64,000 nucleotides of DNA, from the NCBI RefSeq assembly GCF_001676785.2, contig NZ_CP015910.2:2790001-2854000 (forward strand), in the 5' to 3' direction. This document shows positions 1 through 64,000 of the stretch, piece by piece (the first letter of the stretch is position 1; each line of letters opens with the position of its first letter). Made by a program: the position numbers and the translations under genes. The stretch comes from Brachyspira hyodysenteriae ATCC 27164 (GTDB taxonomy: Bacteria > Spirochaetota > Brachyspiria > Brachyspirales > Brachyspiraceae). Under the pieces are notes generated by a model. It was not told where the DNA came from and did not search any database. It saw only the letters and a program-made list of their open reading frames with translations.

Positions 1-411
1 AATATTAGGAAGAAGATTCATTGATACTAATATGCTCACAACATATAGTGTAGGCCCCATAGCAATTCCAAACATTACACCTATAACAACTATTTGTGTG
101 GATATTCTTTTGGCATTTTTAAAGTCACCTAGTCCATTATACTGACCAACTATTGCCATAGCAGCAACACCCAAACCTTGAGATAATGCTGTCATCATAT
201 TTATTATAGGTTCTGCAAAATGTACGCTGCTTGCTATAACAGTACCTGCAACATTATTAAGAAAAAGGCCGTCCATTAATGGTATCATAGACTGAACTAT
301 ACTCATTATAAGAGTAGGAATAGATAACATTATTAATGTATTAGTAATAGGACCATGAAGTATTAAATCACGTCTTGCTTCTGTAGATTGACTTTTAAAA
401 AAACTAATCAT
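1..411 (-). CDS. MATE family efflux transporter, N-terminal part (runs off the window)
   Basis: The reading frame is open from position 411 to the window edge, giving the first 137 codons. The protein starts MISFFKKSQSTEARRDLI and continues into hydrophobic segments. The pattern SIPTLIMSIVQSMIPLMDGLF followed by GQYNGLGDFKNAKRISTQ matches the first two helices and following loop of MATE multidrug/Na+ antiporters. An AGGA sits just upstream of the ATG. The family exports cationic drugs and metabolites across the inner membrane using Na+ or H+ gradients; the substrate here is unknown. It is one of four MATE genes in the window. The call is by family resemblance and the C-terminal part is not visible. 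Confidence 0.8.
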   Translation of the reverse strand, partial: MISFFKSQSTEARRDLILHGPITNTLIMLSIPTLIMSIVQSMIPLMDGLFLNNVAGTVIASSVHFAEPIINMMTALSQGLGVAAMAIVGQYNGLGDFKNAKRISTQIVVIGVMFGIAMGPTLYVVSILVSMNLLPNI

Positions 412-617
412 ACTTATCCTTTCAAATTTCTCATATAAATAATATAACCGATTATTATATATTATATTTTATATTAAATAAAAAATTTTGCATAAATAAA
501 ACAAAAAAATTAATGTTTTTTGCTTATTATACAAGCAGATAATTATATCAATAATAATAATTTTTTAAATATATTTTTATCATTTTATATAAAGTGTGAA
601 AAACTCAGAATATTTTT

Positions 618-641
618 AAGGGAGCCTATTAAAGCTCCCTT
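618..641. terminator. hairpin downstream of PBP1A
   Basis: AAGGGAGC and GCTCCCTT form an 8-bp stem around an 8-nt loop, just beyond the stop codon of the minus-strand PBP gene. The T-rich side faces the plus strand, so it is not a textbook terminator for the PBP gene. It may act as a 3' end-stabilising hairpin. Confidence 0.45.
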
Positions 642-648
642 CTTTATT

Positions 649-3021
649 TTAACTTCTTATATTTCCTAAACTAGGATCTTCTATATTATCTTCAGGCAGT
701 AGATATATATTATTATCATTGTTATTATTTTGGATATTATCATTTTGATTACTATCATAGCTGTTACTATTTTCATCTAAAGGAGTATAATAAAAATCTC
801 CCTCATCTTCCATCATAGCATCATTAGTTGCTTCATTTCTAGGGGTAGCTGTTCTAAGGTGATCTATAGGACATTGAGTAGATAAATCAACATTTCCTCC
901 TACTGTAAGCGGCGATACATTTACACAAGTATGATTTCTAGGAAGTCCTGAATCCTGACAAATTTCCACTATTAATACATCATTAGGAACAGGCCAATTA
1001 AATTCTCTTTTAGATGATGGAGTTATAGAATCAAGATATTGAAATGTAGCCAAAGCAGTAGTAGCTCCTCCTGTAACATTATTTGGAAGCAAATCATTTC
1101 TATCGCTTCCTATCCAAGTAATAGTAACTATTTCATCATTATATGCAGCAAACCAGTTATCTCTATGCTCACTTGTTGTACCTGTTTTAGCTGAATATGA
1201 AGGATATTTAAATCCATAAGTACTAGCACTTCTATATGCAGTTCCGCCTGGTGCTATTACTTTCTGTAAAGTAGAATTTAAAAAATAATAAGATGATGGG
1301 GAAGTTGCACTTATTTTGTGAGGAGTTCTATCGACTAAAGCTGTAACACTAAGTTCATTACCATCTATATCAATAATTTTATCTACTATATAAGGCTCAT
1401 ATTTAATACCGCCATTAGCCAATGCACTATATGCTGAAGCTAAATCAAGCGGACTCATTTCCATAGTTCCTAAACCTATAGATAAAGCATTTGGTATATA
1501 AGCATTTTCTCCAAAAAATTCCCTTGAATGTTCTATAAAATAAGAAAGTCCTATATCATTTAATAATTTAACAGCTATAGTATTAATTGATTTTGATAAT
1601 GCTGTTTCTAAAGTTATTTCGCCTCTATACCTTCTGTCAAAATTTCTAGGTGAATATGCAGGTTTTCCGGCTCCTTGAGGATAGCTGTAATTTGTATCAA
1701 GCATAGTAGAAAAAGGCTGCGCACCGCCTTCGAATGCATATAAATAAATAAAAGGTTTAATTACACTCCCTATTTGTCTTTTTGCCTGAACTGCTCTGTT
1801 AAACTGATTTTGCAATGTGTATCCGTCTCCACCTATCATAACAAGTATTCCACCTGTTTTTGGATCTATTGATACCATTGCACCTTGATAACTTCTATTT
1901 GAAGAACTAGACTGTAATTTTCTTATATTTTCTTTCATTACAGAATCAGCTATTCTATAATATCTTTCATTTACTGTTGTATATATTTTAAGGCCGGATA
2001 ATGCAAGCTCATCTTTATTAAAATAATTTAATAATTCTTGTCTTACATACTCATTAACATAAGGTGTTCTGTTCACAGTCATCTTCCATTGAGCACCTTT
2101 AACCTGCTTATTGATATTAGTATATTCTTTATCAAATAAATCAAGCTCAGCTTCCATTGTCTGTTTATCTATAATATTATTTTTTACAAGTCTTGATAAT
2201 ATCTGCTCTACTTTTTTTCTGCTGTTATCCGGATTATTAACTATAGAGTAATATGTAGGGTTTGGAAGCATGCCAACCAATATAGCATACTCTAATAATC
2301 TGCATTGTCTTAAAGGCTTATTAAAATAATGATTAGCAGCGGCTTCAAATCCGTAGTTTCCATCACCAAGATAAACAGTATTAAAATACATAGCCAAAAT
2401 TTCTTTCTTAGTATATTTCTGTTCTATCTCTCTTGCTGCAAACATTTCAAAAAGTTTTCTTTCTATAGTCCTTTCGCTTTTAGTAAATAGAAGTTTAGCT
2501 AACTGCTGAGTAAGTGTAGAACCGCCGCCTACTATTTTTCTAGTTAAAATTGTTTGTATGCCTAGATAAGCTGTTCTAAAATAATTTATACCTTTATGAG
2601 AATAGAATTTCTGATCCTCCATCAAAAGCAAAGTCTGCTCTAAAAGAGGGTTAATATCATCAACATTAACAACCTCATAAGCAGGAGGCATATACTCACC
2701 TATTAATATATTATTTCTATCATATATTTTTGTAGGTGGAGAATCTCCGAAAGGATTTAAAGGATTGAAATATCTTATCCTTTTTTCATTACCTCTTATA
2801 ACTATTATATCATAATATTCCTCAAGCATAGCCATACTTTGATCTCTTCTGGCAACCCAATCTTTATATACTCCTCCAACGAAATATATACCTATTATAC
2901 CTACTGTAACGGATATGAATAAACATACTATAAAAATAGTTAATATAAATTTCTTTAACTTTGATTTTTTCTTCTTTACTACATTGTTATTACTATTATC
3001 TTTAATTTTTTTCTTAAACAT
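649..3021 (-). CDS. mrcA: penicillin-binding protein 1A, bifunctional glycosyltransferase/transpeptidase
   Basis: This is a class A PBP that polymerises lipid II and cross-links peptidoglycan at the outer face of the inner membrane. A basic cytoplasmic N-terminus and one membrane helix (about residues 25-48) precede a GT51 domain. That domain has the catalytic Glu in EDQKFYSH (135-142) and the GGSTLTQQ motif (166-173). The transpeptidase domain shows all three motifs: SVIK with the acyl-enzyme serine (S419), SIN (478-480) and KTGT (612-615). The C-terminal 60 residues are an Asn/Asp-rich low-complexity tail. At 790 aa it has normal class A length. It appears monocistronic. Confidence 0.95.
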   Translation of the reverse strand: MFKKKIKDNSNNNVVKKKKSKLKKFILTIFIVCLFISVTVGIIGIYFVGGVYKDWVARRDQSMAMLEEYYDIIVIRGNEKRIRYFNPLNPFGDSPPTKIYDRNNILIGEYMPPAYEVVNVDDINPLLEQTLLLMEDQKFYSHKGINYFRTAYLGIQTILTRKIVGGGSTLTQQLAKLLFTKSERTIERKLFEMFAAREIEQKYTKKEILAMYFNTVYLGDGNYGFEAAANHYFNKPLRQCRLLEYAILVGMLPNPTYYSIVNNPDNSRKKVEQILSRLVKNNIIDKQTMEAELDLFDKEYTNINKQVKGAQWKMTVNRTPYVNEYVRQELLNYFNKDELALSGLKIYTTVNERYYRIADSVMKENIRKLQSSSSNRSYQGAMVSIDPKTGGILVMIGGDGYTLQNQFNRAVQAKRQIGSVIKPFIYLYAFEGGAQPFSTMLDTNYSYPQGAGKPAYSPRNFDRRYRGEITLETALSKSINTIAVKLLNDIGLSYFIEHSREFFGENAYIPNALSIGLGTMEMSPLDLASAYSALANGGIKYEPYIVDKIIDIDGNELSVTALVDRTPHKISATSPSSYYFLNSTLQKVIAPGGTAYRSASTYGFKYPSYSAKTGTTSEHRDNWFAAYNDEIVTITWIGSDRNDLLPNNVTGGATTALATFQYLDSITPSSKREFNWPVPNDVLIVEICQDSGLPRNHTCVNVSPLTVGGNVDLSTQCPIDHLRTATPRNEATNDAMMEDEGDFYYTPLDENSNSYDSNQNDNIQNNNNDNNIYLLPEDNIEDPSLGNIRS

Positions 3022-3197
3022 TTATCACCATATTAACATAATTATATTATACTATATGATACTATAATATATATAACATTGCAAGCGGAATTTATTTATT
3101 AACAATAAAAATCATTAACTTTACATATTAAAAAATTATAATTGACTTATTCTATTTATATATTAAACTAATTAAAACATCTTTTAAGTAAATATTT

Positions 3198-3590
3198 ATG
3201 AATAATTTTCAGCCTAAATCATTATTAATTGTAGCAATTTTATCTGTATCAACATTCGGAATATATTTTATTTATTGGATTTATGCTACAACAAATGATA
3301 TTAATAATTATATGGAACAAGAATACATTAATCCTACATTAGCTCTTGTTTTATCAATAATAACATGCGGATTATTCAGCGTATATTGGTTCTATAAATA
3401 TGGAATGATAGTATTTAATGATATGAGTAAAAAGGCTGAATTAGACAGTTATGGAGAAAATGCTGCTGTTTTAGCTATATTACTATTTATACCATTCGGA
3501 TATGTTTATTCTATTATAGTCCTTCAATCTAAGCTTAATATTATCTTCACTAAATATTCAAATAATGATTCAGAGAGTAATATACAATAA
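3198..3590 (+). CDS. small membrane protein, DUF4234-like
   Basis: A 130-aa protein with three or four predicted membrane segments: about residues 7-30, 47-68, 88-110. The phrase SIITCGLFSVYWFYKYG and the preceding STFGIYFIYWIY match the repeated G-hydrophobic-YW pattern of DUF4234 proteins, which have no known function. It is probably an inner-membrane protein. The ribosome-binding site is weak (TTAAGTAAA). It stands alone and a palindromic element follows at 3620. Confidence 0.6.
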   Translation: MNNFQPKSLLIVAILSVSTFGIYFIYWIYATTNDINNYMEQEYINPTLALVLSIITCGLFSVYWFYKYGMIVFNDMSKKAELDSYGENAAVLAILLFIPFGYVYSIIVLQSKLNIIFTKYSNNDSESNIQ

Positions 3591-3619
3591 AAATTTTTCC
3601 TTATCTTATAACCTTCATA

Positions 3620-3817
3620 CCGCACGGTGAATAAATTTACAAATATAATACGATTCTCAATTATTAATACAAATCATAAATAAAGTTAAGTCAATCGTGC
3701 GTTAAATAGATTTTTAAAATTAAATAAAGCTTGGGTGGGTGCTATATTTTCTAATAGCATAAAAAACAGAATAAAGTAAAAATTTCATAATAATGCCTTA
3801 AAGAATAAAGGGCGGGG
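3620..3817. repeat. modular palindromic element, site 1 (half copy)
   Basis: It carries CCGCACGG at 3620, CGTGCG at 3696, GCTTGGGTGGGTGCT at 3729 and AAAGGGCGGGG at 3807, in that order. This is one arm of the large palindrome seen at nine other sites in the window. The rest of this 550-bp gap (3818-4064) is AT-rich with no gene. Confidence 0.85.
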
Positions 3818-4029
3818 TATGTAAATAATTTTTTTTAATTTATTTTTATTATATACTCTAAAAAATAATAGATTTTAATAAAAATTTCAAACTTTATTCT
3901 AATTTTCATATTAAAATATCATATTTACAGCAAATTTCAAAGTATTTGTAAATATATTTTACATTAATCCTATTTATATTTCTTATTTATGTATAATATG
4001 TATTATTATAGTATGATTTTACTTTAGTT

Positions 4030-4092
4030 TTGTAAATTTATTGTAAATTATTTGTAAATAAATATTGCTTAATTTTTACATTATGCTATAAT
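4030..4092 (+). promoter_or_regulatory. promoter with three phased TTGTAAAT repeats
   Basis: TTGTAAAT occurs at 4030, 4041 and 4052, exactly 11 bp apart, directly ahead of a -35 (TTGCTT, 4065-4070). The -10 is TATAAT (4087-4092) with a 16-bp spacer. A fourth copy lies at 3946. Helical spacing suggests binding sites on one DNA face for a regulator, or an UP-like element. It drives the PepSY-like gene at 4140. Confidence 0.6.
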
Positions 4093-4139
4093 TATAAATG
4101 TAAAGAGATTTTACAATATAAACTGTAAGGAGATACAAT

Positions 4140-4520
4140 ATGACTAATTCATTAAACCTTTTTATTAAAATTACACCTAGCCAATTACCTGAGAATATTA
4201 GAAGATTTATAGCTTCTAATTACAGCAAAGCTAAAATCGTTTATATTGATAAAGTGAAAGATCAATATGAAATCAAATTAAGTAACGGTATTTATATCAA
4301 CTTTGACAAAAACGGTTCTTGGAACTATATAAGCAGCGATGACAAATTATCTGAAAATATACTTCCAAAAACTATAGCTAGCAAAATTAAAAACATAATG
4401 AAAAAATATAATAATGCTTATGTTTTTGAAATCAGCAAAAGAATAGAATTTTACAAAGTAAGATTAACTAATTCTTTAGAAATACGCATAAGAAATAACG
4501 GACAATTAATAATGGCATAA
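4140..4520 (+). CDS. PepSY-like (DUF2874-type) small protein
   Basis: A 126-aa protein without signal peptide. The pattern LPKTIASKIKNIMKKYNNA followed by alternating strands resembles the second half of a PepSY-like/BLIP-like repeat. The N-terminal half (LPENIRRFIASNYSKAKI...YEIKLSNGIYINFDKNGSW) looks like a first repeat, so it may be a two-repeat fold. Members of this superfamily often bind or inhibit peptidases or sit in the envelope, but the lack of an export signal here argues for a cytoplasmic role. A good AGGAG precedes the ATG. It is a single-gene unit with its own promoter and terminator. Confidence 0.5.
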   Translation: MTNSLNLFIKITPSQLPENIRRFIASNYSKAKIVYIDKVKDQYEIKLSNGIYINFDKNGSWNYISSDDKLSENILPKTIASKIKNIMKKYNNAYVFEISKRIEFYKVRLTNSLEIRIRNNGQLIMA

Positions 4521-4560
4521 CTTTTATCATTTTGTATCTCTTAAAGTAATTAATATATAT

Positions 4561-4598
4561 GGCTTGAGTCTTTAATTAGATTCAAGCCTTTTATTTTT
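4561..4598 (+). terminator. rho-independent terminator of the PepSY-like gene
   Basis: GGCTTGAGTCT pairs with AGATTCAAGCC (11 bp, one G-T pair, loop TTAATT), followed by a T-rich tail. Confidence 0.85.
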
Positions 4599-4787
4599 AT
4601 CAGCATAATTTTTTTCAAAAAATAATAAAAAAAGAACAAATAAATTTACAACTTTATTATATTTATTATAGGTTTATTATTTAGTAAACATTACTATGTA
4701 AAAACAATTTACAAGCTGAATAATAATAAAAAATAAAGTATATATATTAAATACAATGTATATAAATTAAATTTTATATTTATAGAT

Positions 4788-4966
4788 TATAATCATAAAC
4801 TTTATAAGTATGAAGAGATGGCAGAGTACAGGCAGTATACAATAAAAAAGTAAAAGAATATCTTTAGGTGATCTCTTATTACAAAAGAAAATTGATTCAT
4901 TATTTTGATACCATAAATTTATATAGATGCTTTAAATAAATTTTTTATTTAAAGCATTTTTATTTT
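4788..4966 (+). ncRNA. candidate small RNA or attenuated leader
   Basis: A TATAAT at 4788-4793 is followed by about 160 nt that end in a strong hairpin (4927-4938 with 4946-4957, 12 bp) and TTTTATTTTT. Inside, AAGAGAT (4812-4818) can pair with ATCTCTT about 60 nt later, enclosing an unusually G-rich patch. Two overlapping 11-codon frames start at 4810 and 4818 but neither has a ribosome-binding site. It sits about 45 bp ahead of the FecR/M14 gene, so it is either an independent sRNA or a transcription attenuator for that gene. I recognise no known RNA family. Confidence 0.4.
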
Positions 4967-5011
4967 TAAACGACAATTAAAACGATATTTTTTATTTAAT
5001 GGTTGTTTATA

Positions 5012-6250
5012 ATGAATAAATATATAATAATACTTGCTATAATGATTAGTTCTGTATTATCAGCTAATAGTTTCAAAGTGATATCAAGACAAGGGGAAGC
5101 CTCTGTAATTGTAAACGAAGAACATGCTGATATGGACATAAAAAAAAGTTTTCCAGATGATTATTTCTCTATATCTACAAAAGAAGAATCATATTTAGTA
5201 ATAGATAATGGCGAAAAATCAATAATACTTATGCCAAGTTCAAAACTCACTTATGAAAATAATAAATTCACTTTAGATTCAGGATATATTTATATAAAAA
5301 GCAAACATAATGATGATATTCAAATGACTTTAACAAAAGATGGAAAAGGATATAATTTTAAAGGAAAATCATTCGCTGTTGTATCCTATGATGATGAAGT
5401 ATCTGTTATAACATATAATAATGCCGTAAAAATCACTCCTGAAGCATCTTTGGGAGTAAGTTATTTTTTGGAGCCAAATCATAAAACATCTATAATACCA
5501 ATGCTTAATGGTCCTTATAGAACTACAGAAAATGAAAAATCTTTAATTGAAAATGTATCAAGACAATTAGAAAATGAAGTAGCAAGCCATCTAAATCAAG
5601 ATATAGACAGATATAATTTTAAAATAATGGAAGGTACAAAAAACGAAAATACTATATATAGAGTAGTTCATCCAGAAAAAGGTCCTAATATATTTTTAAT
5701 AGTACCTCATGGAAGCGAAAGAGTTGGTACTGATGTGGCAATGGAAAGAATCAATATGCCTATAAAAAAAGGAAGTCTTACTATAGTACCTATTGCAGTG
5801 CCTGAAGCATACAGAAAAAATACTAGAGCTATAGAAGGACAAGATATTAATAATAGATTCTTTGATAAAAAAATAAGCAGAACAGATACCGATAAATTAG
5901 CTAGAGAATACATGAAAATGCTTGATGAGTATAATATTGATGTTGTACTTACTCTTCATGAAGGAAACGGATTTAAAGAATTCTTTGGAGATTCTATAAT
6001 ATATGACAGCAGAAAATTAGACGATAAAGTTATAAAAGTATTGGAGAATATAAATTCTAGAATAGAACCTATGAAATTTAAATTTAGACAAATGTATTAT
6101 CCTATGCCTACAACTATCACATATTATGCTGCTAAAAAAAATATAGAATCTTTTGGAATAGAGCTTACAAGAAATTTAGATTATGATAAAAAAAGAATAA
6201 TTATGCATACTATATTAAGTGAGTTCTTAAAAATATATGGGCTTGAATAA
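5012..6250 (+). CDS. exported FecR-like domain fused to an M14-type zinc peptidase/deacylase domain
   Basis: The 412-aa protein begins with a signal peptide (MNKYIIILAIMISSVLSANS). Residues about 20-160 form a beta-rich FecR-like region (YLVIDNGEKSIILMPSSKL, LDSGYIYIKS). The C-terminal half carries PHGSERVGTD (candidate zinc-binding His and Glu), a later His in LTLHEGNGF and a candidate catalytic Glu in FGIELTRN. That arrangement fits the M14/aspartoacylase superfamily. Together this suggests a periplasmic carboxypeptidase or amidohydrolase that may act on cell-wall peptides. I chose the ATG at 5012 over an upstream TTG at 5003 because the signal peptide starts cleanly there. The exact family within M14 is uncertain. 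Confidence 0.65.
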   Translation: MNKYIIILAIMISSVLSANSFKVISRQGEASVIVNEEHADMDIKKSFPDDYFSISTKEESYLVIDNGEKSIILMPSSKLTYENNKFTLDSGYIYIKSKHNDDIQMTLTKDGKGYNFKGKSFAVVSYDDEVSVITYNNAVKITPEASLGVSYFLEPNHKTSIIPMLNGPYRTTENEKSLIENVSRQLENEVASHLNQDIDRYNFKIMEGTKNENTIYRVVHPEKGPNIFLIVPHGSERVGTDVAMERINMPIKKGSLTIVPIAVPEAYRKNTRAIEGQDINNRFFDKKISRTDTDKLAREYMKMLDEYNIDVVLTLHEGNGFKEFFGDSIIYDSRKLDDKVIKVLENINSRIEPMKFKFRQMYYPMPTTITYYAAKKNIESFGIELTRNLDYDKKRIIMHTILSEFLKIYGLE

Positions 6251-6288
6251 AATATAAAATATATTTAGTTTTAAATTTTATTCACATA

Positions 6289-6600
6289 CCCCGCCCTTTA
6301 TTTTTTATTACTATAATCTGCAATTTTTAATTTCTTTATATTTAAAGTCGATTCAGAAAATAAGAAATCCACCCAAGATGTGATTATGTTGAAAAATTTA
6401 TTTAACGCACGGTTAGATAATTTTTATATATAATATAATTGTTATAATGAACCGGCTCATATTTATAATTTTACTCTGCGTGCGTTTATGAAGTAATAAA
6501 TTAAAAAATCTCTAGGGTGGGAGCTATAAATTCTTTATAAGCAATAAGAAAGAAAAAAATTAACATTGAAGAATAAATTAATAAGAATATAGGGCGGGGA
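6289..6600. repeat. modular palindromic element, site 2
   Basis: Order of modules: CCCCGCCCTTT (6289), TCCACCCAAG (6368), CGCACGG (6406), GCGTGCG (6478), AGGGTGGGAGCT (6514), AGGGCGGGGA (6591). The left half is the imperfect inverse of the right half over about 310 bp. It lies between convergent genes. Confidence 0.9.
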
Positions 6601-6621
6601 ATGAGAATTTAGTTTTAAATA

Positions 6622-7381
6622 TTTTTATTATAAAAATTGACAGCCTGAAAGACTATGATAATAGATTATCAGACGCTGTCAATTTTTTATTAAAAACTTC
6701 AATAATTATTTTTCAAGCTTAAAGAATCGCATTGCTTCTTCTAGCTCTCTAGCTTTTATTATTATAAAAATTGACAGCCTAAAAGACTCTGATAATAAAT
6801 TATCAGACGGCTGTCAATTTTTTATTAAAAACTTCAATTAATTATTTTTCAAGCTTAAAGAATCGCATTGCTTCTTCAGCTCTCTAGCTTTTATTATTAT
6901 AAAAATTGACAGCCTAAAAGGCTCTGATAATAAATTATCAGACGGCTGTCAATTTTTTATTAAAAACTTCAATAATTATTTTTCAAGCTTAAAGAATCGC
7001 ATTGCTTCTTCTAGCTCTCTAGCTTTTATTATTATAAAAATTGACAGCCTAAAAGGCTCTGATAATAAATTATCAGACGGCTGTCAATTTTTTATTAAAA
7101 ACTTCAATAATTATTTTTCAAGCTTAAAGAATCGCATTGCTTCTTCTAGCTCTCTAGCTTTTATTATTATAAAAATTGACAGCCTAAAAGGCTCTGATAA
7201 TAAATTATCAGACGGCTGTCAATTTTTTATTAAAAACTTCAATAATTATTTTTCAAGCTTAAAGAATCGCATTGCTTCTTCTAGCTCTCTAGCTTTTATT
7301 ATTATAAAAATTGACAGCCTAAAAGGCTCTGATAATAAATTATCAGACGGCTGTCAATTTTTTATTAAAAACTTCAATTAA
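6622..7381. repeat. 135-bp tandem array made of the chemoreceptor gene end plus its terminator
   Basis: The sequence TTGACAGCC recurs at 6637, 6771, 6906, 7041, 7176 and 7311, a period of 134-135 bp. Each unit holds a long bidirectional hairpin (AAAAATTGACAGCC with GGCTGTCAATTTTT, with an inner CTGATAAT/ATTATCAG stem). It also holds a copy of the last 50 bp of the minus-strand chemoreceptor gene, stop codon included. Five extra gene-end copies (near 6705, 6840, 6975, 7110, 7245) precede the genuine one at 7382. The outermost unit is the most diverged. Confidence 0.95.
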
Positions 7382-9226
7382 TTATTTTTCAAGCTTAAAG
7401 AATCGCATTGCTTCTTCTAGCTCTCTAGCTTCATTTAACAGAGAAGCAGCAGCCGATGCAGATTGTTCTACCAAACCGGCATTCTGCTGTGTTACACTGT
7501 CCATCTGAGAAACTGCAGTATTTACCTGATCAACTCCTGCCTGCTGTTCTATAGCTGTTTCACTTATATCCCTCATTATATTTGAAGTTTCTTCTATTTT
7601 TTTCTCCAAATCCTCAAATATTTTCTCTGACTCTTTTGCTTTCTCTACAGATCTGCTAATCTTTTCATATATAACACTAATTAAAGAAGTAATATCCTTA
7701 GCAGAAGACTGTGAATTCTGAGCCAAATTTCTAACTTCACTCGCTACAACAGCAAATCCTTTACCTTGTTCTCCGGCACGTGCCGCCTCTACAGCAGCAT
7801 TAAGAGCTAATATATTAGTTTGAAAAGCAATATCCTCTATTACCTTTGTTATATTCTTTATTTTTTCACTATCCTCATTAACTTCTTCTATACTTTTAGT
7901 AGTTTCTAGAATTATAGCTCCGGCATCTTTAATAGAATTCATAGATTCCTTCATCATATTATTACCTTCTATAGAGTGGGAAGTAGATGATTTAATTGTA
8001 GAAGCCATCTCCTCCATAGAACTAGCAGTTTCCTCAAGACTTGCTGCCTGAGCCTCTGTTCTTCTTGATAAATCAGAATTACCATTAGCTAATTCCTGAG
8101 CTGCATTAGTAATCTTAATAGAAGAATCATTAACCTGAGATATTATCTCTGTTAATTTTTTACGCATTCCGCTGAAAGATTCAAATAATATACCAAGCTC
8201 ATCTTTTCTCTTATGCTCATTTGAAACATAAGTTAAATTTCCTGTTTCTATCTCTTTGGCCTCTCTTATAATACTGTTTATATGCCCCATTATTCTCTTT
8301 ATAAATAAGGCAACAAATATAGATAATAATAAAATAGCGACTAAACCTACTAATGAACTTATCAAAATTAATTCCCTATTTGTAGCATATACTTCGCTAT
8401 CAAACATAGTCATAGCAATTATCCAATTCATTGATTTCATTTTGCAGTAAGAACCTGTTCTTTTTTTATTCATATAAACATATGATAAAGTACCCTGTGT
8501 CAAATTATTATCAAATACCGTTTTATAAGCCTGAACTACACTGGAACCTATTTGCTCATAAATATTATCCATTATATCTATCAAATTAGAATCGATAGCA
8601 AGTATTCTTCCTGTTTCTCCCAAGTTTATATCTGAAAAATAATTATCATGTATTAGCTTCCAATCTATTACAACAAGTATTGCCCCCAATAAATTTCCGT
8701 CTAAACTTTTTATAGCACCGCCTAATATCAATGATTTATTTCCAGTATCTACAGAATCTATTATTTCCTCATCAAATGTATATTCAAAATTCTTAGCCTC
8801 TAATATATTCCAAAAATTAGGTCTTGTATCAGCAATATTATTACCTATAGAATTCCCCAAAGCATCAGCTATAATATCACCATTCAAATCTATTACAGCT
8901 ATATTTATAGAATATTCATTAGCCCCATTAAATAATTCTAAAGCCTTTAATGCATCGGCTTCTGTCTGTTCATTTCTATTTAAAAGTGAATTCATTATGG
9001 CCGGAGCAACCGAATAAGTCTTAGCTAAAGAAACCTGGTCTATCAATATAGCATCAAATAATTTAGCATATGATTGTGCTGTATTGGCGAATCCTTCAAA
9101 TCTGCTTTTGCTTATGCCTTTACTAGCAAAAGTTACTGCTATGCTTAATATAATGAATATTATTAATATGGATATTACTGATATTATAGCAGGAACTTTG
9201 AAAGATAAACTATGTATCCTTTTCAT
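7382..9226 (-). CDS. methyl-accepting chemotaxis protein
   Basis: A 614-aa transmembrane chemoreceptor. Membrane helix 1 is at about residues 10-32, followed by a periplasmic sensor of about 250 residues with Cache-like features ([33 protein letters not shown]). Helix 2 is at about 285-310, then a HAMP domain (to about 362) and the coiled-coil signalling domain. The conserved hairpin tip runs from [20 protein letters not shown] to [14 protein letters not shown] (about 463-503). It would signal through CheW/CheA to the flagellar motor; the ligand is unknown. The last 15 codons and the terminator are tandemly repeated downstream. A paralogue lies at 17921. Confidence 0.95.
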
Positions 9227-9505
9227 ATAAAAACTCCAATTTATATATAAGTCAATCCTTTAATTTATTTACTACATGAGCAAATATGATTTTTATTTAT
9301 AATAGTAAAATAATATACTTTATAGTTAATCGTTATTTTTGTTTAATTTTATAACTTTTTTAAGATAAAAACATATTTTTTATAAAAAAAATAAATAAAA
9401 ATTCTATTTTTTTTACACTTTTTAAAAAAGTTTTATATATTATTAGTATAACAAAGTTGATTTGTATCTAATTTTATAAATTTTTTCTTCATAATTTACC
9501 TTAAT

Positions 9506-9536
9506 AGCGGATATAGTTTTATATCCGCTTAATTTT
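9506..9536 (+). promoter_or_regulatory. hairpin in the leader of the YgjP-like gene
   Basis: AGCGGATATA and TATATCCGCT form a perfect 10-bp stem with a GTTT tetraloop, followed by TAATTTT, only about 20 bp before the start at 9558. No plus-strand gene lies upstream, so it is either an attenuator or the 3' end of a short RNA. The rest of the 9227-9557 gap is AT-rich and should hold divergent promoters. Confidence 0.45.
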
Positions 9537-9557
9537 CCCGATTTATTTTTGATAAAA

Positions 9558-10268
9558 ATGTATTACAAAATGAATGAAATAATAATAGAATACAAAAAAA
9601 TTAAAAATATCTATATAAGAGTAAAACCAGATTTAAATATATATGTTACAGCACCTAAAAGAGTTACTAAAAAATACATATACGAACTTATAGAAAAAAG
9701 AAAAGAATGGATAGAAGAGAGAAAAGAGGCCATAAAAAAGAAAAATAGCTTCGATTTAAGTAAAAAAGAACTAGCAAGCGGAAATGAAATATATTATCTA
9801 GGCAAAAGCTATATACTTAAAGTTTTAAAATGCCAAAAAGAAAATATAATTCTTGCAGGCAAAATGATGTATATGTATGTTAATATAAAAGATAAAGAAG
9901 AATTCAAAAACAGTGATATAAGAAAAAAACATATACTGCTTGATACTTGGTATAAAAAAGAAGCATTAAAACTATTCGATTCGCTTATAAAAAAATACAC
10001 TTCTATAATGAACTTAGAAATTAATACATTCACGGTAAAAAAATTAAAAAGTAAATGGGGTTCATGCGATATAAATAAAAAACATCTCACATTCAATTTA
10101 GAGCTTATGAAATATCCAATTTCTTCTATAGAATATATTGTAATTCATGAATTAGCCCATCTTCTGCAGGCTAATCATAGTAAAAAATTCTATAATATAG
10201 TAAGTTTATATATGCCTGAATGGAAAAAAGAAAAGAAGATTTTGGATACTTTTTTTAATAATTTATAA
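9558..10268 (+). CDS. YgjP/SprT-like zinc metalloprotein (DUF45)
   Basis: A cytoplasmic protein of 236 aa. The N-terminus (IKNIYIRVKPDLNIYVTAPK) and the central KLKSKWGSCDINKKHLTFNL are signatures of the YgjP/DUF45 family. The C-terminus has the zinc motif HELAH followed by LLQANHSKKF, i.e. HExxH plus a third His. Family members are metal-dependent hydrolases, probably peptidases, of poorly known physiology. The start is uncertain: ATG at 9558 or 9570 (MNEIII) both fit and neither has a strong ribosome-binding site. I rejected the TTG at 9549. Confidence 0.85.
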   Translation: MYYKMNEIIIEYKKIKNIYIRVKPDLNIYVTAPKRVTKKYIYELIEKRKEWIEERKEAIKKKNSFDLSKKELASGNEIYYLGKSYILKVLKCQKENIILAGKMMYMYVNIKDKEEFKNSDIRKKHILLDTWYKKEALKLFDSLIKKYTSIMNLEINTFTVKKLKSKWGSCDINKKHLTFNLELMKYPISSIEYIVIHELAHLLQANHSKKFYNIVSLYMPEWKKEKKILDTFFNNL

Positions 10269-10364
10269 ATTAAAAAAGTTGAAAAAAATATAAATTACTC
10301 TATACTAAAAAAGTTCTTTAATGCTTTATAATACAAATTTAATAATATAATAGAGGTAAAAATA

Positions 10365-11885
10365 ATGGATTATAATGAAAAGTTATATAATGTATTTTCC
10401 AGCGGAGAGCAGAGATTGGAATCATGGATGGCTGCTGTATTCACTAAAGAATATGATCATAATATGACAATTGATGAATTCAGAGATATATTATCAGAAT
10501 CTGATGAATATATGGTATTAGAATTTAATGAAATAGAAGAATCTAATTTTATAAGAGATAAATCTAAATGGGAAGCATCTATTAAACTGCAGTATTTGCC
10601 TATGGTTATGGATGAAGATGATCATTCCTGCGGATGCGGACATGATGAAGGCGGATGCTGTCAAGATGATGAAGAACATTCTTGCGGCTGCGGACATAAC
10701 CATGACGATGAAGAACATTCCTGCGGATGCGGTCATAACCATGACGATGAAGAACATTCTTGCGGATGCGGTCATAATCATGATGAAGAAGAAAATAATG
10801 ATGAACTTAGTTTTTATGTAGCATTAGTTGATGCTTCAAGCGTTACTGAGAATGTTCCTGAAATATTCTCTGTAAATACCGTAAGAGAAGATGACTATAA
10901 AGAGGCATGCCAATGTAAATATGCTGTACATGTATCTACAATATTTGATAATCATCCTCTTACCGACTATCAAAGACAATTAAAGTTATTAGACAGTTTA
11001 GTTCCTGAATGTTCTATATTTTTAGATATGTCTTGCTATACAGCACATTCCGGAGATTGGCTTTCTTATACATCAACTTTTGCTTTGCCTCCTTCTTTGG
11101 ATTATCTATACACTATTCATGCGGTTTATGATGATGATAAAGACCCTAATAAAGTAGAATATTGGTTCCATACCCATGGGCTTTACAGAGTAGGATCTAT
11201 AGAATTAGAAATAGTAGGAGTTGAAGATTCAAATGCTGCTTATGGGGCATTGCTTAATACTTGTGCTAAAATGTTTATAGAGAGAGGAGTTCCTGAGGCT
11301 GGATTCAAATTTAATCCTGCATATAATACTTATGTATGCTGGTTCCCTTGGCAGGAGGCTTTGAAGAAATTAAATATTGCTGATGATGTTACAGGAAGTG
11401 CCAAAGACAGAAATGATGGAGTACATAACACTCCTTCCGGTATCTTGCTTGCTGTAGATGCTGATGGTAATTATCATTCACTTGACTATTATAAAAATGA
11501 GCTTACAGACAATCCTATGTTTATGATGAGCTATTTTGAAACTTCTCTTATGAGAGAGGCTGCTTTTGAAAAATTAGAATATTTCTTAGAATTATTAAAT
11601 AAAAATAAAGGTGATGAAAAAACTTCTTTCTTAGTAAAATTAGGATACGGAGAAACAGAAGAAAATCCTAATGATTTAGAGCATTTATGGTTTGATGTTC
11701 ATGGCTTTACTAATGAAGGATATTTCGATGCTACTTTAATAAATGAACCTTATAAAGATTTAGGTATGCATGAAGGCGATAGAGGAATGCATAGCATAGA
11801 AAGACTTACTGATTGGGAAATATATACAGAAGAAAATAACTATAATTCAAGAAATATATATCTATTATTTCAAGAAGAAGAATAA
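10365..11885 (+). CDS. DUF4026/DUF2314 protein with inserted Cys/His-rich repeats
   Basis: A 506-aa soluble acidic protein. The body matches DUF4026 (for example CYTAHSGDWLSYTSTFALPP and the following HAVYDDD...YWFHTHGL). The C-terminal segment (LEHLWFDVHGF...GDRGMHSIERLTDWEI) looks like DUF2314. Residues about 87-143 are an insertion of four units, HSCGCGHD then three copies of HSCGCGHNHDDEE, encoded by near-identical 39-bp repeats. Such Cys/His/Asp clusters bind soft metals (Zn, Ni, Cu), so metal buffering or sensing is plausible but not proven. A good ribosome-binding site (GAGG) and a downstream terminator make it a single-gene unit. Confidence 0.75.
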   Translation: MDYNEKLYNVFSSGEQRLESWMAAVFTKEYDHNMTIDEFRDILSESDEYMVLEFNEIEESNFIRDKSKWEASIKLQYLPMVMDEDDHSCGCGHDEGGCCQDDEEHSCGCGHNHDDEEHSCGCGHNHDDEEHSCGCGHNHDEEENNDELSFYVALVDASSVTENVPEIFSVNTVREDDYKEACQCKYAVHVSTIFDNHPLTDYQRQLKLLDSLVPECSIFLDMSCYTAHSGDWLSYTSTFALPPSLDYLYTIHAVYDDDKDPNKVEYWFHTHGLYRVGSIELEIVGVEDSNAAYGALLNTCAKMFIERGVPEAGFKFNPAYNTYVCWFPWQEALKKLNIADDVTGSAKDRNDGVHNTPSGILLAVDADGNYHSLDYYKNELTDNPMFMMSYFETSLMREAAFEKLEYFLELLNKNKGDEKTSFLVKLGYGETEENPNDLEHLWFDVHGFTNEGYFDATLINEPYKDLGMHEGDRGMHSIERLTDWEIYTEENNYNSRNIYLLFQEEE

Positions 11886-11915
11886 TTTATTATTGCTAGG
11901 ATAATAAAGAATAAT

Positions 11916-11950
11916 AATTGTGAGTGTCTTATAGATGCTCACAATTTTTT
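11916..11950 (+). terminator. rho-independent terminator
   Basis: AATTGTGAG pairs with CTCACAATT, followed by TTTTT; it closes the DUF4026 gene. Confidence 0.85.
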
Positions 11951-12146
11951 ATATATTATATCTTTATTAATCCACATAATCACTGTTTTATCATAATTTC
12001 ATATAAAAATACCATAAATAATCACTATTACTATAACTAAATTCAAAAAAATAGTTATTATTAGCTATATCTTTTTTATATTTTTACTTAAACTTTTACA
12101 ATAAGAATTCTATCTTAAGTACATTACATTAATAACGGAGAGAAGT

Positions 12147-13115
12147 ATGGAAAGAGCATATATAAAAAACATAGCTTACTATGTACCTGAAAAAATATTA
12201 GATAATAAATATTTTGAAAGCATATTGGACACTAATAATGAATGGATAATAACTCGTACAGGAATAGAAACAAGACATATGGCTAGAGCAGACGAAACTA
12301 TTTTTGAAATGGGGCTTAATGCTGTTAGAAACTTAGAAAAAAAAGGGGTAGATTTAAAAGAAGTTGATGCTATATTGGTACCTACCGTAACAAAAGATTA
12401 TATATTTCCTTCTATGGCAGGACAATTACAAAAAGCATTAGGATTAAAACATTGTTTTGCTTTGGATTTATCTGCTGCTTGCTCTGGTTATATATATACA
12501 TTAAACACTGCTACTGCATTAATAGAAAGCGGACAATGTAAAAATGTACTTATAGTATCATGTGAAAAACTTACTAAAGACATCAACTGGAAAGACAGAG
12601 GAACTGCTATTTTATTCGGAGATGCTGCTACTGCTTCATTAATAACAGCAAGAAATGACGGCAAAGGTATAATAGGAATGCATATGCAAAGCGAACCTGA
12701 TATGAGTATTGTACTTAATGGCGGAAGTGTTTGTCCTATAAGAGCCGATGATATAGAAGCTCCTGAGTTTAAAATACATATGGACGGATCAGAAACTTTT
12801 AAAAGAGCTGTTACAGAGTTTTCTAATAGTATAGATAAAGTTTTAGAAACTTCAGGAAAACAATTATCTGATGTTAAATACTTTGTACCGCATCAGGCTA
12901 ATCTAAGAATTATGCAGGCTGTTGCTAAAAGAATAGGACTTCCTATGGAAAAAGTTAGTGTTGTATTAAATAAATTCGGCAACTGCTCTTCTGCAAGTAT
13001 AGGTTTAGCTCTAACTGATGCTTTAGATAATAATAAAATAAATGACGGTGATTTAGTTCTTCTTACAGGATTCGGAGGCGGATTTACTTGGGGATCTACT
13101 CTGATGGTTTGGTAA
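12147..13115 (+). CDS. fabH: beta-ketoacyl-ACP synthase III
   Basis: FabH condenses acetyl-CoA (or another short acyl-CoA) with malonyl-ACP to start type II fatty acid synthesis in the cytoplasm. The 322-aa protein has the full catalytic triad: Cys112 in LSAACSGY, His249 in VPHQANLRIM and Asn279 in FGNCSSAS. The N-terminal signature NEWIITRTGIETRH is also typical. GGAGAG precedes the ATG. No other fab gene is adjacent, so it is separated from the usual plsX/fabD/acpP cluster. Confidence 0.95.
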   Translation: MERAYIKNIAYYVPEKILDNKYFESILDTNNEWIITRTGIETRHMARADETIFEMGLNAVRNLEKKGVDLKEVDAILVPTVTKDYIFPSMAGQLQKALGLKHCFALDLSAACSGYIYTLNTATALIESGQCKNVLIVSCEKLTKDINWKDRGTAILFGDAATASLITARNDGKGIIGMHMQSEPDMSIVLNGGSVCPIRADDIEAPEFKIHMDGSETFKRAVTEFSNSIDKVLETSGKQLSDVKYFVPHQANLRIMQAVAKRIGLPMEKVSVVLNKFGNCSSASIGLALTDALDNNKINDGDLVLLTGFGGGFTWGSTLMVW

Positions 13116-13146
13116 AAATAAAACTTTAATGAATTGTTTTTTTTAG

Positions 13147-13176
13147 GGATAGTATTTTTATATGCTATCCTTTTTA
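13147..13176 (+). terminator. rho-independent terminator of fabH
   Basis: GGATAGTAT pairs with ATGCTATCC (one G-T pair), followed by TTTTTATTT. Confidence 0.85.
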
Positions 13177-13329
13177 TTTGCAAGTAAGAATATATTCAAA
13201 TATTTTATAATATATAAACATCATTTCTGTTTTAATGGGCATTATTTAGCTATATATTTAATTATAAATAATTGAATTATTACAATTTTTTGATAAATTA
13301 TCATTATAAAAATATGATTGGAGTTACAT

Positions 13330-14613
13330 ATGTTAAAAGATATAAGAAGTAAACTGCTTATTATAATATTAATAAGTTTAGTTATTGGTGCTATACTCGG
13401 TATAATAGTTTCATCTTCAGCATCAGAAGAAACAACAGCAAAATTAATATCTATAGCTGACCCTATTGGTAATTTGTTTGTAAGATTATTAAAAATGATA
13501 GTTATGCCTGTAATTATTTTTACACTCATAAGCGGTGTTGCAAGCATATCGCCTAAACATTTAGGAGTTGTAGGAATAGCAATATTGGCATTTTATATGC
13601 TGACTTCTGTATTTGCCTCTATATTAGGTTTAGCAGTAGGAAATATTCTTAATCCTGGAATGGGATTAGATTTGAATAATGCTACCGCTGTTACAAAAGA
13701 ATTCGTAAAGCCTAATTTAATTGATACACTTTTATCAATAGTGCCTACAAACCCTTTTGCTTCATTTGCTAAAGGAGACGGAGATGTTTTACCTACTATA
13801 TTATTTTCAATTTTCTTCGGAATCTCATTAGCTTTTTGCCGAGATAATGAAAAAACAAGAGAAAGTGCTGATATAGTATATAAGTTCTTTGAAGGATGTA
13901 CACAAATTATTATAAAAATCGTAGGCTGGATAATGTTCTATGCTCCTATAGGTGTTTTGGCTTTAATATTTTCTGTATTTGCTAAAAATGGATCTCAGGC
14001 ATTCGGACAATTATTAAAAGTTACATCTACTGTTTATATAGGATTAATATTACAATTACTTTTGGTATATACTATAATAAATATATTATTCAAATTAAAT
14101 CCTATAAAATTCCTCAAAGATATTTCAGAGGCTTGCTTTACAGCATTTGTTACTCGTTCTTCAAGCGGTACATTGCCTATATCTATGAAGATTGCTGATG
14201 AAAAAATGGGAATACAAAAAGGTGTTTATAGTTTTACATTACCTTTAGGCGCTACTATTAATATGGACGGTACAACAATATATTTAGGTATTTGTGCTAT
14301 ATTTATCGCTAATGCCACAGGAAACTTTTTAAATTTCTCTTCTGAAATAACAATAATAACAGTATCTGTATTAGCATCTATAGGAACTGCCGGAGTACCT
14401 GGAGCCGGTTCTATAATGCTTTTAATGGTTCTCAATTCTATAGGACTTGATATTAACAGCGATCCTAATATTGCAGCAGCATATGGTATGATACTTGGAA
14501 TAGATGCTTTATTAGATATGGGAAGAACTGCATTAAATATATCAGGCGATTTATGCGGTACAGCTGTTGTTGCAAAACTTACAAATCAAATGGATATGAG
14601 TAAGTGGAGATAA
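13330..14613 (+). CDS. sodium:dicarboxylate (glutamate/aspartate) symporter
   Basis: An inner-membrane carrier of 427 aa in the DAACS family, taking up C4-dicarboxylates or acidic amino acids with Na+ or H+. Evidence includes the serine-rich SSSGTLP loop of hairpin 1, the signature GATINMDGTTIY in helix 7 and the tail DALLDMGRTALNISGD with the substrate-binding Asp, Arg and Asn of helix 8. Multiple hydrophobic helices begin at residue 10. The start at 13330 follows GGAG by about 6 nt; an in-frame TTG at 13318 is less likely. It stands alone. I cannot tell the substrate from sequence alone. Confidence 0.9.
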   Translation: MLKDIRSKLLIIILISLVIGAILGIIVSSSASEETTAKLISIADPIGNLFVRLLKMIVMPVIIFTLISGVASISPKHLGVVGIAILAFYMLTSVFASILGLAVGNILNPGMGLDLNNATAVTKEFVKPNLIDTLLSIVPTNPFASFAKGDGDVLPTILFSIFFGISLAFCRDNEKTRESADIVYKFFEGCTQIIIKIVGWIMFYAPIGVLALIFSVFAKNGSQAFGQLLKVTSTVYIGLILQLLLVYTIINILFKLNPIKFLKDISEACFTAFVTRSSSGTLPISMKIADEKMGIQKGVYSFTLPLGATINMDGTTIYLGICAIFIANATGNFLNFSSEITIITVSVLASIGTAGVPGAGSIMLLMVLNSIGLDINSDPNIAAAYGMILGIDALLDMGRTALNISGDLCGTAVVAKLTNQMDMSKWR

Positions 14614-14669
14614 GTTTAATATATAAAAATTAGATAACTTTATAAAATATAATCAGATTAACACTACAG

Positions 14670-14724
14670 ATGGCAGCGAGTATAATTAAATTTTAAAACT
14701 TAATTATATATCCTGCCCTTCACT
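14670..14724. repeat. modular palindromic element, site 3 (degenerate remnant)
   Basis: Only the central module remains: GGCAGCGAG, then a TATAATTAAATTTTAAAAC dyad, then CCTGCCCTTCAC. Comparison with site 7 shows the same spacing with eroded G runs. Confidence 0.55.
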
Positions 14725-14748
14725 TTTTATAATTATATTTCATAAATA

Positions 14749-14796
14749 AAAATTGCTGCGCAAAAAATATATAAATATGCTACGCAATTTTTATTG
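14749..14796. terminator. bidirectional terminator between symporter and ftsQ
   Basis: AAAAATTGC pairs with GCAATTTTT, with a further GCA/TGC inner pairing. A and T runs on both sides suit convergent genes. Confidence 0.75.
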
Positions 14797-14813
14797 AGTG
14801 CTTAAATTAAAGA

Positions 14814-15578
14814 TTAATTGACTATAGCTTCTTTGAATCTGAAATCTATTCTGTGAGTTTTATTCTCATGGTTTTGCAATGTCTTCAGTATGGCTGCCAA
14901 ATCCACAAACTTTTCTGTTTTTACATACTTTTCTAATATAACCTGTACCTGATAACCTCTTGGGTAAAGTATCAAATCATCACCATAAGCATTAATCTCT
15001 GATATAAGATTATATATTTCATTATGATTAGTTTTCAAATCGTATATAACTGATGAAAGATATTTAGAATAATCATTTTCTACCATTTTGTTTGTAGGAT
15101 TGATAGTTAATCCTGTTATATAAGGTACATCATAATTATGAATAATATTATCTTTTATGATATAGCCGTCATCTGTAATTTCATATATTCCGCTGCTTGA
15201 CTCTAATAAAAATAATGTGCCTCTTTCTACTACATTGATAATAAGCAGATCAGGAAAAGAAGTTTTTATACTTTCTACTTGAAGTCTAGGATTATTTTCT
15301 ATGTCCGACTTTATCTCTTTTTTAGGTATATTAAACATGCTTATGTTATTATACTTTGATAATCCGGCTTCTTCCATTATATCTATAGCATTTAAAACTT
15401 CTAATCCTCGTATTTCTACTCTTAATATCCTAGCTTTATTTATAACAACAACAAAACACAATATTATAATGGCCGAAGCAAAAAAGATAATTATTTTTTT
15501 TATTATATTTTTCTGCTTATCGCTAAGTTTATTTTTTTTAAGCTTTTTTCTAAGTTTATTATCTTTAAAATCTTTCAT
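14814..15578 (-). CDS. ftsQ: cell division protein FtsQ/DivIB
   Basis: FtsQ is a bitopic divisome protein linking FtsA/FtsZ-side assembly to FtsL/FtsB. The 254-aa sequence has a very basic cytoplasmic N-terminus and one membrane helix (about 29-46). A POTRA domain follows (ILRVEIRGLEVLNAIDIMEE to PDLLIINVVER, about residues 50-118), then an FtsQ-type beta domain (LLESSSGIYEITDDGYII). It starts 36 nt after the metG stop on the same strand, so the two are probably co-transcribed. No other division gene is adjacent. Confidence 0.85.
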   Translation of the reverse strand: MKDFKDNKLRKKLKKNKLSDKQKNIIKKIIIFFASAIIILCFVVVINKARILRVEIRGLEVLNAIDIMEEAGLSKYNNISMFNIPKKEIKSDIENNPRLQVESIKTSFPDLLIINVVERGTLFLLESSSGIYEITDDGYIIKDNIIHNYDVPYITGLTINPTNKMVENDYSKYLSSVIYDLKTNHNEIYNLISEINAYGDDLILYPRGYQVQVILEKYVKTEKFVDLAAILKTLQNHENKTHRIDFRFKEAIVN

Positions 15579-15614
15579 TATAATATCAGCTTTTTAAAGT
15601 TTAATTACAAATTA

Positions 15615-17570
15615 TTAATTAACAGCACAGCCGGCATCAAAACCTTTTTCTGTAGTCATAAGAGAAAGAGTTTTGCCGTTATCAGCTAAAAGAAGCATAC
15701 CATGAGAAGTAACGCCTCTGAATTTTTTAGGCTTCAAATTAGCTAAATAAAGAACAGTTTTTCCAACCATCTCTTCAGGTTTATAATATTCTGCTATAGA
15801 AGAAACAACAACTCTCTGCTCTCCTTCCCCTATATCAAGTACAAATTTAAGAAGTTTATCAGCATTTTCTACCTTTTCAGCAACTAATATTTTAGCAGTT
15901 AATAATTCTAATTTATCAAAATCTTCTTTTTCTATATTAGGCTTATGCTTATCTTCTTTAGGAGGATTAACCTGCTTTTTATTCTCTTCAGTACTTGCTC
16001 CTATTTCTTTTTCTATATCATATCTATTGAATAAAGGCTCACCCTTTTCGATTTTTATTCCAGCCTTTAAAGAACCCCATTGCTTAGCAGTATCTAAAGA
16101 AACACTGTCTCCAAGTCCTAATCTATTAAATACTTTTTTAGGTGTATCAATGAAGAATATTTGTAAATATGCAGTTACTATATAGTATACTTGGAAAGAA
16201 ATATACATTACATTAGCTAAATGATCCTTTTTGGTTTCATCTTTAGCCAAATTCCAAGGAGCACTTTCTTCTACATATTTATTAGTCATTCTTATAACTT
16301 CCCAAATATATGATAATGCCTCATGGAATTTATAACTATCCAAAGCAGATTCAACATTAGCATCAAGAGTAAGAACCATTTTTTTAAGCTCTTTTTCTCT
16401 ATCTCCGTAAACGCTTTCAACCTCATCAGGAAGAATATTATTAAAATATTTTCCAAGCATAGTAGTTATTCTATGCCATAAGTTGCCGTAATCATTAGCT
16501 AAGTCGCTGTTTATTCTCTTTAAGAAAAGCTCCTGAGAATAATAACCGTCAGAACCGAAATTAATCTCTCTCATAAGGAAATATCTTAAAGCATCAACGC
16601 CATACTTATCAATCAAAGTATTAGGATCAACAACATTTCCCCTACTCTTACTCATCTTTTTACCATCATCAAAAAGCACCCAGCCATGTCCGTATACTTT
16701 CTTAGGAAGAGGTATATCAAGCATTTTAAGCATTATAGGCCATATAATAGCATGGAAGCGAACTATCTCTTTTCCCACAAAATGCACATCAGCAGGCCAA
16801 TATTTTTTATATAATTCATCTTGCCCATCTTCAGGATATCCTAAAGCTGTTATATAATTAGCTAAAGCATCAATCCATACATATATACTATGCTCACTAT
16901 CAACAGGACAAGGTATACCCCATTGCAAACCCTTACGGCTAACTGCTAAATCCTCTAAACCAGGAAGCAAGAAATTTTTAAGCATTTCATTTTGTCTTTC
17001 TTTAGGCTCTAAAAACTCAGGATGTTCTTTGTAATAATCTATTAACCATTGTCCGTATTCTGAAAGCTTAAGATAATAACATTCTTCTTCTTTATATTCT
17101 AATTCTTTTTCGCAGTCTGGGCAGTAGAATTTACCGTCATCTTTTTTTACTACCTGACTTTCAGTGAAAAATGCCTCATCGCTTACACAATAAAGTCCTT
17201 TATACGAACCTTTATAAATATATCCCTTATCATAAAGAATTTTAAATATTTTCTGTACTCTTCTTTCATGATAATCATCAGTTGTTCTTATATAATGACT
17301 ATAATCAATATGAAGTCTTTTCCATAACTCTTTTGTGGCATTAACTATATTATCAACATAAGCTTTTGGAGTAGTTCCTGCTGCTTCTGCTTTTCTTGCT
17401 ATCTTTTCACCATGCTCATCAGTACCAGTTAGAAAATAAACATCATATCCCATTATCTTTTTATATCTAGCCATAGTGTCTGTAGCTATAGTGCAGTAAC
17501 AATGTCCGATATGTAAATAATCTGAAGGATAATATATTGGAGTTGTAATATAAAACTTTTTATCTGTCAT
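15615..17570 (-). CDS. metG: methionyl-tRNA synthetase
   Basis: A class I aminoacyl-tRNA synthetase charging tRNA-Met. It has the HIGH motif (H20-I-G-H23), the KMSKS motif (305-309), a zinc-knuckle region (C128 and CPDC at 150-153) and a C-terminal EMAP/Trbp111-like tRNA-binding OB domain from about residue 545 (KILVAEKVENADKLLKF... VLYLANLKPKKFRGVTSHGM). At 651 aa it has the length of the dimerising type. It is the upstream gene of a metG-ftsQ pair. Confidence 0.97.
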   Translation of the reverse strand: MTDKKFYITTPIYYPSDYLHIGHCYCTIATDTMARYKKIMGYDVYFLTGTDEHGEKIARKAEAAGTTPKAYVDNIVNATKELWKRLHIDYSHYIRTTDDYHERRVQKIFKILYDKGYIYKGSYKGLYCVSDEAFFTESQVVKKDDGKFYCPDCEKELEYKEEECYYLKLSEYGQWLIDYYKEHPEFLEPKERQNEMLKNFLLPGLEDLAVSRKGLQWGIPCPVDSEHSIYVWIDALANYITALGYPEDGQDELYKKYWPADVHFVGKEIVRFHAIIWPIMLKMLDIPLPKKVYGHGWVLFDDGKKMSKSRGNVVDPNTLIDKYGVDALRYFLMREINFGSDGYYSQELFLKRINSDLANDYGNLWHRITTMLGKYFNNILPDEVESVYGDREKELKKMVLTLDANVESALDSYKFHEALSYIWEVIRMTNKYVEESAPWNLAKDETKKDHLANVMYISFQVYYIVTAYLQIFFIDTPKKVFNRLGLGDSVSLDTAKQWGSLKAGIKIEKGEPLFNRYDIEKEIGASTEENKKQVNPPKEDKHKPNIEKEDFDKLELLTAKILVAEKVENADKLLKFVLDIGEGEQRVVVSSIAEYYKPEEMVGKTVLYLANLKPKKFRGVTSHGMLLLADNGKTLSLMTTEKGFDAGCAVN

Positions 17571-17702
17571 CTGTATGCCTCCATTTCGTTATGAAAAAAT
17601 TATATTTAAAAACAGAATCATTATACTAAAATTAGTCATTTTTGTAAAGTTAAAAAATTTATGATTATTACTTATAATAAGTTATTTATTTTTTATACTT
17701 GC

Positions 17703-17744
17703 TTTACAATTGTTAAGTAAATATGAATATAATATTTACAATTG
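17703..17744 (+). promoter_or_regulatory. direct repeats TTTACAATTG in the chemoreceptor promoter region
   Basis: TTTACAATTG occurs at 17703 and again at 17735. Between them lies TATAAT at 17728-17733, 19 bp after the first TTTACA. This is the only clear signal in the 350-bp gap between divergent metG and the chemoreceptor gene. Confidence 0.4.
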
Positions 17745-17920
17745 AGCTATATATATGCAGTTTATGTAAACTAATAATAACATTTTTTTACACATATAAA
17801 AAATTATATAATAATTATAATTAAATAATATTACCAAATACTTTTTTTAATAGTTTATTATCTATAATAAACATATTATATTTTATAATAGAGTACAAAA
17901 AGTTACGGAGCGATTATTTT

Positions 17921-19762
17921 ATGAAAAGAAGACATTCCATAAGATTTAAAATGCCATTGACTATAAGCATAATAACTACAATATTTTTAATTATTACTAT
18001 CATTATATTATCATACAGATCATTTGTCGGAGTAAGCAAAACAACATTTTCAGGTTTTTCAAGCACAATAGAAGGATATAAGTCAATGATGGATTCTTGG
18101 CTTTTTGAAAATAAAACACTTATAAAAACTTATGCTATCACTCCTGCTGTAATTAATTATTTATTAAACAGCTACAGTACTAATGCAAATATACAATTAA
18201 ATGAAACTTTAAATAAATTTGAATCTATAAACAATTTCTCTTTAGATATAGGACTAACAGATACAAATGGTTATATATTAGATAATGCTAAACATGTTGA
18301 AATAGGAAAAAACATACAGGAATTAAGACCTGGTATATGGGATAATTTCAAACAAAGCAATTATGATGTAGCCTATGGAACTAAAATATTAAAATCAAGT
18401 GCTGATAATAAATGGTCATTAGCTTTAATATCAGGGGTTAGAGATGCAAATAATAACTTAATAGGAACAATTTATATGATTATAAATTGGGAAGAGTTTG
18501 TAAATGCATTAAAAAAATTAAAGTTAGATGAAACAGGAAGATTATTTGTTTTGGATAATGATGGAATTATAGTAGCAGATACTTATGATTATATAAATGA
18601 AAATGGTAAAGCATATTTCAATTTAATAAAAAAAGATAATAAACCAAATGGAATAATAACATATAAACTAAACAACAATACTTCAAGAACAGCAGTATAT
18701 TCAAAGATGGAGCAGCTGCCTTGGACTTTGACTATGGCTATGGATAATAAAATCATATACAAAGAAAATATAAGAATGATTAGAATAGCCATAATAGTAT
18801 GTATATTATCTATAATTTGTATAAATACATTCCTAATTTCGTATATAAAGAAAACTATGTCTCCTTTAGACAGTATAATGAAACAGGCTCAAAATATATC
18901 AGAAGGCTATATAAATGTTAAAGAAATAAAAAAAGAGAGAAAAGATGAATTTGGAAAACTAGAAAAAACATTTAATATAATGAGCGAAAAATTATCTGAA
19001 GTTATAAATGAAGTAAATGAAGCATCCAAAGAAATATTATCATCATCTCAAAATATGTTGGAAAGCAGCAGCGAATTATCATCAAGAACAGAATCTCAAG
19101 CCTCTAGTTTAGAAGAAACAGCAGCAAGCATAGAGGAAATAGTTTCTACTATACAATCATCTACAGAAAATGCAGTTAATGGTAAGGATATGATGAATGA
19201 ATCTATAAACTATATAGGAGAAGCCGCTGAAATAATCACTGAAACATCTGCAAATATAGAAGAAGTTTATAAATCAAGTGAAAAAATAAAAGATATAACA
19301 AAAATAATAGAAGATATAGCATTTCAAACTAATATACTTGCACTTAATGCATCAGTAGAGGCTGCAAGGGCTGGAGATCAAGGCAAAGGTTTCGCTGTTG
19401 TAGCAAGCGAAGTAAGAAACCTAGCACAAACTACACAGGCTTCTGTAAAAGATATAACCAATTTAGTTGATAATACAGCACAGCAAATTAATGATGCCAC
19501 ACAAACTGCAAGAAAATCTCAAGAATTATTTGAAGAACTTCAAAATAAAGTTAGAGAAACTTCTAATTTGATGGAAAGCATATCTCATACAGCATTAGAA
19601 CAGCAGGCAGGAGTTAATCAAATAAGCACAGCAATAAATAGTATGGAAAGTGCCACAACTCAGAATGCATCTTTAGCTGTAGACTCTAATAATTTATCTA
19701 AAAATCTTTTCGGCAGAGTAGAAAAACTTCAGCAAAGCATTTCATTTTTCAAATTATCTTAA
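17921..19762 (+). CDS. methyl-accepting chemotaxis protein
   Basis: A 613-aa paralogue of the receptor at 7382, sharing the MKRxHSxxFKxP start. Membrane helix 1 lies at about residues 12-32. A Cache-like periplasmic sensor follows ([40 protein letters not shown]), then helix 2 at about 288-310, HAMP, and a signalling domain with the tip [20 protein letters not shown] to [11 protein letters not shown]. It differs in the sensor, so it probably detects another ligand. GGAG lies 11 nt before the ATG. It has its own terminator. Confidence 0.95.
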
Positions 19763-19776
19763 ATTAGGAATATAAT

Positions 19777-19818
19777 AAAAAAGCAATGGGCATTATAAAT
19801 GTCTATTGCTTTTTATAT
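19777..19818 (+). terminator. rho-independent terminator of the chemoreceptor gene
   Basis: AAAAAAGCAAT pairs with ATTGCTTTTT, extended inward by GGGCATT/AATGTCT with wobble pairs. Confidence 0.8.
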
Positions 19819-19971
19819 ACATAAAAGATTTTTATATATTTCATAATACAAATTTCAATATATTAGAAAATTTATATTTTTAATAATTTTAACATATTCA
19901 AATAAGAATAAAGAAATAAAATTTTTAAGTTTGTCAACTGATTTACTTTATATGGAATTATCTACTTTTTT

Positions 19972-20268
19972 GCCGCACACGCTCTGCGGGCTTCGCCAAA
20001 GCAGCAAAAAACGCAATTGCTAGAACTTTATATTAAATATATACTTATTAAATATAGGATATAACCTAAATTTAGACTATAAATGCAGTTCTTCGCGAAG
20101 CGTATCCGAGCCTGTCGAGGATATAGGTTCTCGCCTGCCGTAGGCACACTTCGTGAGGCGGACTGTGCCTTATACCAATACCGAAAGGTACCTTGCCTAC
20201 GGCACGCAGAGCGTCGGTAAAAGAACTGGGGGTATGGCACGACTGTGTGCTTCGAGCAAAGCCACCAT
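19972..20268. repeat. GC-rich mosaic of short palindromes
   Basis: A roughly 300-bp island that is far richer in G+C than its surroundings. It contains GGGCTTCGCC, the perfect palindrome CTTCGCGAAG (near 20092-20101), TGCCGTAGGCA and its inverse TGCCTACGGCA, and TACCGAAAGGTA with a GAAA loop. The 26 bases at 20100-20125 recur exactly at 54072-54097. It resembles REP/BIME-type elements. Open frames crossing it have no family resemblance. Confidence 0.75.
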
Positions 20269-20334
20269 AAACAATAAAATTGAAAAAATAAAATTGACCA
20301 AATATAGTTATTTAGGTATGATTAAAACATTAAT

Positions 20335-21219
20335 TTATATATTAATATAAGAACCTTCTTTAGCAAAGGCAAGCTGTAAATCAATTTCTTCTTTTTTAAG
20401 GAAAGCCATTAGTTTACTATGTATTAAATCTATTTGGGCATCTGTTCTTTCCTGATTATGATGATGAAGTATTACATAAGGCACATCAGCATCTAGTCCC
20501 ACCTGTATAGCATCATTTAAAGTAGAATGTCCCCAGCCTACATGTCCGTTATAATATTCGCTTTTTGTATATTCGCCTTCTATTATAAGAACATTAGCTC
20601 CCCTTACAAAGTCTATAAGTCTTGCATGAAGCAAATCAGCATTATGATTATAATGTGAAAGCGAAGGATGCTGTGCATGAAGACGCTTTTTATAAGGCTC
20701 ATGATCTGTAAGATATATAACAGTTTTATTACCTGAAGTTATTTTATATGAAAGAGTATGGCAAGGATGATTAACCCATATACTTTCTATAGTCATATTT
20801 CCAAATGTTATCTTTTTGCCTTCATAAAATGCTTCAAATTTAAGATTAGCTGCAAACTGCTCCAAATTTACAGGGAAATAATCTTTAGCAAGTATATTAT
20901 TTATAGTATCATACATTTCTGTAGAAGAATCTTTCGGACCATATATCGTAAAGCTATATTTATCCGAAAAGAAAGGAGCAAAAAAAGGTATTCCTATTAT
21001 ATGGTCCCAATGGAAATGAGTTAATAATATTATACTTTCAGTTTTTTCTGATTTTAAAGCATAATAACTTGCATTCTTTAATCCGCTTCCGGCATCTAAT
21101 ATTATATAAGTACCGTCATCATCTATTACTTGAATGCAAGATGTATTTCCGCCGTATTCACTAAAACTGTTACCTGGGGTTGGTATAGATCCTCTGCTTC
21201 CAAGAAATCTTACTTTCAC
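20335..21219 (-). CDS. metallo-beta-lactamase-fold hydrolase (phosphodiesterase-like)
   Basis: A cytoplasmic protein of 294 aa. The start MKVRFLGSRGSIPTPG with GGNTSCI and LDAGSGL is the signature of a subgroup of MBL-fold phosphodiesterase-like proteins related to RNase Z and PhnP. Metal ligands are visible: THFHWDH (H68, H70, D72, H73), the His in NHPCHT, the Asp in LTDHE and a late His cluster VILHHHNQ. The substrate is unknown; a cyclic nucleotide or nucleic acid phosphodiester is likely from the family. Confidence 0.85.
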   Translation of the reverse strand: MKVRFLGSRGSIPTPGNSFSEYGGNTSCIQVIDDDGTYIILDAGSGLKNASYYALKSEKTESIILLTHFHWDHIIGIPFFAPFFSDKYSFTIYGPKDSSTEMYDTINNILAKDYFPVNLEQFAANLKFEAFYEGKKITFGNMTIESIWVNHPCHTLSYKITSGNKTVIYLTDHEPYKKRLHAQHPSLSHYNHNADLLHARLIDFVRGANVLIIEGEYTKSEYYNGHVGWGHSTLNDAIQVGLDADVPYVILHHHNQERTDAQIDLIHSKLMAFLKKEEIDLQLAFAKEGSYINI

Positions 21220-21418
21220 AAATACACCTTAAATTATATTTATATTATATATCATAATACAATAATAAAAAAAAATCAATCTTATTTAGATTTTATTATA
21301 TTAATAATACATTTTATAAATTTATTTTTAATAATAACTATATAATTTTTATATACTTGTATTATTACGGCATAAAGTTTATAATATTAGTATAATTATA
21401 TAAAAGGCATTAAAAATA

Positions 21419-22204
21419 ATGAGTATATTAAAAATAATATCTTGGAATGTAAACGGAATAAGAGCGGCATACAAAAAAGGTTTGGTAGATTTCATAAAAA
21501 AAGAAAATCCGGATATAATATGTCTTCAGGAAACTAAAGCTTTTGAAGAACAGCTGCCTGAAGATTTAAGAAATATAGAAGGCTATGAACTTTTTATTAA
21601 TCCAGCAGATCCTGAAGTAAAAAAAGGATACAGCGGAGTGGCAATCTATACAAAATTAAAGCCGAACAAAGAAATAAAAAATAAATTAGGAAGCAAATTC
21701 TCAGACAGAGAAGGAAGAATATTATCATTGGAATTTGATGATTTTACTATATTTAATGTATATTTCCCTAACGGCGGAAAATCTGAAGAACATTTTCAAT
21801 ATAAACTTTCTTTCTATGATGAAATAACAAAACATCTAAGTAAATTAAAAAAGAATACTAATGTAATATTATGCGGGGATATGAATATCGCTCATGAAGC
21901 TATAGATTTGGCAAGACCTAAAGAAAATGAAAAAAGCATAGGTTTTCTTCCTGAAGAAAGAGAAAAAATAACAGAATTTTTAAATAAAGGTTTTACAGAT
22001 ACATTCAGAATGTTTGTAAAAGAAGGCGGACATTACAGCTGGTGGGATATGAAAACAAGATCAAGAGAAAAAAATGTGGGCTGGAGAATAGATTATTTCT
22101 TCGTTAATAATGAAATGGCTCCTAATATAAAAAGAGCTGATATATTAACGGATGTTATGGGAAGCGATCACTGCCCTATACTTATTGAATGGGATAAACA
22201 ATAA
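21419..22204 (+). CDS. xth: exodeoxyribonuclease III / AP endonuclease
   Basis: This enzyme cleaves DNA 5' to abasic sites and removes 3' blocking groups in base excision repair. The 261-aa sequence has all family motifs: ISWNVNGIRAA (Asn10), CLQETKA (Glu38), CGDMNIAH (Asp and Asn), WRIDYFFV and SDHCPI with the catalytic Asp-His. It is the first gene of a plus-strand cluster running to 25382. Confidence 0.95.
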   Translation: MSILKIISWNVNGIRAAYKKGLVDFIKKENPDIICLQETKAFEEQLPEDLRNIEGYELFINPADPEVKKGYSGVAIYTKLKPNKEIKNKLGSKFSDREGRILSLEFDDFTIFNVYFPNGGKSEEHFQYKLSFYDEITKHLSKLKKNTNVILCGDMNIAHEAIDLARPKENEKSIGFLPEEREKITEFLNKGFTDTFRMFVKEGGHYSWWDMKTRSREKNVGWRIDYFFVNNEMAPNIKRADILTDVMGSDHCPILIEWDKQ

Positions 22205-22300
22205 GGCTATAAATAAAAAACTGCTTGATTTTTTAAAGTTTTATAATATATTAAAAATTGTTAAATATGGTTCTATTTTCATCTTATTAAAGGAGTTTGC

Positions 22301-22633
22301 ATGGTTCGTACAATCATTGAGGATAAAACGGCTATAATTAATATAGAAAAAAATATAATATCTGAAAATGTAGATATATTAGAAGAAAAATTAAATTACA
22401 TAAAAAATGCAGGTGTTTTAAACTTGATATTTGACTTTCATAATATAGAATATATGTGTTCATCAGCTTTGGGACTTATCGCATCAGCTTTGAGAATATC
22501 TGGTGAAAATGGCGGAGTCGTTTATTTTTGTTCTTTAAGCAAACAGTTAAAATCATTATTTGAAGCCACTAAATTTCTAAGCATTGTAAATACTGCTAAT
22601 AATATAGACGAGGCTCTTAAAAATATTAAATAA
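22301..22633 (+). CDS. STAS-domain anti-sigma factor antagonist
   Basis: A 110-aa single STAS domain. The motif YMCSSALGLI places the phosphorylatable Ser at about residue 55, as in SpoIIAA/RsbV. Such proteins release a sigma factor or other partner from a switch kinase when unphosphorylated. No anti-sigma kinase or sigma factor lies in the window. AAAGGAG precedes the ATG at good spacing. It is followed after 14 bp by yggT. Confidence 0.9.
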   Translation: MVRTIIEDKTAIINIEKNIISENVDILEEKLNYIKNAGVLNLIFDFHNIEYMCSSALGLIASALRISGENGGVVYFCSLSKQLKSLFEATKFLSIVNTANNIDEALKNIK

Positions 22634-22647
22634 TATACAGGAAATAT

Positions 22648-22968
22648 ATGTTAATAGAAACTATTAGATTTATATACTATTTATTAATGCAGACTTTAAG
22701 ACTTTATTCTTTTATATGGTTTGTATGGATTATATTAAGCTGGCTTCAGGCTTTCGGAGCTATGCATTTAGATTATTATAATCCTATAATAAACTTTTTC
22801 TATAAAATAACTGACGGAGTAATAGATAAAATATTCGGAGGAAGAAGACTTATTGTAGGAATTCTCGATTTATCTCCATTAGTGTTTCTTTTAGTTCTTC
22901 AGTTAGTTGTTCCTATGATACTTAGAATAGTATTTCAATTTTTATTAAACATAATTGCTAGGGTATAG
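22648..22968 (+). CDS. yggT: YggT family membrane protein
   Basis: A 106-aa inner-membrane protein with two hydrophobic regions (about 8-33 and 74-104). The phrases WFVWIILSWLQAFG, NPIINFFYKITDGVI and LDLSPLVFLLVLQ match YggT, where the middle region is the conserved I(x)nP(x)D turn and the third is the second helix start. The family is linked to osmotic tolerance and to cell division/SepF clusters in other bacteria. The next gene begins 8 bp later. Confidence 0.9.
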   Translation: MLIETIRFIYYLLMQTLRLYSFIWFVWIILSWLQAFGAMHLDYYNPIINFFYKITDGVIDKIFGGRRLIVGILDLSPLVFLLVLQLVVPMILRIVFQFLLNIIARV

Positions 22969-22976
22969 AGTATATT

Positions 22977-25115
22977 ATGAGTTCTTTAGATGAAATAAGC
23001 AAATATATTGATGACGGTGATTACAGAAAAGCCATAGAAGAATTAGATCTTATTATATCAAGAGAACCGGATAATGCAAGAGCTTTTTATATGAGAGGCA
23101 AATCTGCATTTATAGAACTTCAAAATGAAGAATTCGATAAAAATAAATATGATGCCAGAATAGCTTTGATTTATTCTACTATAGAATATGATCTTAATAA
23201 ATCAATAGATATAGATCCTAATATAACAGATGCATACAGAGGATTAATGTATCTTAATCGTGATTTAAAAAATGTAGACAAAGAAAGAGAGTATGCTCAA
23301 ATACTTTTTGAAAAAGATAACACAGCTTATGATGCTCTGCTAATACTTGCAAGCAGCTATTTAAATAATGGAGAAAATGAAGCAGATTTCCATCAGGCTA
23401 TAGGATATTATGATGATTTTATTAAAAATGTGAAGCCTGAAAACAGCAAAGTTGCAAGATTTGAAAGAGGTCTTTGTTATTATAATCTTAATATACTTAC
23501 TAAAGCTGATATAGAAGCTAATAAACTTATTTATGATTTTCCTTTCTATGATGATGCATATTTTCTTAAAGGTATAATACTTGCTAAAAATGGAACAAAA
23601 TCTGAATTTTATGATGATGCTATATTCTTTTTGGATAGAGCTGTAGAATTAAATGCATCTAATTATAATGCAATATATGAAAGAGGCGAATGGTATTTTA
23701 ATAAAGAAAATTACAGAAAAGCTATAGAAAATTATAATGAACTTTTAAAACATAATAATAAATATAGATTAAATGCTCTGCTTGGAAAGATTCAGGCATT
23801 ACATGATTTGATTATAGAAAATGAAAATGAAAATTATCCGGACAGTCAGGAAGAAGGAAAAGATTTAGCAGAAGTTTTTTATTTGCTGGATAAAGTTATA
23901 GATGTAATAGGTATAAAAAGCCTTCAATACAGATATTATAGAGGAAACTTATATGCTTATCAGGGTGAAATAAAAAAAGCTATAGCAGAATTCAAAAAGA
24001 TACTAAATGAAAATAAAGAATCATGGATTTATGAAAAAATTGCAGAATTATATCATAATTATGCTAAAAATGATGATGATTATAGAGAGGCTTTGAAATA
24101 TTTATCTCATATAGATAAAATAGAATACAAATATTCTACATATTATTTATCAATATTTTCTAATTATGAAATAAAAAATTATGAGGCAGCAGCCCAATTA
24201 TGCAGAGAATTCTTTGAATATGTAAATGATGATGATGATGAAGTTTATTATATAAGATTTATATATGCTCATTCTCTACAAATGATAGGATCTAATGATT
24301 ATAAATTAATATTGGATAATTTTAAGATATGTTTGAACAGTAATCTTGATAAAGCTCCTATATACAGATCTATTGCCAAAATAATGCTTTATAATATGCC
24401 GAATGAATATGTTAATGAAGGCATTTATATGTTAAAAAAAGCTTTAGAATTAAATGATGCTATATCATACCATATATATGCTAAAGAATTATTTTACGGA
24501 GATATTATTACTCCTTATCCTGAGTTAGCTATTTCTATGGCAAATATAGCTTTTGATATAGATAATACTTTGGAATGTGCTTTGACCGTTATTGGAAAGG
24601 CTTATGAATTAGGACGAGGAATAGAACAAGATGATTTTAAAGCTTTTGAAATATATAGTAAAGCTATGACAATATGTAAAAATAGTAATTCAAAATGCTC
24701 CTGCTCTAATGGACTTACAGCTCATTGCTATTATAAAGGAATAGGTGTAGAAAAGAATGAAGAAATGGCTTATGATATAATAAAAAAAACTGTTGATGCT
24801 TTGGGAAACAACTCACATGATTATGTGGCATTATTATATTCATATTTTGCTTTAAATAATGTAGAAGGATTTGATTTAGTTACTTCTTTAACTTTATTTG
24901 AAAATATAGAAAATTATTCTCATAATATATATATCATAATGACATTAAAAAGAATATACAAAAAATTAGGAAAATATAATGATGTGAGAAGAATGGCAAA
25001 AATGGAGAAAAAGGCATTAGAAAATACTGGTGAATTAAATTTAAATTATATAAGAAAATATATTAAAAATTTCAATAATTTTTACCCTATTTTAAATAGG
25101 GATTTTACACTTTGA
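22977..25115 (+). CDS. TPR/Sel1-repeat protein
   Basis: A 712-aa soluble protein built almost entirely of helical hairpins. TPR units recur from residue 1 (YRKAIEELDLIISREPDNAR), mid-protein (YRKAIENYNELLKHNN) and later (KKAIAEFKKILNENKES). A Sel1-like segment near residues 525-600 is recognisable from AYELGRGIEQDDFKAFEIYS and YYKGIGVEKNEEMAYDII. It has no signal peptide and is probably a cytoplasmic scaffold. The partner is unknown. It lies 8 bp after yggT, so it is likely translated from the same mRNA. Confidence 0.85.
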   Translation: MSSLDEISKYIDDGDYRKAIEELDLIISREPDNARAFYMRGKSAFIELQNEEFDKNKYDARIALIYSTIEYDLNKSIDIDPNITDAYRGLMYLNRDLKNVDKEREYAQILFEKDNTAYDALLILASSYLNNGENEADFHQAIGYYDDFIKNVKPENSKVARFERGLCYYNLNILTKADIEANKLIYDFPFYDDAYFLKGIILAKNGTKSEFYDDAIFFLDRAVELNASNYNAIYERGEWYFNKENYRKAIENYNELLKHNNKYRLNALLGKIQALHDLIIENENENYPDSQEEGKDLAEVFYLLDKVIDVIGIKSLQYRYYRGNLYAYQGEIKKAIAEFKKILNENKESWIYEKIAELYHNYAKNDDDYREALKYLSHIDKIEYKYSTYYLSIFSNYEIKNYEAAAQLCREFFEYVNDDDDEVYYIRFIYAHSLQMIGSNDYKLILDNFKICLNSNLDKAPIYRSIAKIMLYNMPNEYVNEGIYMLKKALELNDAISYHIYAKELFYGDIITPYPELAISMANIAFDIDNTLECALTVIGKAYELGRGIEQDDFKAFEIYSKAMTICKNSNSKCSCSNGLTAHCYYKGIGVEKNEEMAYDIIKKTVDALGNNSHDYVALLYSYFALNNVEGFDLVTSLTLFENIENYSHNIYIIMTLKRIYKKLGKYNDVRRMAKMEKKALENTGELNLNYIRKYIKNFNNFYPILNRDFTL

Positions 25116-25172
25116 CAAAAAAATATATTAATAGTATTATAAACATATAAAAATAAAAAAGAGGTAATAAAT

Positions 25173-25382
25173 ATGATAAACAAAACTATGAGTATAGGTG
25201 AAATAATACAAATTTTTCCAGATTCTGTAGAAATAATGATGGGAAGAGGTCTTCATTGTGTAGGATGTCATGTTGCAAGTTGGGAAAGTTTAGAAGAAGG
25301 ATGCCGCGGACATGGAATGAGCGATGAGCTTATAGACAGTTTAGTTAAAGAAATAAATGATAAATTGGAAGCAAGTAAATAA
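25173..25382 (+). CDS. DUF1858 small cysteine protein
   Basis: A 69-aa protein. The pattern SIGEIIQIFPDSVEIMMGRG followed by LHCVGCHVASWESLEEGC is the DUF1858 domain found alone or at the N-terminus of RIC/ScdA-like and hybrid-cluster proteins. The Cys29-x2-Cys32 pair and Cys44 may bind metal or Fe-S, or take part in redox chemistry. It has a good GAGG ribosome-binding site, is probably the last gene of the xth cluster, and ends at a strong terminator. Confidence 0.9.
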   Translation: MINKTMSIGEIIQIFPDSVEIMMGRGLHCVGCHVASWESLEEGCRGHGMSDELIDSLVKEINDKLEASK

Positions 25383-25393
25383 TTTTATTTTAA

Positions 25394-25428
25394 AAAAAGA
25401 GATAGTATTTATACTATCTCTTTTTAAT
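25394..25428 (+). terminator. rho-independent terminator
   Basis: AAAAAGAGATAGTA and TACTATCTCTTTTT form a perfect 14-bp stem with loop TTTA. It serves the plus-strand cluster and could also serve the convergent DUF3108 gene. Confidence 0.92.
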
Positions 25429-25478
25429 ATGCTAATATTAAATATTATTTTCCATCTTTATATTCTCTAATAATACCT

Positions 25479-26180
25479 CTAACCCTTATTGTATTTCTGC
25501 TCTGCTATAATAACATCTAGAGGAACCTGATTATATTTATCTTTAGCAATTAAAGCATCAGTTCCATATTTTTCCTTCTCATAAATTCTTACAGTAGATA
25601 ATTTATTTCTTTCTAATTTTGTTTTTAACTCTTCACCATTTTCTATAGTAAATCTTATATCTTTCTTTACATTTTTACCTTCAAGCCAATTAATTTTGAA
25701 TGTTCCAATATTTTTATCAACAAAACGCATAAAGAATACAAGTGATAAAGCATCAAAAGCCATGCCTTCAAACTCTATTTTTTCATCAACTGTTCTTTTA
25801 TCATTGAATAAATAATAATTACCATGAAAAGCTAAAGATTCTTTATTAGTCCAATCTCCCTCTGTGGTATCTTTTTTTAATAGTATAGGCTTAAAATCAT
25901 TAGTACTTACCCAAGCTTCAAATATATCACTTACTTTATAAAGTAAATTAGCTGCCCCTGTAGTGTAAACATGAGCATATAAATGATAAGCAGGTATTCC
26001 GTTAACATTACTTATAGCTAGAACTTCTGCTTCAAGCATACCAACCTTTCCGCTTATATTAAATTCAGGAACCTGTGCTAAAACATCATACTTTATATAC
26101 TCCCCTACTTTAAATGTCTGATTGTATCCAAAGACAATATTTGAAATCAATGCCATTATTATAAAAATGTACTTCTTCAT
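25479..26180 (-). CDS. exported DUF3108 protein, probably frameshifted at the C-terminus
   Basis: 233 aa with a signal peptide (MKKYIFIIMALISNIVFG). The sequence FKVGEYIKYDVLA, YHLYAHVYTTG and FDALSLVFFMRF match DUF3108, a periplasmic beta-rich domain of unknown function. The family usually ends with a strand after VPLDVII-like residues. Here the frame ends in AEQKYNKG. Shifting one base near 25500 continues as RNTIRVRGIIREYKDGK and a stop at about 25448, which looks like the expected final strand. A sequencing error or a real recent frameshift is therefore likely. AAGGAG precedes the start. Confidence 0.8.
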   Translation of the reverse strand: MKKYIFIIMALISNIVFGYNQTFKVGEYIKYDVLAQVPEFNISGKVGMLEAEVLAISNVNGIPAYHLYAHVYTTGAANLLYKVSDIFEAWVSTNDFKPILLKKDTTEGDWTNKESLAFHGNYYLFNDKRTVDEKIEFEGMAFDALSLVFFMRFVDKNIGTFKINWLEGKNVKKDIRFTIENGEELKTKLERNKLSTVRIYEKEKYGTDALIAKDKYNQVPLDVIIAEQKYNKG

Positions 26181-26300
26181 AATACAAATAATCTCCTTAT
26201 ATTAAATTCTTACATATTATATATACTGAAAAATTGAACTTTTGTCAAAGAGTTTTTACATTTTTTTATTGCATTTACAAATATAAATTTACTTACATCT

Positions 26301-26610
26301 GCCCACCCTTTAGACTTATTATTTTATTTTGAAATTTCTAATTTTCTTTTCTTCAATAATCTAATTAGAAATCAAAGCACCCACCCAAGTTTTTTTTAAA
26401 TTTGCTGCTTTACTACACGCACGCAAAACAAAATTTTAAATATAAGATGATTTTGAATTATAATTTAAACAATAAATAAAAGTCCGTTCACCGTGCGCTA
26501 AAGATATTAAAAATCTAATCAAAGCTTGGGCGGGCATTGCTTTTTTTAATGAAGTAAAAATATAAATAAATATGTAATTGAAAATGAATTCGTAAAACCT
26601 AAAGGACGGG
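26301..26610. repeat. modular palindromic element, site 4
   Basis: Order: GCCCACCCTTT (26301), AGCACCCACCCAAG, CGCACGC, CCGTGCGC, GCTTGGGCGGGC, AAAGGACGGG (26601). It lies in a divergent intergenic region, so it must coexist with the promoters of both neighbours. Confidence 0.85.
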
Positions 26611-26711
26611 ATTCAGAGTAAAATATTTAAATTAACAAGTTTAAAAGTTTTTATCTTGCAATAGTATTTTTTTAATATATTATATTGTAATTAATTTAAG
26701 GTTTAATTTTT

Positions 26712-27581
26712 ATGGCTATATTTTTATTGATAGGAGTGATGGCATTATCTGCTTCGGCAATATTTGTTAAGCTTGCTAATGCTCCTTCATCTATAATAGC
26801 ATTTTACAGAATATTTATATCATTTTGTTTTATAACTGTAATAACTATATCAAAGAAATCTTCAAGAGAAGAACTTTTATCTATTAGTAAGAAGGAAATA
26901 ATACTTTCTGTAATATCAGGACTTTCTCTGGCACTTCATTACTTTTTATGGTTTCAATCATTAAGCCTTACATCTGTTGCAAGCTCTACTGTTATAGTAA
27001 CGCTTCAGCCATTATTTGCATTCGTAGCAGGACATTTCTTTTTTAAAGAACAGTATTCTAAATTAGCTATTCTTGGATTTGTTATAGCAGTTACGGGTTC
27101 TGTTATAATAGGATGGGGAGATTTTCAAATAAGCTCAAGAGCATTATTAGGAGATTTTATAGCATTTATATCAGCAGGACTTATAAGTGCATATTTTATA
27201 ATAGGGCAATATACTAGAAAAAGACTTTCAGCTTTGACTTGGATTAGCTTAACTTATTTTAGTGCCTTTATATTCTTAGGAATTTTATCATATATAATGA
27301 AGATCCCTTTTATAGGATATTCATTAAATACTTGGATTAATATATTAGGCATTACATTCATATCTACAATGCTAGGACAGGTAATATTTACTTGGCTTTT
27401 AAAATATTTCTCAGCAACTATAATATCTATGACTATATTAGGTGAAGCTGTAGGAACTTGCATATTAGGATATTTTATATTGCATGAAAGTATCAGTTTT
27501 AAGCAATTTATAGGAATATCTGTTATATTAATAGGAATAGGTTTATTTTTATGGGAAAAGAGAAAAACTATTTCCCAATAA
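26712..27581 (+). CDS. EamA/DMT family transporter
   Basis: A 289-aa inner-membrane protein with ten predicted helices in two EamA halves, each ending in the typical pattern (first half PLFAFVAGHFFFKEQYS, second half EAVGTCILGYFILHESIS). The family exports amino acids, nucleosides or other metabolites; the substrate cannot be told. The MoxR-type ATPase gene follows after 30 bp, so the two may be co-transcribed. Confidence 0.9.
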   Translation: MAIFLLIGVMALSASAIFVKLANAPSSIIAFYRIFISFCFITVITISKKSSREELLSISKKEIILSVISGLSLALHYFLWFQSLSLTSVASSTVIVTLQPLFAFVAGHFFFKEQYSKLAILGFVIAVTGSVIIGWGDFQISSRALLGDFIAFISAGLISAYFIIGQYTRKRLSALTWISLTYFSAFIFLGILSYIMKIPFIGYSLNTWINILGITFISTMLGQVIFTWLLKYFSATIISMTILGEAVGTCILGYFILHESISFKQFIGISVILIGIGLFLWEKRKTISQ

Positions 27582-27611
27582 TTTTTTATAAATAATGGAG
27601 TTTTTACTGCA

Positions 27612-28730
27612 ATGAAAAAAGATAATATTAATAATAATGAAGAAAAAATACATCAGAAACCTTTGATGGAAGAACTTTATAAAGAAGAACTTGAAGCTCT
27701 AAAAAAAGAAGATAAAAATAATAAACCTAAGAATTGGAATTTATCACCTCAGGCTGTTAGAGATTTTATATTAGGTAAAAAATTAAAAAGCGGTGTAGAA
27801 ATAAAAAGAAAATTCTACGGAGATGATTCCCTAGTAGAAAGAGCAATAATAACATTAGCAGGAAATAGAGGATTAATGCTTGTAGGAGAGCCTGGAACTG
27901 CTAAAACCATGCTAAGCGAATTATTATCAGCAGCCATAAGCGGAAACAGTACAGTAACTATACAGGGAACAGCAGGAACTAATGAAGATAATATAAAATA
28001 CTCTTGGAATTATGCCATGCTATTTGCAAAAGGACCTGTAGAAGAAGCTCTTATCCCTTCCCCTGTTTATACCGGAATGAATGAAGGAATAATAACAAGA
28101 TTTGAAGAGATTACAAGATGTCCTCTTGAAATACAGGACTCGCTTATAAGTATATTGAGCGATAAAATTATGAATATACCAGAGCAAAACAGAGTATTAT
28201 TTGCAAATGCCGGTTTTAATATAATAGCTACTGCCAATACAAGAGATAAAGGTATCAATGAAATGAGCAGCGCCTTAAAAAGAAGATTTAATTTCGAAAC
28301 TGTTGAGCCTATAAAAAATCCTAAACTTGAAGGCGAGATCATAACTAATCAATGCCAAACATTATTAGAGCTTGCTGATATAGATATTGATATTGAGTAT
28401 GATGTTGTTGATATACTTGCAACTACATTCAATGAGCTTAGAAGCGGAAAAAGCTTTGAAAATGCTAAGATACAGGAATTAAATTCTGTCATGAGTACTG
28501 CTGAAGCTGTATCTGTTTATTATCAGTCAGCACTTCATTCTTATTATTATGGCGATAAAAATATAAAAATGGAAACTATAGTCGGAAACTTAATAGGAAG
28601 CGTTGCCAAAGAAAATAAAGATGATATACCAAAATTAAAGAACTATTTTAATAATTCTGTAAAAATAAAAGCTGAGAAATTTGGTAAAAAATGGAAAGAC
28701 TATTATGAAAGCAGAAATCTTATTAAATAA
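27612..28730 (+). CDS. MoxR-type AAA ATPase
   Basis: A 372-aa cytoplasmic ATPase. Walker A is GEPGTAKT (92-99). The Walker B position reads ITRFEEITR, with Glu-Glu where most MoxR proteins have Asp-Glu. Sensor 1 is ATANTRD and an arginine-finger-like LKRRFNF follows. The AAA_5/MoxR clade usually works as a chaperone with a VWA-domain partner encoded next door. No VWA gene follows here. The N-terminal 70 residues are charged and family-specific. Confidence 0.88.
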   Translation: MKKDNINNNEEKIHQKPLMEELYKEELEALKKEDKNNKPKNWNLSPQAVRDFILGKKLKSGVEIKRKFYGDDSLVERAIITLAGNRGLMLVGEPGTAKTMLSELLSAAISGNSTVTIQGTAGTNEDNIKYSWNYAMLFAKGPVEEALIPSPVYTGMNEGIITRFEEITRCPLEIQDSLISILSDKIMNIPEQNRVLFANAGFNIIATANTRDKGINEMSSALKRRFNFETVEPIKNPKLEGEIITNQCQTLLELADIDIDIEYDVVDILATTFNELRSGKSFENAKIQELNSVMSTAEAVSVYYQSALHSYYYGDKNIKMETIVGNLIGSVAKENKDDIPKLKNYFNNSVKIKAEKFGKKWKDYYESRNLIK

Positions 28731-29060
28731 TTTTAATTTATAATATATTACCGATAAAAACAGCATTAATGTTTTTTATAATACTGTATTTCACAAAAAT
28801 ATAGCATTATGTATTAAATAAACTTTAATATATCTTTATATTTTATACTTTTGACTGTAATATTAAATTATCATTTATATAACTATACCTAAATAGATAT
28901 ATTACTATAATTGTATCACAAATTAGATATAAACCATCATATTTAACATAAGAAAAAATATATTATTATTAAAATATAAAAATTTTTGTATTTTTTATAG
29001 AATTTTAAAAAAATTTTTATATAATAATATTCATATATAAAAATTTAGGAGAAAATAAAA
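28731..29060. other. AT-rich gap before the vsp cluster
   Basis: There is one weak hairpin (AAAAACA at 28756 with TGTTTTT at 28770), possibly ending the ATPase transcript. I see no hairpins like those ahead of vsp2 and vsp4 and no convincing -35/-10 pair. An AGGAG before 29061 is clear. Confidence 0.5.
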
Positions 29061-30221
29061 ATGAAAAAGTTTTTATTAACAGTGCTGGCTATTTTAACAA
29101 TAGCTAGCGGATCAGTGTTTGGTATGTATGGTGCAGACAACACATGGCTTTTCTTCCTCATACATGGCAACCAATTCAGAGCTAGAATGAACCAATTAGG
29201 TTTCACTCTAGGTAACGGCACTATTAAAGGTACTTTCGGTTTCAAAGCTAATACGCTTATTAACGGAAGCATCTTAAATACAGGCAATAAAGAAAACCAA
29301 AATCCATTAGAAGCTACTATTTCTGCTGGTATAGGTTACACAGGTGATGGTTTTGGTGTTGGTGTTGGTTATAACTATACTTATACTGCTGCAAATACTA
29401 TTCAAACCAAAGCTGCTAAAGGAATAAATACTCATACACCTGTTATTACATTCAATGCTGTTAATAACAATTTAAGAGTAGCTATACCTGTAAGTATAGC
29501 TGTAGAAAAAGATATAGGTAAATTAGGTAATATGGATAGAAAAGATTATTTAGGTTTAAGCATACCTGCTCAAATAAGATATTATACAGGAATAGATGCT
29601 TTCAACTATATAAGATTTGAATTCAATTACGGATTAAATAAATATAATGGTGTTGAAAACAATACAACTACAGAATATCAAGCACAGACTATAAGCTTCC
29701 AATTAAGACTTCATTTCTTAAATACAGTTCTTGGAAATAATGTAACTGTAAACCCATTCTTAAGAGTTGATTTTGCTTCTACTGTAGGTGCTAAAGGAAA
29801 AGGAAATGTAGTATTCCCAGCAGCTACAGCTTTTGATGGAAGACTTACAGCTTGGGCTGCAAATGCTTGGGCAGATGATCCAAACAGCATTTATGACAGA
29901 GAACTTTATGACTTGAAAATCATACCTAGCGTATCTTTAAGTGTTAATACAGACTATGTTAATTTAATATTTGAACCTGGTTTAGGATACAGAGTACAAG
30001 ATGATGGTGTAAAAGGAAGCAAACTTACTCATACATTATACTGGCAGGCTTACGGAGAAATATATATCAGACCTGTTCAGGATCTTGAATGGTATTTCGA
30101 AATGGATGTTAATAACGGAGTACCTAAACTTCAAGGAAATCCTATTGCTTCAGGAAATTCAATGCCTGTTGTATTCGGAGCTAATACTGGTATAACTTGG
30201 TATTTACCTGCTTTACAATAA
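29061..30221 (+). CDS. variable surface protein (Vsp), copy 1
   Basis: 386 aa with a signal peptide (MKKFLLTVLAILTIASGSVFG). It belongs to the Brachyspira/Serpulina 39-kDa variable surface protein family: MYGxDxxWxxFLxHGNQxRARMxQLGFxLGNGTIKGTFGF near the N-terminus. It ends in an outer-membrane-type final strand (TGITWYLPAL). The middle is rich in alternating beta strands, so a beta-barrel or surface lattice protein is likely. This copy is the most divergent of the four, lacking the shared central block of copies 2-4. It is followed by its own terminator. Confidence 0.93.
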   Translation: MKKFLLTVLAILTIASGSVFGMYGADNTWLFFLIHGNQFRARMNQLGFTLGNGTIKGTFGFKANTLINGSILNTGNKENQNPLEATISAGIGYTGDGFGVGVGYNYTYTAANTIQTKAAKGINTHTPVITFNAVNNNLRVAIPVSIAVEKDIGKLGNMDRKDYLGLSIPAQIRYYTGIDAFNYIRFEFNYGLNKYNGVENNTTTEYQAQTISFQLRLHFLNTVLGNNVTVNPFLRVDFASTVGAKGKGNVVFPAATAFDGRLTAWAANAWADDPNSIYDRELYDLKIIPSVSLSVNTDYVNLIFEPGLGYRVQDDGVKGSKLTHTLYWQAYGEIYIRPVQDLEWYFEMDVNNGVPKLQGNPIASGNSMPVVFGANTGITWYLPALQ

Positions 30222-30263
30222 TAAATAACAGTGAATAATCAGAAATAACTGATTTTTAATACA

Positions 30264-30296
30264 AGGGGAGCTTCATTAAAAAGCTCCTCTTTTTTA
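30264..30296 (+). terminator. rho-independent terminator of vsp copy 1
   Basis: AGGGGAGCTT pairs with AAGCTCCTCT (10 bp with one G-T pair), then TTTTTT. Confidence 0.9.
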
Positions 30297-30471
30297 TGAG
30301 AAAAACAAATATAAAGCTTGTTCATAATTATCAATTTAATCAAAACATACTAAGCAAATTCAAAATTTCATAAAAAATAATTATTCAATAAAAATTCATA
30401 ATTTTTTATTAAAAAAATATGTAAATATGTATTTGAATGACTATTTTTTTATATAATTCCTTTTATATGTA

Positions 30472-30499
30472 TTGACATTTTATAACTTTTTCCTATAAT
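30472..30499 (+). promoter_or_regulatory. strong sigma70 promoter of vsp copy 2
   Basis: Consensus TTGACA (30472-30477) and TATAAT (30494-30499) are separated by 16 bp. The transcript should begin at about 30506, at the sequence AGAGGATATTTA. Confidence 0.88.
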
Positions 30500-30505
30500 G
30501 AAAGT

Positions 30506-30590
30506 AGAGGATATTTAGGTGTCTATTGAGTTTTTAAGCAATCTCTCAATAGACACTGTCAAAAGATTATAAAAAAATTAGGAGAAAAAC
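30506..30590 (+). promoter_or_regulatory. structured leader of vsp copy 2
   Basis: GTGTCTATTGAG (30519-30530) and CTCAATAGACAC (30545-30556) form a perfect 12-bp stem. The 14-nt loop ends in TAAGCAATCT. The loop and the 5' end AGAGGATATTTA are complementary to two elements of the vsp copy 4 leader (33289-33298, and three repeats from 33325). Confidence 0.75.
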
Positions 30591-30591
30591 A

Positions 30592-31770
30592 ATGAAAAAA
30601 GTTTTATTGACAGCTATGGCATTATTGACTATAGCTAGTGCATCTGCTTTCGGTATGTATGGTGACAGAGATTCTTGGATCGACTTCTTAGTACATGGTA
30701 ACCAATTAAGAGCTAGAATGGACCAATTAGGTTTCGTTTTAGGTAACGGTACTATTAAAGGTACTTTCGGTTTCAGATCTCAATCTGCTGTAACAAAAAT
30801 AGGTAACATACTTTCAGGTAATACAGGAAATGTAGATTTACAAACTACTATTTCTGCTGGTATAGGTTATACTTCTGAGCCTTTCGGTATTGGCGTAGGT
30901 TATAACTACACTTATGTAAATCCTAGATTAGGTGTTCATACTCCTGTACTTATGATCAATGCTTTAAACAACAACTTAAGAATAGCAGTTCCTGTTCAAA
31001 TAGCTGTAAGTCATGATCCTTTCAATGATTCTGCTAAATTCCCTTATTCATCATCTACAAAAGATTATATGGGTATAAGCACTGATATACAATTAAGATA
31101 CTATACTGGTATAGATGCTTTCAATGCTATAAGAGTATACTTCAAATACGGACAAGCTGGATATAAAACAGCTAACGGAGCTAATGAGTATGCTAATGAG
31201 TATTTTGCTCAGTCATTAGGTTTTGAAGCTAGATTCTATTTCTTGAATACTCCTGTTGGAAACGTAACTATCAATCCTTTCATCAAAGTTGCTTATAACA
31301 CAGCTTTAAAAGGTGTAAGCAGAACTGTAAGAGCTGGAGAAGCTGTACAAAATACTGTTTCTGGTTATCATCCTTCTCATCCTAATTATAAATTAGATGC
31401 ATTTGCTGGTAGATACATTGGTAAAGATTTCAAATGGGATTCAAATCCTTATGATGTAAAAGCTCAGGCTGTATTAGGTATCACTGCTAACAGCGATGTA
31501 GTATCTCTTTATGTTGAGCCTTCTTTAGGTTATCAAGCTACATATTTAGGAAAAAACATATCTGAAAATCCATATTTAAATATAGATTCTAAAGTACAAC
31601 ATAGCTTAGCTTGGGGTGCTTATGCAGAACTTTATGTAAGACCTGTTCAAGATCTTGAATGGTACTTCGAGATGGATGTTAATAATGGCGGTACAAGACA
31701 AGAATCTGGTATCCCTGTATACTTTAAATCTACTACAGGTATAACTTGGTATTTACCTGCTTTCAATTAA
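30592..31770 (+). CDS. variable surface protein (Vsp), copy 2
   Basis: 392 aa; signal peptide MKKVLLTAMALLTIASASAFG, then the Vsp core and the terminal strand TTGITWYLPAFN. It is nearly identical to copy 4 over the whole length; differences are clustered near residues 43-57, an extra YANE at about 199-203, and a few positions near the C-terminus. Codons are biased to GGT, TTC, ATC and AAC, unlike most neighbours, which suggests high expression. A strong promoter, AGGAG and terminator frame it. Vsp proteins are abundant outer-envelope antigens. Confidence 0.95.
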   Translation: MKKVLLTAMALLTIASASAFGMYGDRDSWIDFLVHGNQLRARMDQLGFVLGNGTIKGTFGFRSQSAVTKIGNILSGNTGNVDLQTTISAGIGYTSEPFGIGVGYNYTYVNPRLGVHTPVLMINALNNNLRIAVPVQIAVSHDPFNDSAKFPYSSSTKDYMGISTDIQLRYYTGIDAFNAIRVYFKYGQAGYKTANGANEYANEYFAQSLGFEARFYFLNTPVGNVTINPFIKVAYNTALKGVSRTVRAGEAVQNTVSGYHPSHPNYKLDAFAGRYIGKDFKWDSNPYDVKAQAVLGITANSDVVSLYVEPSLGYQATYLGKNISENPYLNIDSKVQHSLAWGAYAELYVRPVQDLEWYFEMDVNNGGTRQESGIPVYFKSTTGITWYLPAFN

Positions 31771-31796
31771 TTAGAAGTTAATTAATAGAAATTAAT

Positions 31797-31830
31797 GAGG
31801 CTGGCCTTTAATAGGTTGGCCTCTTTTTTA
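31797..31830 (+). terminator. rho-independent terminator of vsp copy 2
   Basis: GAGGCTGGCC pairs with GGTTGGCCTC using three wobble pairs, then TTTTTT. Confidence 0.85.
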
Positions 31831-31974
31831 TTAATTTTCATATTGCAAAATAGTTTATTCATTATTATATAAGTTTACATTTTATTGTTTTGCAATATAA
31901 TATTTTTATCTATAATCTACCTATATAAATTATATAATAGAAGAAAATATTTTATGTTTAGGAGAACAGATAAA

Positions 31975-33060
31975 ATGAAAAAAATTATGCTGGCAGCTAT
32001 TGCTATATTAACTATATTTAGTGCATCTGCTTTAGGAATGTATGGAGATCAAGATGACTGGATTGATTTTCTTACAGATGGAAATCAATTAAGAGCCAGA
32101 ATGGATCAATTAGGATTTGTACTTGGAAACAATACTATTAAAGGTACTTTCGGACTTAGAACTCAAGATGCCGTAACATCATTGGGAAGTATAATTTCAG
32201 GTAAAACAGATAATTTAGGATTAGATGCTACTGTTTCTATGGGAATAGGATACACTTCTGATATTTTCGGCATTGGCTTAGGATATAATTTTACATATTA
32301 TAACAGCACTTTAGGCGTTCATACTCCTGTACTTATGGTCAATGCTTTAAATAATAATTTAAGAATAGCAATACCTATACAAATAGCTGCATCAAAAGAT
32401 CCTTTCGGAAAATATACTATCAGTCAATATAAAGACTATTTAGGAATAAGCACAGATATACAAATAAGATACTATACAGAAATAGATGTATTCAATCAAG
32501 TAAGATTATACATCAAATATGGACAGTCAGGTTATAAAAATGTTAAAAATAATTTTGATATGTTTGCTCAATCATTTGGTTTTGAAACTAGACTATATTT
32601 CTTAAACCGCACAATTGGAAATGTAAATATTAATCCTTTTATTAAAGTTTCATATAATACAGCTTTAGCCAGCAGTGATGTAATGGTTAGAGCAGGAGAA
32701 TCTCTTGTAAATACTACTTATAGTAAAAAAGAAAATAAATGGGAAAAAAATCCTTATAATGTAACTGCTGCTGCTGTATTAGGATTAACTGCTAACAGTG
32801 ATATGCTATCTCTTTATGTTGAACCTTCTTTAGGATACAATGCCGTTTATAAAGGAAAATATAAAACTGATAGTAAATATTATAAAGTACAGCATAATTT
32901 ATATTGGGGAGCTTATGCAGAACTTTATATTACTCCCGTTCAAGATATTGAATGGTATTTTGAAATGGACATTAATAATGGTAATTCAAGACAGACTTCT
33001 TCTATACCTATATACTTTGAATCTACTACAGGGATAACTTGGTATTTGCCTGAATTATAA
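31975..33060 (+). CDS. variable surface protein (Vsp), copy 3
   Basis: 361 aa from the ATG at 31975, which follows TTAGGAG and starts the signal peptide MKKIMLAAIAILTIFSASALG. The frame is open further upstream but that stretch is not conserved. It aligns along its length with copies 2 and 4 but lacks part of the loop after RAGESLVNTTY. Its codons are the ordinary AT-rich set (GGA, TTT, ATA) instead of the biased set of copies 2 and 4. I see no strong promoter, no leader hairpin and no clear terminator. It may be weakly expressed or a sequence donor. Confidence 0.92.
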   Translation: MKKIMLAAIAILTIFSASALGMYGDQDDWIDFLTDGNQLRARMDQLGFVLGNNTIKGTFGLRTQDAVTSLGSIISGKTDNLGLDATVSMGIGYTSDIFGIGLGYNFTYYNSTLGVHTPVLMVNALNNNLRIAIPIQIAASKDPFGKYTISQYKDYLGISTDIQIRYYTEIDVFNQVRLYIKYGQSGYKNVKNNFDMFAQSFGFETRLYFLNRTIGNVNINPFIKVSYNTALASSDVMVRAGESLVNTTYSKKENKWEKNPYNVTAAAVLGLTANSDMLSLYVEPSLGYNAVYKGKYKTDSKYYKVQHNLYWGAYAELYITPVQDIEWYFEMDINNGNSRQTSSIPIYFESTTGITWYLPEL

Positions 33061-33227
33061 TAAAAATATTATTTTGTATAATTTAAACATTTATTGAATA
33101 AAAAAAATAAAAAATTAATAATTCTATAAAAAATTTAAATTAATACTTTACATATTTAAATAAATAGCTGTTTTTATTAAATCTAAGTATTATTTTAAAA
33201 AAAATAATAATTTTATTTATATTAGTG

Positions 33228-33256
33228 TTGACTTTTTTATGTAAATTCATTAGAAT
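33228..33256 (+). promoter_or_regulatory. sigma70 promoter of vsp copy 4
   Basis: TTGACT (33228-33233) and TAGAAT (33251-33256) are 17 bp apart. They predict a leader of about 330 nt before the gene at 33593. Confidence 0.78.
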
Positions 33257-33263
33257 AAAAGTG

Positions 33264-33592
33264 TTGGTAAGATATAGACATTAAAAAAAGATTGCTTATA
33301 ATGTCTATAACCAATATTAGGAACAATAAAGATCCTCTAAATCCTTATTATTCCAATTGACACATTAGTAAAAACAGCATAATTTTTCCATTTAAATATC
33401 TGTTTTTACGGAGAATAAAGATCCTCTAAATCTTATTATTCTCACTGATTTTTTATAATCCGTTAGAATTATATAGATGTTCTAACTCATCTGGAAACAA
33501 TAAAGATCCTCTGTCTTTGTTGTTTCCTAAAATTATTTTGGAGTTACTACTTACAATGAGTATTAACTATATAAAATTTTAGGAGAAAAACA
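33264..33592 (+). ncRNA. multi-hairpin 5' leader of vsp copy 4
   Basis: Six consecutive hairpins are visible. H0: TATAGACATTA 33273-33283 with 33299-33309, plus TTGGT/ACCAA outside. H1: 33320-33329 with 33345-33354. H2: GTAAAAACAG 33368 with CTGTTTTTAC 33400. H3: GAGAATAA 33411 with TTATTCTC 33436. H4: GTTAGAA 33462 with TTCTAAC 33480. H5: 14 bp, 33493-33506 with 33514-33527. H1, H3 and H5 share the exact 14-mer AATAAAGATCCTCT while their outer stems change together and stay paired. The loop of H0 is AGATTGCTTA. I recognise no known riboswitch. Confidence 0.75.
33556..33582 (+). other. possible 8-residue leader peptide
   Basis: ATG at 33556 encodes MSINYIKF and stops at a TAG that overlaps the AGGAG (33581-33585) of the vsp copy 4 gene. 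A GGAG lies 12 nt upstream, which is rather far. Translation of this frame would put ribosomes on the vsp ribosome-binding site. Confidence 0.3.
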
Positions 33593-34759
33593 ATGAAAAA
33601 AGTTTTATTGACAGCTATGGCATTATTGACTATAGCTAGTGCATCTGCTTTCGGTATGTATGGCGACAGAGATTCTTGGATCGACTTCCTTACTCATGGT
33701 AATCAGTTCAGAGCTAGAATGGATCAATTAGGTTTCGTTTTAGGTAACGGTACTATTAAAGGTACTTTCGGTTTTAGATCTCAAGCTATTGGAACAGCAT
33801 TAGGTAATATCATTTCAGGTAATACTGGAAATGTAGATTTACAAACTACTATTTCTGCTGGTATAGGTTATACTTCTGAGCCTTTCGGTATTGGCGTAGG
33901 TTATAACTACACTTATGTAAATCCTAGATTAGGCGTTCATACTCCTGTACTTATGATCAATGCTTTAAACAACAACTTAAGAATAGCAGTTCCTGTTCAA
34001 ATAGCTGTAAGTCATGATCCTTTCAATGATTCTGCTAAATTCCCTTATTCATCATCTACAAAAGATTATATGGGTATAAGCACTGATATACAATTAAGAT
34101 ACTATACTGGTATAGATGCTTTCAATGCTATAAGATTATACTTCAAATACGGACAAGCTGGATTTAAAACAGCTAACGGAGCTAGTGAGTATTTTGCTCA
34201 GTCATTAGGTTTTGAAGCTAGATTCTATTTCTTGAATACTCCTGTTGGAAACGTAACTATCAATCCTTTCATCAAAGTTGTTTATAACACAGCTTTAAAA
34301 GGTGTAAGCAGAACTGTAAGAGCTGGAGAAGCTGTACAAAATACTGTTTCTGGTTATAATCCTTCTCATCCTAATTATAAATTAGATGCATTTGCTGGTA
34401 GATACATTGGTAAAGATTTCAAATGGGATTCAAATCCTTATGATGTAAAAGCTCAGGCTGTATTAGGTATCACTGCTAACAGCGATGTAGTATCTCTTTA
34501 TGTTGAGCCTTCTTTAGGTTATCAAGCTACATATTTAGGAAAACACATATCTGAAGATCCATCTTTAAATATAGATTCTAAAGTACAACATAGCTTAGCT
34601 TGGGGTGCTTATGCAGAACTTTATGTAAGACCTGTTCAAGATCTTGAATGGTACTTCGAGATGGATGTTAATAATGGCGGTACAAGACAACCATCTAATA
34701 TCCCTGTATACTTTGAAACTACTACAGGTATAACTTGGTATTTACCTGCTTTCAATTAA
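33593..34759 (+). CDS. variable surface protein (Vsp), copy 4
   Basis: 388 aa, nearly identical to copy 2, with the same signal peptide, biased codons and terminal TTGITWYLPAFN. The ribosome-binding site and first codons (AGGAGAAAAACAATGAAAAA) are the same as in copy 2. It differs from copy 2 in its very long structured leader. Tandem near-identical copies offer substrates for recombination and gene conversion, a known source of antigenic change in other pathogens, though not shown here. Confidence 0.95.
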   Translation: MKKVLLTAMALLTIASASAFGMYGDRDSWIDFLTHGNQFRARMDQLGFVLGNGTIKGTFGFRSQAIGTALGNIISGNTGNVDLQTTISAGIGYTSEPFGIGVGYNYTYVNPRLGVHTPVLMINALNNNLRIAVPVQIAVSHDPFNDSAKFPYSSSTKDYMGISTDIQLRYYTGIDAFNAIRLYFKYGQAGFKTANGASEYFAQSLGFEARFYFLNTPVGNVTINPFIKVVYNTALKGVSRTVRAGEAVQNTVSGYNPSHPNYKLDAFAGRYIGKDFKWDSNPYDVKAQAVLGITANSDVVSLYVEPSLGYQATYLGKHISEDPSLNIDSKVQHSLAWGAYAELYVRPVQDLEWYFEMDVNNGGTRQPSNIPVYFETTTGITWYLPAFN

Positions 34760-34788
34760 TTAGAAGTTAATTAATACAGATCAATGAG

Positions 34789-34821
34789 AGGCTGGCTTTA
34801 ATAAAGTCAGTCTCTTTTTTA
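34789..34821 (+). terminator. rho-independent terminator of vsp copy 4
   Basis: AGGCTGGCTT pairs with AAGTCAGTCT with two wobble pairs, then TTTTTT. It is a diverged form of the copy 2 terminator. Confidence 0.85.
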
Positions 34822-34936
34822 TTAATTTAGTATTCATTAAAAATATTTGTTTAATATAAATGGGAATCCAAACTATAAAAAATATTATGATATACTTTTA
34901 TAAAGTCTAATTACACTAAATATCATGTGTAAAAAA

Positions 34937-37096
34937 CTAGAATATTTTATAGCTTTCTACATATATTCTAGCATCTTCGCTTCCATTAAAACGATTAACC
35001 TTTAATTTATAAATAATATCTATATAATTAGAAGACAGTAATTTTTGAGCTTCTTCATCACTTTTATCCCACATAATGGCATTGACTTTTTTATTATCCT
35101 GCAATAACTCAAGTCTTAAATGTGTCTTATTATTTTTTTTCATTTTATTTATGCTGTTCACTTTTACATTTTTAGACATAAATAAAGGCTCCTCATTACC
35201 GAATCCGTAAGGCTCAAACATTTCCAATAATCTTGCAAACTTTATATCTATATCTTTAAAACTAATTTCCAAATCAAATACATCATCTTTTTTTTCAGTT
35301 TGGAAATTCTGACTCGATGCATACTTTATTATCTTACTTTGAAACTTATCAAAATTATCAGTATTTAAAGTAAATCCGGCAGCATTCTTATGTCCTCCGA
35401 ATTTAGTTAAATAAATATTGGCATACTCAAGCATATCTCTGGCATTATCATCTCCCCTACTCCTTATACTGCCTATGCAAATACCGTCTTCGCTCTCATG
35501 CATAATTACAGCTGTTTTACCATATTCGCTTAATACCTTTCCTGCAATGAGTCCTGTAAGCCCCTGCTCTATCTTTTTGCTTTTTACAACTATAATAGGA
35601 AATTCTAAACAACCATTATTTTTTATATATTCATTTACAATACTAAAATTGGACTCCGTCAAAGATTTTCTAGTCTCATTCATATTATAAACTTCATTTG
35701 ATAGACTCAAAGCTTCCTCTTTTATCTCGCATGTAAGAAGTTTTAAAGCAGTTTCAGGGCTTCCCATTCTTCCTGCAGCATTTATAAAAGGGGCAAGTCT
35801 CCAGCTTATAGCCTGAGTATCTATCTTTGTATTTAATAAATTGATTCTCTCTAGTATTATATTGTATCTTATATGACTAGGCTTTTCTAATTCCTTCAAA
35901 GCACATTTTACATAAGCCCTATTTTCTTCTATAAGAGGCACAACATCAGCTACACTTCCAAATAATACGAGTATTGATTTCTTCTTTATATAACTTTGAA
36001 GCTGTTTCTGACTTATATAAAATAGTCTTCTGAATATTTCCATCTTTATAATTAAATCTCTATACTCTATATCATCATATCTATAAATATTAACATTAAG
36101 CGCCAAAGCAAAATCATCTAAAGTCTTTGTAGTCTTTATATTAACATTACCGTATTTAGCACCTAATTGAAGAAGATCATATACATTGTCATATTCAGGC
36201 AAATATATTTCATACCTTTCATAGAAATTAAGAAGTTTCTTTAATCTCTCCTCTCCTCCTGTAAGTACCAATACACATCCATCACCTTCAAACATATAAC
36301 TAGCAAGCTCTTCAAGTACCTCATCTTCACTCATAAGCTCATCATAATAGTCAGCATATATTGATTTATAGCAATTATTATCATTAATAAGCTCAAATCC
36401 GAACACCTCATCGCTTATAACAAAATTAGTAGATTTTAGAGCTCTTATTTTTTTTAATACATTTTTCGACTTATCAATCTCATAATCTAATACTATTATA
36501 TCCTTATTATAAAGCTTAGTATAAGAAAACACGAAAGCCTGCATAAGTTTAAAGGCAACCGCACAGCCTGAAAAGTTCTTTGATACGAAACCTGTATTTG
36601 AAATCTTAGGATTAAATACTGCATAAGCATTAGGAAGTATTTCCGGTATATCATGGTGATCTGTTACTATAATATCTATTGATAAATCCCTTGCAAACTC
36701 TACCTCTTCAGCATTGGATATTCCGCAGTCTACTGTTATAATAAGGCTTACTCCTGAATTAGCATACTCCTCTATAACCGCCTTAGAAAGTCCGTATCCT
36801 GTTGTATGATTAGGAACAAATGCCTCAACATTCTTTGTAACTACTTTCAATGTATTATATATAATAGATGCTGCTGTTATGCCGTCTGCATCTTTATCGC
36901 CATATACTAATATCTTTTCGTCATTATCTATAGCTTCTTTTACTCTGTCTACAAATACATTAATATCTCTTATATTAAAAGGATTAGATAATGAGTATAT
37001 ATCCTGAAAAAAGAAATCATAAATATCTTCTTTTGAAGTTATGCCTCTTAATTTTAAAAGTTCTAATATCGTTGTATTTAAGTTATTTATGTCCAT
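34937..37096 (-). CDS. recJ: single-stranded-DNA-specific exonuclease RecJ with large insertion
   Basis: RecJ digests single-stranded DNA 5' to 3' in recombination and mismatch repair. The DHH-family motifs are intact: VYGDKDADG (D67, D69, D71), VDCGIS (D123), TDHHDIPE (146-148), and later SVADVVPL, AAGRMGSPETA and FGGHKNAAGF of DHHA1. A C-terminal OB domain follows (KVNSINKMKKNNKTHLRLEL). At 719 aa it is about 150 longer than E. coli RecJ. The extra residues lie between SGCAVAFKL (about 185) and SVADVVPL (about 384), splitting the DHH domain. Confidence 0.92.
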   Translation of the reverse strand: MDINNLNTTILELLKLRGITSKEDIYDFFFQDIYSLSNPFNIRDINVFVDRVKEAIDNDEKILVYGDKDADGITAASIIYNTLKVVTKNVEAFVPNHTTGYGLSKAVIEEYANSGVSLIITVDCGISNAEEVEFARDLSIDIIVTDHHDIPEILPNAYAVFNPKISNTGFVSKNFSGCAVAFKLMQAFVFSYTKLYNKDIIVLDYEIDKSKNVLKKIRALKSTNFVISDEVFGFELINDNNCYKSIYADYYDELMSEDEVLEELASYMFEGDGCVLVLTGGEERLKKLLNFYERYEIYLPEYDNVYDLLQLGAKYGNVNIKTTKTLDDFALALNVNIYRYDDIEYRDLIIKMEIFRRLFYISQKQLQSYIKKKSILVLFGSVADVVPLIEENRAYVKCALKELEKPSHIRYNIILERINLLNTKIDTQAISWRLAPFINAAGRMGSPETALKLLTCEIKEEALSLSNEVYNMNETRKSLTESNFSIVNEYIKNNGCLEFPIIVVKSKKIEQGLTGLIAGKVLSEYGKTAVIMHESEDGICIGSIRSRGDDNARDMLEYANIYLTKFGGHKNAAGFTLNTDNFDKFQSKIIKYASSQNFQTEKKDDVFDLEISFKDIDIKFARLLEMFEPYGFGNEEPLFMSKNVKVNSINKMKKNNKTHLRLELLQDNKKVNAIMWDKSDEEAQKLLSSNYIDIIYKLKVNRFNGSEDARIYVESYKIF

Positions 37097-37260
37097 AATT
37101 ATCTTTATCGCTTATATAATTATAATGTTTTATAATTCTAAAATAGTATATTTTATTTATGATATTCTTTCAAGTGGTATATATTTTGCTATATTTATAA
37201 TTGAGTTTTTTCGATATTAATTATATCATAAAATAATAATATAATATAAGGTTTTAACTT

Positions 37261-38439
37261 ATGGCTGAAAAAGATATTAAAAACTTTTTTAATAAAGCTT
37301 ATGATGCTTTTAAAAGTAAAAATTATAAATTAGCAATAGAATATTTTTCTGAAGTTATAAAATTAGATTCAACTATTTACGAAGCATACTATAACAGAGC
37401 AAATGCAAAAGCAAATATAGATGATGAGGCTTCATATAAAAGTGCTGTAGAAGACTATACTTGGACTATAAAACTAAATGATCAATTTGCAGCAGCATAT
37501 TATAACAGAGGAATTATAAATAGAAGTTTAGGAAATACTGAAGAAGCTTTAAAAGATTTTGATAAAACTATAGAGCTTAATTATAATCTTGAAGAAGTTT
37601 ATTATGTTAGAGCGAATACAAAAGCAAGCTTAAAAGATTATAAAGGATCTATAGAAGATTATAATAAAGCTATTGAAGTTTATCCGCATTTCGCTGATGC
37701 CTACTATAATAGAGCATTATCTAAAAATGCATTAGGAGAATATAAAGAAGCTATAAAAGATTATGACAAAGCCATAGAATATAATTCTCATTTCATTGAT
37801 GCATACAATAACAGAGGAAATGTCAAAGAAAAGCTCGGCAATTTTAATGAAGCTATAGATGATTATACAAATGCTATTCATATTAACCGAGAATTTGCAG
37901 ACGGATATTTCAATAGAGCAAATGCTAAGTTTCATATAAAAGACTATAAAGGTGCTGTGGAAGATTTTGACGAATTAATAAAGATAAATCCAAAATATAC
38001 AAAGGCATATTTAAATAGAGGAATAATTGCTATGACTATGGAAGCATATCAGGAGGCAATTAAAGATTTTGACAAAGTTATAGAATTAGAACCTAATCTT
38101 GCTGATGCTCATTATAATAAAGCGGTTGCTCTTAATCATTTGGGTATATACGATGAAGCTATACTTTATTATAACAAAGCCATAGAACTAAATCCTAATT
38201 ATTCTGAAAGCTATTTCAACCGTGGAATATCCAAATCTAAAACTGCATATATGAAAAAAGATAAAATGAATGAAGATGAATATAAAAATATGATAAAAGA
38301 ATCTGAAGATGATTTTGATAAAGCATATGATTTAGCTAATGAACATATAAAGAATATAATATCTGATGGGCTTAAAAAATTGGCTTTTCTTAATATGGAA
38401 GCTGCTGAAAATTTCTGCAAGAAGCATGACATAAAATAA
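37261..38439 (+). CDS. TPR-repeat protein
   Basis: 392 aa composed of about nine regular 34-residue TPR units, each with the form YKEAIKDYDKAIEYNSHFIDAYNNRG. There is no signal peptide. It probably acts as a cytoplasmic protein-protein interaction scaffold; the partner is unknown. It is divergent from recJ, with a 165-bp shared promoter region. A palindromic element follows at 38485. Confidence 0.88.
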   Translation: MAEKDIKNFFNKAYDAFKSKNYKLAIEYFSEVIKLDSTIYEAYYNRANAKANIDDEASYKSAVEDYTWTIKLNDQFAAAYYNRGIINRSLGNTEEALKDFDKTIELNYNLEEVYYVRANTKASLKDYKGSIEDYNKAIEVYPHFADAYYNRALSKNALGEYKEAIKDYDKAIEYNSHFIDAYNNRGNVKEKLGNFNEAIDDYTNAIHINREFADGYFNRANAKFHIKDYKGAVEDFDELIKINPKYTKAYLNRGIIAMTMEAYQEAIKDFDKVIELEPNLADAHYNKAVALNHLGIYDEAILYYNKAIELNPNYSESYFNRGISKSKTAYMKKDKMNEDEYKNMIKESEDDFDKAYDLANEHIKNIISDGLKKLAFLNMEAAENFCKKHDIK

Positions 38440-38484
38440 TTTTTTATATAATTGGCGGTAATCAGACAACAAATTTAAATAAAT

Positions 38485-38700
38485 CTTGGGTGGGAAGCTG
38501 TAAATTCTAATTTAGCAACAATAAAAAATAATAGTATTAATTTCAGATTAAAGCTATAAATATAAAGGGTGGGCAAATGTAATTAGATTTTAAAACTTTA
38601 ATTACATACCCCGCCCTTTATTCATTAATACCATAATTTGAAGTTTTCAATTTAGCTATTTTTTAAAGTATAATTATAAAATATAAAAACCCGCCCAAGC
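38485..38700. repeat. modular palindromic element, site 5 (no outer modules)
   Basis: Order: CTTGGGTGGGAAGCT (38485), AAAGGGTGGGCA, a central TGTAATTAGATTTTAAAACT dyad, CCCCGCCCTTT, ACCCGCCCAAGC (ends 38700). The CGCACGG/CGTGCG modules seen elsewhere are missing on both sides. It lies between convergent genes. Confidence 0.88.
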
Positions 38701-38832
38701 TTTATTTAAGTTTGAAAACCATTAAATGAATTTTATTTATCATTTAAATTAAAAGCCATTGTTGTAAATATTGAACTTACATATTTTGTATGGCTTTTAA
38801 TAAAACTAAACTTATTATAAAAATTTCTTAAT

Positions 38833-39339
38833 TTACTTATTATTTAACTTATCATAAATATCATAGAAATATCTTATAGAAGAAATTATCTCTCCGCTTT
38901 TACACATCTCTAAATATTTTTCTCTATTTACTATCATAGCATCACTAACTTCATTTTCCTGCAAAACTAAATCCTCAATATTTACATCTCTTCTAAACAT
39001 ATACGAATCTACTATTGTATTTGAAAAGTCTAATACAAAAGAAGTTAAAAATACTGCTTCATCTTTTTTAAATGATAATCCTATTTCTTCTTCAAGCTCT
39101 CTCAAAGCCCCGTCAATACTATCCTCTCCGGCTAATATAGAACCTTCTGTGCATTCCCACATATCAGGACATATTTTTTTGCTCTTATGTCTTTTTGTGA
39201 TTATAACCTCATCATTACTATTAACTACCCAAGCATGTATAACTATATGATAATCATTTTTATTTAAAGGAATTCCTCTTTGATGAAATCTTCCTGTTTT
39301 ATTTTTATTTATATCGTATATATCCCAAATCTCTGCCAT
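38833..39339 (-). CDS. Nudix hydrolase (IPP-isomerase-like clade)
   Basis: 168 aa from the ATG at 39339 (MAEIWDIYDINKNKTGR). The complete Nudix box is present: G-x5-E-x7-REL-x-EE-x-GL in GSILAGEDSIDGA then LRELEEEIGL. The opening WDIYDINKNKTGRFHQRG and HIVIHAWVVNS match the subgroup annotated as Nudix/IPP-isomerase-like hydrolases. It hydrolyses a nucleoside diphosphate linked to some moiety; the substrate is unknown. An upstream in-frame ATG at 39375 lies against the preceding terminator, so I did not use it. Confidence 0.88.
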   Translation of the reverse strand: MAEIWDIYDINKNKTGRFHQRGIPLNKNDYHIVIHAWVVNSNDEVIITKRHKSKKICPDMWECTEGSILAGEDSIDGALRELEEEIGLSFKKDEAVFLTSFVLDFSNTIVDSYMFRRDVNIEDLVLQENEVSDAMIVNREKYLEMCKSGEIISSIRYFYDIYDKLNNK

Positions 39340-39375
39340 AAACTTTACCCAAACTTTTTTTAAAATATTTAACAA

Positions 39376-39420
39376 TAAAAAAGCCTCCTTAAAAGAATGC
39401 TGCTTTTTAAGGAGGCTTTC
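39376..39420 (-). terminator. rho-independent terminator of dppA
   Basis: AAAGCCTCCTTAAAA pairs with TTTTAAGGAGGCTTT (15 bp), with a T run on the minus strand. The stem contains a perfect AAGGAGG, which is buried by pairing and so unlikely to recruit ribosomes. Confidence 0.9.
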
Positions 39421-39451
39421 ATAAGTTATCGGATTCCTATATTATATTATT

Positions 39452-40258
39452 TTATAATATAAATTTCAAGGCTCTTAGTATTTCATAATAGTCATTATTT
39501 TCAAAAATTACCGTAGTATCATTAATTTTTTTAGCTCCAGGATAGAATGACACTTTATGAGCGTATCCATGTTCCCTATAACAAATCTCTAATTTAAAAT
39601 GATTAGGAAGTTTTAATAACTTACCTTTAAAATCTTGACTCAATGCCTCTTTAGTTTTTTCTTTAATCATTTTAACCATCAAATTAGGTGAATAATTGAT
39701 AGTAGAATAACCTATACCCTCTTTAACAGGAAGAGTTACTAAATTAGGGTGATTAGGCTGCATATTTTGTGCTACTTCGCATAATCCTTTATCTCCTGAT
39801 AAAAATACTGTAGGTACTTTTCTATAAGCTGCCGCATAACTAAAAAACATAAATTCGCTTGCTAATACTTCATTAAGCTTCACATAAACATTTCTAGTAT
39901 TCATAGTATGCGAAAGCGGATTATTTCCAATAGAAGCTGCATTATGATATCCAATAAACATTATAGCATCAAAGCTCTCATCAATACCTTCTATCATAGA
40001 ATAAGGATCTCCGCTCCATCTTCTATGTATTTTCACGCATTCAGGCAAAGCAGTTTGAGATATATTCATAGCAGAGTCATGGGCATCTTTTACAAATATT
40101 TCTTTTGCTCCAGCATCAATAGCTCCCTCGCATGCCGCTTTAACTTCTTTAGTCATTTGAAGTGCATGATCTTTATAAGTTAAACTTCCTGCATCTGTAT
40201 CAGGCCATTGTGTAGTTGTGGTAATTCCTTCAATATCCGCACTAATAAAAACTTTCAT
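39452..40258 (-). CDS. dppA: D-aminopeptidase, M55 family
   Basis: A zinc-dependent peptidase releasing D-amino acids from D-Ala-type peptides, probably in peptidoglycan peptide salvage. The 268-aa protein shows the M55 metal ligands: Asp8 and Glu10 in ISADIEGI, the His in VKDAHDSAMN, the His in FIGYHNAAS and the Glu in LNEVLASEF. FLSGDKGLCEVA is also typical. It has its own terminator and is not next to the dipeptide permease genes found with it in Bacillus. Confidence 0.93.
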   Translation of the reverse strand: MKVFISADIEGITTTTQWPDTDAGSLTYKDHALQMTKEVKAACEGAIDAGAKEIFVKDAHDSAMNISQTALPECVKIHRRWSGDPYSMIEGIDESFDAIMFIGYHNAASIGNNPLSHTMNTRNVYVKLNEVLASEFMFFSYAAAYRKVPTVFLSGDKGLCEVAQNMQPNHPNLVTLPVKEGIGYSTINYSPNLMVKMIKEKTKEALSQDFKGKLLKLPNHFKLEICYREHGYAHKVSFYPGAKKINDTTVIFENNDYYEILRALKFIL

Positions 40259-40414
40259 GATAATTCCTCTAATATTTAAAAATTATTTTAATGATTAAAA
40301 ACTATATTATATTTTTGATTTAATTCAATATGTTTTTTATTGTTTTATACTACAAAATACAACTATATAAGGTTTAATTTTTATAAACTAATTATATTTT
40401 TTATTTTCATAAAC

Positions 40415-40448
40415 TTTTTTTGGGCTTCGCCAAAGTTGCAAAAAAAAC
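40415..40448. repeat. short GC-family palindrome fragment
   Basis: TTTTTTTGGGCTTCGCCAAAG followed by TTGCAAAAAA. It shares GGGCTTCGCC with 19989 and is a truncated member of the GC-rich mosaic family. The rest of the 414-bp gap (40259-40671) is AT-rich and shows nothing else to me. Confidence 0.55.
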
Positions 40449-40671
40449 AAATTATTAAATTGCATATAATTGATGTAAAATATTTTCATTATAGTATTCG
40501 GATACGATTCTAGAAATTCTTCGTTTTTAATAAAAGTAATATGATAATTATAAAAGTTTAATTTATATTTAATACAATATTTGAAAACTGTTTTACTAAC
40601 TTGATGATAATGAGCTTTTTAAGATTAACATTAAGCCATATAAACATAAAAATCGATAATACTTAAATATA

Positions 40672-41877
40672 TTAAAGAGTTTTATCAATATATTTACTGT
40701 CTATATCATCTATCATCTTGTTAAATTTTTCTTTAAGCAAAGCTCTTCTTTTCTTCTGCCACATAATGTATATAGCTATAATGTAGCATATTAAAGATAC
40801 TGTCATCATAAATAAAAATCCCACAAAATACGAGAAATTAGAAGCTAAATAACCCACTACAAAAGGTATGAATAAAGCTGCAACACCTGTCAAAGCCTCA
40901 TTAACAGCAACATTTCTAGGAGCATTATCCTGATCCGCCAAAGCATAATAAAGCCCAAAGAAATAACCGAAACCGCTTACAAAACCTAAAAACATAAATG
41001 CTACTAAAAATAACCAGAAATTTCTAGTGAATGTTATTAATAGCAAAGCAGCCGGAGTAAGAATCCCTACTATAGTAAATACTCTCTTTTTCTCCAAAAA
41101 TCTTAAACAAAAAGCAGATGATAAAGAACCTACTGCCATAAAAGCCGATAAACTTCCTACTAATAATGAAGAATCTGCCTCAGAAAAACCAATTACCTTT
41201 ATTCCATAATCAAGAAACATGAATCTTAAAGTATGTAAAACCATAGCACCTACAAATATTACAAGCCAGCCTATATGTACTTTATATCTAGGAGCTCTCA
41301 TAAAAGGCATATTCCAATTTCTTTTTTTGTTGTTAGCCTTAAATCTTAAATGCCTTGAAAGATAAAATAGTATAAACATTATCACGCTTACTACTATAAC
41401 AAAGTAAAAACCCAATTTATAATCAAACTTATATATCATACCTGTAATAGTAGGACCTAAGGCAAAACCCAAAGACCAAGAAAATATAAATAAAGCCCCG
41501 CTTAATGTAACAGGCAAATCTTTTGATACCACATCTAATGATGACTGAAAGCATACAAAAAATATAGTAGCACTGCATCCATATAAAAATGAATAAAATA
41601 AAGACATTTCAGGAGGAAGAAATATTAAGCATGCTGCTGCAATAATAAGCTGAAGTACTGCTTCAACATATATTAAATTTGTATAATATTTCTTTTGTAT
41701 TTTAATGCGTGAGAAAGTACCCGCTGTTAGCATCATTCCCATACCATAAGAAACACCAATCAATGATACAAAAAAAGGAGTAGCCCCTGATATAGAAGCA
41801 TTTATAACTAAAACCGTGCTGAATATGCTTGAACATAAATAAAGCAAAAACGGCATAGAATACACCAATATAGTCAT
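40672..41877 (-). CDS. MFS transporter
   Basis: 401 aa with about 12 membrane helices. The N-terminal ISGATPFFVSLIGVSYGMG and loop GTFSRIKIQKKYYT fit the major facilitator fold. The central loop (about 185-200) is basic, and the C-terminal half has GFVSGFGYFFGLYYAL. The substrate is unknown. AGGAA precedes the ATG. It is monocistronic. Confidence 0.85.
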   Translation of the reverse strand: MTILVYSMPFLLYLCSSIFSTVLVINASISGATPFFVSLIGVSYGMGMMLTAGTFSRIKIQKKYYTNLIYVEAVLQLIIAAACLIFLPPEMSLFYSFLYGCSATIFFVCFQSSLDVVSKDLPVTLSGALFIFSWSLGFALGPTITGMIYKFDYKLGFYFVIVVSVIMFILFYLSRHLRFKANNKKRNWNMPFMRAPRYKVHIGWLVIFVGAMVLHTLRFMFLDYGIKVIGFSEADSSLLVGSLSAFMAVGSLSSAFCLRFLEKKRVFTIVGILTPAALLLITFTRNFWLFLVAFMFLGFVSGFGYFFGLYYALADQDNAPRNVAVNEALTGVAALFIPFVVGYLASNFSYFVGFLFMMTVSLICYIIAIYIMWQKKRRALLKEKFNKMIDDIDSKYIDKTL

Positions 41878-42205
41878 TATTATTTATTCCTAACAATATA
41901 TTATTTCAATGATGAAATATTATATACATTATTTATAAAAAATGTATATCATTTTACGATTTTTTTATTTTTTTACTTAATTATTTTAACAATCACTAAT
42001 TAAAACTTTTATATTATATCATTATTGCCAAGTATCATTATAAGAAATCAATAATATTTTTGTCAATAATAAAAAATAAAATTACATAATATATTGATTT
42101 ATATTCATTAATTTTATAAAATAAACTCTATTATTAAAATTTGATAATTCAATAAATAAAATGATTTGACCGATAATAAATGAAATTAATTGTTAGGTTT
42201 TTGAT
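41878..42205. other. AT-rich divergent gap
   Basis: It must hold the promoters of the MFS gene (minus) and the lipoprotein gene (plus). I see no repeat, hairpin or strong consensus promoter. Confidence 0.5.
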
Positions 42206-42631
42206 ATGTATAAAATTTATTATGCATCAGTAATAATAATACTATTCATTATATCATGTAATGACAAAAAATTAGAAAGCAAACAGTACAGACTCAATAT
42301 AGCAGAAACAAATGAAGTAATAAATATAAAAAGCAGAAATTTTGACGGTATCAGCCTAATTAAAAACAGTTCATTTACGGCATACCCTAATATAACAATA
42401 AATGAGCTTTTATCACCTTTCAGTTCTGTAGAATGGCAGGATTTTATATCTGAAGATGATTATAACCGTTATATAGATATAGTAGCAAGATATGACACTA
42501 ATGAATATATAATACAGTTTCAAGTAACAGATCAGTACAGATGGGAATTATATGCATTTGAAATCAATAAAACTCCATACACTATCGATATAGTAGCAAA
42601 TGAGTTATATAAATTGTATACAAATAAATAG
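42206..42631 (+). CDS. small lipoprotein
   Basis: 141 aa. The N-terminus MYKIYYASVIIILFIISCNDK is a type II signal peptide with lipobox IISC, so Cys18 or its neighbour would be lipidated. The mature part (DGISLIKNSSFTAYPNITINELLSPFSSVEWQDF...) resembles small secreted or lipoproteins with an alpha/beta fold, but I recognise no named family. It shares a bidirectional terminator with the convergent lipoprotein at 42719. Confidence 0.8.
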   Translation: MYKIYYASVIIILFIISCNDKKLESKQYRLNIAETNEVINIKSRNFDGISLIKNSSFTAYPNITINELLSPFSSVEWQDFISEDDYNRYIDIVARYDTNEYIIQFQVTDQYRWELYAFEINKTPYTIDIVANELYKLYTNK

Positions 42632-42655
42632 AAATATTTTTTCTCATAAAAAAAT

Positions 42656-42690
42656 AAAAAGCTGATTTTTTAGTCAGCTTTTTATTTTAT
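42656..42690. terminator. bidirectional terminator
   Basis: AAAAAGCTGA pairs with TCAGCTTTTT, between convergent lipoprotein genes. Confidence 0.85.
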
Positions 42691-42718
42691 TGATAACAAT
42701 TCATTTATAGATAATATA

Positions 42719-43258
42719 TTAATTAAATGCTAAAGATATGCTTCCTCTTTTTATATCTATAGGACCTGCTATATTTCTAGATAATTTTATTTGAATAGAT
42801 AAACTTCTATCCAAATCATTTCCTGTAGTCCAATCATTTTTCTGAGGCTCGAATATTCCTACGATAGTTCCTGTTCCTGTTCTTTTACCCAAGAATACTT
42901 TTACATCATAATATGTAACAACTATACCTCTTGTACCATTAATAGTTTCTTCTGTAACTTTTAAAGGTGCTACTAAAGATGATTTTTTTATATCAGCTTC
43001 TGTCATATTCTCAACATCTTTTCCGCCTATTACATAATAAGTTTTATCATTTATTTCCACAGCTTGAATTTCTTTATCTGCTCCATAAACTGTAACTTTC
43101 ATTTTTGGTGTATCTTCTCTAGTTATAGTTTCTTCTTTTTTATCTTCATTAGATGAATTATCATTTTTTACAATTGTATCATTATTTTTAGGCTGCATAG
43201 TTTCACATCCAGCAAGCACACTCATCAAACCCACAACAATAAAAAGTTTCTTAAACAT
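42719..43258 (-). CDS. lipoprotein of unknown function
   Basis: 179 aa. MFKKLFIVVGLMSVLAGCETM has a clear lipobox LAGC. A disordered charged linker (about 22-50) leads to a beta-rich domain (MKVTVYGADKEIQAVEINDK, GIVVTYYDVKVFLG). I recognise no domain family. Two bases after the start is a TGCCTCC, i.e. GGAGGCA upstream on the coding strand, a strong ribosome-binding site. It is probably anchored in the outer or inner membrane. Confidence 0.82.
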   Translation of the reverse strand: MFKKLFIVVGLMSVLAGCETMQPKNNDTIVKNDNSSNEDKKEETITREDTPKMKVTVYGADKEIQAVEINDKTYYVIGGKDVENMTEADIKKSSLVAPLKVTEETINGTRGIVVTYYDVKVFLGKRTGTGTIVGIFEPQKNDWTTGNDLDRSLSIQIKLSRNIAGPIDIKRGSISLAFN

Positions 43259-43413
43259 GATGCCTCCGCAAGTATTTTATTTAAATTAATACTGTTAAAA
43301 CTATCGGAAACTATTTTGGTAATATTAAATACTTTTTTACATTTTATACTTGAATAAAATTATAATAAATCTATACTTAATTAATATACACTATTTTACA
43401 AAGGATAATAAAA

Positions 43414-44400
43414 ATGCAAGCTGCTGATAATAGATATGATAATATTATATACAATAGATGCGGTAAAAGCGGATTAAAACTTCCTATCGTTTCTTTAGGA
43501 CTTTGGCATAATTTCGGTGAAAACTGCGATTATAATAATATGAAAGATATGGTAAAAACTGCTTTTGATAACGGCATTACTCATTTTGATTTAGCTAATA
43601 ATTACGGACCTCCTTACGGATCTGCTGAAATTAGCATGGGTAAAATATTAAATGACGGACTTAATAAATACAGAGATGAACTCATAATAAGCACTAAAGC
43701 AGGTTATGATATGTGGGAAGGTCCTTATGGAAATTGGGGAAGTAAGAAATATTTAATAGCTAGTATAAATCAAAGCTTGAAAAGATTAAATCTTGAATAT
43801 GTTGATATATTCTATCATCATAGAATGGATCCTGAAACTCCGCTTGAAGAAACTATGGAAGCATTAACTAGAATAGTTAAAAGCGGTAAAGCTTTATATA
43901 TAGGACTTTCAAATTATGATGGTGCTGCAATGGAAAAGGCTTCTAAATTACTTTATATGGCAAATGTACCATTTATAATCAATCAAAACAGATATTCAAT
44001 ATTCGATAGAACTATAGAAAATAATGGATTAAAATTAAAGGCAAAAAAATTAGGAAAAGGAATCATAGCATATAGTCCATTGGCTCAAGGTTTATTAACA
44101 GATAAATATTTAAATGGTATCCCAAGTGACAGCAGAATAGCAGCTGACGGAAGATATTTGAAACATGATGCTATAACTAGAAAAAGATTATACAAAATCG
44201 AACAGCTCAATAATTTAGCAAAGGAAAGAGGGGAAAGTTTAGCACAAATGGCTTTGAGATGGGTGTTAAAAGATGAAGAAATTACAAGTGTATTAATAGG
44301 TGCTTCAAAGCCAAGCCAAATAATAGAAAATCTAAAAATCATAAATAAAATGCCTATTACTGATGATGAATTAAGAAAAATTGATGATTTTAGCTTATGA
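43414..44400 (+). CDS. aldo/keto reductase, YghZ-like
   Basis: 328 aa NADPH-dependent reductase of the AKR14/Kv-beta group. Visible are the catalytic residues Asp and Tyr in FDLANNYGPPYGSAE, Lys in STKAGYDMW and His in YHHRMDPETPLEETMEAL, and the cofactor-binding end VLIGASKPSQI. YghZ enzymes reduce methylglyoxal and L-glyceraldehyde 3-phosphate. The opening RCGKSGLKLPIVSLGLWHNFG is diagnostic of the group. AAAGGA precedes the ATG. A palindromic element follows. Confidence 0.93.
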   Translation: MQAADNRYDNIIYNRCGKSGLKLPIVSLGLWHNFGENCDYNNMKDMVKTAFDNGITHFDLANNYGPPYGSAEISMGKILNDGLNKYRDELIISTKAGYDMWEGPYGNWGSKKYLIASINQSLKRLNLEYVDIFYHHRMDPETPLEETMEALTRIVKSGKALYIGLSNYDGAAMEKASKLLYMANVPFIINQNRYSIFDRTIENNGLKLKAKKLGKGIIAYSPLAQGLLTDKYLNGIPSDSRIAADGRYLKHDAITRKRLYKIEQLNNLAKERGESLAQMALRWVLKDEEITSVLIGASKPSQIIENLKIINKMPITDDELRKIDDFSL

Positions 44401-44490
44401 AATAAGATTATATAATTCATAGTAAATAGATTTTTATATTATTAAAAAATTAACTTTATATGCATGTATATGTGTCAAATTTAAATAAAA

Positions 44491-44806
44491 CTTGGGTGGG
44501 AGCTAAAAACTCTAATTTAATCATAAAGAAATAAAAAATTAAAATTTCAAAATAAATAAAGAACTTAGAGGGTGGGAAGTGTAATTAAATTGAAAAACTT
44601 TAATTACATTATCCCGCCCTTTATATTTTCTGCTTCAATCTGTAATCATAAGTTTTTTATATTAATAATTTAAATTAGAAATTAAGGCCCCCGCCCAAGC
44701 GTTATTTATATTTTAAAAATTTATTAACGCACGGTTAGCTAAATTACAATATAGTAAAAACTTGAATTGAAAATAAACTTATATTTTTAACTTTGTTCTG
44801 CGTGCG
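44491..44806. repeat. modular palindromic element, site 6
   Basis: Order: CTTGGGTGGGAGCT (44491), GAGGGTGGG (44568), central TGTAATTAAATTG dyad, CCCGCCCTTT (44613), CCCCCGCCCAAGC (ends 44700), CGCACGG (44728), GCGTGCG (44800). Together with AT-rich flanks it fills the 600-bp gap before creD. Confidence 0.92.
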
Positions 44807-45006
44807 TTAATAAAATAAAACATATAAAAAATCATCGACTATGTGTAATTAGCATATTGTTATAATAAAAAATAATATTTAAACTATTATACCATTTATA
44901 TTACAAATCATACTATACAATCATTTTTTATTATTACTATTTTTTATTACCTATTTATGGTATTATGGTTTTTTATACAAAATAAAATTTTTATGGGGTA
45001 AATATA

Positions 45007-46386
45007 ATGATAAAAAATTTTAATGAGATAACAAAAACTTTAGGTTTTAAAATACTTATAATAGTGATACTAGGGCTTTTGCTTTTGATACCAATGTCTT
45101 TTATAAATAGTGTTGTAAGAGATAGAATCAGTTATCAAAGAGAGGCAGTATCTTCTATAATTGAGCCTGTTGGAAGCAGTGCAAATATACAAGGTATAGT
45201 TGTTGCCATACCATATTTAACAAGGGTTATTGATAGTGAAACTAAAGAGATAAGCTATATAAGAAAATATATTTTTTATATGCCTAATGAATATAATATT
45301 ACAGGAGATGTTGAAGTTTCAAGTTTAAGCAGAGGAATATTTAAAGCTCCTATTTTCAATTCTAAATTAAATATTACAGGAAGATTCGATAAATATAATG
45401 CTGAAATATATAATTTAGATGAGAATAATGATACTATACTTTATGATGAAGTTATGATTATATTAGGAATAGGAAATAAAAAAAATCTTATGAAGCTTCC
45501 TAGTATATTAGTTAATGGAAATGAAGAGCTTAAATATTATGAGAAAAATATTAGTATAGCTTTGAATATGTTTAATAATAAATTCCTATACACTATTTCA
45601 AGAGACAGAATATTAAATGGTTTTGATTTTAATATTACAATGGACATTCAAGGAGGAAACTCTCTTATAATAACTCCATTAGCTTCTGAAAACACTTTTA
45701 AAATATCTTCAAAATGGAAAGATCCTAGTTTTACAGGCGGATTCTTGCCTACAAAGAGAGAAGTTAATAATGACGGATTCAATGCAGAGTGGAATATAGC
45801 TAGTTTTAATACAGCATTTACTAAATATTGGACTAGCGATGAAAATGCCAATAGAGCAGATAATATTGATGATACTCAATACTTTACTGCAGATCAGAAT
45901 TTTAATAGATCATCAAACAATGTTTTAATATCTTTTTTACTTCTCAATGATAATTATCAGAAAACATCAAGAAGTGTGAAGTATGCAATATTATTTATAT
46001 TCATTCCGTTTTTTGTATTATTTTTATGCGAGGTACTTTCAAAGAAGCGTATACACCCTGTTCAATATATATTAATAGGTATAGCCAATGCAATATTCTA
46101 CCTACTACTTTTAGCAATATCTGAACACATAAACTTCAATATTAGTTATTTTATAAGTGCATTGATGGTGACTGCTTTAACTTCAATATATATAGGATAC
46201 ATTATAAAATCTCCGAAGTACACTATTTCAATGGCTATTGTAGAGGCTTTGATATACATATTCTTATTTGGAATACTTCAGCTTACTGATTATGCATTGC
46301 TTATGGGAACTTTAGGGCTATTCGCTGTTATTGCTCTTGCTATGTACTTCACTCGTAATGTGGATTGGTATGGTGAGAATAACTAA
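45007..46386 (+). CDS. creD: CreD-family inner-membrane protein
   Basis: 459 aa with an N-terminal membrane helix (about 14-33) and a periplasmic domain to about residue 320 that includes the conserved RDRISYQREAV and GIVVAIPY. A run of about six helices follows at the C-terminus. CreD is part of the CreBC/BlrAB regulon in Proteobacteria and is linked to envelope integrity and beta-lactam response. No Cre two-component genes are adjacent. It is flanked on both sides by large palindromic elements. Confidence 0.88.
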   Translation: MIKNFNEITKTLGFKILIIVILGLLLLIPMSFINSVVRDRISYQREAVSSIIEPVGSSANIQGIVVAIPYLTRVIDSETKEISYIRKYIFYMPNEYNITGDVEVSSLSRGIFKAPIFNSKLNITGRFDKYNAEIYNLDENNDTILYDEVMIILGIGNKKNLMKLPSILVNGNEELKYYEKNISIALNMFNNKFLYTISRDRILNGFDFNITMDIQGGNSLIITPLASENTFKISSKWKDPSFTGGFLPTKREVNNDGFNAEWNIASFNTAFTKYWTSDENANRADNIDDTQYFTADQNFNRSSNNVLISFLLLNDNYQKTSRSVKYAILFIFIPFFVLFLCEVLSKKRIHPVQYILIGIANAIFYLLLLAISEHINFNISYFISALMVTALTSIYIGYIIKSPKYTISMAIVEALIYIFLFGILQLTDYALLMGTLGLFAVIALAMYFTRNVDWYGENN

Positions 46387-46396
46387 AATAATTTAC

Positions 46397-46822
46397 CGCA
46401 CGGTGAGTTGGCTTCAAATTTAATGAAAATTTAAATTATAATTTTTGCTAATATTTAAGTTTAGTTTACCGTGCGTTAATATATGCTATAAATTTAAATA
46501 TCCGCTTGGGTGGGTATTAATAAATTCTAATTTGACAGCAAGAAAATAAAAATTTATATAACAAATTAATATTTTAAATATAGAGGGTGGGCTTTGTAAT
46601 TAAATTTTAAAACTTAAATTACATACCCCGCCCTTTATTCTTCATTACTATAATCTGCAATTTTTAATTTATTTATATTTAAAGCCAATTCAGAAATAAA
46701 AGCACCCGCCCAAGTTTTTTTAAATTTAAAAATTTAATTAACGCATGTATTATATAATGTTGTATTTTTATGATAAGTATAATTTTAATTTTTATTATAT
46801 TTTTTGTTTTTCTCAGCATGCG
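46397..46822. repeat. modular palindromic element, site 7 (complete)
   Basis: The full module order is present: CGCACGG (46397), CCGTGCG (46469), CGCTTGGGTGGG, GAGGGTGGGC (near 46583), central TGTAATTAAATTTTAAAAC dyad, CCCCGCCCTTT (46626), AGCACCCGCCCAAG, CGCATG, GCATGCG (46816). The last pair is slightly eroded. It lies between convergent genes. Confidence 0.93.
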
Positions 46823-46832
46823 ATAATAAAAA

Positions 46833-47765
46833 TCATACTTCTCTTTTTATATTAGGTGTGTAAATTATTCTCATGAAATCAGAGTCTTTATTGTCCATAT
46901 CTCCCAAAAACATTCTTTCATGTTCAGGTACTTTTTCATAAGCCTCTTTTAATAATTCTCGGTTATAATCTGAAGGATATATAAGATAATTATGATAGCA
47001 TTGTATAGCATAATCAGAAGCAGTTTCTTTTCCAGAAATCTCATTTATATTTTCTTCTATCTCTTTTAATTTTTCTTTTTTATTTGTATACTTTACAGAT
47101 GCTTTTAATTTAAGCTTGGCAAGATTTTCTATTATAATAGTATCATCTTCTTTGGGATATAAAAGAAGTTCATTTTTATTAAACATCTTTTTTATATCAT
47201 CAAAATTATATATATTATCATCATTATATATTGATATTGTTTCATCCTCATAAATTATATAGCAAGTTAAAAATATTTCTTTGCTAGATGAATAATTAGG
47301 AGATTTTCTAAATATAAAATAACTTTTTCCATCAGCCAAATCATATCCAAATTGAGCTTTCATTTTAAAATTTATAGGATTAGCCATAAATGACACTTTT
47401 AATTTTTCACATTTTTCTATTTCTCTTTGAGCAGTTTTATAAATATTTTGCATTTCAGGATTCATTTCTTTTAATATGCTTTTAATGTATTCATAATAAT
47501 CATCTTTATGAAACCACTCTGATTCTAAAATTTCAAAATCACCTATACCATTAATATCTAATTTTTCATTATCTTCTATAAATGATACAACCCATTTTCT
47601 TTCTAACTCTTTTTCAAATTGATAAATATCAAATTTAAACCAAGCACTTACTATACCGTCCTCATAAATTGCTAAATTTGAAAGAAAGTAATTACCATTT
47701 TTTATAATACCGAAAAAACTTCTTCCCTCTATCTTTTCATTTCTATATACATTATTTTTATTCAT
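46833..47765 (-). CDS. hypothetical protein
   Basis: 310 aa, charged and soluble, without signal peptide or membrane segment. It begins MNKNNVYRNEKIEGRSFFG and seems to hold two similar halves: the segment FFGIIKNGNYFLSNLAIYEDGIVS resembles YFIFRKSPNYSSSKEIFLTCYIIYEDETIS, so an internal duplication is possible. The C-terminus (ASDYAIQCYHNYLIYPSDYNRE, LKEAYEKVPEHERMFLGDMD) resembles proteins of unknown function seen in Brachyspira and Firmicutes. AAGGAAA precedes the start. I give no function. Confidence 0.7.
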   Translation of the reverse strand: MNKNNVYRNEKIEGRSFFGIIKNGNYFLSNLAIYEDGIVSAWFKFDIYQFEKELERKWVVSFIEDNEKLDINGIGDFEILESEWFHKDDYYEYIKSILKEMNPEMQNIYKTAQREIEKCEKLKVSFMANPINFKMKAQFGYDLADGKSYFIFRKSPNYSSSKEIFLTCYIIYEDETISIYNDDNIYNFDDIKKMFNKNELLLYPKEDDTIIIENLAKLKLKASVKYTNKKEKLKEIEENINEISGKETASDYAIQCYHNYLIYPSDYNRELLKEAYEKVPEHERMFLGDMDNKDSDFMRIIYTPNIKREV

Positions 47766-47808
47766 AAAACTATTTCCTTATAATTATTTATATACCTAAA
47801 TAAAAAAA

Positions 47809-47837
47809 TTGACAAAATTATATTGTTTATATAATAT
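47809..47837 (+). promoter_or_regulatory. promoter of malic enzyme
   Basis: TTGACA (47809-47814) with TAATAT (47832-47837) at 17-bp spacing; an overlapping TATAAT would give 15 bp. Confidence 0.6.
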
Positions 47838-47878
47838 TATTATAACTTTTTATATAAAAAATATCTAAGGAAATATTT

Positions 47879-49165
47879 ATGTCAGATGAATTAAAAACAA
47901 AAGCATTGGAATATCATTCTAAAGGCAAAGCTGGAAAAATAGAAGTTATAGCTACCAAACCTTGTAAAACTGCTGATGATTTATCTTTAGCATATACTCC
48001 AGGAGTTGCAAAACCTGTACTTGAAATAGCTGAAAATCCTAATGAAGCATACAAATACACTTCAAAAGGAAATTTAGTAGCTGTTATTTCAAATGGAACT
48101 GCGATACTTGGTTTAGGAGATAGAGGCGCTTTAGCTTCAAAACCTGTTATGGAAGGAAAGGGAATATTATTTAAACGTTTCGCTGATATTGATGTATTTG
48201 ATATAGAAATAAATGAAAAAGATCCTGATAAAATTATAGATATAGTACATGCATTAGAGCCTACTTTCGGAGGAATCAACTTAGAAGATATAAAAGCTCC
48301 TGAATGTTTTAAAATAGAAAAAACTTTAATAGAAAAATGTAATATACCTGTTTTTCATGACGATCAGCATGGTACAGCTATAATATGTTCTGCTGCTTTA
48401 ATTAATGCTTTAGAGATTGCAAATATAGATAGAAAAAATGCTAAGATAGTATTTAATGGAGCCGGTTCTGCTGGTATTTCATGTGCTAAAATGTTTGTAG
48501 CATTAGGAGTACCTAGAGAGAATATTATCATGTGCGACAGTAAAGGGGTTATCACTAAAGAAAGAATAGAATCCGTTACTGAAGAGAAAAGAGAGTTTGC
48601 TACTGATTTAAAAGTAAAAAATTTGGAAGAAGCTATGAAAGGAGCTAATGTATTTGCTGGGCTTTCTGTTGCCGACTGCGTTACTGAAGATATGGTAAAA
48701 TCTATGGCCAAAAATCCTATAATATTTGCTATGGCCAACCCTAACCCTGAAATACAATACGAAAAGGCTATAGCTATAAGAGATGATTTAATCATGGCTA
48801 CAGGAAGAAGCGATTATCCTAATCAAATTAATAATGTATTAGGATTCCCTTTTATATTCAGAGGTGCTTTAGATGTGAAGGCAAAAGCTATATCAGAAAA
48901 AATGAAAATGGCTGCTTCATTAGCATTGGCTGCTCTTGCTAAAGAAAAAGTTCCTGAAGAAGTTTTCAAAGCCTATGGAAATAAGACTTTTGAGTTTGGT
49001 AAAAATTATATAGTACCTAAACCTTTTGACCCTAGAGTTATTGAATGGGTATCTCCTGCCGTTGCTAAGGCTGCTTGTGATGAAGGACTTGCAAAAGAAC
49101 CTATTACTGATTTTGAAAAATACAAATCTTCACTAAAAGAAAGAATGAAAAAATATTGGGAATAA
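47879..49165 (+). CDS. malic enzyme (oxaloacetate-decarboxylating malate dehydrogenase)
   Basis: 428 aa. It converts malate to pyruvate and CO2 with reduction of NAD(P), supplying pyruvate and reducing power. The family motifs [43 protein letters not shown] and NGAGSAGIS (dinucleotide binding) are all clear, as are AMANPNPEI and [16 protein letters not shown]. It is the short prokaryotic form without the C-terminal phosphotransacetylase-like domain of MaeB. AAGGAAA precedes the ATG. It ends at a terminator. Confidence 0.95.
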
Positions 49166-49188
49166 TTTTTTAATAATAAAATTTATTT

Positions 49189-49226
49189 GGGCTTTACTTT
49201 TATTTAATAAAGGTAGAGCCTTTTTT
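49189..49226 (+). terminator. rho-independent terminator of malic enzyme
   Basis: GGCTTTACTTTTA pairs with the facing TAAAGGTAGAGCC with two wobble pairs, then TTTTTT. Confidence 0.85.
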
Positions 49227-49229
49227 ATG

Positions 49230-49653
49230 ACGCACGGTAAGAAAACTAATATTTAAAGTATAAATCTTTTTATTAATTCAGCCATATTTTTAATAAATCA
49301 AAATCGTGCGTTAAATAAATTTTAAATTTAAATACAACTTGGGCGGGTGCTTTAATTTCTAATTCAAGCTATAAAATAAACAAAGTTACTATTTTTGATA
49401 AAAGTATATAATCTAAAGGGTGGGATATGTAATTTAAGTTAAAAATTTAATTACACTTGCCCGCCCTTTAAACTTTTTAATCCTATCTGTAATTTTTGTA
49501 CTATATTTATTTTTAACATTAAACTGTTATTATAAAACCCACCCTAGATTTATTTAAATTTACTGTTTACTCAACGCACGAATAGAAAAATTTATAATAT
49601 AGTGTAATTATGAATTATTACTAAAATAATTTATAAATTTTACTTAACGTGCG
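49230..49653. repeat. modular palindromic element, site 8 (complete)
   Basis: Order: CGCACGG (49230), CGTGCG, ACTTGGGCGGGTGCT, AAAGGGTGGGATA, central TGTAATTTAAG dyad, GCCCGCCCTTT, ACCCACCCTAG, CGCACG, CGTGCG (ends 49653). It begins directly after the T tail of the malic enzyme terminator. Confidence 0.92.
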
Positions 49654-49674
49654 TTAAATCTAATAATAATATTA

Positions 49675-49853
49675 TTGACATTAAATAAAAATGAAATAAT
49701 ATCTAAATATGAAACTTGTTATTGAATAAAGCTCCGGTAATATTTTTATTTATTGTTTGGGGCATACTAAAAAATATTAAGCTATAGTTCTTTATAGATT
49801 TTCAATTCGTTTAGTATGCATTATGTTTTTAATGTAAATTCAAGGAAAGTTTC
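49675..49853 (+). promoter_or_regulatory. promoter and hairpin leader of the MATE gene at 49854
   Basis: TTGACA (49675-49680) and TAATAT (49697-49702), 16 bp apart, predict a leader of about 145 nt. In it GCATACTAAA (49762-49771) and TTTAGTATGC (49810-49819) form a perfect 10-bp stem enclosing about 38 nt that can fold again. I match no known riboswitch class. Confidence 0.5.
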
Positions 49854-51131
49854 ATGTATTTAATAAAATTTTCATTTATACTATTTGTTTCAAATATACT
49901 TCAATATTTATATAGTATTATAGATATAATATTTATTTCGCATATAGTTGGAGATTATGGAGTTGTAGCATTAGGAAATAGTGCTTCACTTATGTTTATT
50001 ATAACTTCTGTATCATTGGGATTGTCAATAGGAGGCTCTATTATAATTTCTAAATATAAAGGAGCTAATGATACTATAAAATATCATCAAAGTATTTCAA
50101 CTCTATTATTTTTATCAGCCTTATTTTCTATCATAATATCAGTATTAGGTATAATATTTTCAAAACATATATTAATATTTATGAATGTACCTAAAGAGTC
50201 TTTTAATTATGCTTATGACTATATTAGAATAATTTTTTCTGGTGTGTTTTTTATTTTCTTATATGGTTCTATATCATCAATAATAAAATCAAGCGGAAAA
50301 GAGAAAGTATCATTATACTTTATAATTGTCGCTTCTATAACTAATATACTATTAGACTTTTTATTTGTATATGTTTTAAAATTATCAGTAAAAGGTGCTG
50401 CCCTTGCTACTGTAATATCACAGGCTTTAAGTTTTTTATTATCATTATATTTTATAAGAAAGGATATAATTTTTAATATAGATATAAAAATAATAAAAGA
50501 ATTGATATATGTATCTTTTCCCTGCATATTTCAAATGCTCATTATAAATATTTCTTTTTTTATTATAAATATAATGATGAATAAATATGATGTAATAACA
50601 GGTTTTACTATAGGACTTAAGATTAATACTTTTATTGGTATGATATCATGGTCTATAGGAGAGGCTTTAAGTATATTGGTTTCAAAAAGCATGGGAAAAA
50701 GAGATTATATTAAAATAAAAAATACTGTTATATTTGCCGTATTTTTTAATATTGCTGTTACTATGACGGCTGTTTTATTTATACATATATTTGCTAAAAA
50801 CATTATAGCTATATTTTATAATGGAGATGACAAAACGATAAATGATATTATATTTTATTTGAGAGTTTGTGCTTCATTTAATGGTATGACATATGCTCTT
50901 ATGTATATACTTGACAGCTTTTTAATAGGAATTCAAAAATCATATTTAGCTTTTATTAACTCTTTTATAGATTCAATTATTTTTAAAGTGATATTATCTA
51001 TGATATTAGAAATTAGTATTGGTTTTATAGGGATATATATTTCTATAGCTGTATCAAGTGTTGCACCATCTTTTATAGGTATAATTTACTTTTTAATGTT
51101 TATCAATAAATATAAATTAAATAAATATTAA
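49854..51131 (+). CDS. MATE family efflux transporter
   Basis: 425 aa with 12 predicted helices in two homologous halves. The first half contains YSIIDIIFISHIVGDYGVVALGN and SIGGSIIISKYKGANDT, the second AISxxISxxxGKRDY-like MSWSIGEALSILVSKSMGKRD. It is shorter than the 461-462-aa pair at 58933 and 60400 and belongs to another subgroup. The substrate is unknown. CAAGGAAAG precedes the ATG. A structured leader lies upstream. Confidence 0.88.
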   Translation: MYLIKFSFILFVSNILQYLYSIIDIIFISHIVGDYGVVALGNSASLMFIITSVSLGLSIGGSIIISKYKGANDTIKYHQSISTLLFLSALFSIIISVLGIIFSKHILIFMNVPKESFNYAYDYIRIIFSGVFFIFLYGSISSIIKSSGKEKVSLYFIIVASITNILLDFLFVYVLKLSVKGAALATVISQALSFLLSLYFIRKDIIFNIDIKIIKELIYVSFPCIFQMLIINISFFIINIMMNKYDVITGFTIGLKINTFIGMISWSIGEALSILVSKSMGKRDYIKIKNTVIFAVFFNIAVTMTAVLFIHIFAKNIIAIFYNGDDKTINDIIFYLRVCASFNGMTYALMYILDSFLIGIQKSYLAFINSFIDSIIFKVILSMILEISIGFIGIYISIAVSSVAPSFIGIIYFLMFINKYKLNKY

Positions 51132-51151
51132 AGATACAGAGTTCAATAAAA

Positions 51152-51183
51152 AAGCGTATATTTTTATACAAATATACGCTTGT
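51152..51183. terminator. terminator of the MATE gene
   Basis: AAGCGTATATTT and AAATATACGCTT form a perfect 12-bp stem. The T tail is short. Confidence 0.75.
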
Positions 51184-51202
51184 ATTTATATTTTTATATA
51201 TG

Positions 51203-51292
51203 TGGCTTTGCCCCCGCGAAGCGTACCCGTAGGGTAACCACACTTCTTTTGGTGACCCATACGAAGTACGCCTATGGAAAGAAGCAAAAGGA
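51203..51292. repeat. GC-rich mosaic palindrome, third site
   Basis: Contains GGCTTTGCCCCCGCGAAGCG, the palindromic TACCCGTAGGGTA and GAAGTACGCC. It has the same style as 19972-20268 and lies between convergent genes. Confidence 0.7.
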
Positions 51293-51338
51293 CTGAATTT
51301 ATATAGTTATTCTATAAAATAAAAATTATTACATTACT

Positions 51339-53969
51339 TTATTTTTTATGTTCATAAGGCTTAATATTAATCTTAAAAAGCTCATTATCATCTAGTTCCG
51401 CATAGTATAATTTAATTCTTTTATATTTTTTACCGTTTTTATTTCTGTTCTTTTCATTTATAGACTTTACTAAATTGTATATAAGTTCTTTATCTTCTTT
51501 TGATGTCTGTACTCCGAAACAAATACTTTTTATCGGTAAATTTATAAGTGTTCCATTGGGATTTTTATTTTCTTCATCATAAAAAAGTATTCTGTATTCA
51601 TCTTCATATTCCCATTCTTTTGATTTTACCATAAATAATTCTGTAATATGATCCAATGGCTTATTATCTATTAAAGCATTACTAATGAAATTAGGGCTAA
51701 TTAAAAAATTATCTATATTTTTTGTGTTAGATAACATTATTGTATTTTGTGTATTTTTTATAAGATCAAATCTTATTGCTTTTTTATTATAACTAATTTT
51801 TTTTAAAATTATATTATTTTTATCAAAAATATTATTAATATCATATTCAATACATATACCTTGATGTTTATCAGCATAATGACTCCATATCAAAGTATTA
51901 TCATTATGTGTTGTTAAACAAGCTACTTTTATTCTTTCAAGTAAATAATCATAAGATTTATCATAGCTATTTTTTTTGATAAAAGGATCAACAGGGTCAT
52001 TAAAATTTTTCGTATTACTACACCATAAAGTATTATTTAGTACGCTTCTTAAAGTATCTTTATTAACTTTAGTATAATTATATAAACTATCATTTTTTAT
52101 CTCATAATAAAATTGTTGATTATAAAAATCATCTTGAATTGCTTTATTTATAATTTGTTTATTATTGTTTATAATATCATTTTCATCAATATCTATTTTA
52201 TTTTTTATATATAATAAATTTCTTGTTATAGATGATAATATATTAAATAAATCATAAGTATAAAAAATTGAATCATTAGATATTTGTTTATATAATTCTA
52301 ATATTACATTTTTATATAAATTATATATCTCATTTTCTCTATTTTCTAATTTTAATAAAATTTCTATTTTTCTATCATATATACTTAATTTATTTTGATA
52401 AGATTTACAATATTTTTCTGATATATCATAATTTTTAACAGCTTCATTATAATTTTTTAAATAAAAATAACATAAACCTCTATAATAATAGGCAAAATCA
52501 TTCTCCTTATTTATTTCAATTACTTTATTAAACTGATTCAAACATTTATCATAATCTCCTAAAATATAATAAAATCCTCCCATTTTTGAAATCATAAATT
52601 CATCATTCTGTTTTAATTCTATAGCTTTATTAAAATCATTTTCAAACATTTCATAATATTTATTATAATTTTCATCTTTTTTCAAAGCTAGATTTACATA
52701 GCATAAACCTCTATTATAATAGCCAACTTCTGAATCTAAATTTGATTCTATAAAATTATTTATATTTTCTATTGCAATTTGATAATTTTGTAAACTAAAA
52801 TTTGATGAAAATATATAATAATATAAAAATGAATCGACAATATTAAGAGAAATTGCTTTATCAAAATTTTCTAAAGATTCTTCATATTTTTCTAATTGAT
52901 TAAGAGATATACCTATCCTATAGTAAATATCAGGATTCTCTTTATCAAATTTTAGATATTCATTAAAATTTATTAGTGCCGATTCAAAATACGAATTATT
53001 ATTCTCTAATAAACCTAACGAAATATATGCTAATCCACTGCTATAATATATTTCAAAATTACTAAAGCCTAATTCTATAGCTTTACTATAATCATTAATA
53101 GCTAGTTGAAAATTATCAGCATTTATATTTTCTTCTATCAATGCTAAATTATAATAACAACCAGCCCTATTATAATAATATTCTCCATTTGTTGAATTAT
53201 ACCCTATTGCAATATTAAAATTTTCTAAAGACTTTTCAAAATATTCTATATTATTATTTGAGTATAAAGCCAAATACATATAGGCTAATCCTTTTCTATA
53301 ATATGCATCTTTTTTATTATCATTGTCTAACTTAATTGAAAAGTCAAAATTATTTATAGCATTATTTAAATATTCTGTAAAATTATCAGTTTTGACTGAA
53401 CCTAAATTTAAATAAGAAGAACCTTTTAAGAAATAAATATTACTATCATTAAATCCTAATTGTTCTGCTTTATCTAAATCTTCTATTGCTGATTGAAAAT
53501 TATTTATATCATTATTGTTTTTGACTGCTATATGATAATAACATCCCCCTCTATTATAATAAACTCCTCCATTAATAAAGCCATATTCTATAGATTTATT
53601 AAAATATTCAAGAGCTTTATTATAATCAATTAAATACATATAAGATGAGCCTATATTATTATATATTTGTGCATATAAACTATATAACTCTAATTTTTTT
53701 GAATTATCTTTAACGTCTTTTTCTATTTCTGATAATATTTTTATTACATCATTAAAATATTTTATTGCTTTATTATGATAATCTGAATTATCGTTATATT
53801 CTCCTAAATTATGTAATGCTTCAGCTTTATGTAAATATAATCTAATATTTTTTCTATCAATATTTAAACCTTCATCGCATAACTTTATTATTTTATTATC
53901 ATGTTTTCCATCATTATATTTCTCTATTTCTTTGAAAATTTTTTTTAATTTATTTTCTTTATCATTCAT
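51339..53969 (-). CDS. large TPR protein with C-terminal DUF2971 domain
   Basis: 876 aa. Residues about 1-560 are at least twelve TPR units (for example YNKALEYFNKSIEYGFINGG, YDKCLNQFNKVIEINKENDF). Residues about 630-865 match DUF2971: LWCSNTKNFNDPVDPF, CLTTHNDNTLIWSHYADKHQ, GICIEYDI and WEYEDEYRILFYDE. DUF2971 proteins are of unknown function and are frequent in accessory and defence gene neighbourhoods. The gene is very AT-rich and is flanked on both sides by GC-rich mosaic repeats, consistent with acquisition or a flexible locus. AGGAAA precedes the ATG. Confidence 0.88.
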   Translation of the reverse strand: MNDKENKLKKIFKEIEKYNDGKHDNKIIKLCDEGLNIDRKNIRLYLHKAEALHNLGEYNDNSDYHNKAIKYFNDVIKILSEIEKDVKDNSKKLELYSLYAQIYNNIGSSYMYLIDYNKALEYFNKSIEYGFINGGVYYNRGGCYYHIAVKNNNDINNFQSAIEDLDKAEQLGFNDSNIYFLKGSSYLNLGSVKTDNFTEYLNNAINNFDFSIKLDNDNKKDAYYRKGLAYMYLALYSNNNIEYFEKSLENFNIAIGYNSTNGEYYYNRAGCYYNLALIEENINADNFQLAINDYSKAIELGFSNFEIYYSSGLAYISLGLLENNNSYFESALINFNEYLKFDKENPDIYYRIGISLNQLEKYEESLENFDKAISLNIVDSFLYYYIFSSNFSLQNYQIAIENINNFIESNLDSEVGYYNRGLCYVNLALKKDENYNKYYEMFENDFNKAIELKQNDEFMISKMGGFYYILGDYDKCLNQFNKVIEINKENDFAYYYRGLCYFYLKNYNEAVKNYDISEKYCKSYQNKLSIYDRKIEILLKLENRENEIYNLYKNVILELYKQISNDSIFYTYDLFNILSSITRNLLYIKNKIDIDENDIINNNKQIINKAIQDDFYNQQFYYEIKNDSLYNYTKVNKDTLRSVLNNTLWCSNTKNFNDPVDPFIKKNSYDKSYDYLLERIKVACLTTHNDNTLIWSHYADKHQGICIEYDINNIFDKNNIILKKISYNKKAIRFDLIKNTQNTIMLSNTKNIDNFLISPNFISNALIDNKPLDHITELFMVKSKEWEYEDEYRILFYDEENKNPNGTLINLPIKSICFGVQTSKEDKELIYNLVKSINEKNRNKNGKKYKRIKLYYAELDDNELFKINIKPYEHKK

Positions 53970-54060
53970 AATTATTTCCTAAACACTAATGAATACATTT
54001 TATATCATATAAATAAAAATTAAACCTTTTATAGTTGCTATATTATTATTATTAAAATGC

Positions 54061-54120
54061 ACTTTCGCGTAGCGTATCCGAGCCTGTCGAGGATATAATG
54101 TTCTTTGACGAAGTCGCGGG
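54061..54120. repeat. GC-rich mosaic palindrome, fourth site
   Basis: The 26 bases at 54072-54097 are identical to 20100-20125. A fragment TTTTTGCAACTTTTTTAGC and its near inverse AAAAAAAGTTG follow near 54170-54200. It lies between two minus-strand genes. Confidence 0.75.
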
Positions 54121-54304
54121 AAAAAACAATAAAAAATAATTATTTATATAATAATTCAATAATTTGCTTTTTTGCAACTTTTTTAGCAAAAAAAGTTGAT
54201 AAAAATAAAAAACTATCATTAGCTTACAAATATCTTATTATATAAAAATAAAAATGAAACCTTTTATAGTTAGTATATTGTTTTTATAATAAAACAAAAA
54301 ATAA

Positions 54305-54330
54305 GGGACTAATAAATATTTATTAGTCCC
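54305..54330. terminator. terminator of serS
   Basis: GGGACTAATAAA TA TTTATTAGTCCC is a perfect palindrome, with a T-rich stretch following on the minus strand. Confidence 0.85.
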
Positions 54331-54372
54331 CATATCATCAATATTATATCAAAAACTATTTATAAAATGATA

Positions 54373-55653
54373 TTAATTAGCTTTCTCTATCTTATCAAAT
54401 CCTGTAAATGGTCTTAAAGCATCTGGAATTATTACGCTTCCATCTGCCTGCTGATAATTTTCAAGTATAGCAATCCAAGTTCTTCCAACAGCAATACCTG
54501 AACCGTTTAATGTATGTACTAATTCTGTTTTGCCGTTTCTTCTAGTTCTCATCTGCATTCTTCTTGCCTGATAATCCCAACAGTTACTTACACTTGAAAT
54601 CTCTCTGTACATGTTTTGTGAAGGAAGCCAAACTTCTATATCAAAAGTTTTATAAGCGGCATTTCCTATATCTCCTGAAGAAAGAACTACTACTCTGTAT
54701 GGAAGTTCTAATGCCTGTAAAATACTTTCTGCATCTTTAAGCATTTTTTCATGCTCTTCTTTAGATTTGTCAGCAGCACATATTTTTACTAGCTCAACTT
54801 TATCGAATTGATGCTGTCTTATTAATCCTCTCATATCACGTCCGTAAGAACCAGCTTCAGAACGGAAACAAGGTGTATAAGCAGTACAATATAAAGGAAG
54901 CATGTTTTCAGGTATGATTTCTTCTCTATATATATTTGTAAGAGGAACTTCTGCAGTAGGTATAAGATATAAAGCAGGATCATCTGTAGTTTTAAATAAA
55001 TCCTCTTCAAATTTTGGAAGCTGACCTGTACCTGTCATAGTTCTGCCATTAACAAGTATAGGAGGTACATATTCTGTATAACCATGTTCGCTTGTATGTT
55101 TTTTAAGCATAAAGTTAATTAAAGCTCTTTCTAATGCTGCACCTTTTCCTTTCATAAGTGAAAAACGAGTTCTTGACATTCTAACAGCTCTTTCTATATC
55201 AAGAATATCTAAACCCATAGCTATATCAACATGGTCTTTTACTTCAAAATCAAATTTACGAGGCTCTCCCCATCTGATTATTTCTTTATTTGCTTTTTCA
55301 TCATCTCCGTCTGGTACATCTTCAGAAAGCATATTAGGCAAATAAAGTATTTCATTATTAACAGCCTCTTCCAACTGCGACAACTTCTCTTCTTTTTTAT
55401 TTAAGGATTCTGTGAAGTTTTTCATTTCTTCTTTTATTTTTTCTGCCTCTTCTTTATTGCCGGCTTTCATATATTCGCCGATTTTTTTTGAAGATTCATT
55501 TTTTTTAGCTCTGTCCTGCTCTACTTCTTTTAATAAATCTAGTCTTTCATGTTCTAATGCTTTTAACTTGTCTAAAGATACTTTGCTTCTTCTCTTTCTC
55601 AAGTTTTCTTCTACTAATTCAATATTTTCTCTTATTAATTTTACATCTATCAT
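54373..55653 (-). CDS. serS: seryl-tRNA synthetase
   Basis: 426-aa class II aminoacyl-tRNA synthetase charging tRNA-Ser (and tRNA-Sec where present). The N-terminal ~100 residues form the long helical arm (LKALEHERLDLLKEVEQDRA, charged coiled coil) that grips the tRNA variable arm. Motif 2 is CFRSEAGSYGRDMRGLIRQH and motif 3 is NGSGIAVGRTWIAILENYQ. Length is normal. AAGGA precedes the ATG. It diverges from the alcohol dehydrogenase gene. Confidence 0.97.
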   Translation of the reverse strand: MIDVKLIRENIELVEENLRKRRSKVSLDKLKALEHERLDLLKEVEQDRAKKNESSKKIGEYMKAGNKEEAEKIKEEMKNFTESLNKKEEKLSQLEEAVNNEILYLPNMLSEDVPDGDDEKANKEIIRWGEPRKFDFEVKDHVDIAMGLDILDIERAVRMSRTRFSLMKGKGAALERALINFMLKKHTSEHGYTEYVPPILVNGRTMTGTGQLPKFEEDLFKTTDDPALYLIPTAEVPLTNIYREEIIPENMLPLYCTAYTPCFRSEAGSYGRDMRGLIRQHQFDKVELVKICAADKSKEEHEKMLKDAESILQALELPYRVVVLSSGDIGNAAYKTFDIEVWLPSQNMYREISSVSNCWDYQARRMQMRTRRNGKTELVHTLNGSGIAVGRTWIAILENYQQADGSVIIPDALRPFTGFDKIEKAN

Positions 55654-55741
55654 AATAAAAATCCTTAAATAAAAATTTGTATTAAATTATACAGCTTTTT
55701 TAAAAATAGTAAATTGTATTTTATTAAATTTTATTCTCACT

Positions 55742-56054
55742 CCCCACCCTCTAGGCTTGATAATTTTTATTAGAATATTTTGTTTTTAGTATATTTGTTA
55801 ATCTCATTAGAATTTTCAGCACCCGCCCAAGTTTTTTTTTAAAATTTGCAGCTTATACACCCGCACGCAGAGTAAAACTATTAATATAAATAAGTTATTA
55901 ATCAAAATCAAATTATATATAAAAATTCACTTACCGTGCGGTTAATAGACTTTAAATCTAATAAACGCTTGGGTGGGTATGCTTTTTCTGAATTGGATTT
56001 AAATATGAATAAAGCTCTTAATTGTAAATAAAGTTAAGAAAAATAAGGGGCGGG
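55742..56054. repeat. modular palindromic element, site 9
   Basis: Order: CCCCACCCT (55742), AGCACCCGCCCAAG, CGCACGC, CCGTGCGG, CGCTTGGGTGGG, AAGGGGCGGG (ends 56054). It lies in a divergent gap, ending only about 38 bp before the adh -35 box. Confidence 0.9.
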
Positions 56055-56091
56055 ATTTGTAATAAAAATTCAAAAATATGTATATTTCCTA

Positions 56092-56122
56092 TTGACATTG
56101 GAGTACACTTCAATGTTATAAT
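56092..56122 (+). promoter_or_regulatory. MerR-type promoter/operator of the alcohol dehydrogenase
   Basis: TTGACA (56092-56097) and TATAAT (56117-56122) are separated by 19 bp. The spacer carries a near-perfect dyad, ACATTGGAGT (56095-56104) and ACTTCAATGT (56107-56116), with one mismatch. A 19-bp spacer with a centred dyad is the hallmark of MerR-family activators such as NmlR/AdhR, which respond to aldehydes. No merR gene lies in the window. Confidence 0.8.
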
Positions 56123-56151
56123 AATGCCATATTTATAAAAAGGAGTTATTT

Positions 56152-57237
56152 ATGTTACTTGATAAAAACTTAGAAGAAGCTAATTCAGGACAGAGAATAA
56201 ATGCTAAAGGTTATGCTGTACATAGCAAAACAGATACTTTTAAACCATTTGAATTTTCAAGACATTCTATGGGCGATAATGATATATTAATAGAAATAAT
56301 GTATGCCGGAATATGCCATAGTGATATACACTCAGCAAGAAGCGAATGGCATGAAGGAATATACCCTATGGTTCCGGGACATGAAATTGCAGGAAAGGTT
56401 GTAGCAGTAGGAAAAAATGTTACTAAGTTTAAAGTAGGAGACTATGCAGGCGTAGGCTGTATGGTAAACTCATGCGGAGAATGTGAAGCATGCAAAAGAA
56501 GCCATGAACAATTCTGCGAAAGAGGTCAAACTGTATTAACCTATGACTGTAAAGACCATTTCCATAATGATGAACCTACTTACGGAGGATACTCAAATAA
56601 TATAGTAGTAAGCGAGAAATTTGCTATTACTGTACCAAAAGATGCACCAATGGAAAAAGTAGCCCCATTACTATGTGCAGGAATCACAACTTATTCTCCT
56701 TTAAAATTCTCAGGAGTAAAAGAAGGAGATGTAGTAGGTGTTGCAGGTTTCGGAGGACTTGGCTCTATGGCTGTAAAATATGCTGTTAATATGGGTGCTC
56801 AAGTTTATGTATTTGCTAGAAATGATAAGAAAAAAAAAGAAGCTTTGGAAATGGGAGCTAAAGATTTATTTACTTCTACAAAAGATGTTCCTGTACGTTT
56901 CGATTTAATCATATCTACAATTCCTACTGGTTATGATGTTAACAATTATGTTGATCTATTGAAATACGGCGGAGAAATGGCTATAGTAGGACTTCCTCCT
57001 GCAGAATTGAAACAAAGCATAGATTTGGCAAGATTAATATTCTCAGGCGGAAAAAAAGTTTATGGTTCTATGATAGGCGGTATTAAAGAAACTCAAGAGA
57101 TGTTAGACTTCTCATTAAAGCATAAAATTTATCCTGAAACAGAAATTATTGCTGCAAATCAAATTGATGAAGCATATCAAAAACTTACAACAGGTCAGGC
57201 AAAATTCAGATATGTAATAGATATGAAAACTCTTTGA
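56152..57237 (+). CDS. zinc-dependent NAD(P)H alcohol dehydrogenase (YahK/CAD-like)
   Basis: 361-aa medium-chain dehydrogenase/reductase. Catalytic zinc ligands are Cys55 in GICHSDIH and His77-Glu78 in VPGHEIAG. Structural zinc is held by Cys108, 111, 114 and 122 in SCGECEACKRSHEQFC. The cofactor loop is VAGFGGLGSMAVKYA. The group reduces aldehydes to alcohols, usually with NADPH. The promoter architecture suggests induction by aldehyde or electrophile stress. AAAGGAG precedes the ATG and a terminator follows. Confidence 0.95.
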   Translation: MLLDKNLEEANSGQRINAKGYAVHSKTDTFKPFEFSRHSMGDNDILIEIMYAGICHSDIHSARSEWHEGIYPMVPGHEIAGKVVAVGKNVTKFKVGDYAGVGCMVNSCGECEACKRSHEQFCERGQTVLTYDCKDHFHNDEPTYGGYSNNIVVSEKFAITVPKDAPMEKVAPLLCAGITTYSPLKFSGVKEGDVVGVAGFGGLGSMAVKYAVNMGAQVYVFARNDKKKKEALEMGAKDLFTSTKDVPVRFDLIISTIPTGYDVNNYVDLLKYGGEMAIVGLPPAELKQSIDLARLIFSGGKKVYGSMIGGIKETQEMLDFSLKHKIYPETEIIAANQIDEAYQKLTTGQAKFRYVIDMKTL

Positions 57238-57278
57238 TCAAAATAAAATATTCTAAATTATTTTGTCATAAAATATTG

Positions 57279-57317
57279 AGAGGTAACAGCATTATATATG
57301 CTTTTACCTCTTTTTAT
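57279..57317 (+). terminator. rho-independent terminator of the alcohol dehydrogenase
   Basis: AGAGGTAA pairs with TTACCTCT and AGCAT pairs with ATGCT inside, then TTTTT. Confidence 0.88.
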
Positions 57318-57330
57318 AATTATTTGAATA

Positions 57331-57358
57331 TTGACATGCAAAAAATATCGGTTATAAT
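57331..57358 (+). promoter_or_regulatory. sigma70 promoter of the gene at 57382
   Basis: TTGACA (57331-57336) and TATAAT (57353-57358), 16 bp apart. Confidence 0.8.
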
Positions 57359-57381
57359 AAAATCAGGTTTATGGAGGTTGT

Positions 57382-57765
57382 ATGATATTAGACGAAGTAA
57401 AAAAATATTTTAATTTGGTTGAATATTCTGAATTAAGAGCCCTTTATGAAGATGATTTTCAATTTGAAGTTTTAAAAAATGAAGACGAATTGGAAAATCA
57501 TATATATGATTTAGACGATGATGAAAAAGAAAGAATCAGAAATGCTGTATCAAATGAATTAAAAAATAACAATGAAATAGTATTTTATACATCTGAAAGT
57601 GCCGGAGAAGTATATTCAAGTGTTGAAGACTTTTTGGTTTATCTTCTTAATGAAATTTTATATCAGAAATTATTAATAAAAAGCGAAAGAAAAACATTAT
57701 CCAATAACTTTATGGAATTAGAAATAAGTATAAAAAAATTGCTTATACTAATTTGGACTAGATAA
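57382..57765 (+). CDS. hypothetical protein, acidic
   Basis: 127 aa, strongly acidic in the first 60 residues (DEVKKYF, EDDFQFEVLKNEDELENH, DLDDDEKERI) and hydrophobic at the end. There is no signal peptide. I recognise no family. Expression signals are good (consensus promoter, GGAGG four bases before ATG), so it is probably real. It is followed after 32 bp by the lipoprotein gene and may be co-transcribed with it. Confidence 0.7.
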   Translation: MILDEVKKYFNLVEYSELRALYEDDFQFEVLKNEDELENHIYDLDDDEKERIRNAVSNELKNNNEIVFYTSESAGEVYSSVEDFLVYLLNEILYQKLLIKSERKTLSNNFMELEISIKKLLILIWTR

Positions 57766-57797
57766 AAAATATATAAGTAATTATGAGGTTTATGATT

Positions 57798-58457
57798 ATG
57801 AAGAAAGTTTATATTTTATTATTTTTAAATTTTATTTTTATTTCTTGTTTTGCACCTGCAAAATCATATTTTAATGTAGTATCAGCAAATAAAGAAAATG
57901 ATAGTATAAAAGTAATAGTAGAAGCTAAAAAGTCAGGCAGACAATCAGAAAATATATTTTTAGTTTCTCAATTTTTAAATGATGATGATGTAATAGTTAA
58001 TACTTCTATGTCGCAAATAGGTCCTATGATGTTTGATAAAGGAAAATATGAATTTAATGTTCCTCTTCCTACAAATAGTTTCACTAAATACACAAATTTC
58101 ATTGATGAAATTGAGCCTGAAACAGCCCAAAGAACGGTAAATAACAGAGGTTATGGAAGCAGTTTCTTTACATATATGATGCTTATGAATATGATGGACG
58201 ATAGAAGACCAAGATATTATGATGATTATGGTAAAAGAAGAACTATTAATAGAGATTATTATGATGACAAATATAATAATAGAACTTCAACAAGAAGAAG
58301 CATATTCAATAATTCAAGATCTACAACTAAAAGAACAACAGTAAATAATAATAATAGTTCTACTACTAAAAGAAGAACATTATTCAAACCTAGTTCAGGA
58401 AGCTCTACAAGAAAACAATCTACTTTCAGAAGATCTTCTACTAGGAGAAGAAGATAA
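57798..58457 (+). CDS. lipoprotein with long basic Arg/Ser/Thr tail
   Basis: 219 aa from the third ATG of a cluster (57783, 57792, 57798); GAGG lies 9 nt before it and the signal peptide MKKVYILLFLNFIFISC starts there. The lipobox is FISC. Residues about 18-115 form a beta-rich domain (FNVVSANKENDSIKVIVEAK). From about residue 140 the protein is low-complexity and very basic: RRTINRDYYDD, STRRSIFNNSRS, STTKRRTLF and a final STRRRR. Such a tail could bind nucleic acid, peptidoglycan teichoic-like polymers or acidic host glycans; this is inference. Confidence 0.8.
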   Translation: MKKVYILLFLNFIFISCFAPAKSYFNVVSANKENDSIKVIVEAKKSGRQSENIFLVSQFLNDDDVIVNTSMSQIGPMMFDKGKYEFNVPLPTNSFTKYTNFIDEIEPETAQRTVNNRGYGSSFFTYMMLMNMMDDRRPRYYDDYGKRRTINRDYYDDKYNNRTSTRRSIFNNSRSTTKRTTVNNNNSSTTKRRTLFKPSSGSSTRKQSTFRRSSTRRRR

Positions 58458-58517
58458 TATCAGTAATTTATGTTTTATACTATAAAATATTAAATTTTTA
58501 TAAATAATACATTTTTG

Positions 58518-58773
58518 ATATTGACTTTATTTTTTAAGAATATAAGATTACTAATTAGTTTTTAATAGAAAACATATATTCCGTTTTTATAACTTATAAT
58601 CATATAGGAAATTGTATGAAATTACCGCGATTTGATTCATATTATCAAATATCTGTATTTGATATTATTGCAGTAAAGCATCATTTATTTCTATCTCTTA
58701 TTGAGAATATGATTAAATCTATTTTAATTTATAATAAACATAATATTTTGCATTATGTTTATCTTTTTTGAAT
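58518..58773 (+). other. small transcription unit: 51-codon ORF or small RNA
   Basis: TTGACT (near 58521) and TAAGAT 16 bp on form a promoter. An ATG at 58618 with AGGAAA before it opens a 51-residue frame (begins MKLPRFDSYYQIS) ending at 58773. TATCAAATA (58645) and TATTTGATA (58658) form a 9-bp hairpin with a TCTG loop. ATAAACATAAT and ATTATGTTTAT form a terminator-like stem followed by CTTTTTT just before the stop. The terminator overlapping the frame end argues slightly for an RNA over a protein. The rest of the 58458-58932 gap is AT-rich. Confidence 0.4.
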
Positions 58774-58932
58774 GATTTTATAATTTTTAAACTTTTTTCT
58801 ATAAACAATGCAATAATAAAAAAGTTATTAATAGGTTTTGAAAATAATATGTTTCAAGACTAATTTTTATGAAAACATTATGATAAAAATAAAAACACTA
58901 TACAATTATAAAACTTATAAATGAGGACAATC

Positions 58933-60318
58933 ATGGAAAAAGATAAGATGTTGGAGCTTACAGAAGGTAATGTAAACAAAGGACTTATAAACTTAGTTAT
59001 ACCTATGATATTAGGAAACCTTTTAAATATTGCATATAATATAGTTGATACTATTTGGATTGGTCAGATGATAGGCCCTAAAGGACTTGGTGCTATTGCT
59101 GTTAGTTTCCCAATAATATTGATACTTATGGCTATAGCTTCAGGTGTTACAGTAGCATCCAATATTTTAATAGGACAGTATTTCGGTGCTAATGATAAGG
59201 ATTCCGTAATATATGTTTCAAGAGTTTCTACTACTATAAGTTTGATAACTGCTTTAGCTTTGGCTATTATAGGATATATATTTGCTCCTGCTATGATGAG
59301 ATTTTTAAATACTGCAGATAGTATAATGGAATATTCAGTAAGCTATTTCAGAATAAGCATGATAGGTTTTCCATTTATGTTTTATTATTTTTTAGTATCT
59401 GCTTTGCTTAGAGGAATAGGCGATACTGTAAGACCTTTAATATTTTTGGCTATTTCTTCTGTATTAAATTTAATATTAGACCCGCTTATGATAAAAGGAA
59501 TAGGGCCTTTTCCTGCTATGGGACTTGACGGTGCTGCTTATGCTACAGCTTTCTCCCAATTTGTTTCAGTTGCTGTAAGTATGATATATTTAAAAATGAA
59601 AAATAGTATTGTAAAAGCCAATCCTTTTGACTTTGCATTTGATTTGAATATCACTAAATTGATGTTTAGAATAGGGCTTCCATTTGCTGCTATGCAGTTA
59701 ATAGTATCTGTAAGCTGGTTATTTTTAAATAGACTTATAAATACTTACGGAGAATCAGCATCAGCTTCAGTTGCTGTATCTATGAGAGTGGATTCTTTAT
59801 CATTTCTTCCGCTTTTAGCATTATCTGCCGGTATTGCCACTATGACAGCTCAAAATATAGGTGCTGGAAAAATGGAGAGAGTAAAGGAAATATTTAAAGC
59901 TGGAATGATGCTTTCTGTAGGAATATCTGCATTTATGGCTATTTTTTCTGTATTGTTTCCTGAACTTATTGTAAGAATGTTTACTAAAGATATGAGCGTT
60001 TTGAAATATACAAAAAGCTATATTTATGTTGTTATGCCTTCTATAATAATGCTTGCTGTAATGTTTACTGCTAATGGTGTTATTAATGGAGCTGGTAAAA
60101 CTTTTATGCTTATGCTGTTTGCTTTTTGTGCTCATATAATAATCAGAGTGCCTCTTGCATATATGATATCTCCTCAAATGGAATTATGGGGTATATGGAC
60201 TGCTATGGCTATAGGTAACTTTTTCAGTATGACTTTCAGCTTACTATACTATTTTTCAAACAAATGGAAAAAAGATGCAAATATAGCCTCTCATTCCGCA
60301 GCTGAACATAATATATAA
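58933..60318 (+). CDS. MATE family efflux transporter (first of a tandem pair)
   Basis: 461 aa from the ATG at 58933, which follows GAGGA by 5 nt; the ATG at 58921 has no ribosome-binding site. Twelve helices; typical motifs include NIVDTIWIGQMIGPKGLGAI, NILIGQYFGANDKDSV and RGIGDTVRPLIFLAISSVLN, with the second-half counterpart TAQNIGAGKMERVKEIF. It is an Na+- or H+-driven exporter of unknown substrate. The next gene is a close paralogue. Confidence 0.93.
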   Translation: MEKDKMLELTEGNVNKGLINLVIPMILGNLLNIAYNIVDTIWIGQMIGPKGLGAIAVSFPIILILMAIASGVTVASNILIGQYFGANDKDSVIYVSRVSTTISLITALALAIIGYIFAPAMMRFLNTADSIMEYSVSYFRISMIGFPFMFYYFLVSALLRGIGDTVRPLIFLAISSVLNLILDPLMIKGIGPFPAMGLDGAAYATAFSQFVSVAVSMIYLKMKNSIVKANPFDFAFDLNITKLMFRIGLPFAAMQLIVSVSWLFLNRLINTYGESASASVAVSMRVDSLSFLPLLALSAGIATMTAQNIGAGKMERVKEIFKAGMMLSVGISAFMAIFSVLFPELIVRMFTKDMSVLKYTKSYIYVVMPSIIMLAVMFTANGVINGAGKTFMLMLFAFCAHIIIRVPLAYMISPQMELWGIWTAMAIGNFFSMTFSLLYYFSNKWKKDANIASHSAAEHNI

Positions 60319-60399
60319 GTACTAAAAATATTAATTATTGACTTTTATATATCTTCTGTATAAAATTATCTAATAAAAAATGATTAAGGTAAATTAATA

Positions 60400-61788
60400 A
60401 TGTCAAAAAAAGAGAACATATTAGATTTAACAGAATGTAATGTAGCTAAAGGGCTTTTAATATTAGTTATCCCTATGGTTTTGGGTAACTTATTAAATGT
60501 GGCATACTCTACAGTCGATGCTATTTGGATAGGTCAGATTGTAGGTTCTAAAGGACTTGCAGCTGTTTCAATAAGTTTTCCTCTTACGATGGTTGTTACA
60601 GCTATAGCTTCAGGAATAGCAACTGCTGTGAATGTTTTAATAGGACAGTATTTCGGTGCCAATGATAAGGAATATGTAACATACATTTCTAAAGTTTCAA
60701 CTACTGTAAGCTTAATAACTGCTTTAATATTATCAGTATTAGGATATGTATTTGCTCCTGAATTAATGATATTTTTAAATACTTCTGAAACTATAATGGA
60801 AAATGCTGTAAATTATTTTAGAATAAGCATGATTGGTTTTCCATTTGTATTCTATTACACTTTCGTTTCTGCTTTGCTTAGAGGTATAGGGGATACTGTA
60901 AGGCCTTTAATATTTTTGATAATATCTTCTGTGATAAATATAGTATTAGATCCTATTTTAATAAAAGGAATAGGACCAATGCCGGCTATGGGTGTAGAAG
61001 GCGCTGCTTATGCTACAGTATTTGCACAAGCCATATCCGTAATAGTAAGTATGATTTACTTAAAAGCAAAAAATAGTATTGTAAGGGCTAATCCGCTTAA
61101 TTTCACATTTGATTTAAATATAACAAAATTAATAATAAAAATAGGTTTGCCTTTCACTCTTATGCAGCTGATATCTTCTATAAGCTGGTTATTTTTAAAT
61201 AAAGTTATTAATTCTTATGGAGAATTAGCTTCAGCATCTTTTGCTGTAGCTGCTAGAATAGATGCTTTATCATTCGTACCGCTTTCTGCTATTCTTTCAG
61301 GTGTAGGAACTATGGCTGCTCAGAATATTGGTGCTGATAAAATGTATAGAATAAAAGAAATATTTGGTACCGGATTAAAAATTTCTTTAGCTATAGCATT
61401 GATTATGACTGCATTATGCATACTGTTTCCAGAGTTTATCATAAAAATATTTGTACAAGATGATAATATAATGCCGTATATGAAAAGCTATATATATGCC
61501 GGTGTGCCTTCAACAATATTAGTTGCCATTATATTTTCAGCAAATGGTATTATTAATGCTTCCGGAAAAACTTTTGTAATTATGCTGTTTACTTTATTTA
61601 CTCATTTTCTAGTAAGAATTCCTGTTGTTTATTTATTATCTCCAAAAATAGGTTTATGGGGAGTGTGGATTTCTATGTCTGTTAGTAACTTCTTCAATAT
61701 GGTTTTCCATTTAGTTTATTATTATTCAAATAAATGGCAAAAGAATGCCAATCTCACATTGAACTCTCCTTCTAAAGAGGATAATTAG
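60400..61788 (+). CDS. MATE family efflux transporter (second of a tandem pair)
   Basis: 462 aa, clearly a duplicate of the preceding gene: the two share the ENxLDLTExNVxKGLxxLVIPM start, STVDAIWIGQIVGSKGLAAV, NVLIGQYFGANDKEYV and RGIGDTVRPLIFLIISSVIN. Differences are spread along the length, so the duplication is not recent. A separate promoter is visible in the 81-bp gap (TTGACT at 60338, TATAAA at 60359, 15-bp spacer). Confidence 0.93.
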   Translation: MSKKENILDLTECNVAKGLLILVIPMVLGNLLNVAYSTVDAIWIGQIVGSKGLAAVSISFPLTMVVTAIASGIATAVNVLIGQYFGANDKEYVTYISKVSTTVSLITALILSVLGYVFAPELMIFLNTSETIMENAVNYFRISMIGFPFVFYYTFVSALLRGIGDTVRPLIFLIISSVINIVLDPILIKGIGPMPAMGVEGAAYATVFAQAISVIVSMIYLKAKNSIVRANPLNFTFDLNITKLIIKIGLPFTLMQLISSISWLFLNKVINSYGELASASFAVAARIDALSFVPLSAILSGVGTMAAQNIGADKMYRIKEIFGTGLKISLAIALIMTALCILFPEFIIKIFVQDDNIMPYMKSYIYAGVPSTILVAIIFSANGIINASGKTFVIMLFTLFTHFLVRIPVVYLLSPKIGLWGVWISMSVSNFFNMVFHLVYYYSNKWQKNANLTLNSPSKEDN

Positions 61789-61819
61789 AGCATTAAAATA
61801 AATTCTAAATTTAAATAAA

Positions 61820-62143
61820 GCTTGGGCGGGTGCTAATAAATTCTAATTTGGCTTTAAATATAAATAACACTAAACTTTAAAATAAAGCTATAAATTTAAA
61901 AAAGTGGGGGTATGTGAATAAAGTTTTAAAAATTAATTACAATTGCCCACCCTTTATGCTTTTTACATCGTTAAGTCATTTCTAGATTATTTTCCTTTTT
62001 TGTTTTAAACTGTTATTTTAGCTGCCCGCCCAGGATTTTTTTAAATTTATTATGTACTAAGCGCACGCAGAGCAGAATTTAAAATATAGAATAATTTATA
62101 ATTATAATTTAAATCATATATATATAAATTAGCCTACCGTGCG
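61820..62143. repeat. modular palindromic element, site 10
   Basis: Order: GCTTGGGCGGGTGCT (61820), AAGTGGGGGTATG, central dyad, GCCCACCCTTT, GCCCGCCCAGG, CGCACGC, CCGTGCG (ends 62143). It lies between convergent genes. Confidence 0.9.
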
Positions 62144-62208
62144 TTAAATAAATAAAAAATAAAATAATACTTAAAATTTTAATCGGATAATAAAGATAAA
62201 TGAATTCT

Positions 62209-62982
62209 CTATATAACAATTCCAAATCCATAATCTTTTAATATATTAAGATTTTTTTCTGAACATAAATAACTAATGAAATCTCTTGCCTCTTTCTCTT
62301 TTAAAGATTTTTTTAACACAGCAATACTATAAATTATATCTGTATGAGTTTTAGGTTCGGCAGCTATTTGTAAATTATTATTATTATTAAGTATAGCTTC
62401 TGTTATATAAACTATACCGCAGTCTATTTTATCATTTTTTACTAAATCAATTACTTCTTTAGTGTCTTTACCGAATATAATTTTCTCCGAAATGATATCA
62501 TATATGTTAAATTTTTTTAATATTTCTTCCGTATATTCTCCTATAGAAGAAGTCATAGATTCTCCAACAGCTATCTTCTCTATATAATCATTAGTTAAAT
62601 CCCAAAAAGAGTCAAGATGAATATCTGAATCTTTTGGCATAACTAATACTATATCATTTTTAAGAACATTTGTTATACTGTCATTATATAAAAAATCTAT
62701 ACTCTTTAATGCATTCATTTCCCTAGCAGAAGCTGAAAAATATAAATCAGCATAAGCTCCGGATTGTATCTGTTTTCTTAGTCTTCCTGATGAATCGAAT
62801 GAACAGCCTATTTTTTTACCTGTTTCCTTTTCATAATTAGTACATATTTCACTTAACGGATTCATTAAACTAGCAGAAGCAAATATAATAATATCTTTTT
62901 CTTCTTTTTTGAAATTCGAACATGAAAATAAGAATATTAATGCCATAAAATATAAAATTGCTTTTATTTTATTGATTTTCAT
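62209..62982 (-). CDS. modA: molybdate ABC transporter substrate-binding lipoprotein
   Basis: 257 aa. The type II signal MKINKIKAILYFMALIFLFSC ends in a lipobox, so the protein is membrane-anchored. The mature part follows ModA: IIIFASASLMNPLSEICTNY (oxyanion-binding serines), FDSSGRLRKQIQSGAYADLY, ASAREMNAL, VGESMTSSIGEY and CGIVYITEA. It should bind molybdate or tungstate in the periplasm. I use the ATG at 62982 because it follows GGAAAT; an earlier ATG at 62994 has no ribosome-binding site. modB and modC are not downstream within the window, where a palindrome and a convergent gene follow. Confidence 0.88.
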   Translation of the reverse strand: MKINKIKAILYFMALIFLFSCSNFKKEEKDIIIFASASLMNPLSEICTNYEKETGKKIGCSFDSSGRLRKQIQSGAYADLYFSASAREMNALKSIDFLYNDSITNVLKNDIVLVMPKDSDIHLDSFWDLTNDYIEKIAVGESMTSSIGEYTEEILKKFNIYDIISEKIIFGKDTKEVIDLVKNDKIDCGIVYITEAILNNNNNLQIAAEPKTHTDIIYSIAVLKKSLKEKEARDFISYLCSEKNLNILKDYGFGIVI

Positions 62983-63140
62983 AAATATTTCCATAATATG
63001 TAATATACAAACTCTATTTTTAATTATATATAATTTACAGAATTAGTCCATATTATTAATAAGATTTTTTCATATTAAAGTTATAAAAACAGAATTTGTT
63101 ATAAGATATATCAAAATAAATAATAGAATTTTGTAAATAT

Positions 63141-63256
63141 TATGGTGGAAGCTTGGGGTATATATATATTCTAGTTATTCATTTTTATATTTTTTTGGAT
63201 AATGCTTCCATATACCCCATGTTCCAAAGTTATATCATTCATACTAACCTCCATAG
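63141..63256 (-). promoter_or_regulatory. structured leader candidate upstream of modA, with a 23-residue ORF
   Basis: On the minus strand a GGAGG (63248-63252) lies 5 nt before an ATG at 63242 that opens a 23-residue frame ending at 63171 (starts MNDITLEHGVYGS). The same stretch contains TGGGGTATAT and GGAAGC facing ATATACCCCA and GCTTCC in crossing order. It also contains TATGGAGG facing CCACCATA, which would hide the GGAGG. This suggests alternative or pseudoknotted folds. It lies about 160 nt before modA. I cannot match it with confidence to the Moco RNA motif. Confidence 0.4.
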
Positions 63257-63382
63257 AAAATAAATTGAAATTTAAATCAAATGAAAGCAAATTATATGAT
63301 TTCAAACATATAAAAATAAATAACATATATATCTATTTTTTATATAAATTAAAACAAATTTACTTTATTAAAGTAAAATGAA

Positions 63383-64000
63383 TTATATATGCTTTATAAT
63401 CCATTCATAGCGTTTTTTTAGTTCTCTTTCTTCGCCTATATCAACAGGTTCATAATACTCTTTTTTTACTCCATGCTCTAAATAGTCCTGCTTTACTATA
63501 TGATAAGGGTAATCATGAGGATATTTATATTCTTCATCGCTTTTTTTATCGAATGTTGCAGAATGATTATCTCTCAAATAGTTTGGGATGGAATATAACT
63601 CTCCGTTTCTTATATCTCTTATAGCTTTATTAATGGCATTATAAGCGGAATTTGATTTAGGACATAATGCTAAATAAATAGTAACTTCAGCTAATGGTAT
63701 TCTTCCTTCAGGCATACCTATAAAATCAATAATGCTCACAAGAGAAGAAGCAATATTCATAGCATTAGGCTCGGCAAGTCCTATATCTTCAGAAGCTAAT
63801 ATGCATAAACGTCTAGCTATATACCTTGGATCCTCTCCGGACTCAAGCATTCTAGCTAAATAGTAAATTGCCGCATTAGGATCGCTTCCTCTTACACTCT
63901 TTATAAATGCACTTATAGTGTTGTAATGTTCATCTTCATCAAAACTTATAGACTGCTTACTTGTAACATCTCTTACTATTTCTTCTGTGATAGTAAGTTT
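63383..64000 (-). CDS. rarA: replication-associated recombination protein RarA/MgsA, C-terminal part
   Basis: The frame is open to the window edge, giving the last 205 residues. HYNTISAFIKSVRGSDPNAA, YYLARMLESGEDP, IARRLCILASEDIGLA and the C-terminal NYLRDNHSA region are diagnostic of RarA, an AAA+ clamp-loader-like ATPase acting at stalled replication forks with SSB. The ATPase domain lies beyond the window. The ATG at 63850 is internal, not the start. Confidence 0.93.
   Translation of the reverse strand, partial: KLTITEEIVRDVTSKQSISFDEDEHYNTISAFIKSVRGSDPNAAIYYLARMLESGEDPRYIARRLCILASEDIGLAEPNAMNIASSLVSIIDFIGMPEGRIPLAEVTIYLALCPKSNSAYNAINKAIRDIRNGELYSIPNYLRDNHSATFDKKSDEEYKYPHDYPYHIVKQDYLEHGVKKEYYEPVDIGEERELKKRYEWIIKHI

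Follow-up and report, generated by a model that had tools for sequence, protein, structure and literature searches.

The tandem array behind the chemoreceptor gene is best read as a minisatellite that arose by local duplication and unequal exchange, not as a selected block of six terminators, and we put the probability of this reading at roughly 0.78. In the window (the whole 64-kb stretch of DNA that was analysed, from a genome consisting of a 3.04-Mb contig and a second contig of about 33 kb), six tandem units of 135-136 bp occupy positions 6619-7429 on the minus strand, between two converging genes, the chemoreceptor gene and a carboxypeptidase-like gene (Table 1). TRF returned a period of 135 with 6.0 copies at 6625-7431 (98% matches, score 1547), by far the strongest tandem array in the window; these 6.0 direct copies of 135 bp compare with the two tandem copies of a unit above about 10 bp that suffice for a minisatellite. 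Read along the minus strand, with borders counted from the first repeated codon, each unit runs from 15 codons through a TAA stop and a spacer of approximately 18-20 bp to a 56-57-nt hairpin and about 12 bp of flank. Five of the six units are extra copies of the terminal 15 codons, stop codon and hairpin of the gene; TRF and the unit alignment agree in this with the preliminary description, which had reported a gene end with a terminator-like hairpin amplified into five extra copies and six hairpins. A sequence search found no second copy of the whole 135-bp unit elsewhere in the genome.

Table 1. Array units and the two converging genes (window coordinates).
Feature	Position	Strand	Details
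Methyl-accepting chemotaxis protein gene	7382..9226	-	614 aa, HAMP + MCPsignal; repeated tail = final 15 codons + stop
Unit 1	7294..7429	-	136 bp; gene's own tail + stop 7382-7429; hairpin 7306-7362
Unit 2	7159..7293	-	135 bp; silent tail 7246-7293; hairpin 7171-7227
Unit 3	7024..7158	-	135 bp, identical to unit 2; silent tail 7111-7158; hairpin 7036-7092
Unit 4	6889..7023	-	135 bp, identical to unit 2; silent tail 6976-7023; hairpin 6901-6957
Unit 5	6754..6888	-	135 bp; tail copy 6842-6888, frameshifted (2-bp loss); hairpin 6766-6822
Unit 6	6619..6753	-	135 bp, outermost, most diverged; silent tail 6706-6753; hairpin 6632-6687
AstE/AspA or M99-like carboxypeptidase gene	5012..6250	+	Convergent neighbour

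The interior units 2-4 are identical to one another, and unit 1 departs from them only in a single additional A behind the stop codon. This extra A is common to units 1 and 5, the latter differing from the interior units by one substitution and a few indel bases, and unit 6 carries six substitutions and two gaps. The exact hairpin core is present in units 1-5 only (0 matches in shuffled sequence), and the 15-residue tail is encoded identically by all copies in this genome except the frameshifted one. It had been proposed that the units nearest the gene are almost identical, that the outermost has diverged and that the array grew from the gene side. The near identity and the divergence of unit 6 hold, but the perfectly identical trio lies in the interior and unit 5 shares its indel with unit 1, so that growth from the gene side is not established. 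At its far edge unit 6 passes into the old single-copy flank; the outermost unit is the one in the oldest context, which does not fix the direction of growth.

The array hairpin folds with -24.5 kcal/mol and is followed by UUUUU, and the A-tract ahead of it serves the opposite strand. A stable stem-loop followed by a U-run is the make-up of an intrinsic terminator, and each hairpin is a plausible two-way terminator between the convergent genes. The outer stem occurs in several versions (TTGACAGCC/GGCTGTCAA, CTACCGCC/GGCGGTAG, ACCTGC/GCAGGT and CTACCTCC/GGAGGTA), most of them well paired. Among the receptor-gene hairpins 7 of 22 pairs are changed on both sides, a value reached by 1 of 500 shuffles and set against 0-2 in slid controls; since these changes are compensating, pairing is under selection and the hairpin is structurally constrained. 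The promoter-like TTGACA in each hairpin results from the stem sequence and the AT-richness of the genome (17 promoter-like matches in the region vs. 12.5 expected).

A search for close orthologues or co-orthologues of the receptor gave nineteen, and the downstream sequence of each was read; all named relatives in the comparison are Brachyspira (genomes bear G numbers, loci L numbers). One extra tail stands behind the orthologue in G025, G004 and G017, two in G008 and five in this genome, and there is none in G022, G023, G024, G006, G005, G021 and the more distant orthologues. Tail number at the orthologous gene is 1, 2, 3 or 6, with partly different hairpins, which bears out the suggested variation in repeat number; copy number differs between lineages as it does at VNTR loci, here between species represented by one genome each, and from this comparison we infer copy-number change within a species as well. 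In G017 the tail copy starts later in the gene, has a shorter, different junction and reproduces G017's own sequence, and for these reasons the duplication is taken as an independent event. The gene-body tree groups G025, G008, G022 and G024, and on it tails must have been gained or lost several times. Because the more distant G009, G014, G015 and G018 carry a short plain terminator hairpin with the same type of core (e.g., GTCTGGTAATTATTATCAGAC in G015), the array hairpin probably stands at the gene's own ancestral terminator position.

Evidence for exchange comes from the hairpins themselves. The last hairpins of G025 and G022 are chimeras, in which the left arm TTGACAGCC is joined to the right arm of another version, GGTGGCGGA or GGCGGCGGA, and their outer stems are weaker (-17.1 and -20.1 vs. 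-24.5 kcal/mol). Such chimeras are the product expected from recombination inside the shared core of neighbouring units, and this mark of recombination in two relatives supports the unequal exchange suggested earlier. In G008 the two hairpin versions are still separate, and in this genome the array has the same version at either end. In G022 and G023 the expressed tail is directly followed by hairpins of the dispersed (B) type, and in G008 and G025 the B hairpin follows the silent second tail; a comparison of the two pairs suggests that loss of the first unit by tail exchange would turn a silent tail into the expressed one. A lengthened protein, as envisaged in the preliminary description, does not follow from this, because every intact copy has its own stop, which tail exchange keeps, and the 19 close orthologues align over 612-614 residues and finish in the same manner.

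Duplication of a gene tail around a hairpin is not confined to this locus. For the background, 864 kb of this genome (the window among them) were sampled, together with 200 kb from G009 and a further 200 kb from G004. In the 864 kb, a tail-hairpin-tail arrangement was found at 4 of 670 gene 3' ends (the chemoreceptor locus, L202, L204 and L210) and an equivalent duplication at 0 of 670 gene starts, the apparent gene-start hits being paralogues or chance. The remaining tail-copy hits listed go back to neighbouring paralogues or to an open frame that an array creates, and the 200-kb samples of G009 and G004 held no tail duplications. This genome has about 48 chemoreceptor genes, a number similar to that of B. 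hyodysenteriae WA1, for which 46 have been reported (PMC2650404). An array common to all of them is ruled out by 45 further 3' ends without tail repeats; the similar arrays looked for at other chemoreceptor genes were thus not found there, and it is non-chemoreceptor genes that have the tail-hairpin-tail arrangement.

Intergenic arrays whose units contain a hairpin also occur in this genome (111 bp x 7.1, 147 bp x 3.5 and 107 bp x 2.4) and in G009 (83 bp x 4.5 and 89 bp x 6.0). At L196 (11963-12751; G000:C1:2731963-2732751) seven 111-bp hairpin units start a few bases behind a stop codon and, 111 being a multiple of three, give rise to a spurious 198-aa open frame. Repeats of other kinds were noted as well. 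In G004 an intergenic 44-bp tandem array (L238, 11318-11621; 6.9 copies, 98% matches) is without a strong hairpin. At L190 (9395-9983) a 280-bp stretch stands twice in tandem with 100% identity and contains CCGCCGCAAAA, a match to the 11-bp direct repeats that bound a B. hyodysenteriae prophage (PMC8845278). A dispersed non-coding repeat of about 350 bp (approximately 6255-6625), with terminal inverted repeats at 6269-6305 and 6583-6619 and the ends CCCCGCCC / GGGCGGGG, adjoins the outer end of the chemoreceptor array; it matches dozens of places in the genome, and in the window it recurs at 3613-3828, 38575-38718, 44595-44833, 46606-46776, 55733-56087 and 61925-62153. Coding-looking short tandem repeats of 21 and 39 bp (Cys/Gly/Asp-rich) lie at window positions 10630-10793, beyond a metallopeptidase-like gene.

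The L210 locus allows filled and empty sites to be compared. In this genome and G002 two copies of its tail, each about 35 bp long, enclose a hairpin of some 78 bp, and in G018 they enclose a slightly longer version of it; no hairpin follows the second tail. At the orthologous site of G009 and G010 the tail is found once and without a hairpin, i.e., the site is empty, and G005 also has a single tail, judged by overlapping match coordinates. G002 also has a paralogue of the L210 gene, and at the same stop codon this paralogue carries another, different hairpin, accompanied by a 12-bp duplication. At the L204 gene the tail-hairpin-tail arrangement arose independently in several species, G017 having duplicated its own tail around its own hairpin. 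The L210 sequences are better accounted for by an insertion that duplicated its target than by a simple tandem duplication, and the first step at the chemoreceptor gene may accordingly have been an insertion too.

Six dispersed hairpins, elements of about 70 nt with copies spread across the genus, could be aligned. Their TTTA loop is invariant and their 3' bulge unequal, and five of the six have the right flank ATA-(G/A)CAATAAT, the conserved flank being AATAATA; 12 of 18 pairs show compensating changes. A covariance model built from these six, with the array hairpin left out, ranked the array hairpins first in the window, on the gene's strand (30 bits, E 4.5e-5; next unrelated hit 21.6 bits), a score to be read against the approximately 22 bits that ordinary hairpins reach with this model and the modest scores between families. 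Conversely, the model of the receptor-gene hairpin finds members elsewhere, among them the local arrays L183 and L217 and the tail-duplicating hairpin L202. A common origin of the array and dispersed hairpins is, on these models, likely rather than proven. The array hairpin is not a copy of an exact dispersed repeat: by sequence the unit is unique, and its kinship is visible only with structure models. A strict nested-stem scan proved too strict and found little beyond the array, and in Rfam no family scored above its gathering threshold, the array giving chance hits only and the dispersed elements none.

With the array-hairpin model, three of the better matches fall across the final codons and stop codon of Rpn-family genes (PDDEXK_2, TIGR01784, 'putative transposase'): L205 8220-8292, L192 13753-13844 and L226 10063-10135, with about ten such loci in the 1.26-Mb sample. 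On account of these overlaps the Rpn family is suggested as a candidate partner of the hairpin elements, but only as a lead, because the Rpn genes concerned are themselves paralogues. A search for the Y1 (REP-type) transposase, PF01797, gave no match in this genome (controls were positive in 5 of 14), and no IS1634-type transposase scored over the cut-off in 26 Brachyspira genomes.

How far do these data speak for other explanations? That the hairpin is a mobile, non-autonomous palindrome, which inserts in the sense direction just after stop codons with direct duplications of variable length and so founded the array before it expanded, is a serious possibility that nevertheless falls short of being probable. 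It draws on the site at L210, empty with a single tail of about 35 bp in G009, G010 and (by match coordinates) G005 and filled here and in G002 and G018; on the second, different hairpin with its 12-bp duplication in the G002 paralogue; on the independent events at L204, with the host's own tail in G017; and on the dispersed copies across the genus, their conserved right flank and the first rank that their model gives to the array hairpins. On the other hand, both transposase searches were negative, stem sequences differ widely between elements, and generic hairpins approach the same model scores. Furthermore, single-copy relatives also have a related hairpin at the chemoreceptor gene, and for that reason plain tandem duplication explains this locus. 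A wider proposal, that Brachyspira harbours families of conserved palindromes of about 70 nt that insert sense after stops, duplicate from 12 to more than 100 bp of gene tail and expand into arrays, the chemoreceptor's included, is offered tentatively and with considerable doubt.

A tandem terminator block, selected because it insulates the convergent neighbours, is unlikely, although an A-tract precedes and a U-tract follows each hairpin, the genes converge and pairing has been kept by compensating changes. Single hairpins suffice in most orthologues, syntenic convergent ones included, so six are not needed for termination; the unit also drags along 15 codons useless to a terminator, and one copy is frameshifted. 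The fail-safe function that had been considered for the array is weakened by the same observation, most relatives having one hairpin. Still less probable is a silent store of 3' cassettes that varies the receptor C-terminus or the terminator by recombination: the silent tails of G008 do read LEK and LDS where the gene reads LDK, and the tail with B hairpin that is silent in G008/G025 is the expressed end in G022/G023, yet one or two terminal residues differ, protein length hardly changes, and the intact copies here encode the same tail. Identical 135-bp units are a known risk of short-read assembly, but an artefact is very improbable given the private differences in units 1, 5 and 6 and the non-identical repeats at the same place in G008 and G025, which cannot be collapsed or expanded copies of one unit.

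The minisatellite reading can be put as a sequence of steps. The starting unit would be the 3' end of the chemoreceptor gene with a structured hairpin about 18 bp past the stop, able to end transcription from either side. In a first duplication the sequence just past the hairpin would have been fused with a point within the gene's end; the two sides of this junction can be seen to have only a few bases in common. The 135-bp units have since expanded, contracted and become uniform through slippage or unequal recombination, involving tails as well as hairpin cores, as the chimeric hairpins, the identical interior units and the 1-6 tails among species show; slippage or RecA-type exchange fits the homogenisation step. 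Silent tails would be interchangeable with the expressed one, and losing unit 1, as the comparison of G022/G023 with G008/G025 suggests, would place another tail and terminator on the gene. The same type of event has taken place at other genes and in other Brachyspira species where a hairpin element follows a stop codon, and the array is most likely a side effect of hairpin elements that sit at the ends of genes rather than an adaptation of the receptor. Such a locus illustrates a simple route by which a gene end and its terminator could be copied, swapped and homogenised together, and it could supply polymorphic markers for a genus of spirochaetes that live in animal guts; the filled and empty L210 sites offer a direct comparison for working out how the hairpins spread.

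With intrinsic (Rho-independent) terminators the array hairpins share a stable stem and U-run directly behind the stop and a putative two-way action between convergent genes; here, by contrast, six stand in a row with coding sequence between them, and their two-part stem, one-sided 3' bulge and TTTA loop are shared with the dispersed elements. REP elements and BIMEs are likewise dispersed extragenic palindromes near gene ends, sometimes clustered. REPs are 20-40 bp long, most of them bear a conserved terminal GTAG or CGTC tag, and they have been connected with the REP-associated tyrosine transposase (PMC3733652, PMC2817692), whereas here the elements measure 56-70 nt and have an AATAATA right flank, the array copies all point in the same direction and the genome has no Y1_Tnp; neither the RAYT transposase nor a 20-40 bp palindrome with a GTAG/CGTC tag is present. 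The variable length over which the flank is directly duplicated recalls insertions of the IS1549/IS1634 type, whose direct repeats are long and range from 8 to 514 bp (PMC2266710). At L210 there are a 35-bp duplication and an empty site, and 12 bp in the paralogue, the other loci being without a clear empty site. Those elements, however, are insertion sequences of 1.5-2 kb with a transposase, and the ones described here are hairpins of about 75 bp in a genus where 0 of 26 genomes had the family transposase over the cut-off. A term search of Brachyspira genome papers and a keyword literature search found no mention of the hairpin elements, and the dispersed families are apparently undescribed. 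The closest likeness of the array is to bacterial minisatellites and VNTRs. B. hyodysenteriae genomes have been described as rich in tandem repeats (PMC8845278). Eight VNTR loci serve for strain typing (PMC9714239); the MLVA loci Bhyo_6 to Bhyo_23 given there have tandem direct repeats and lineage-variable copy number in common with the array. The array appears to be a minisatellite of this known general kind with an unusual unit, a gene tail together with a terminator-type hairpin.
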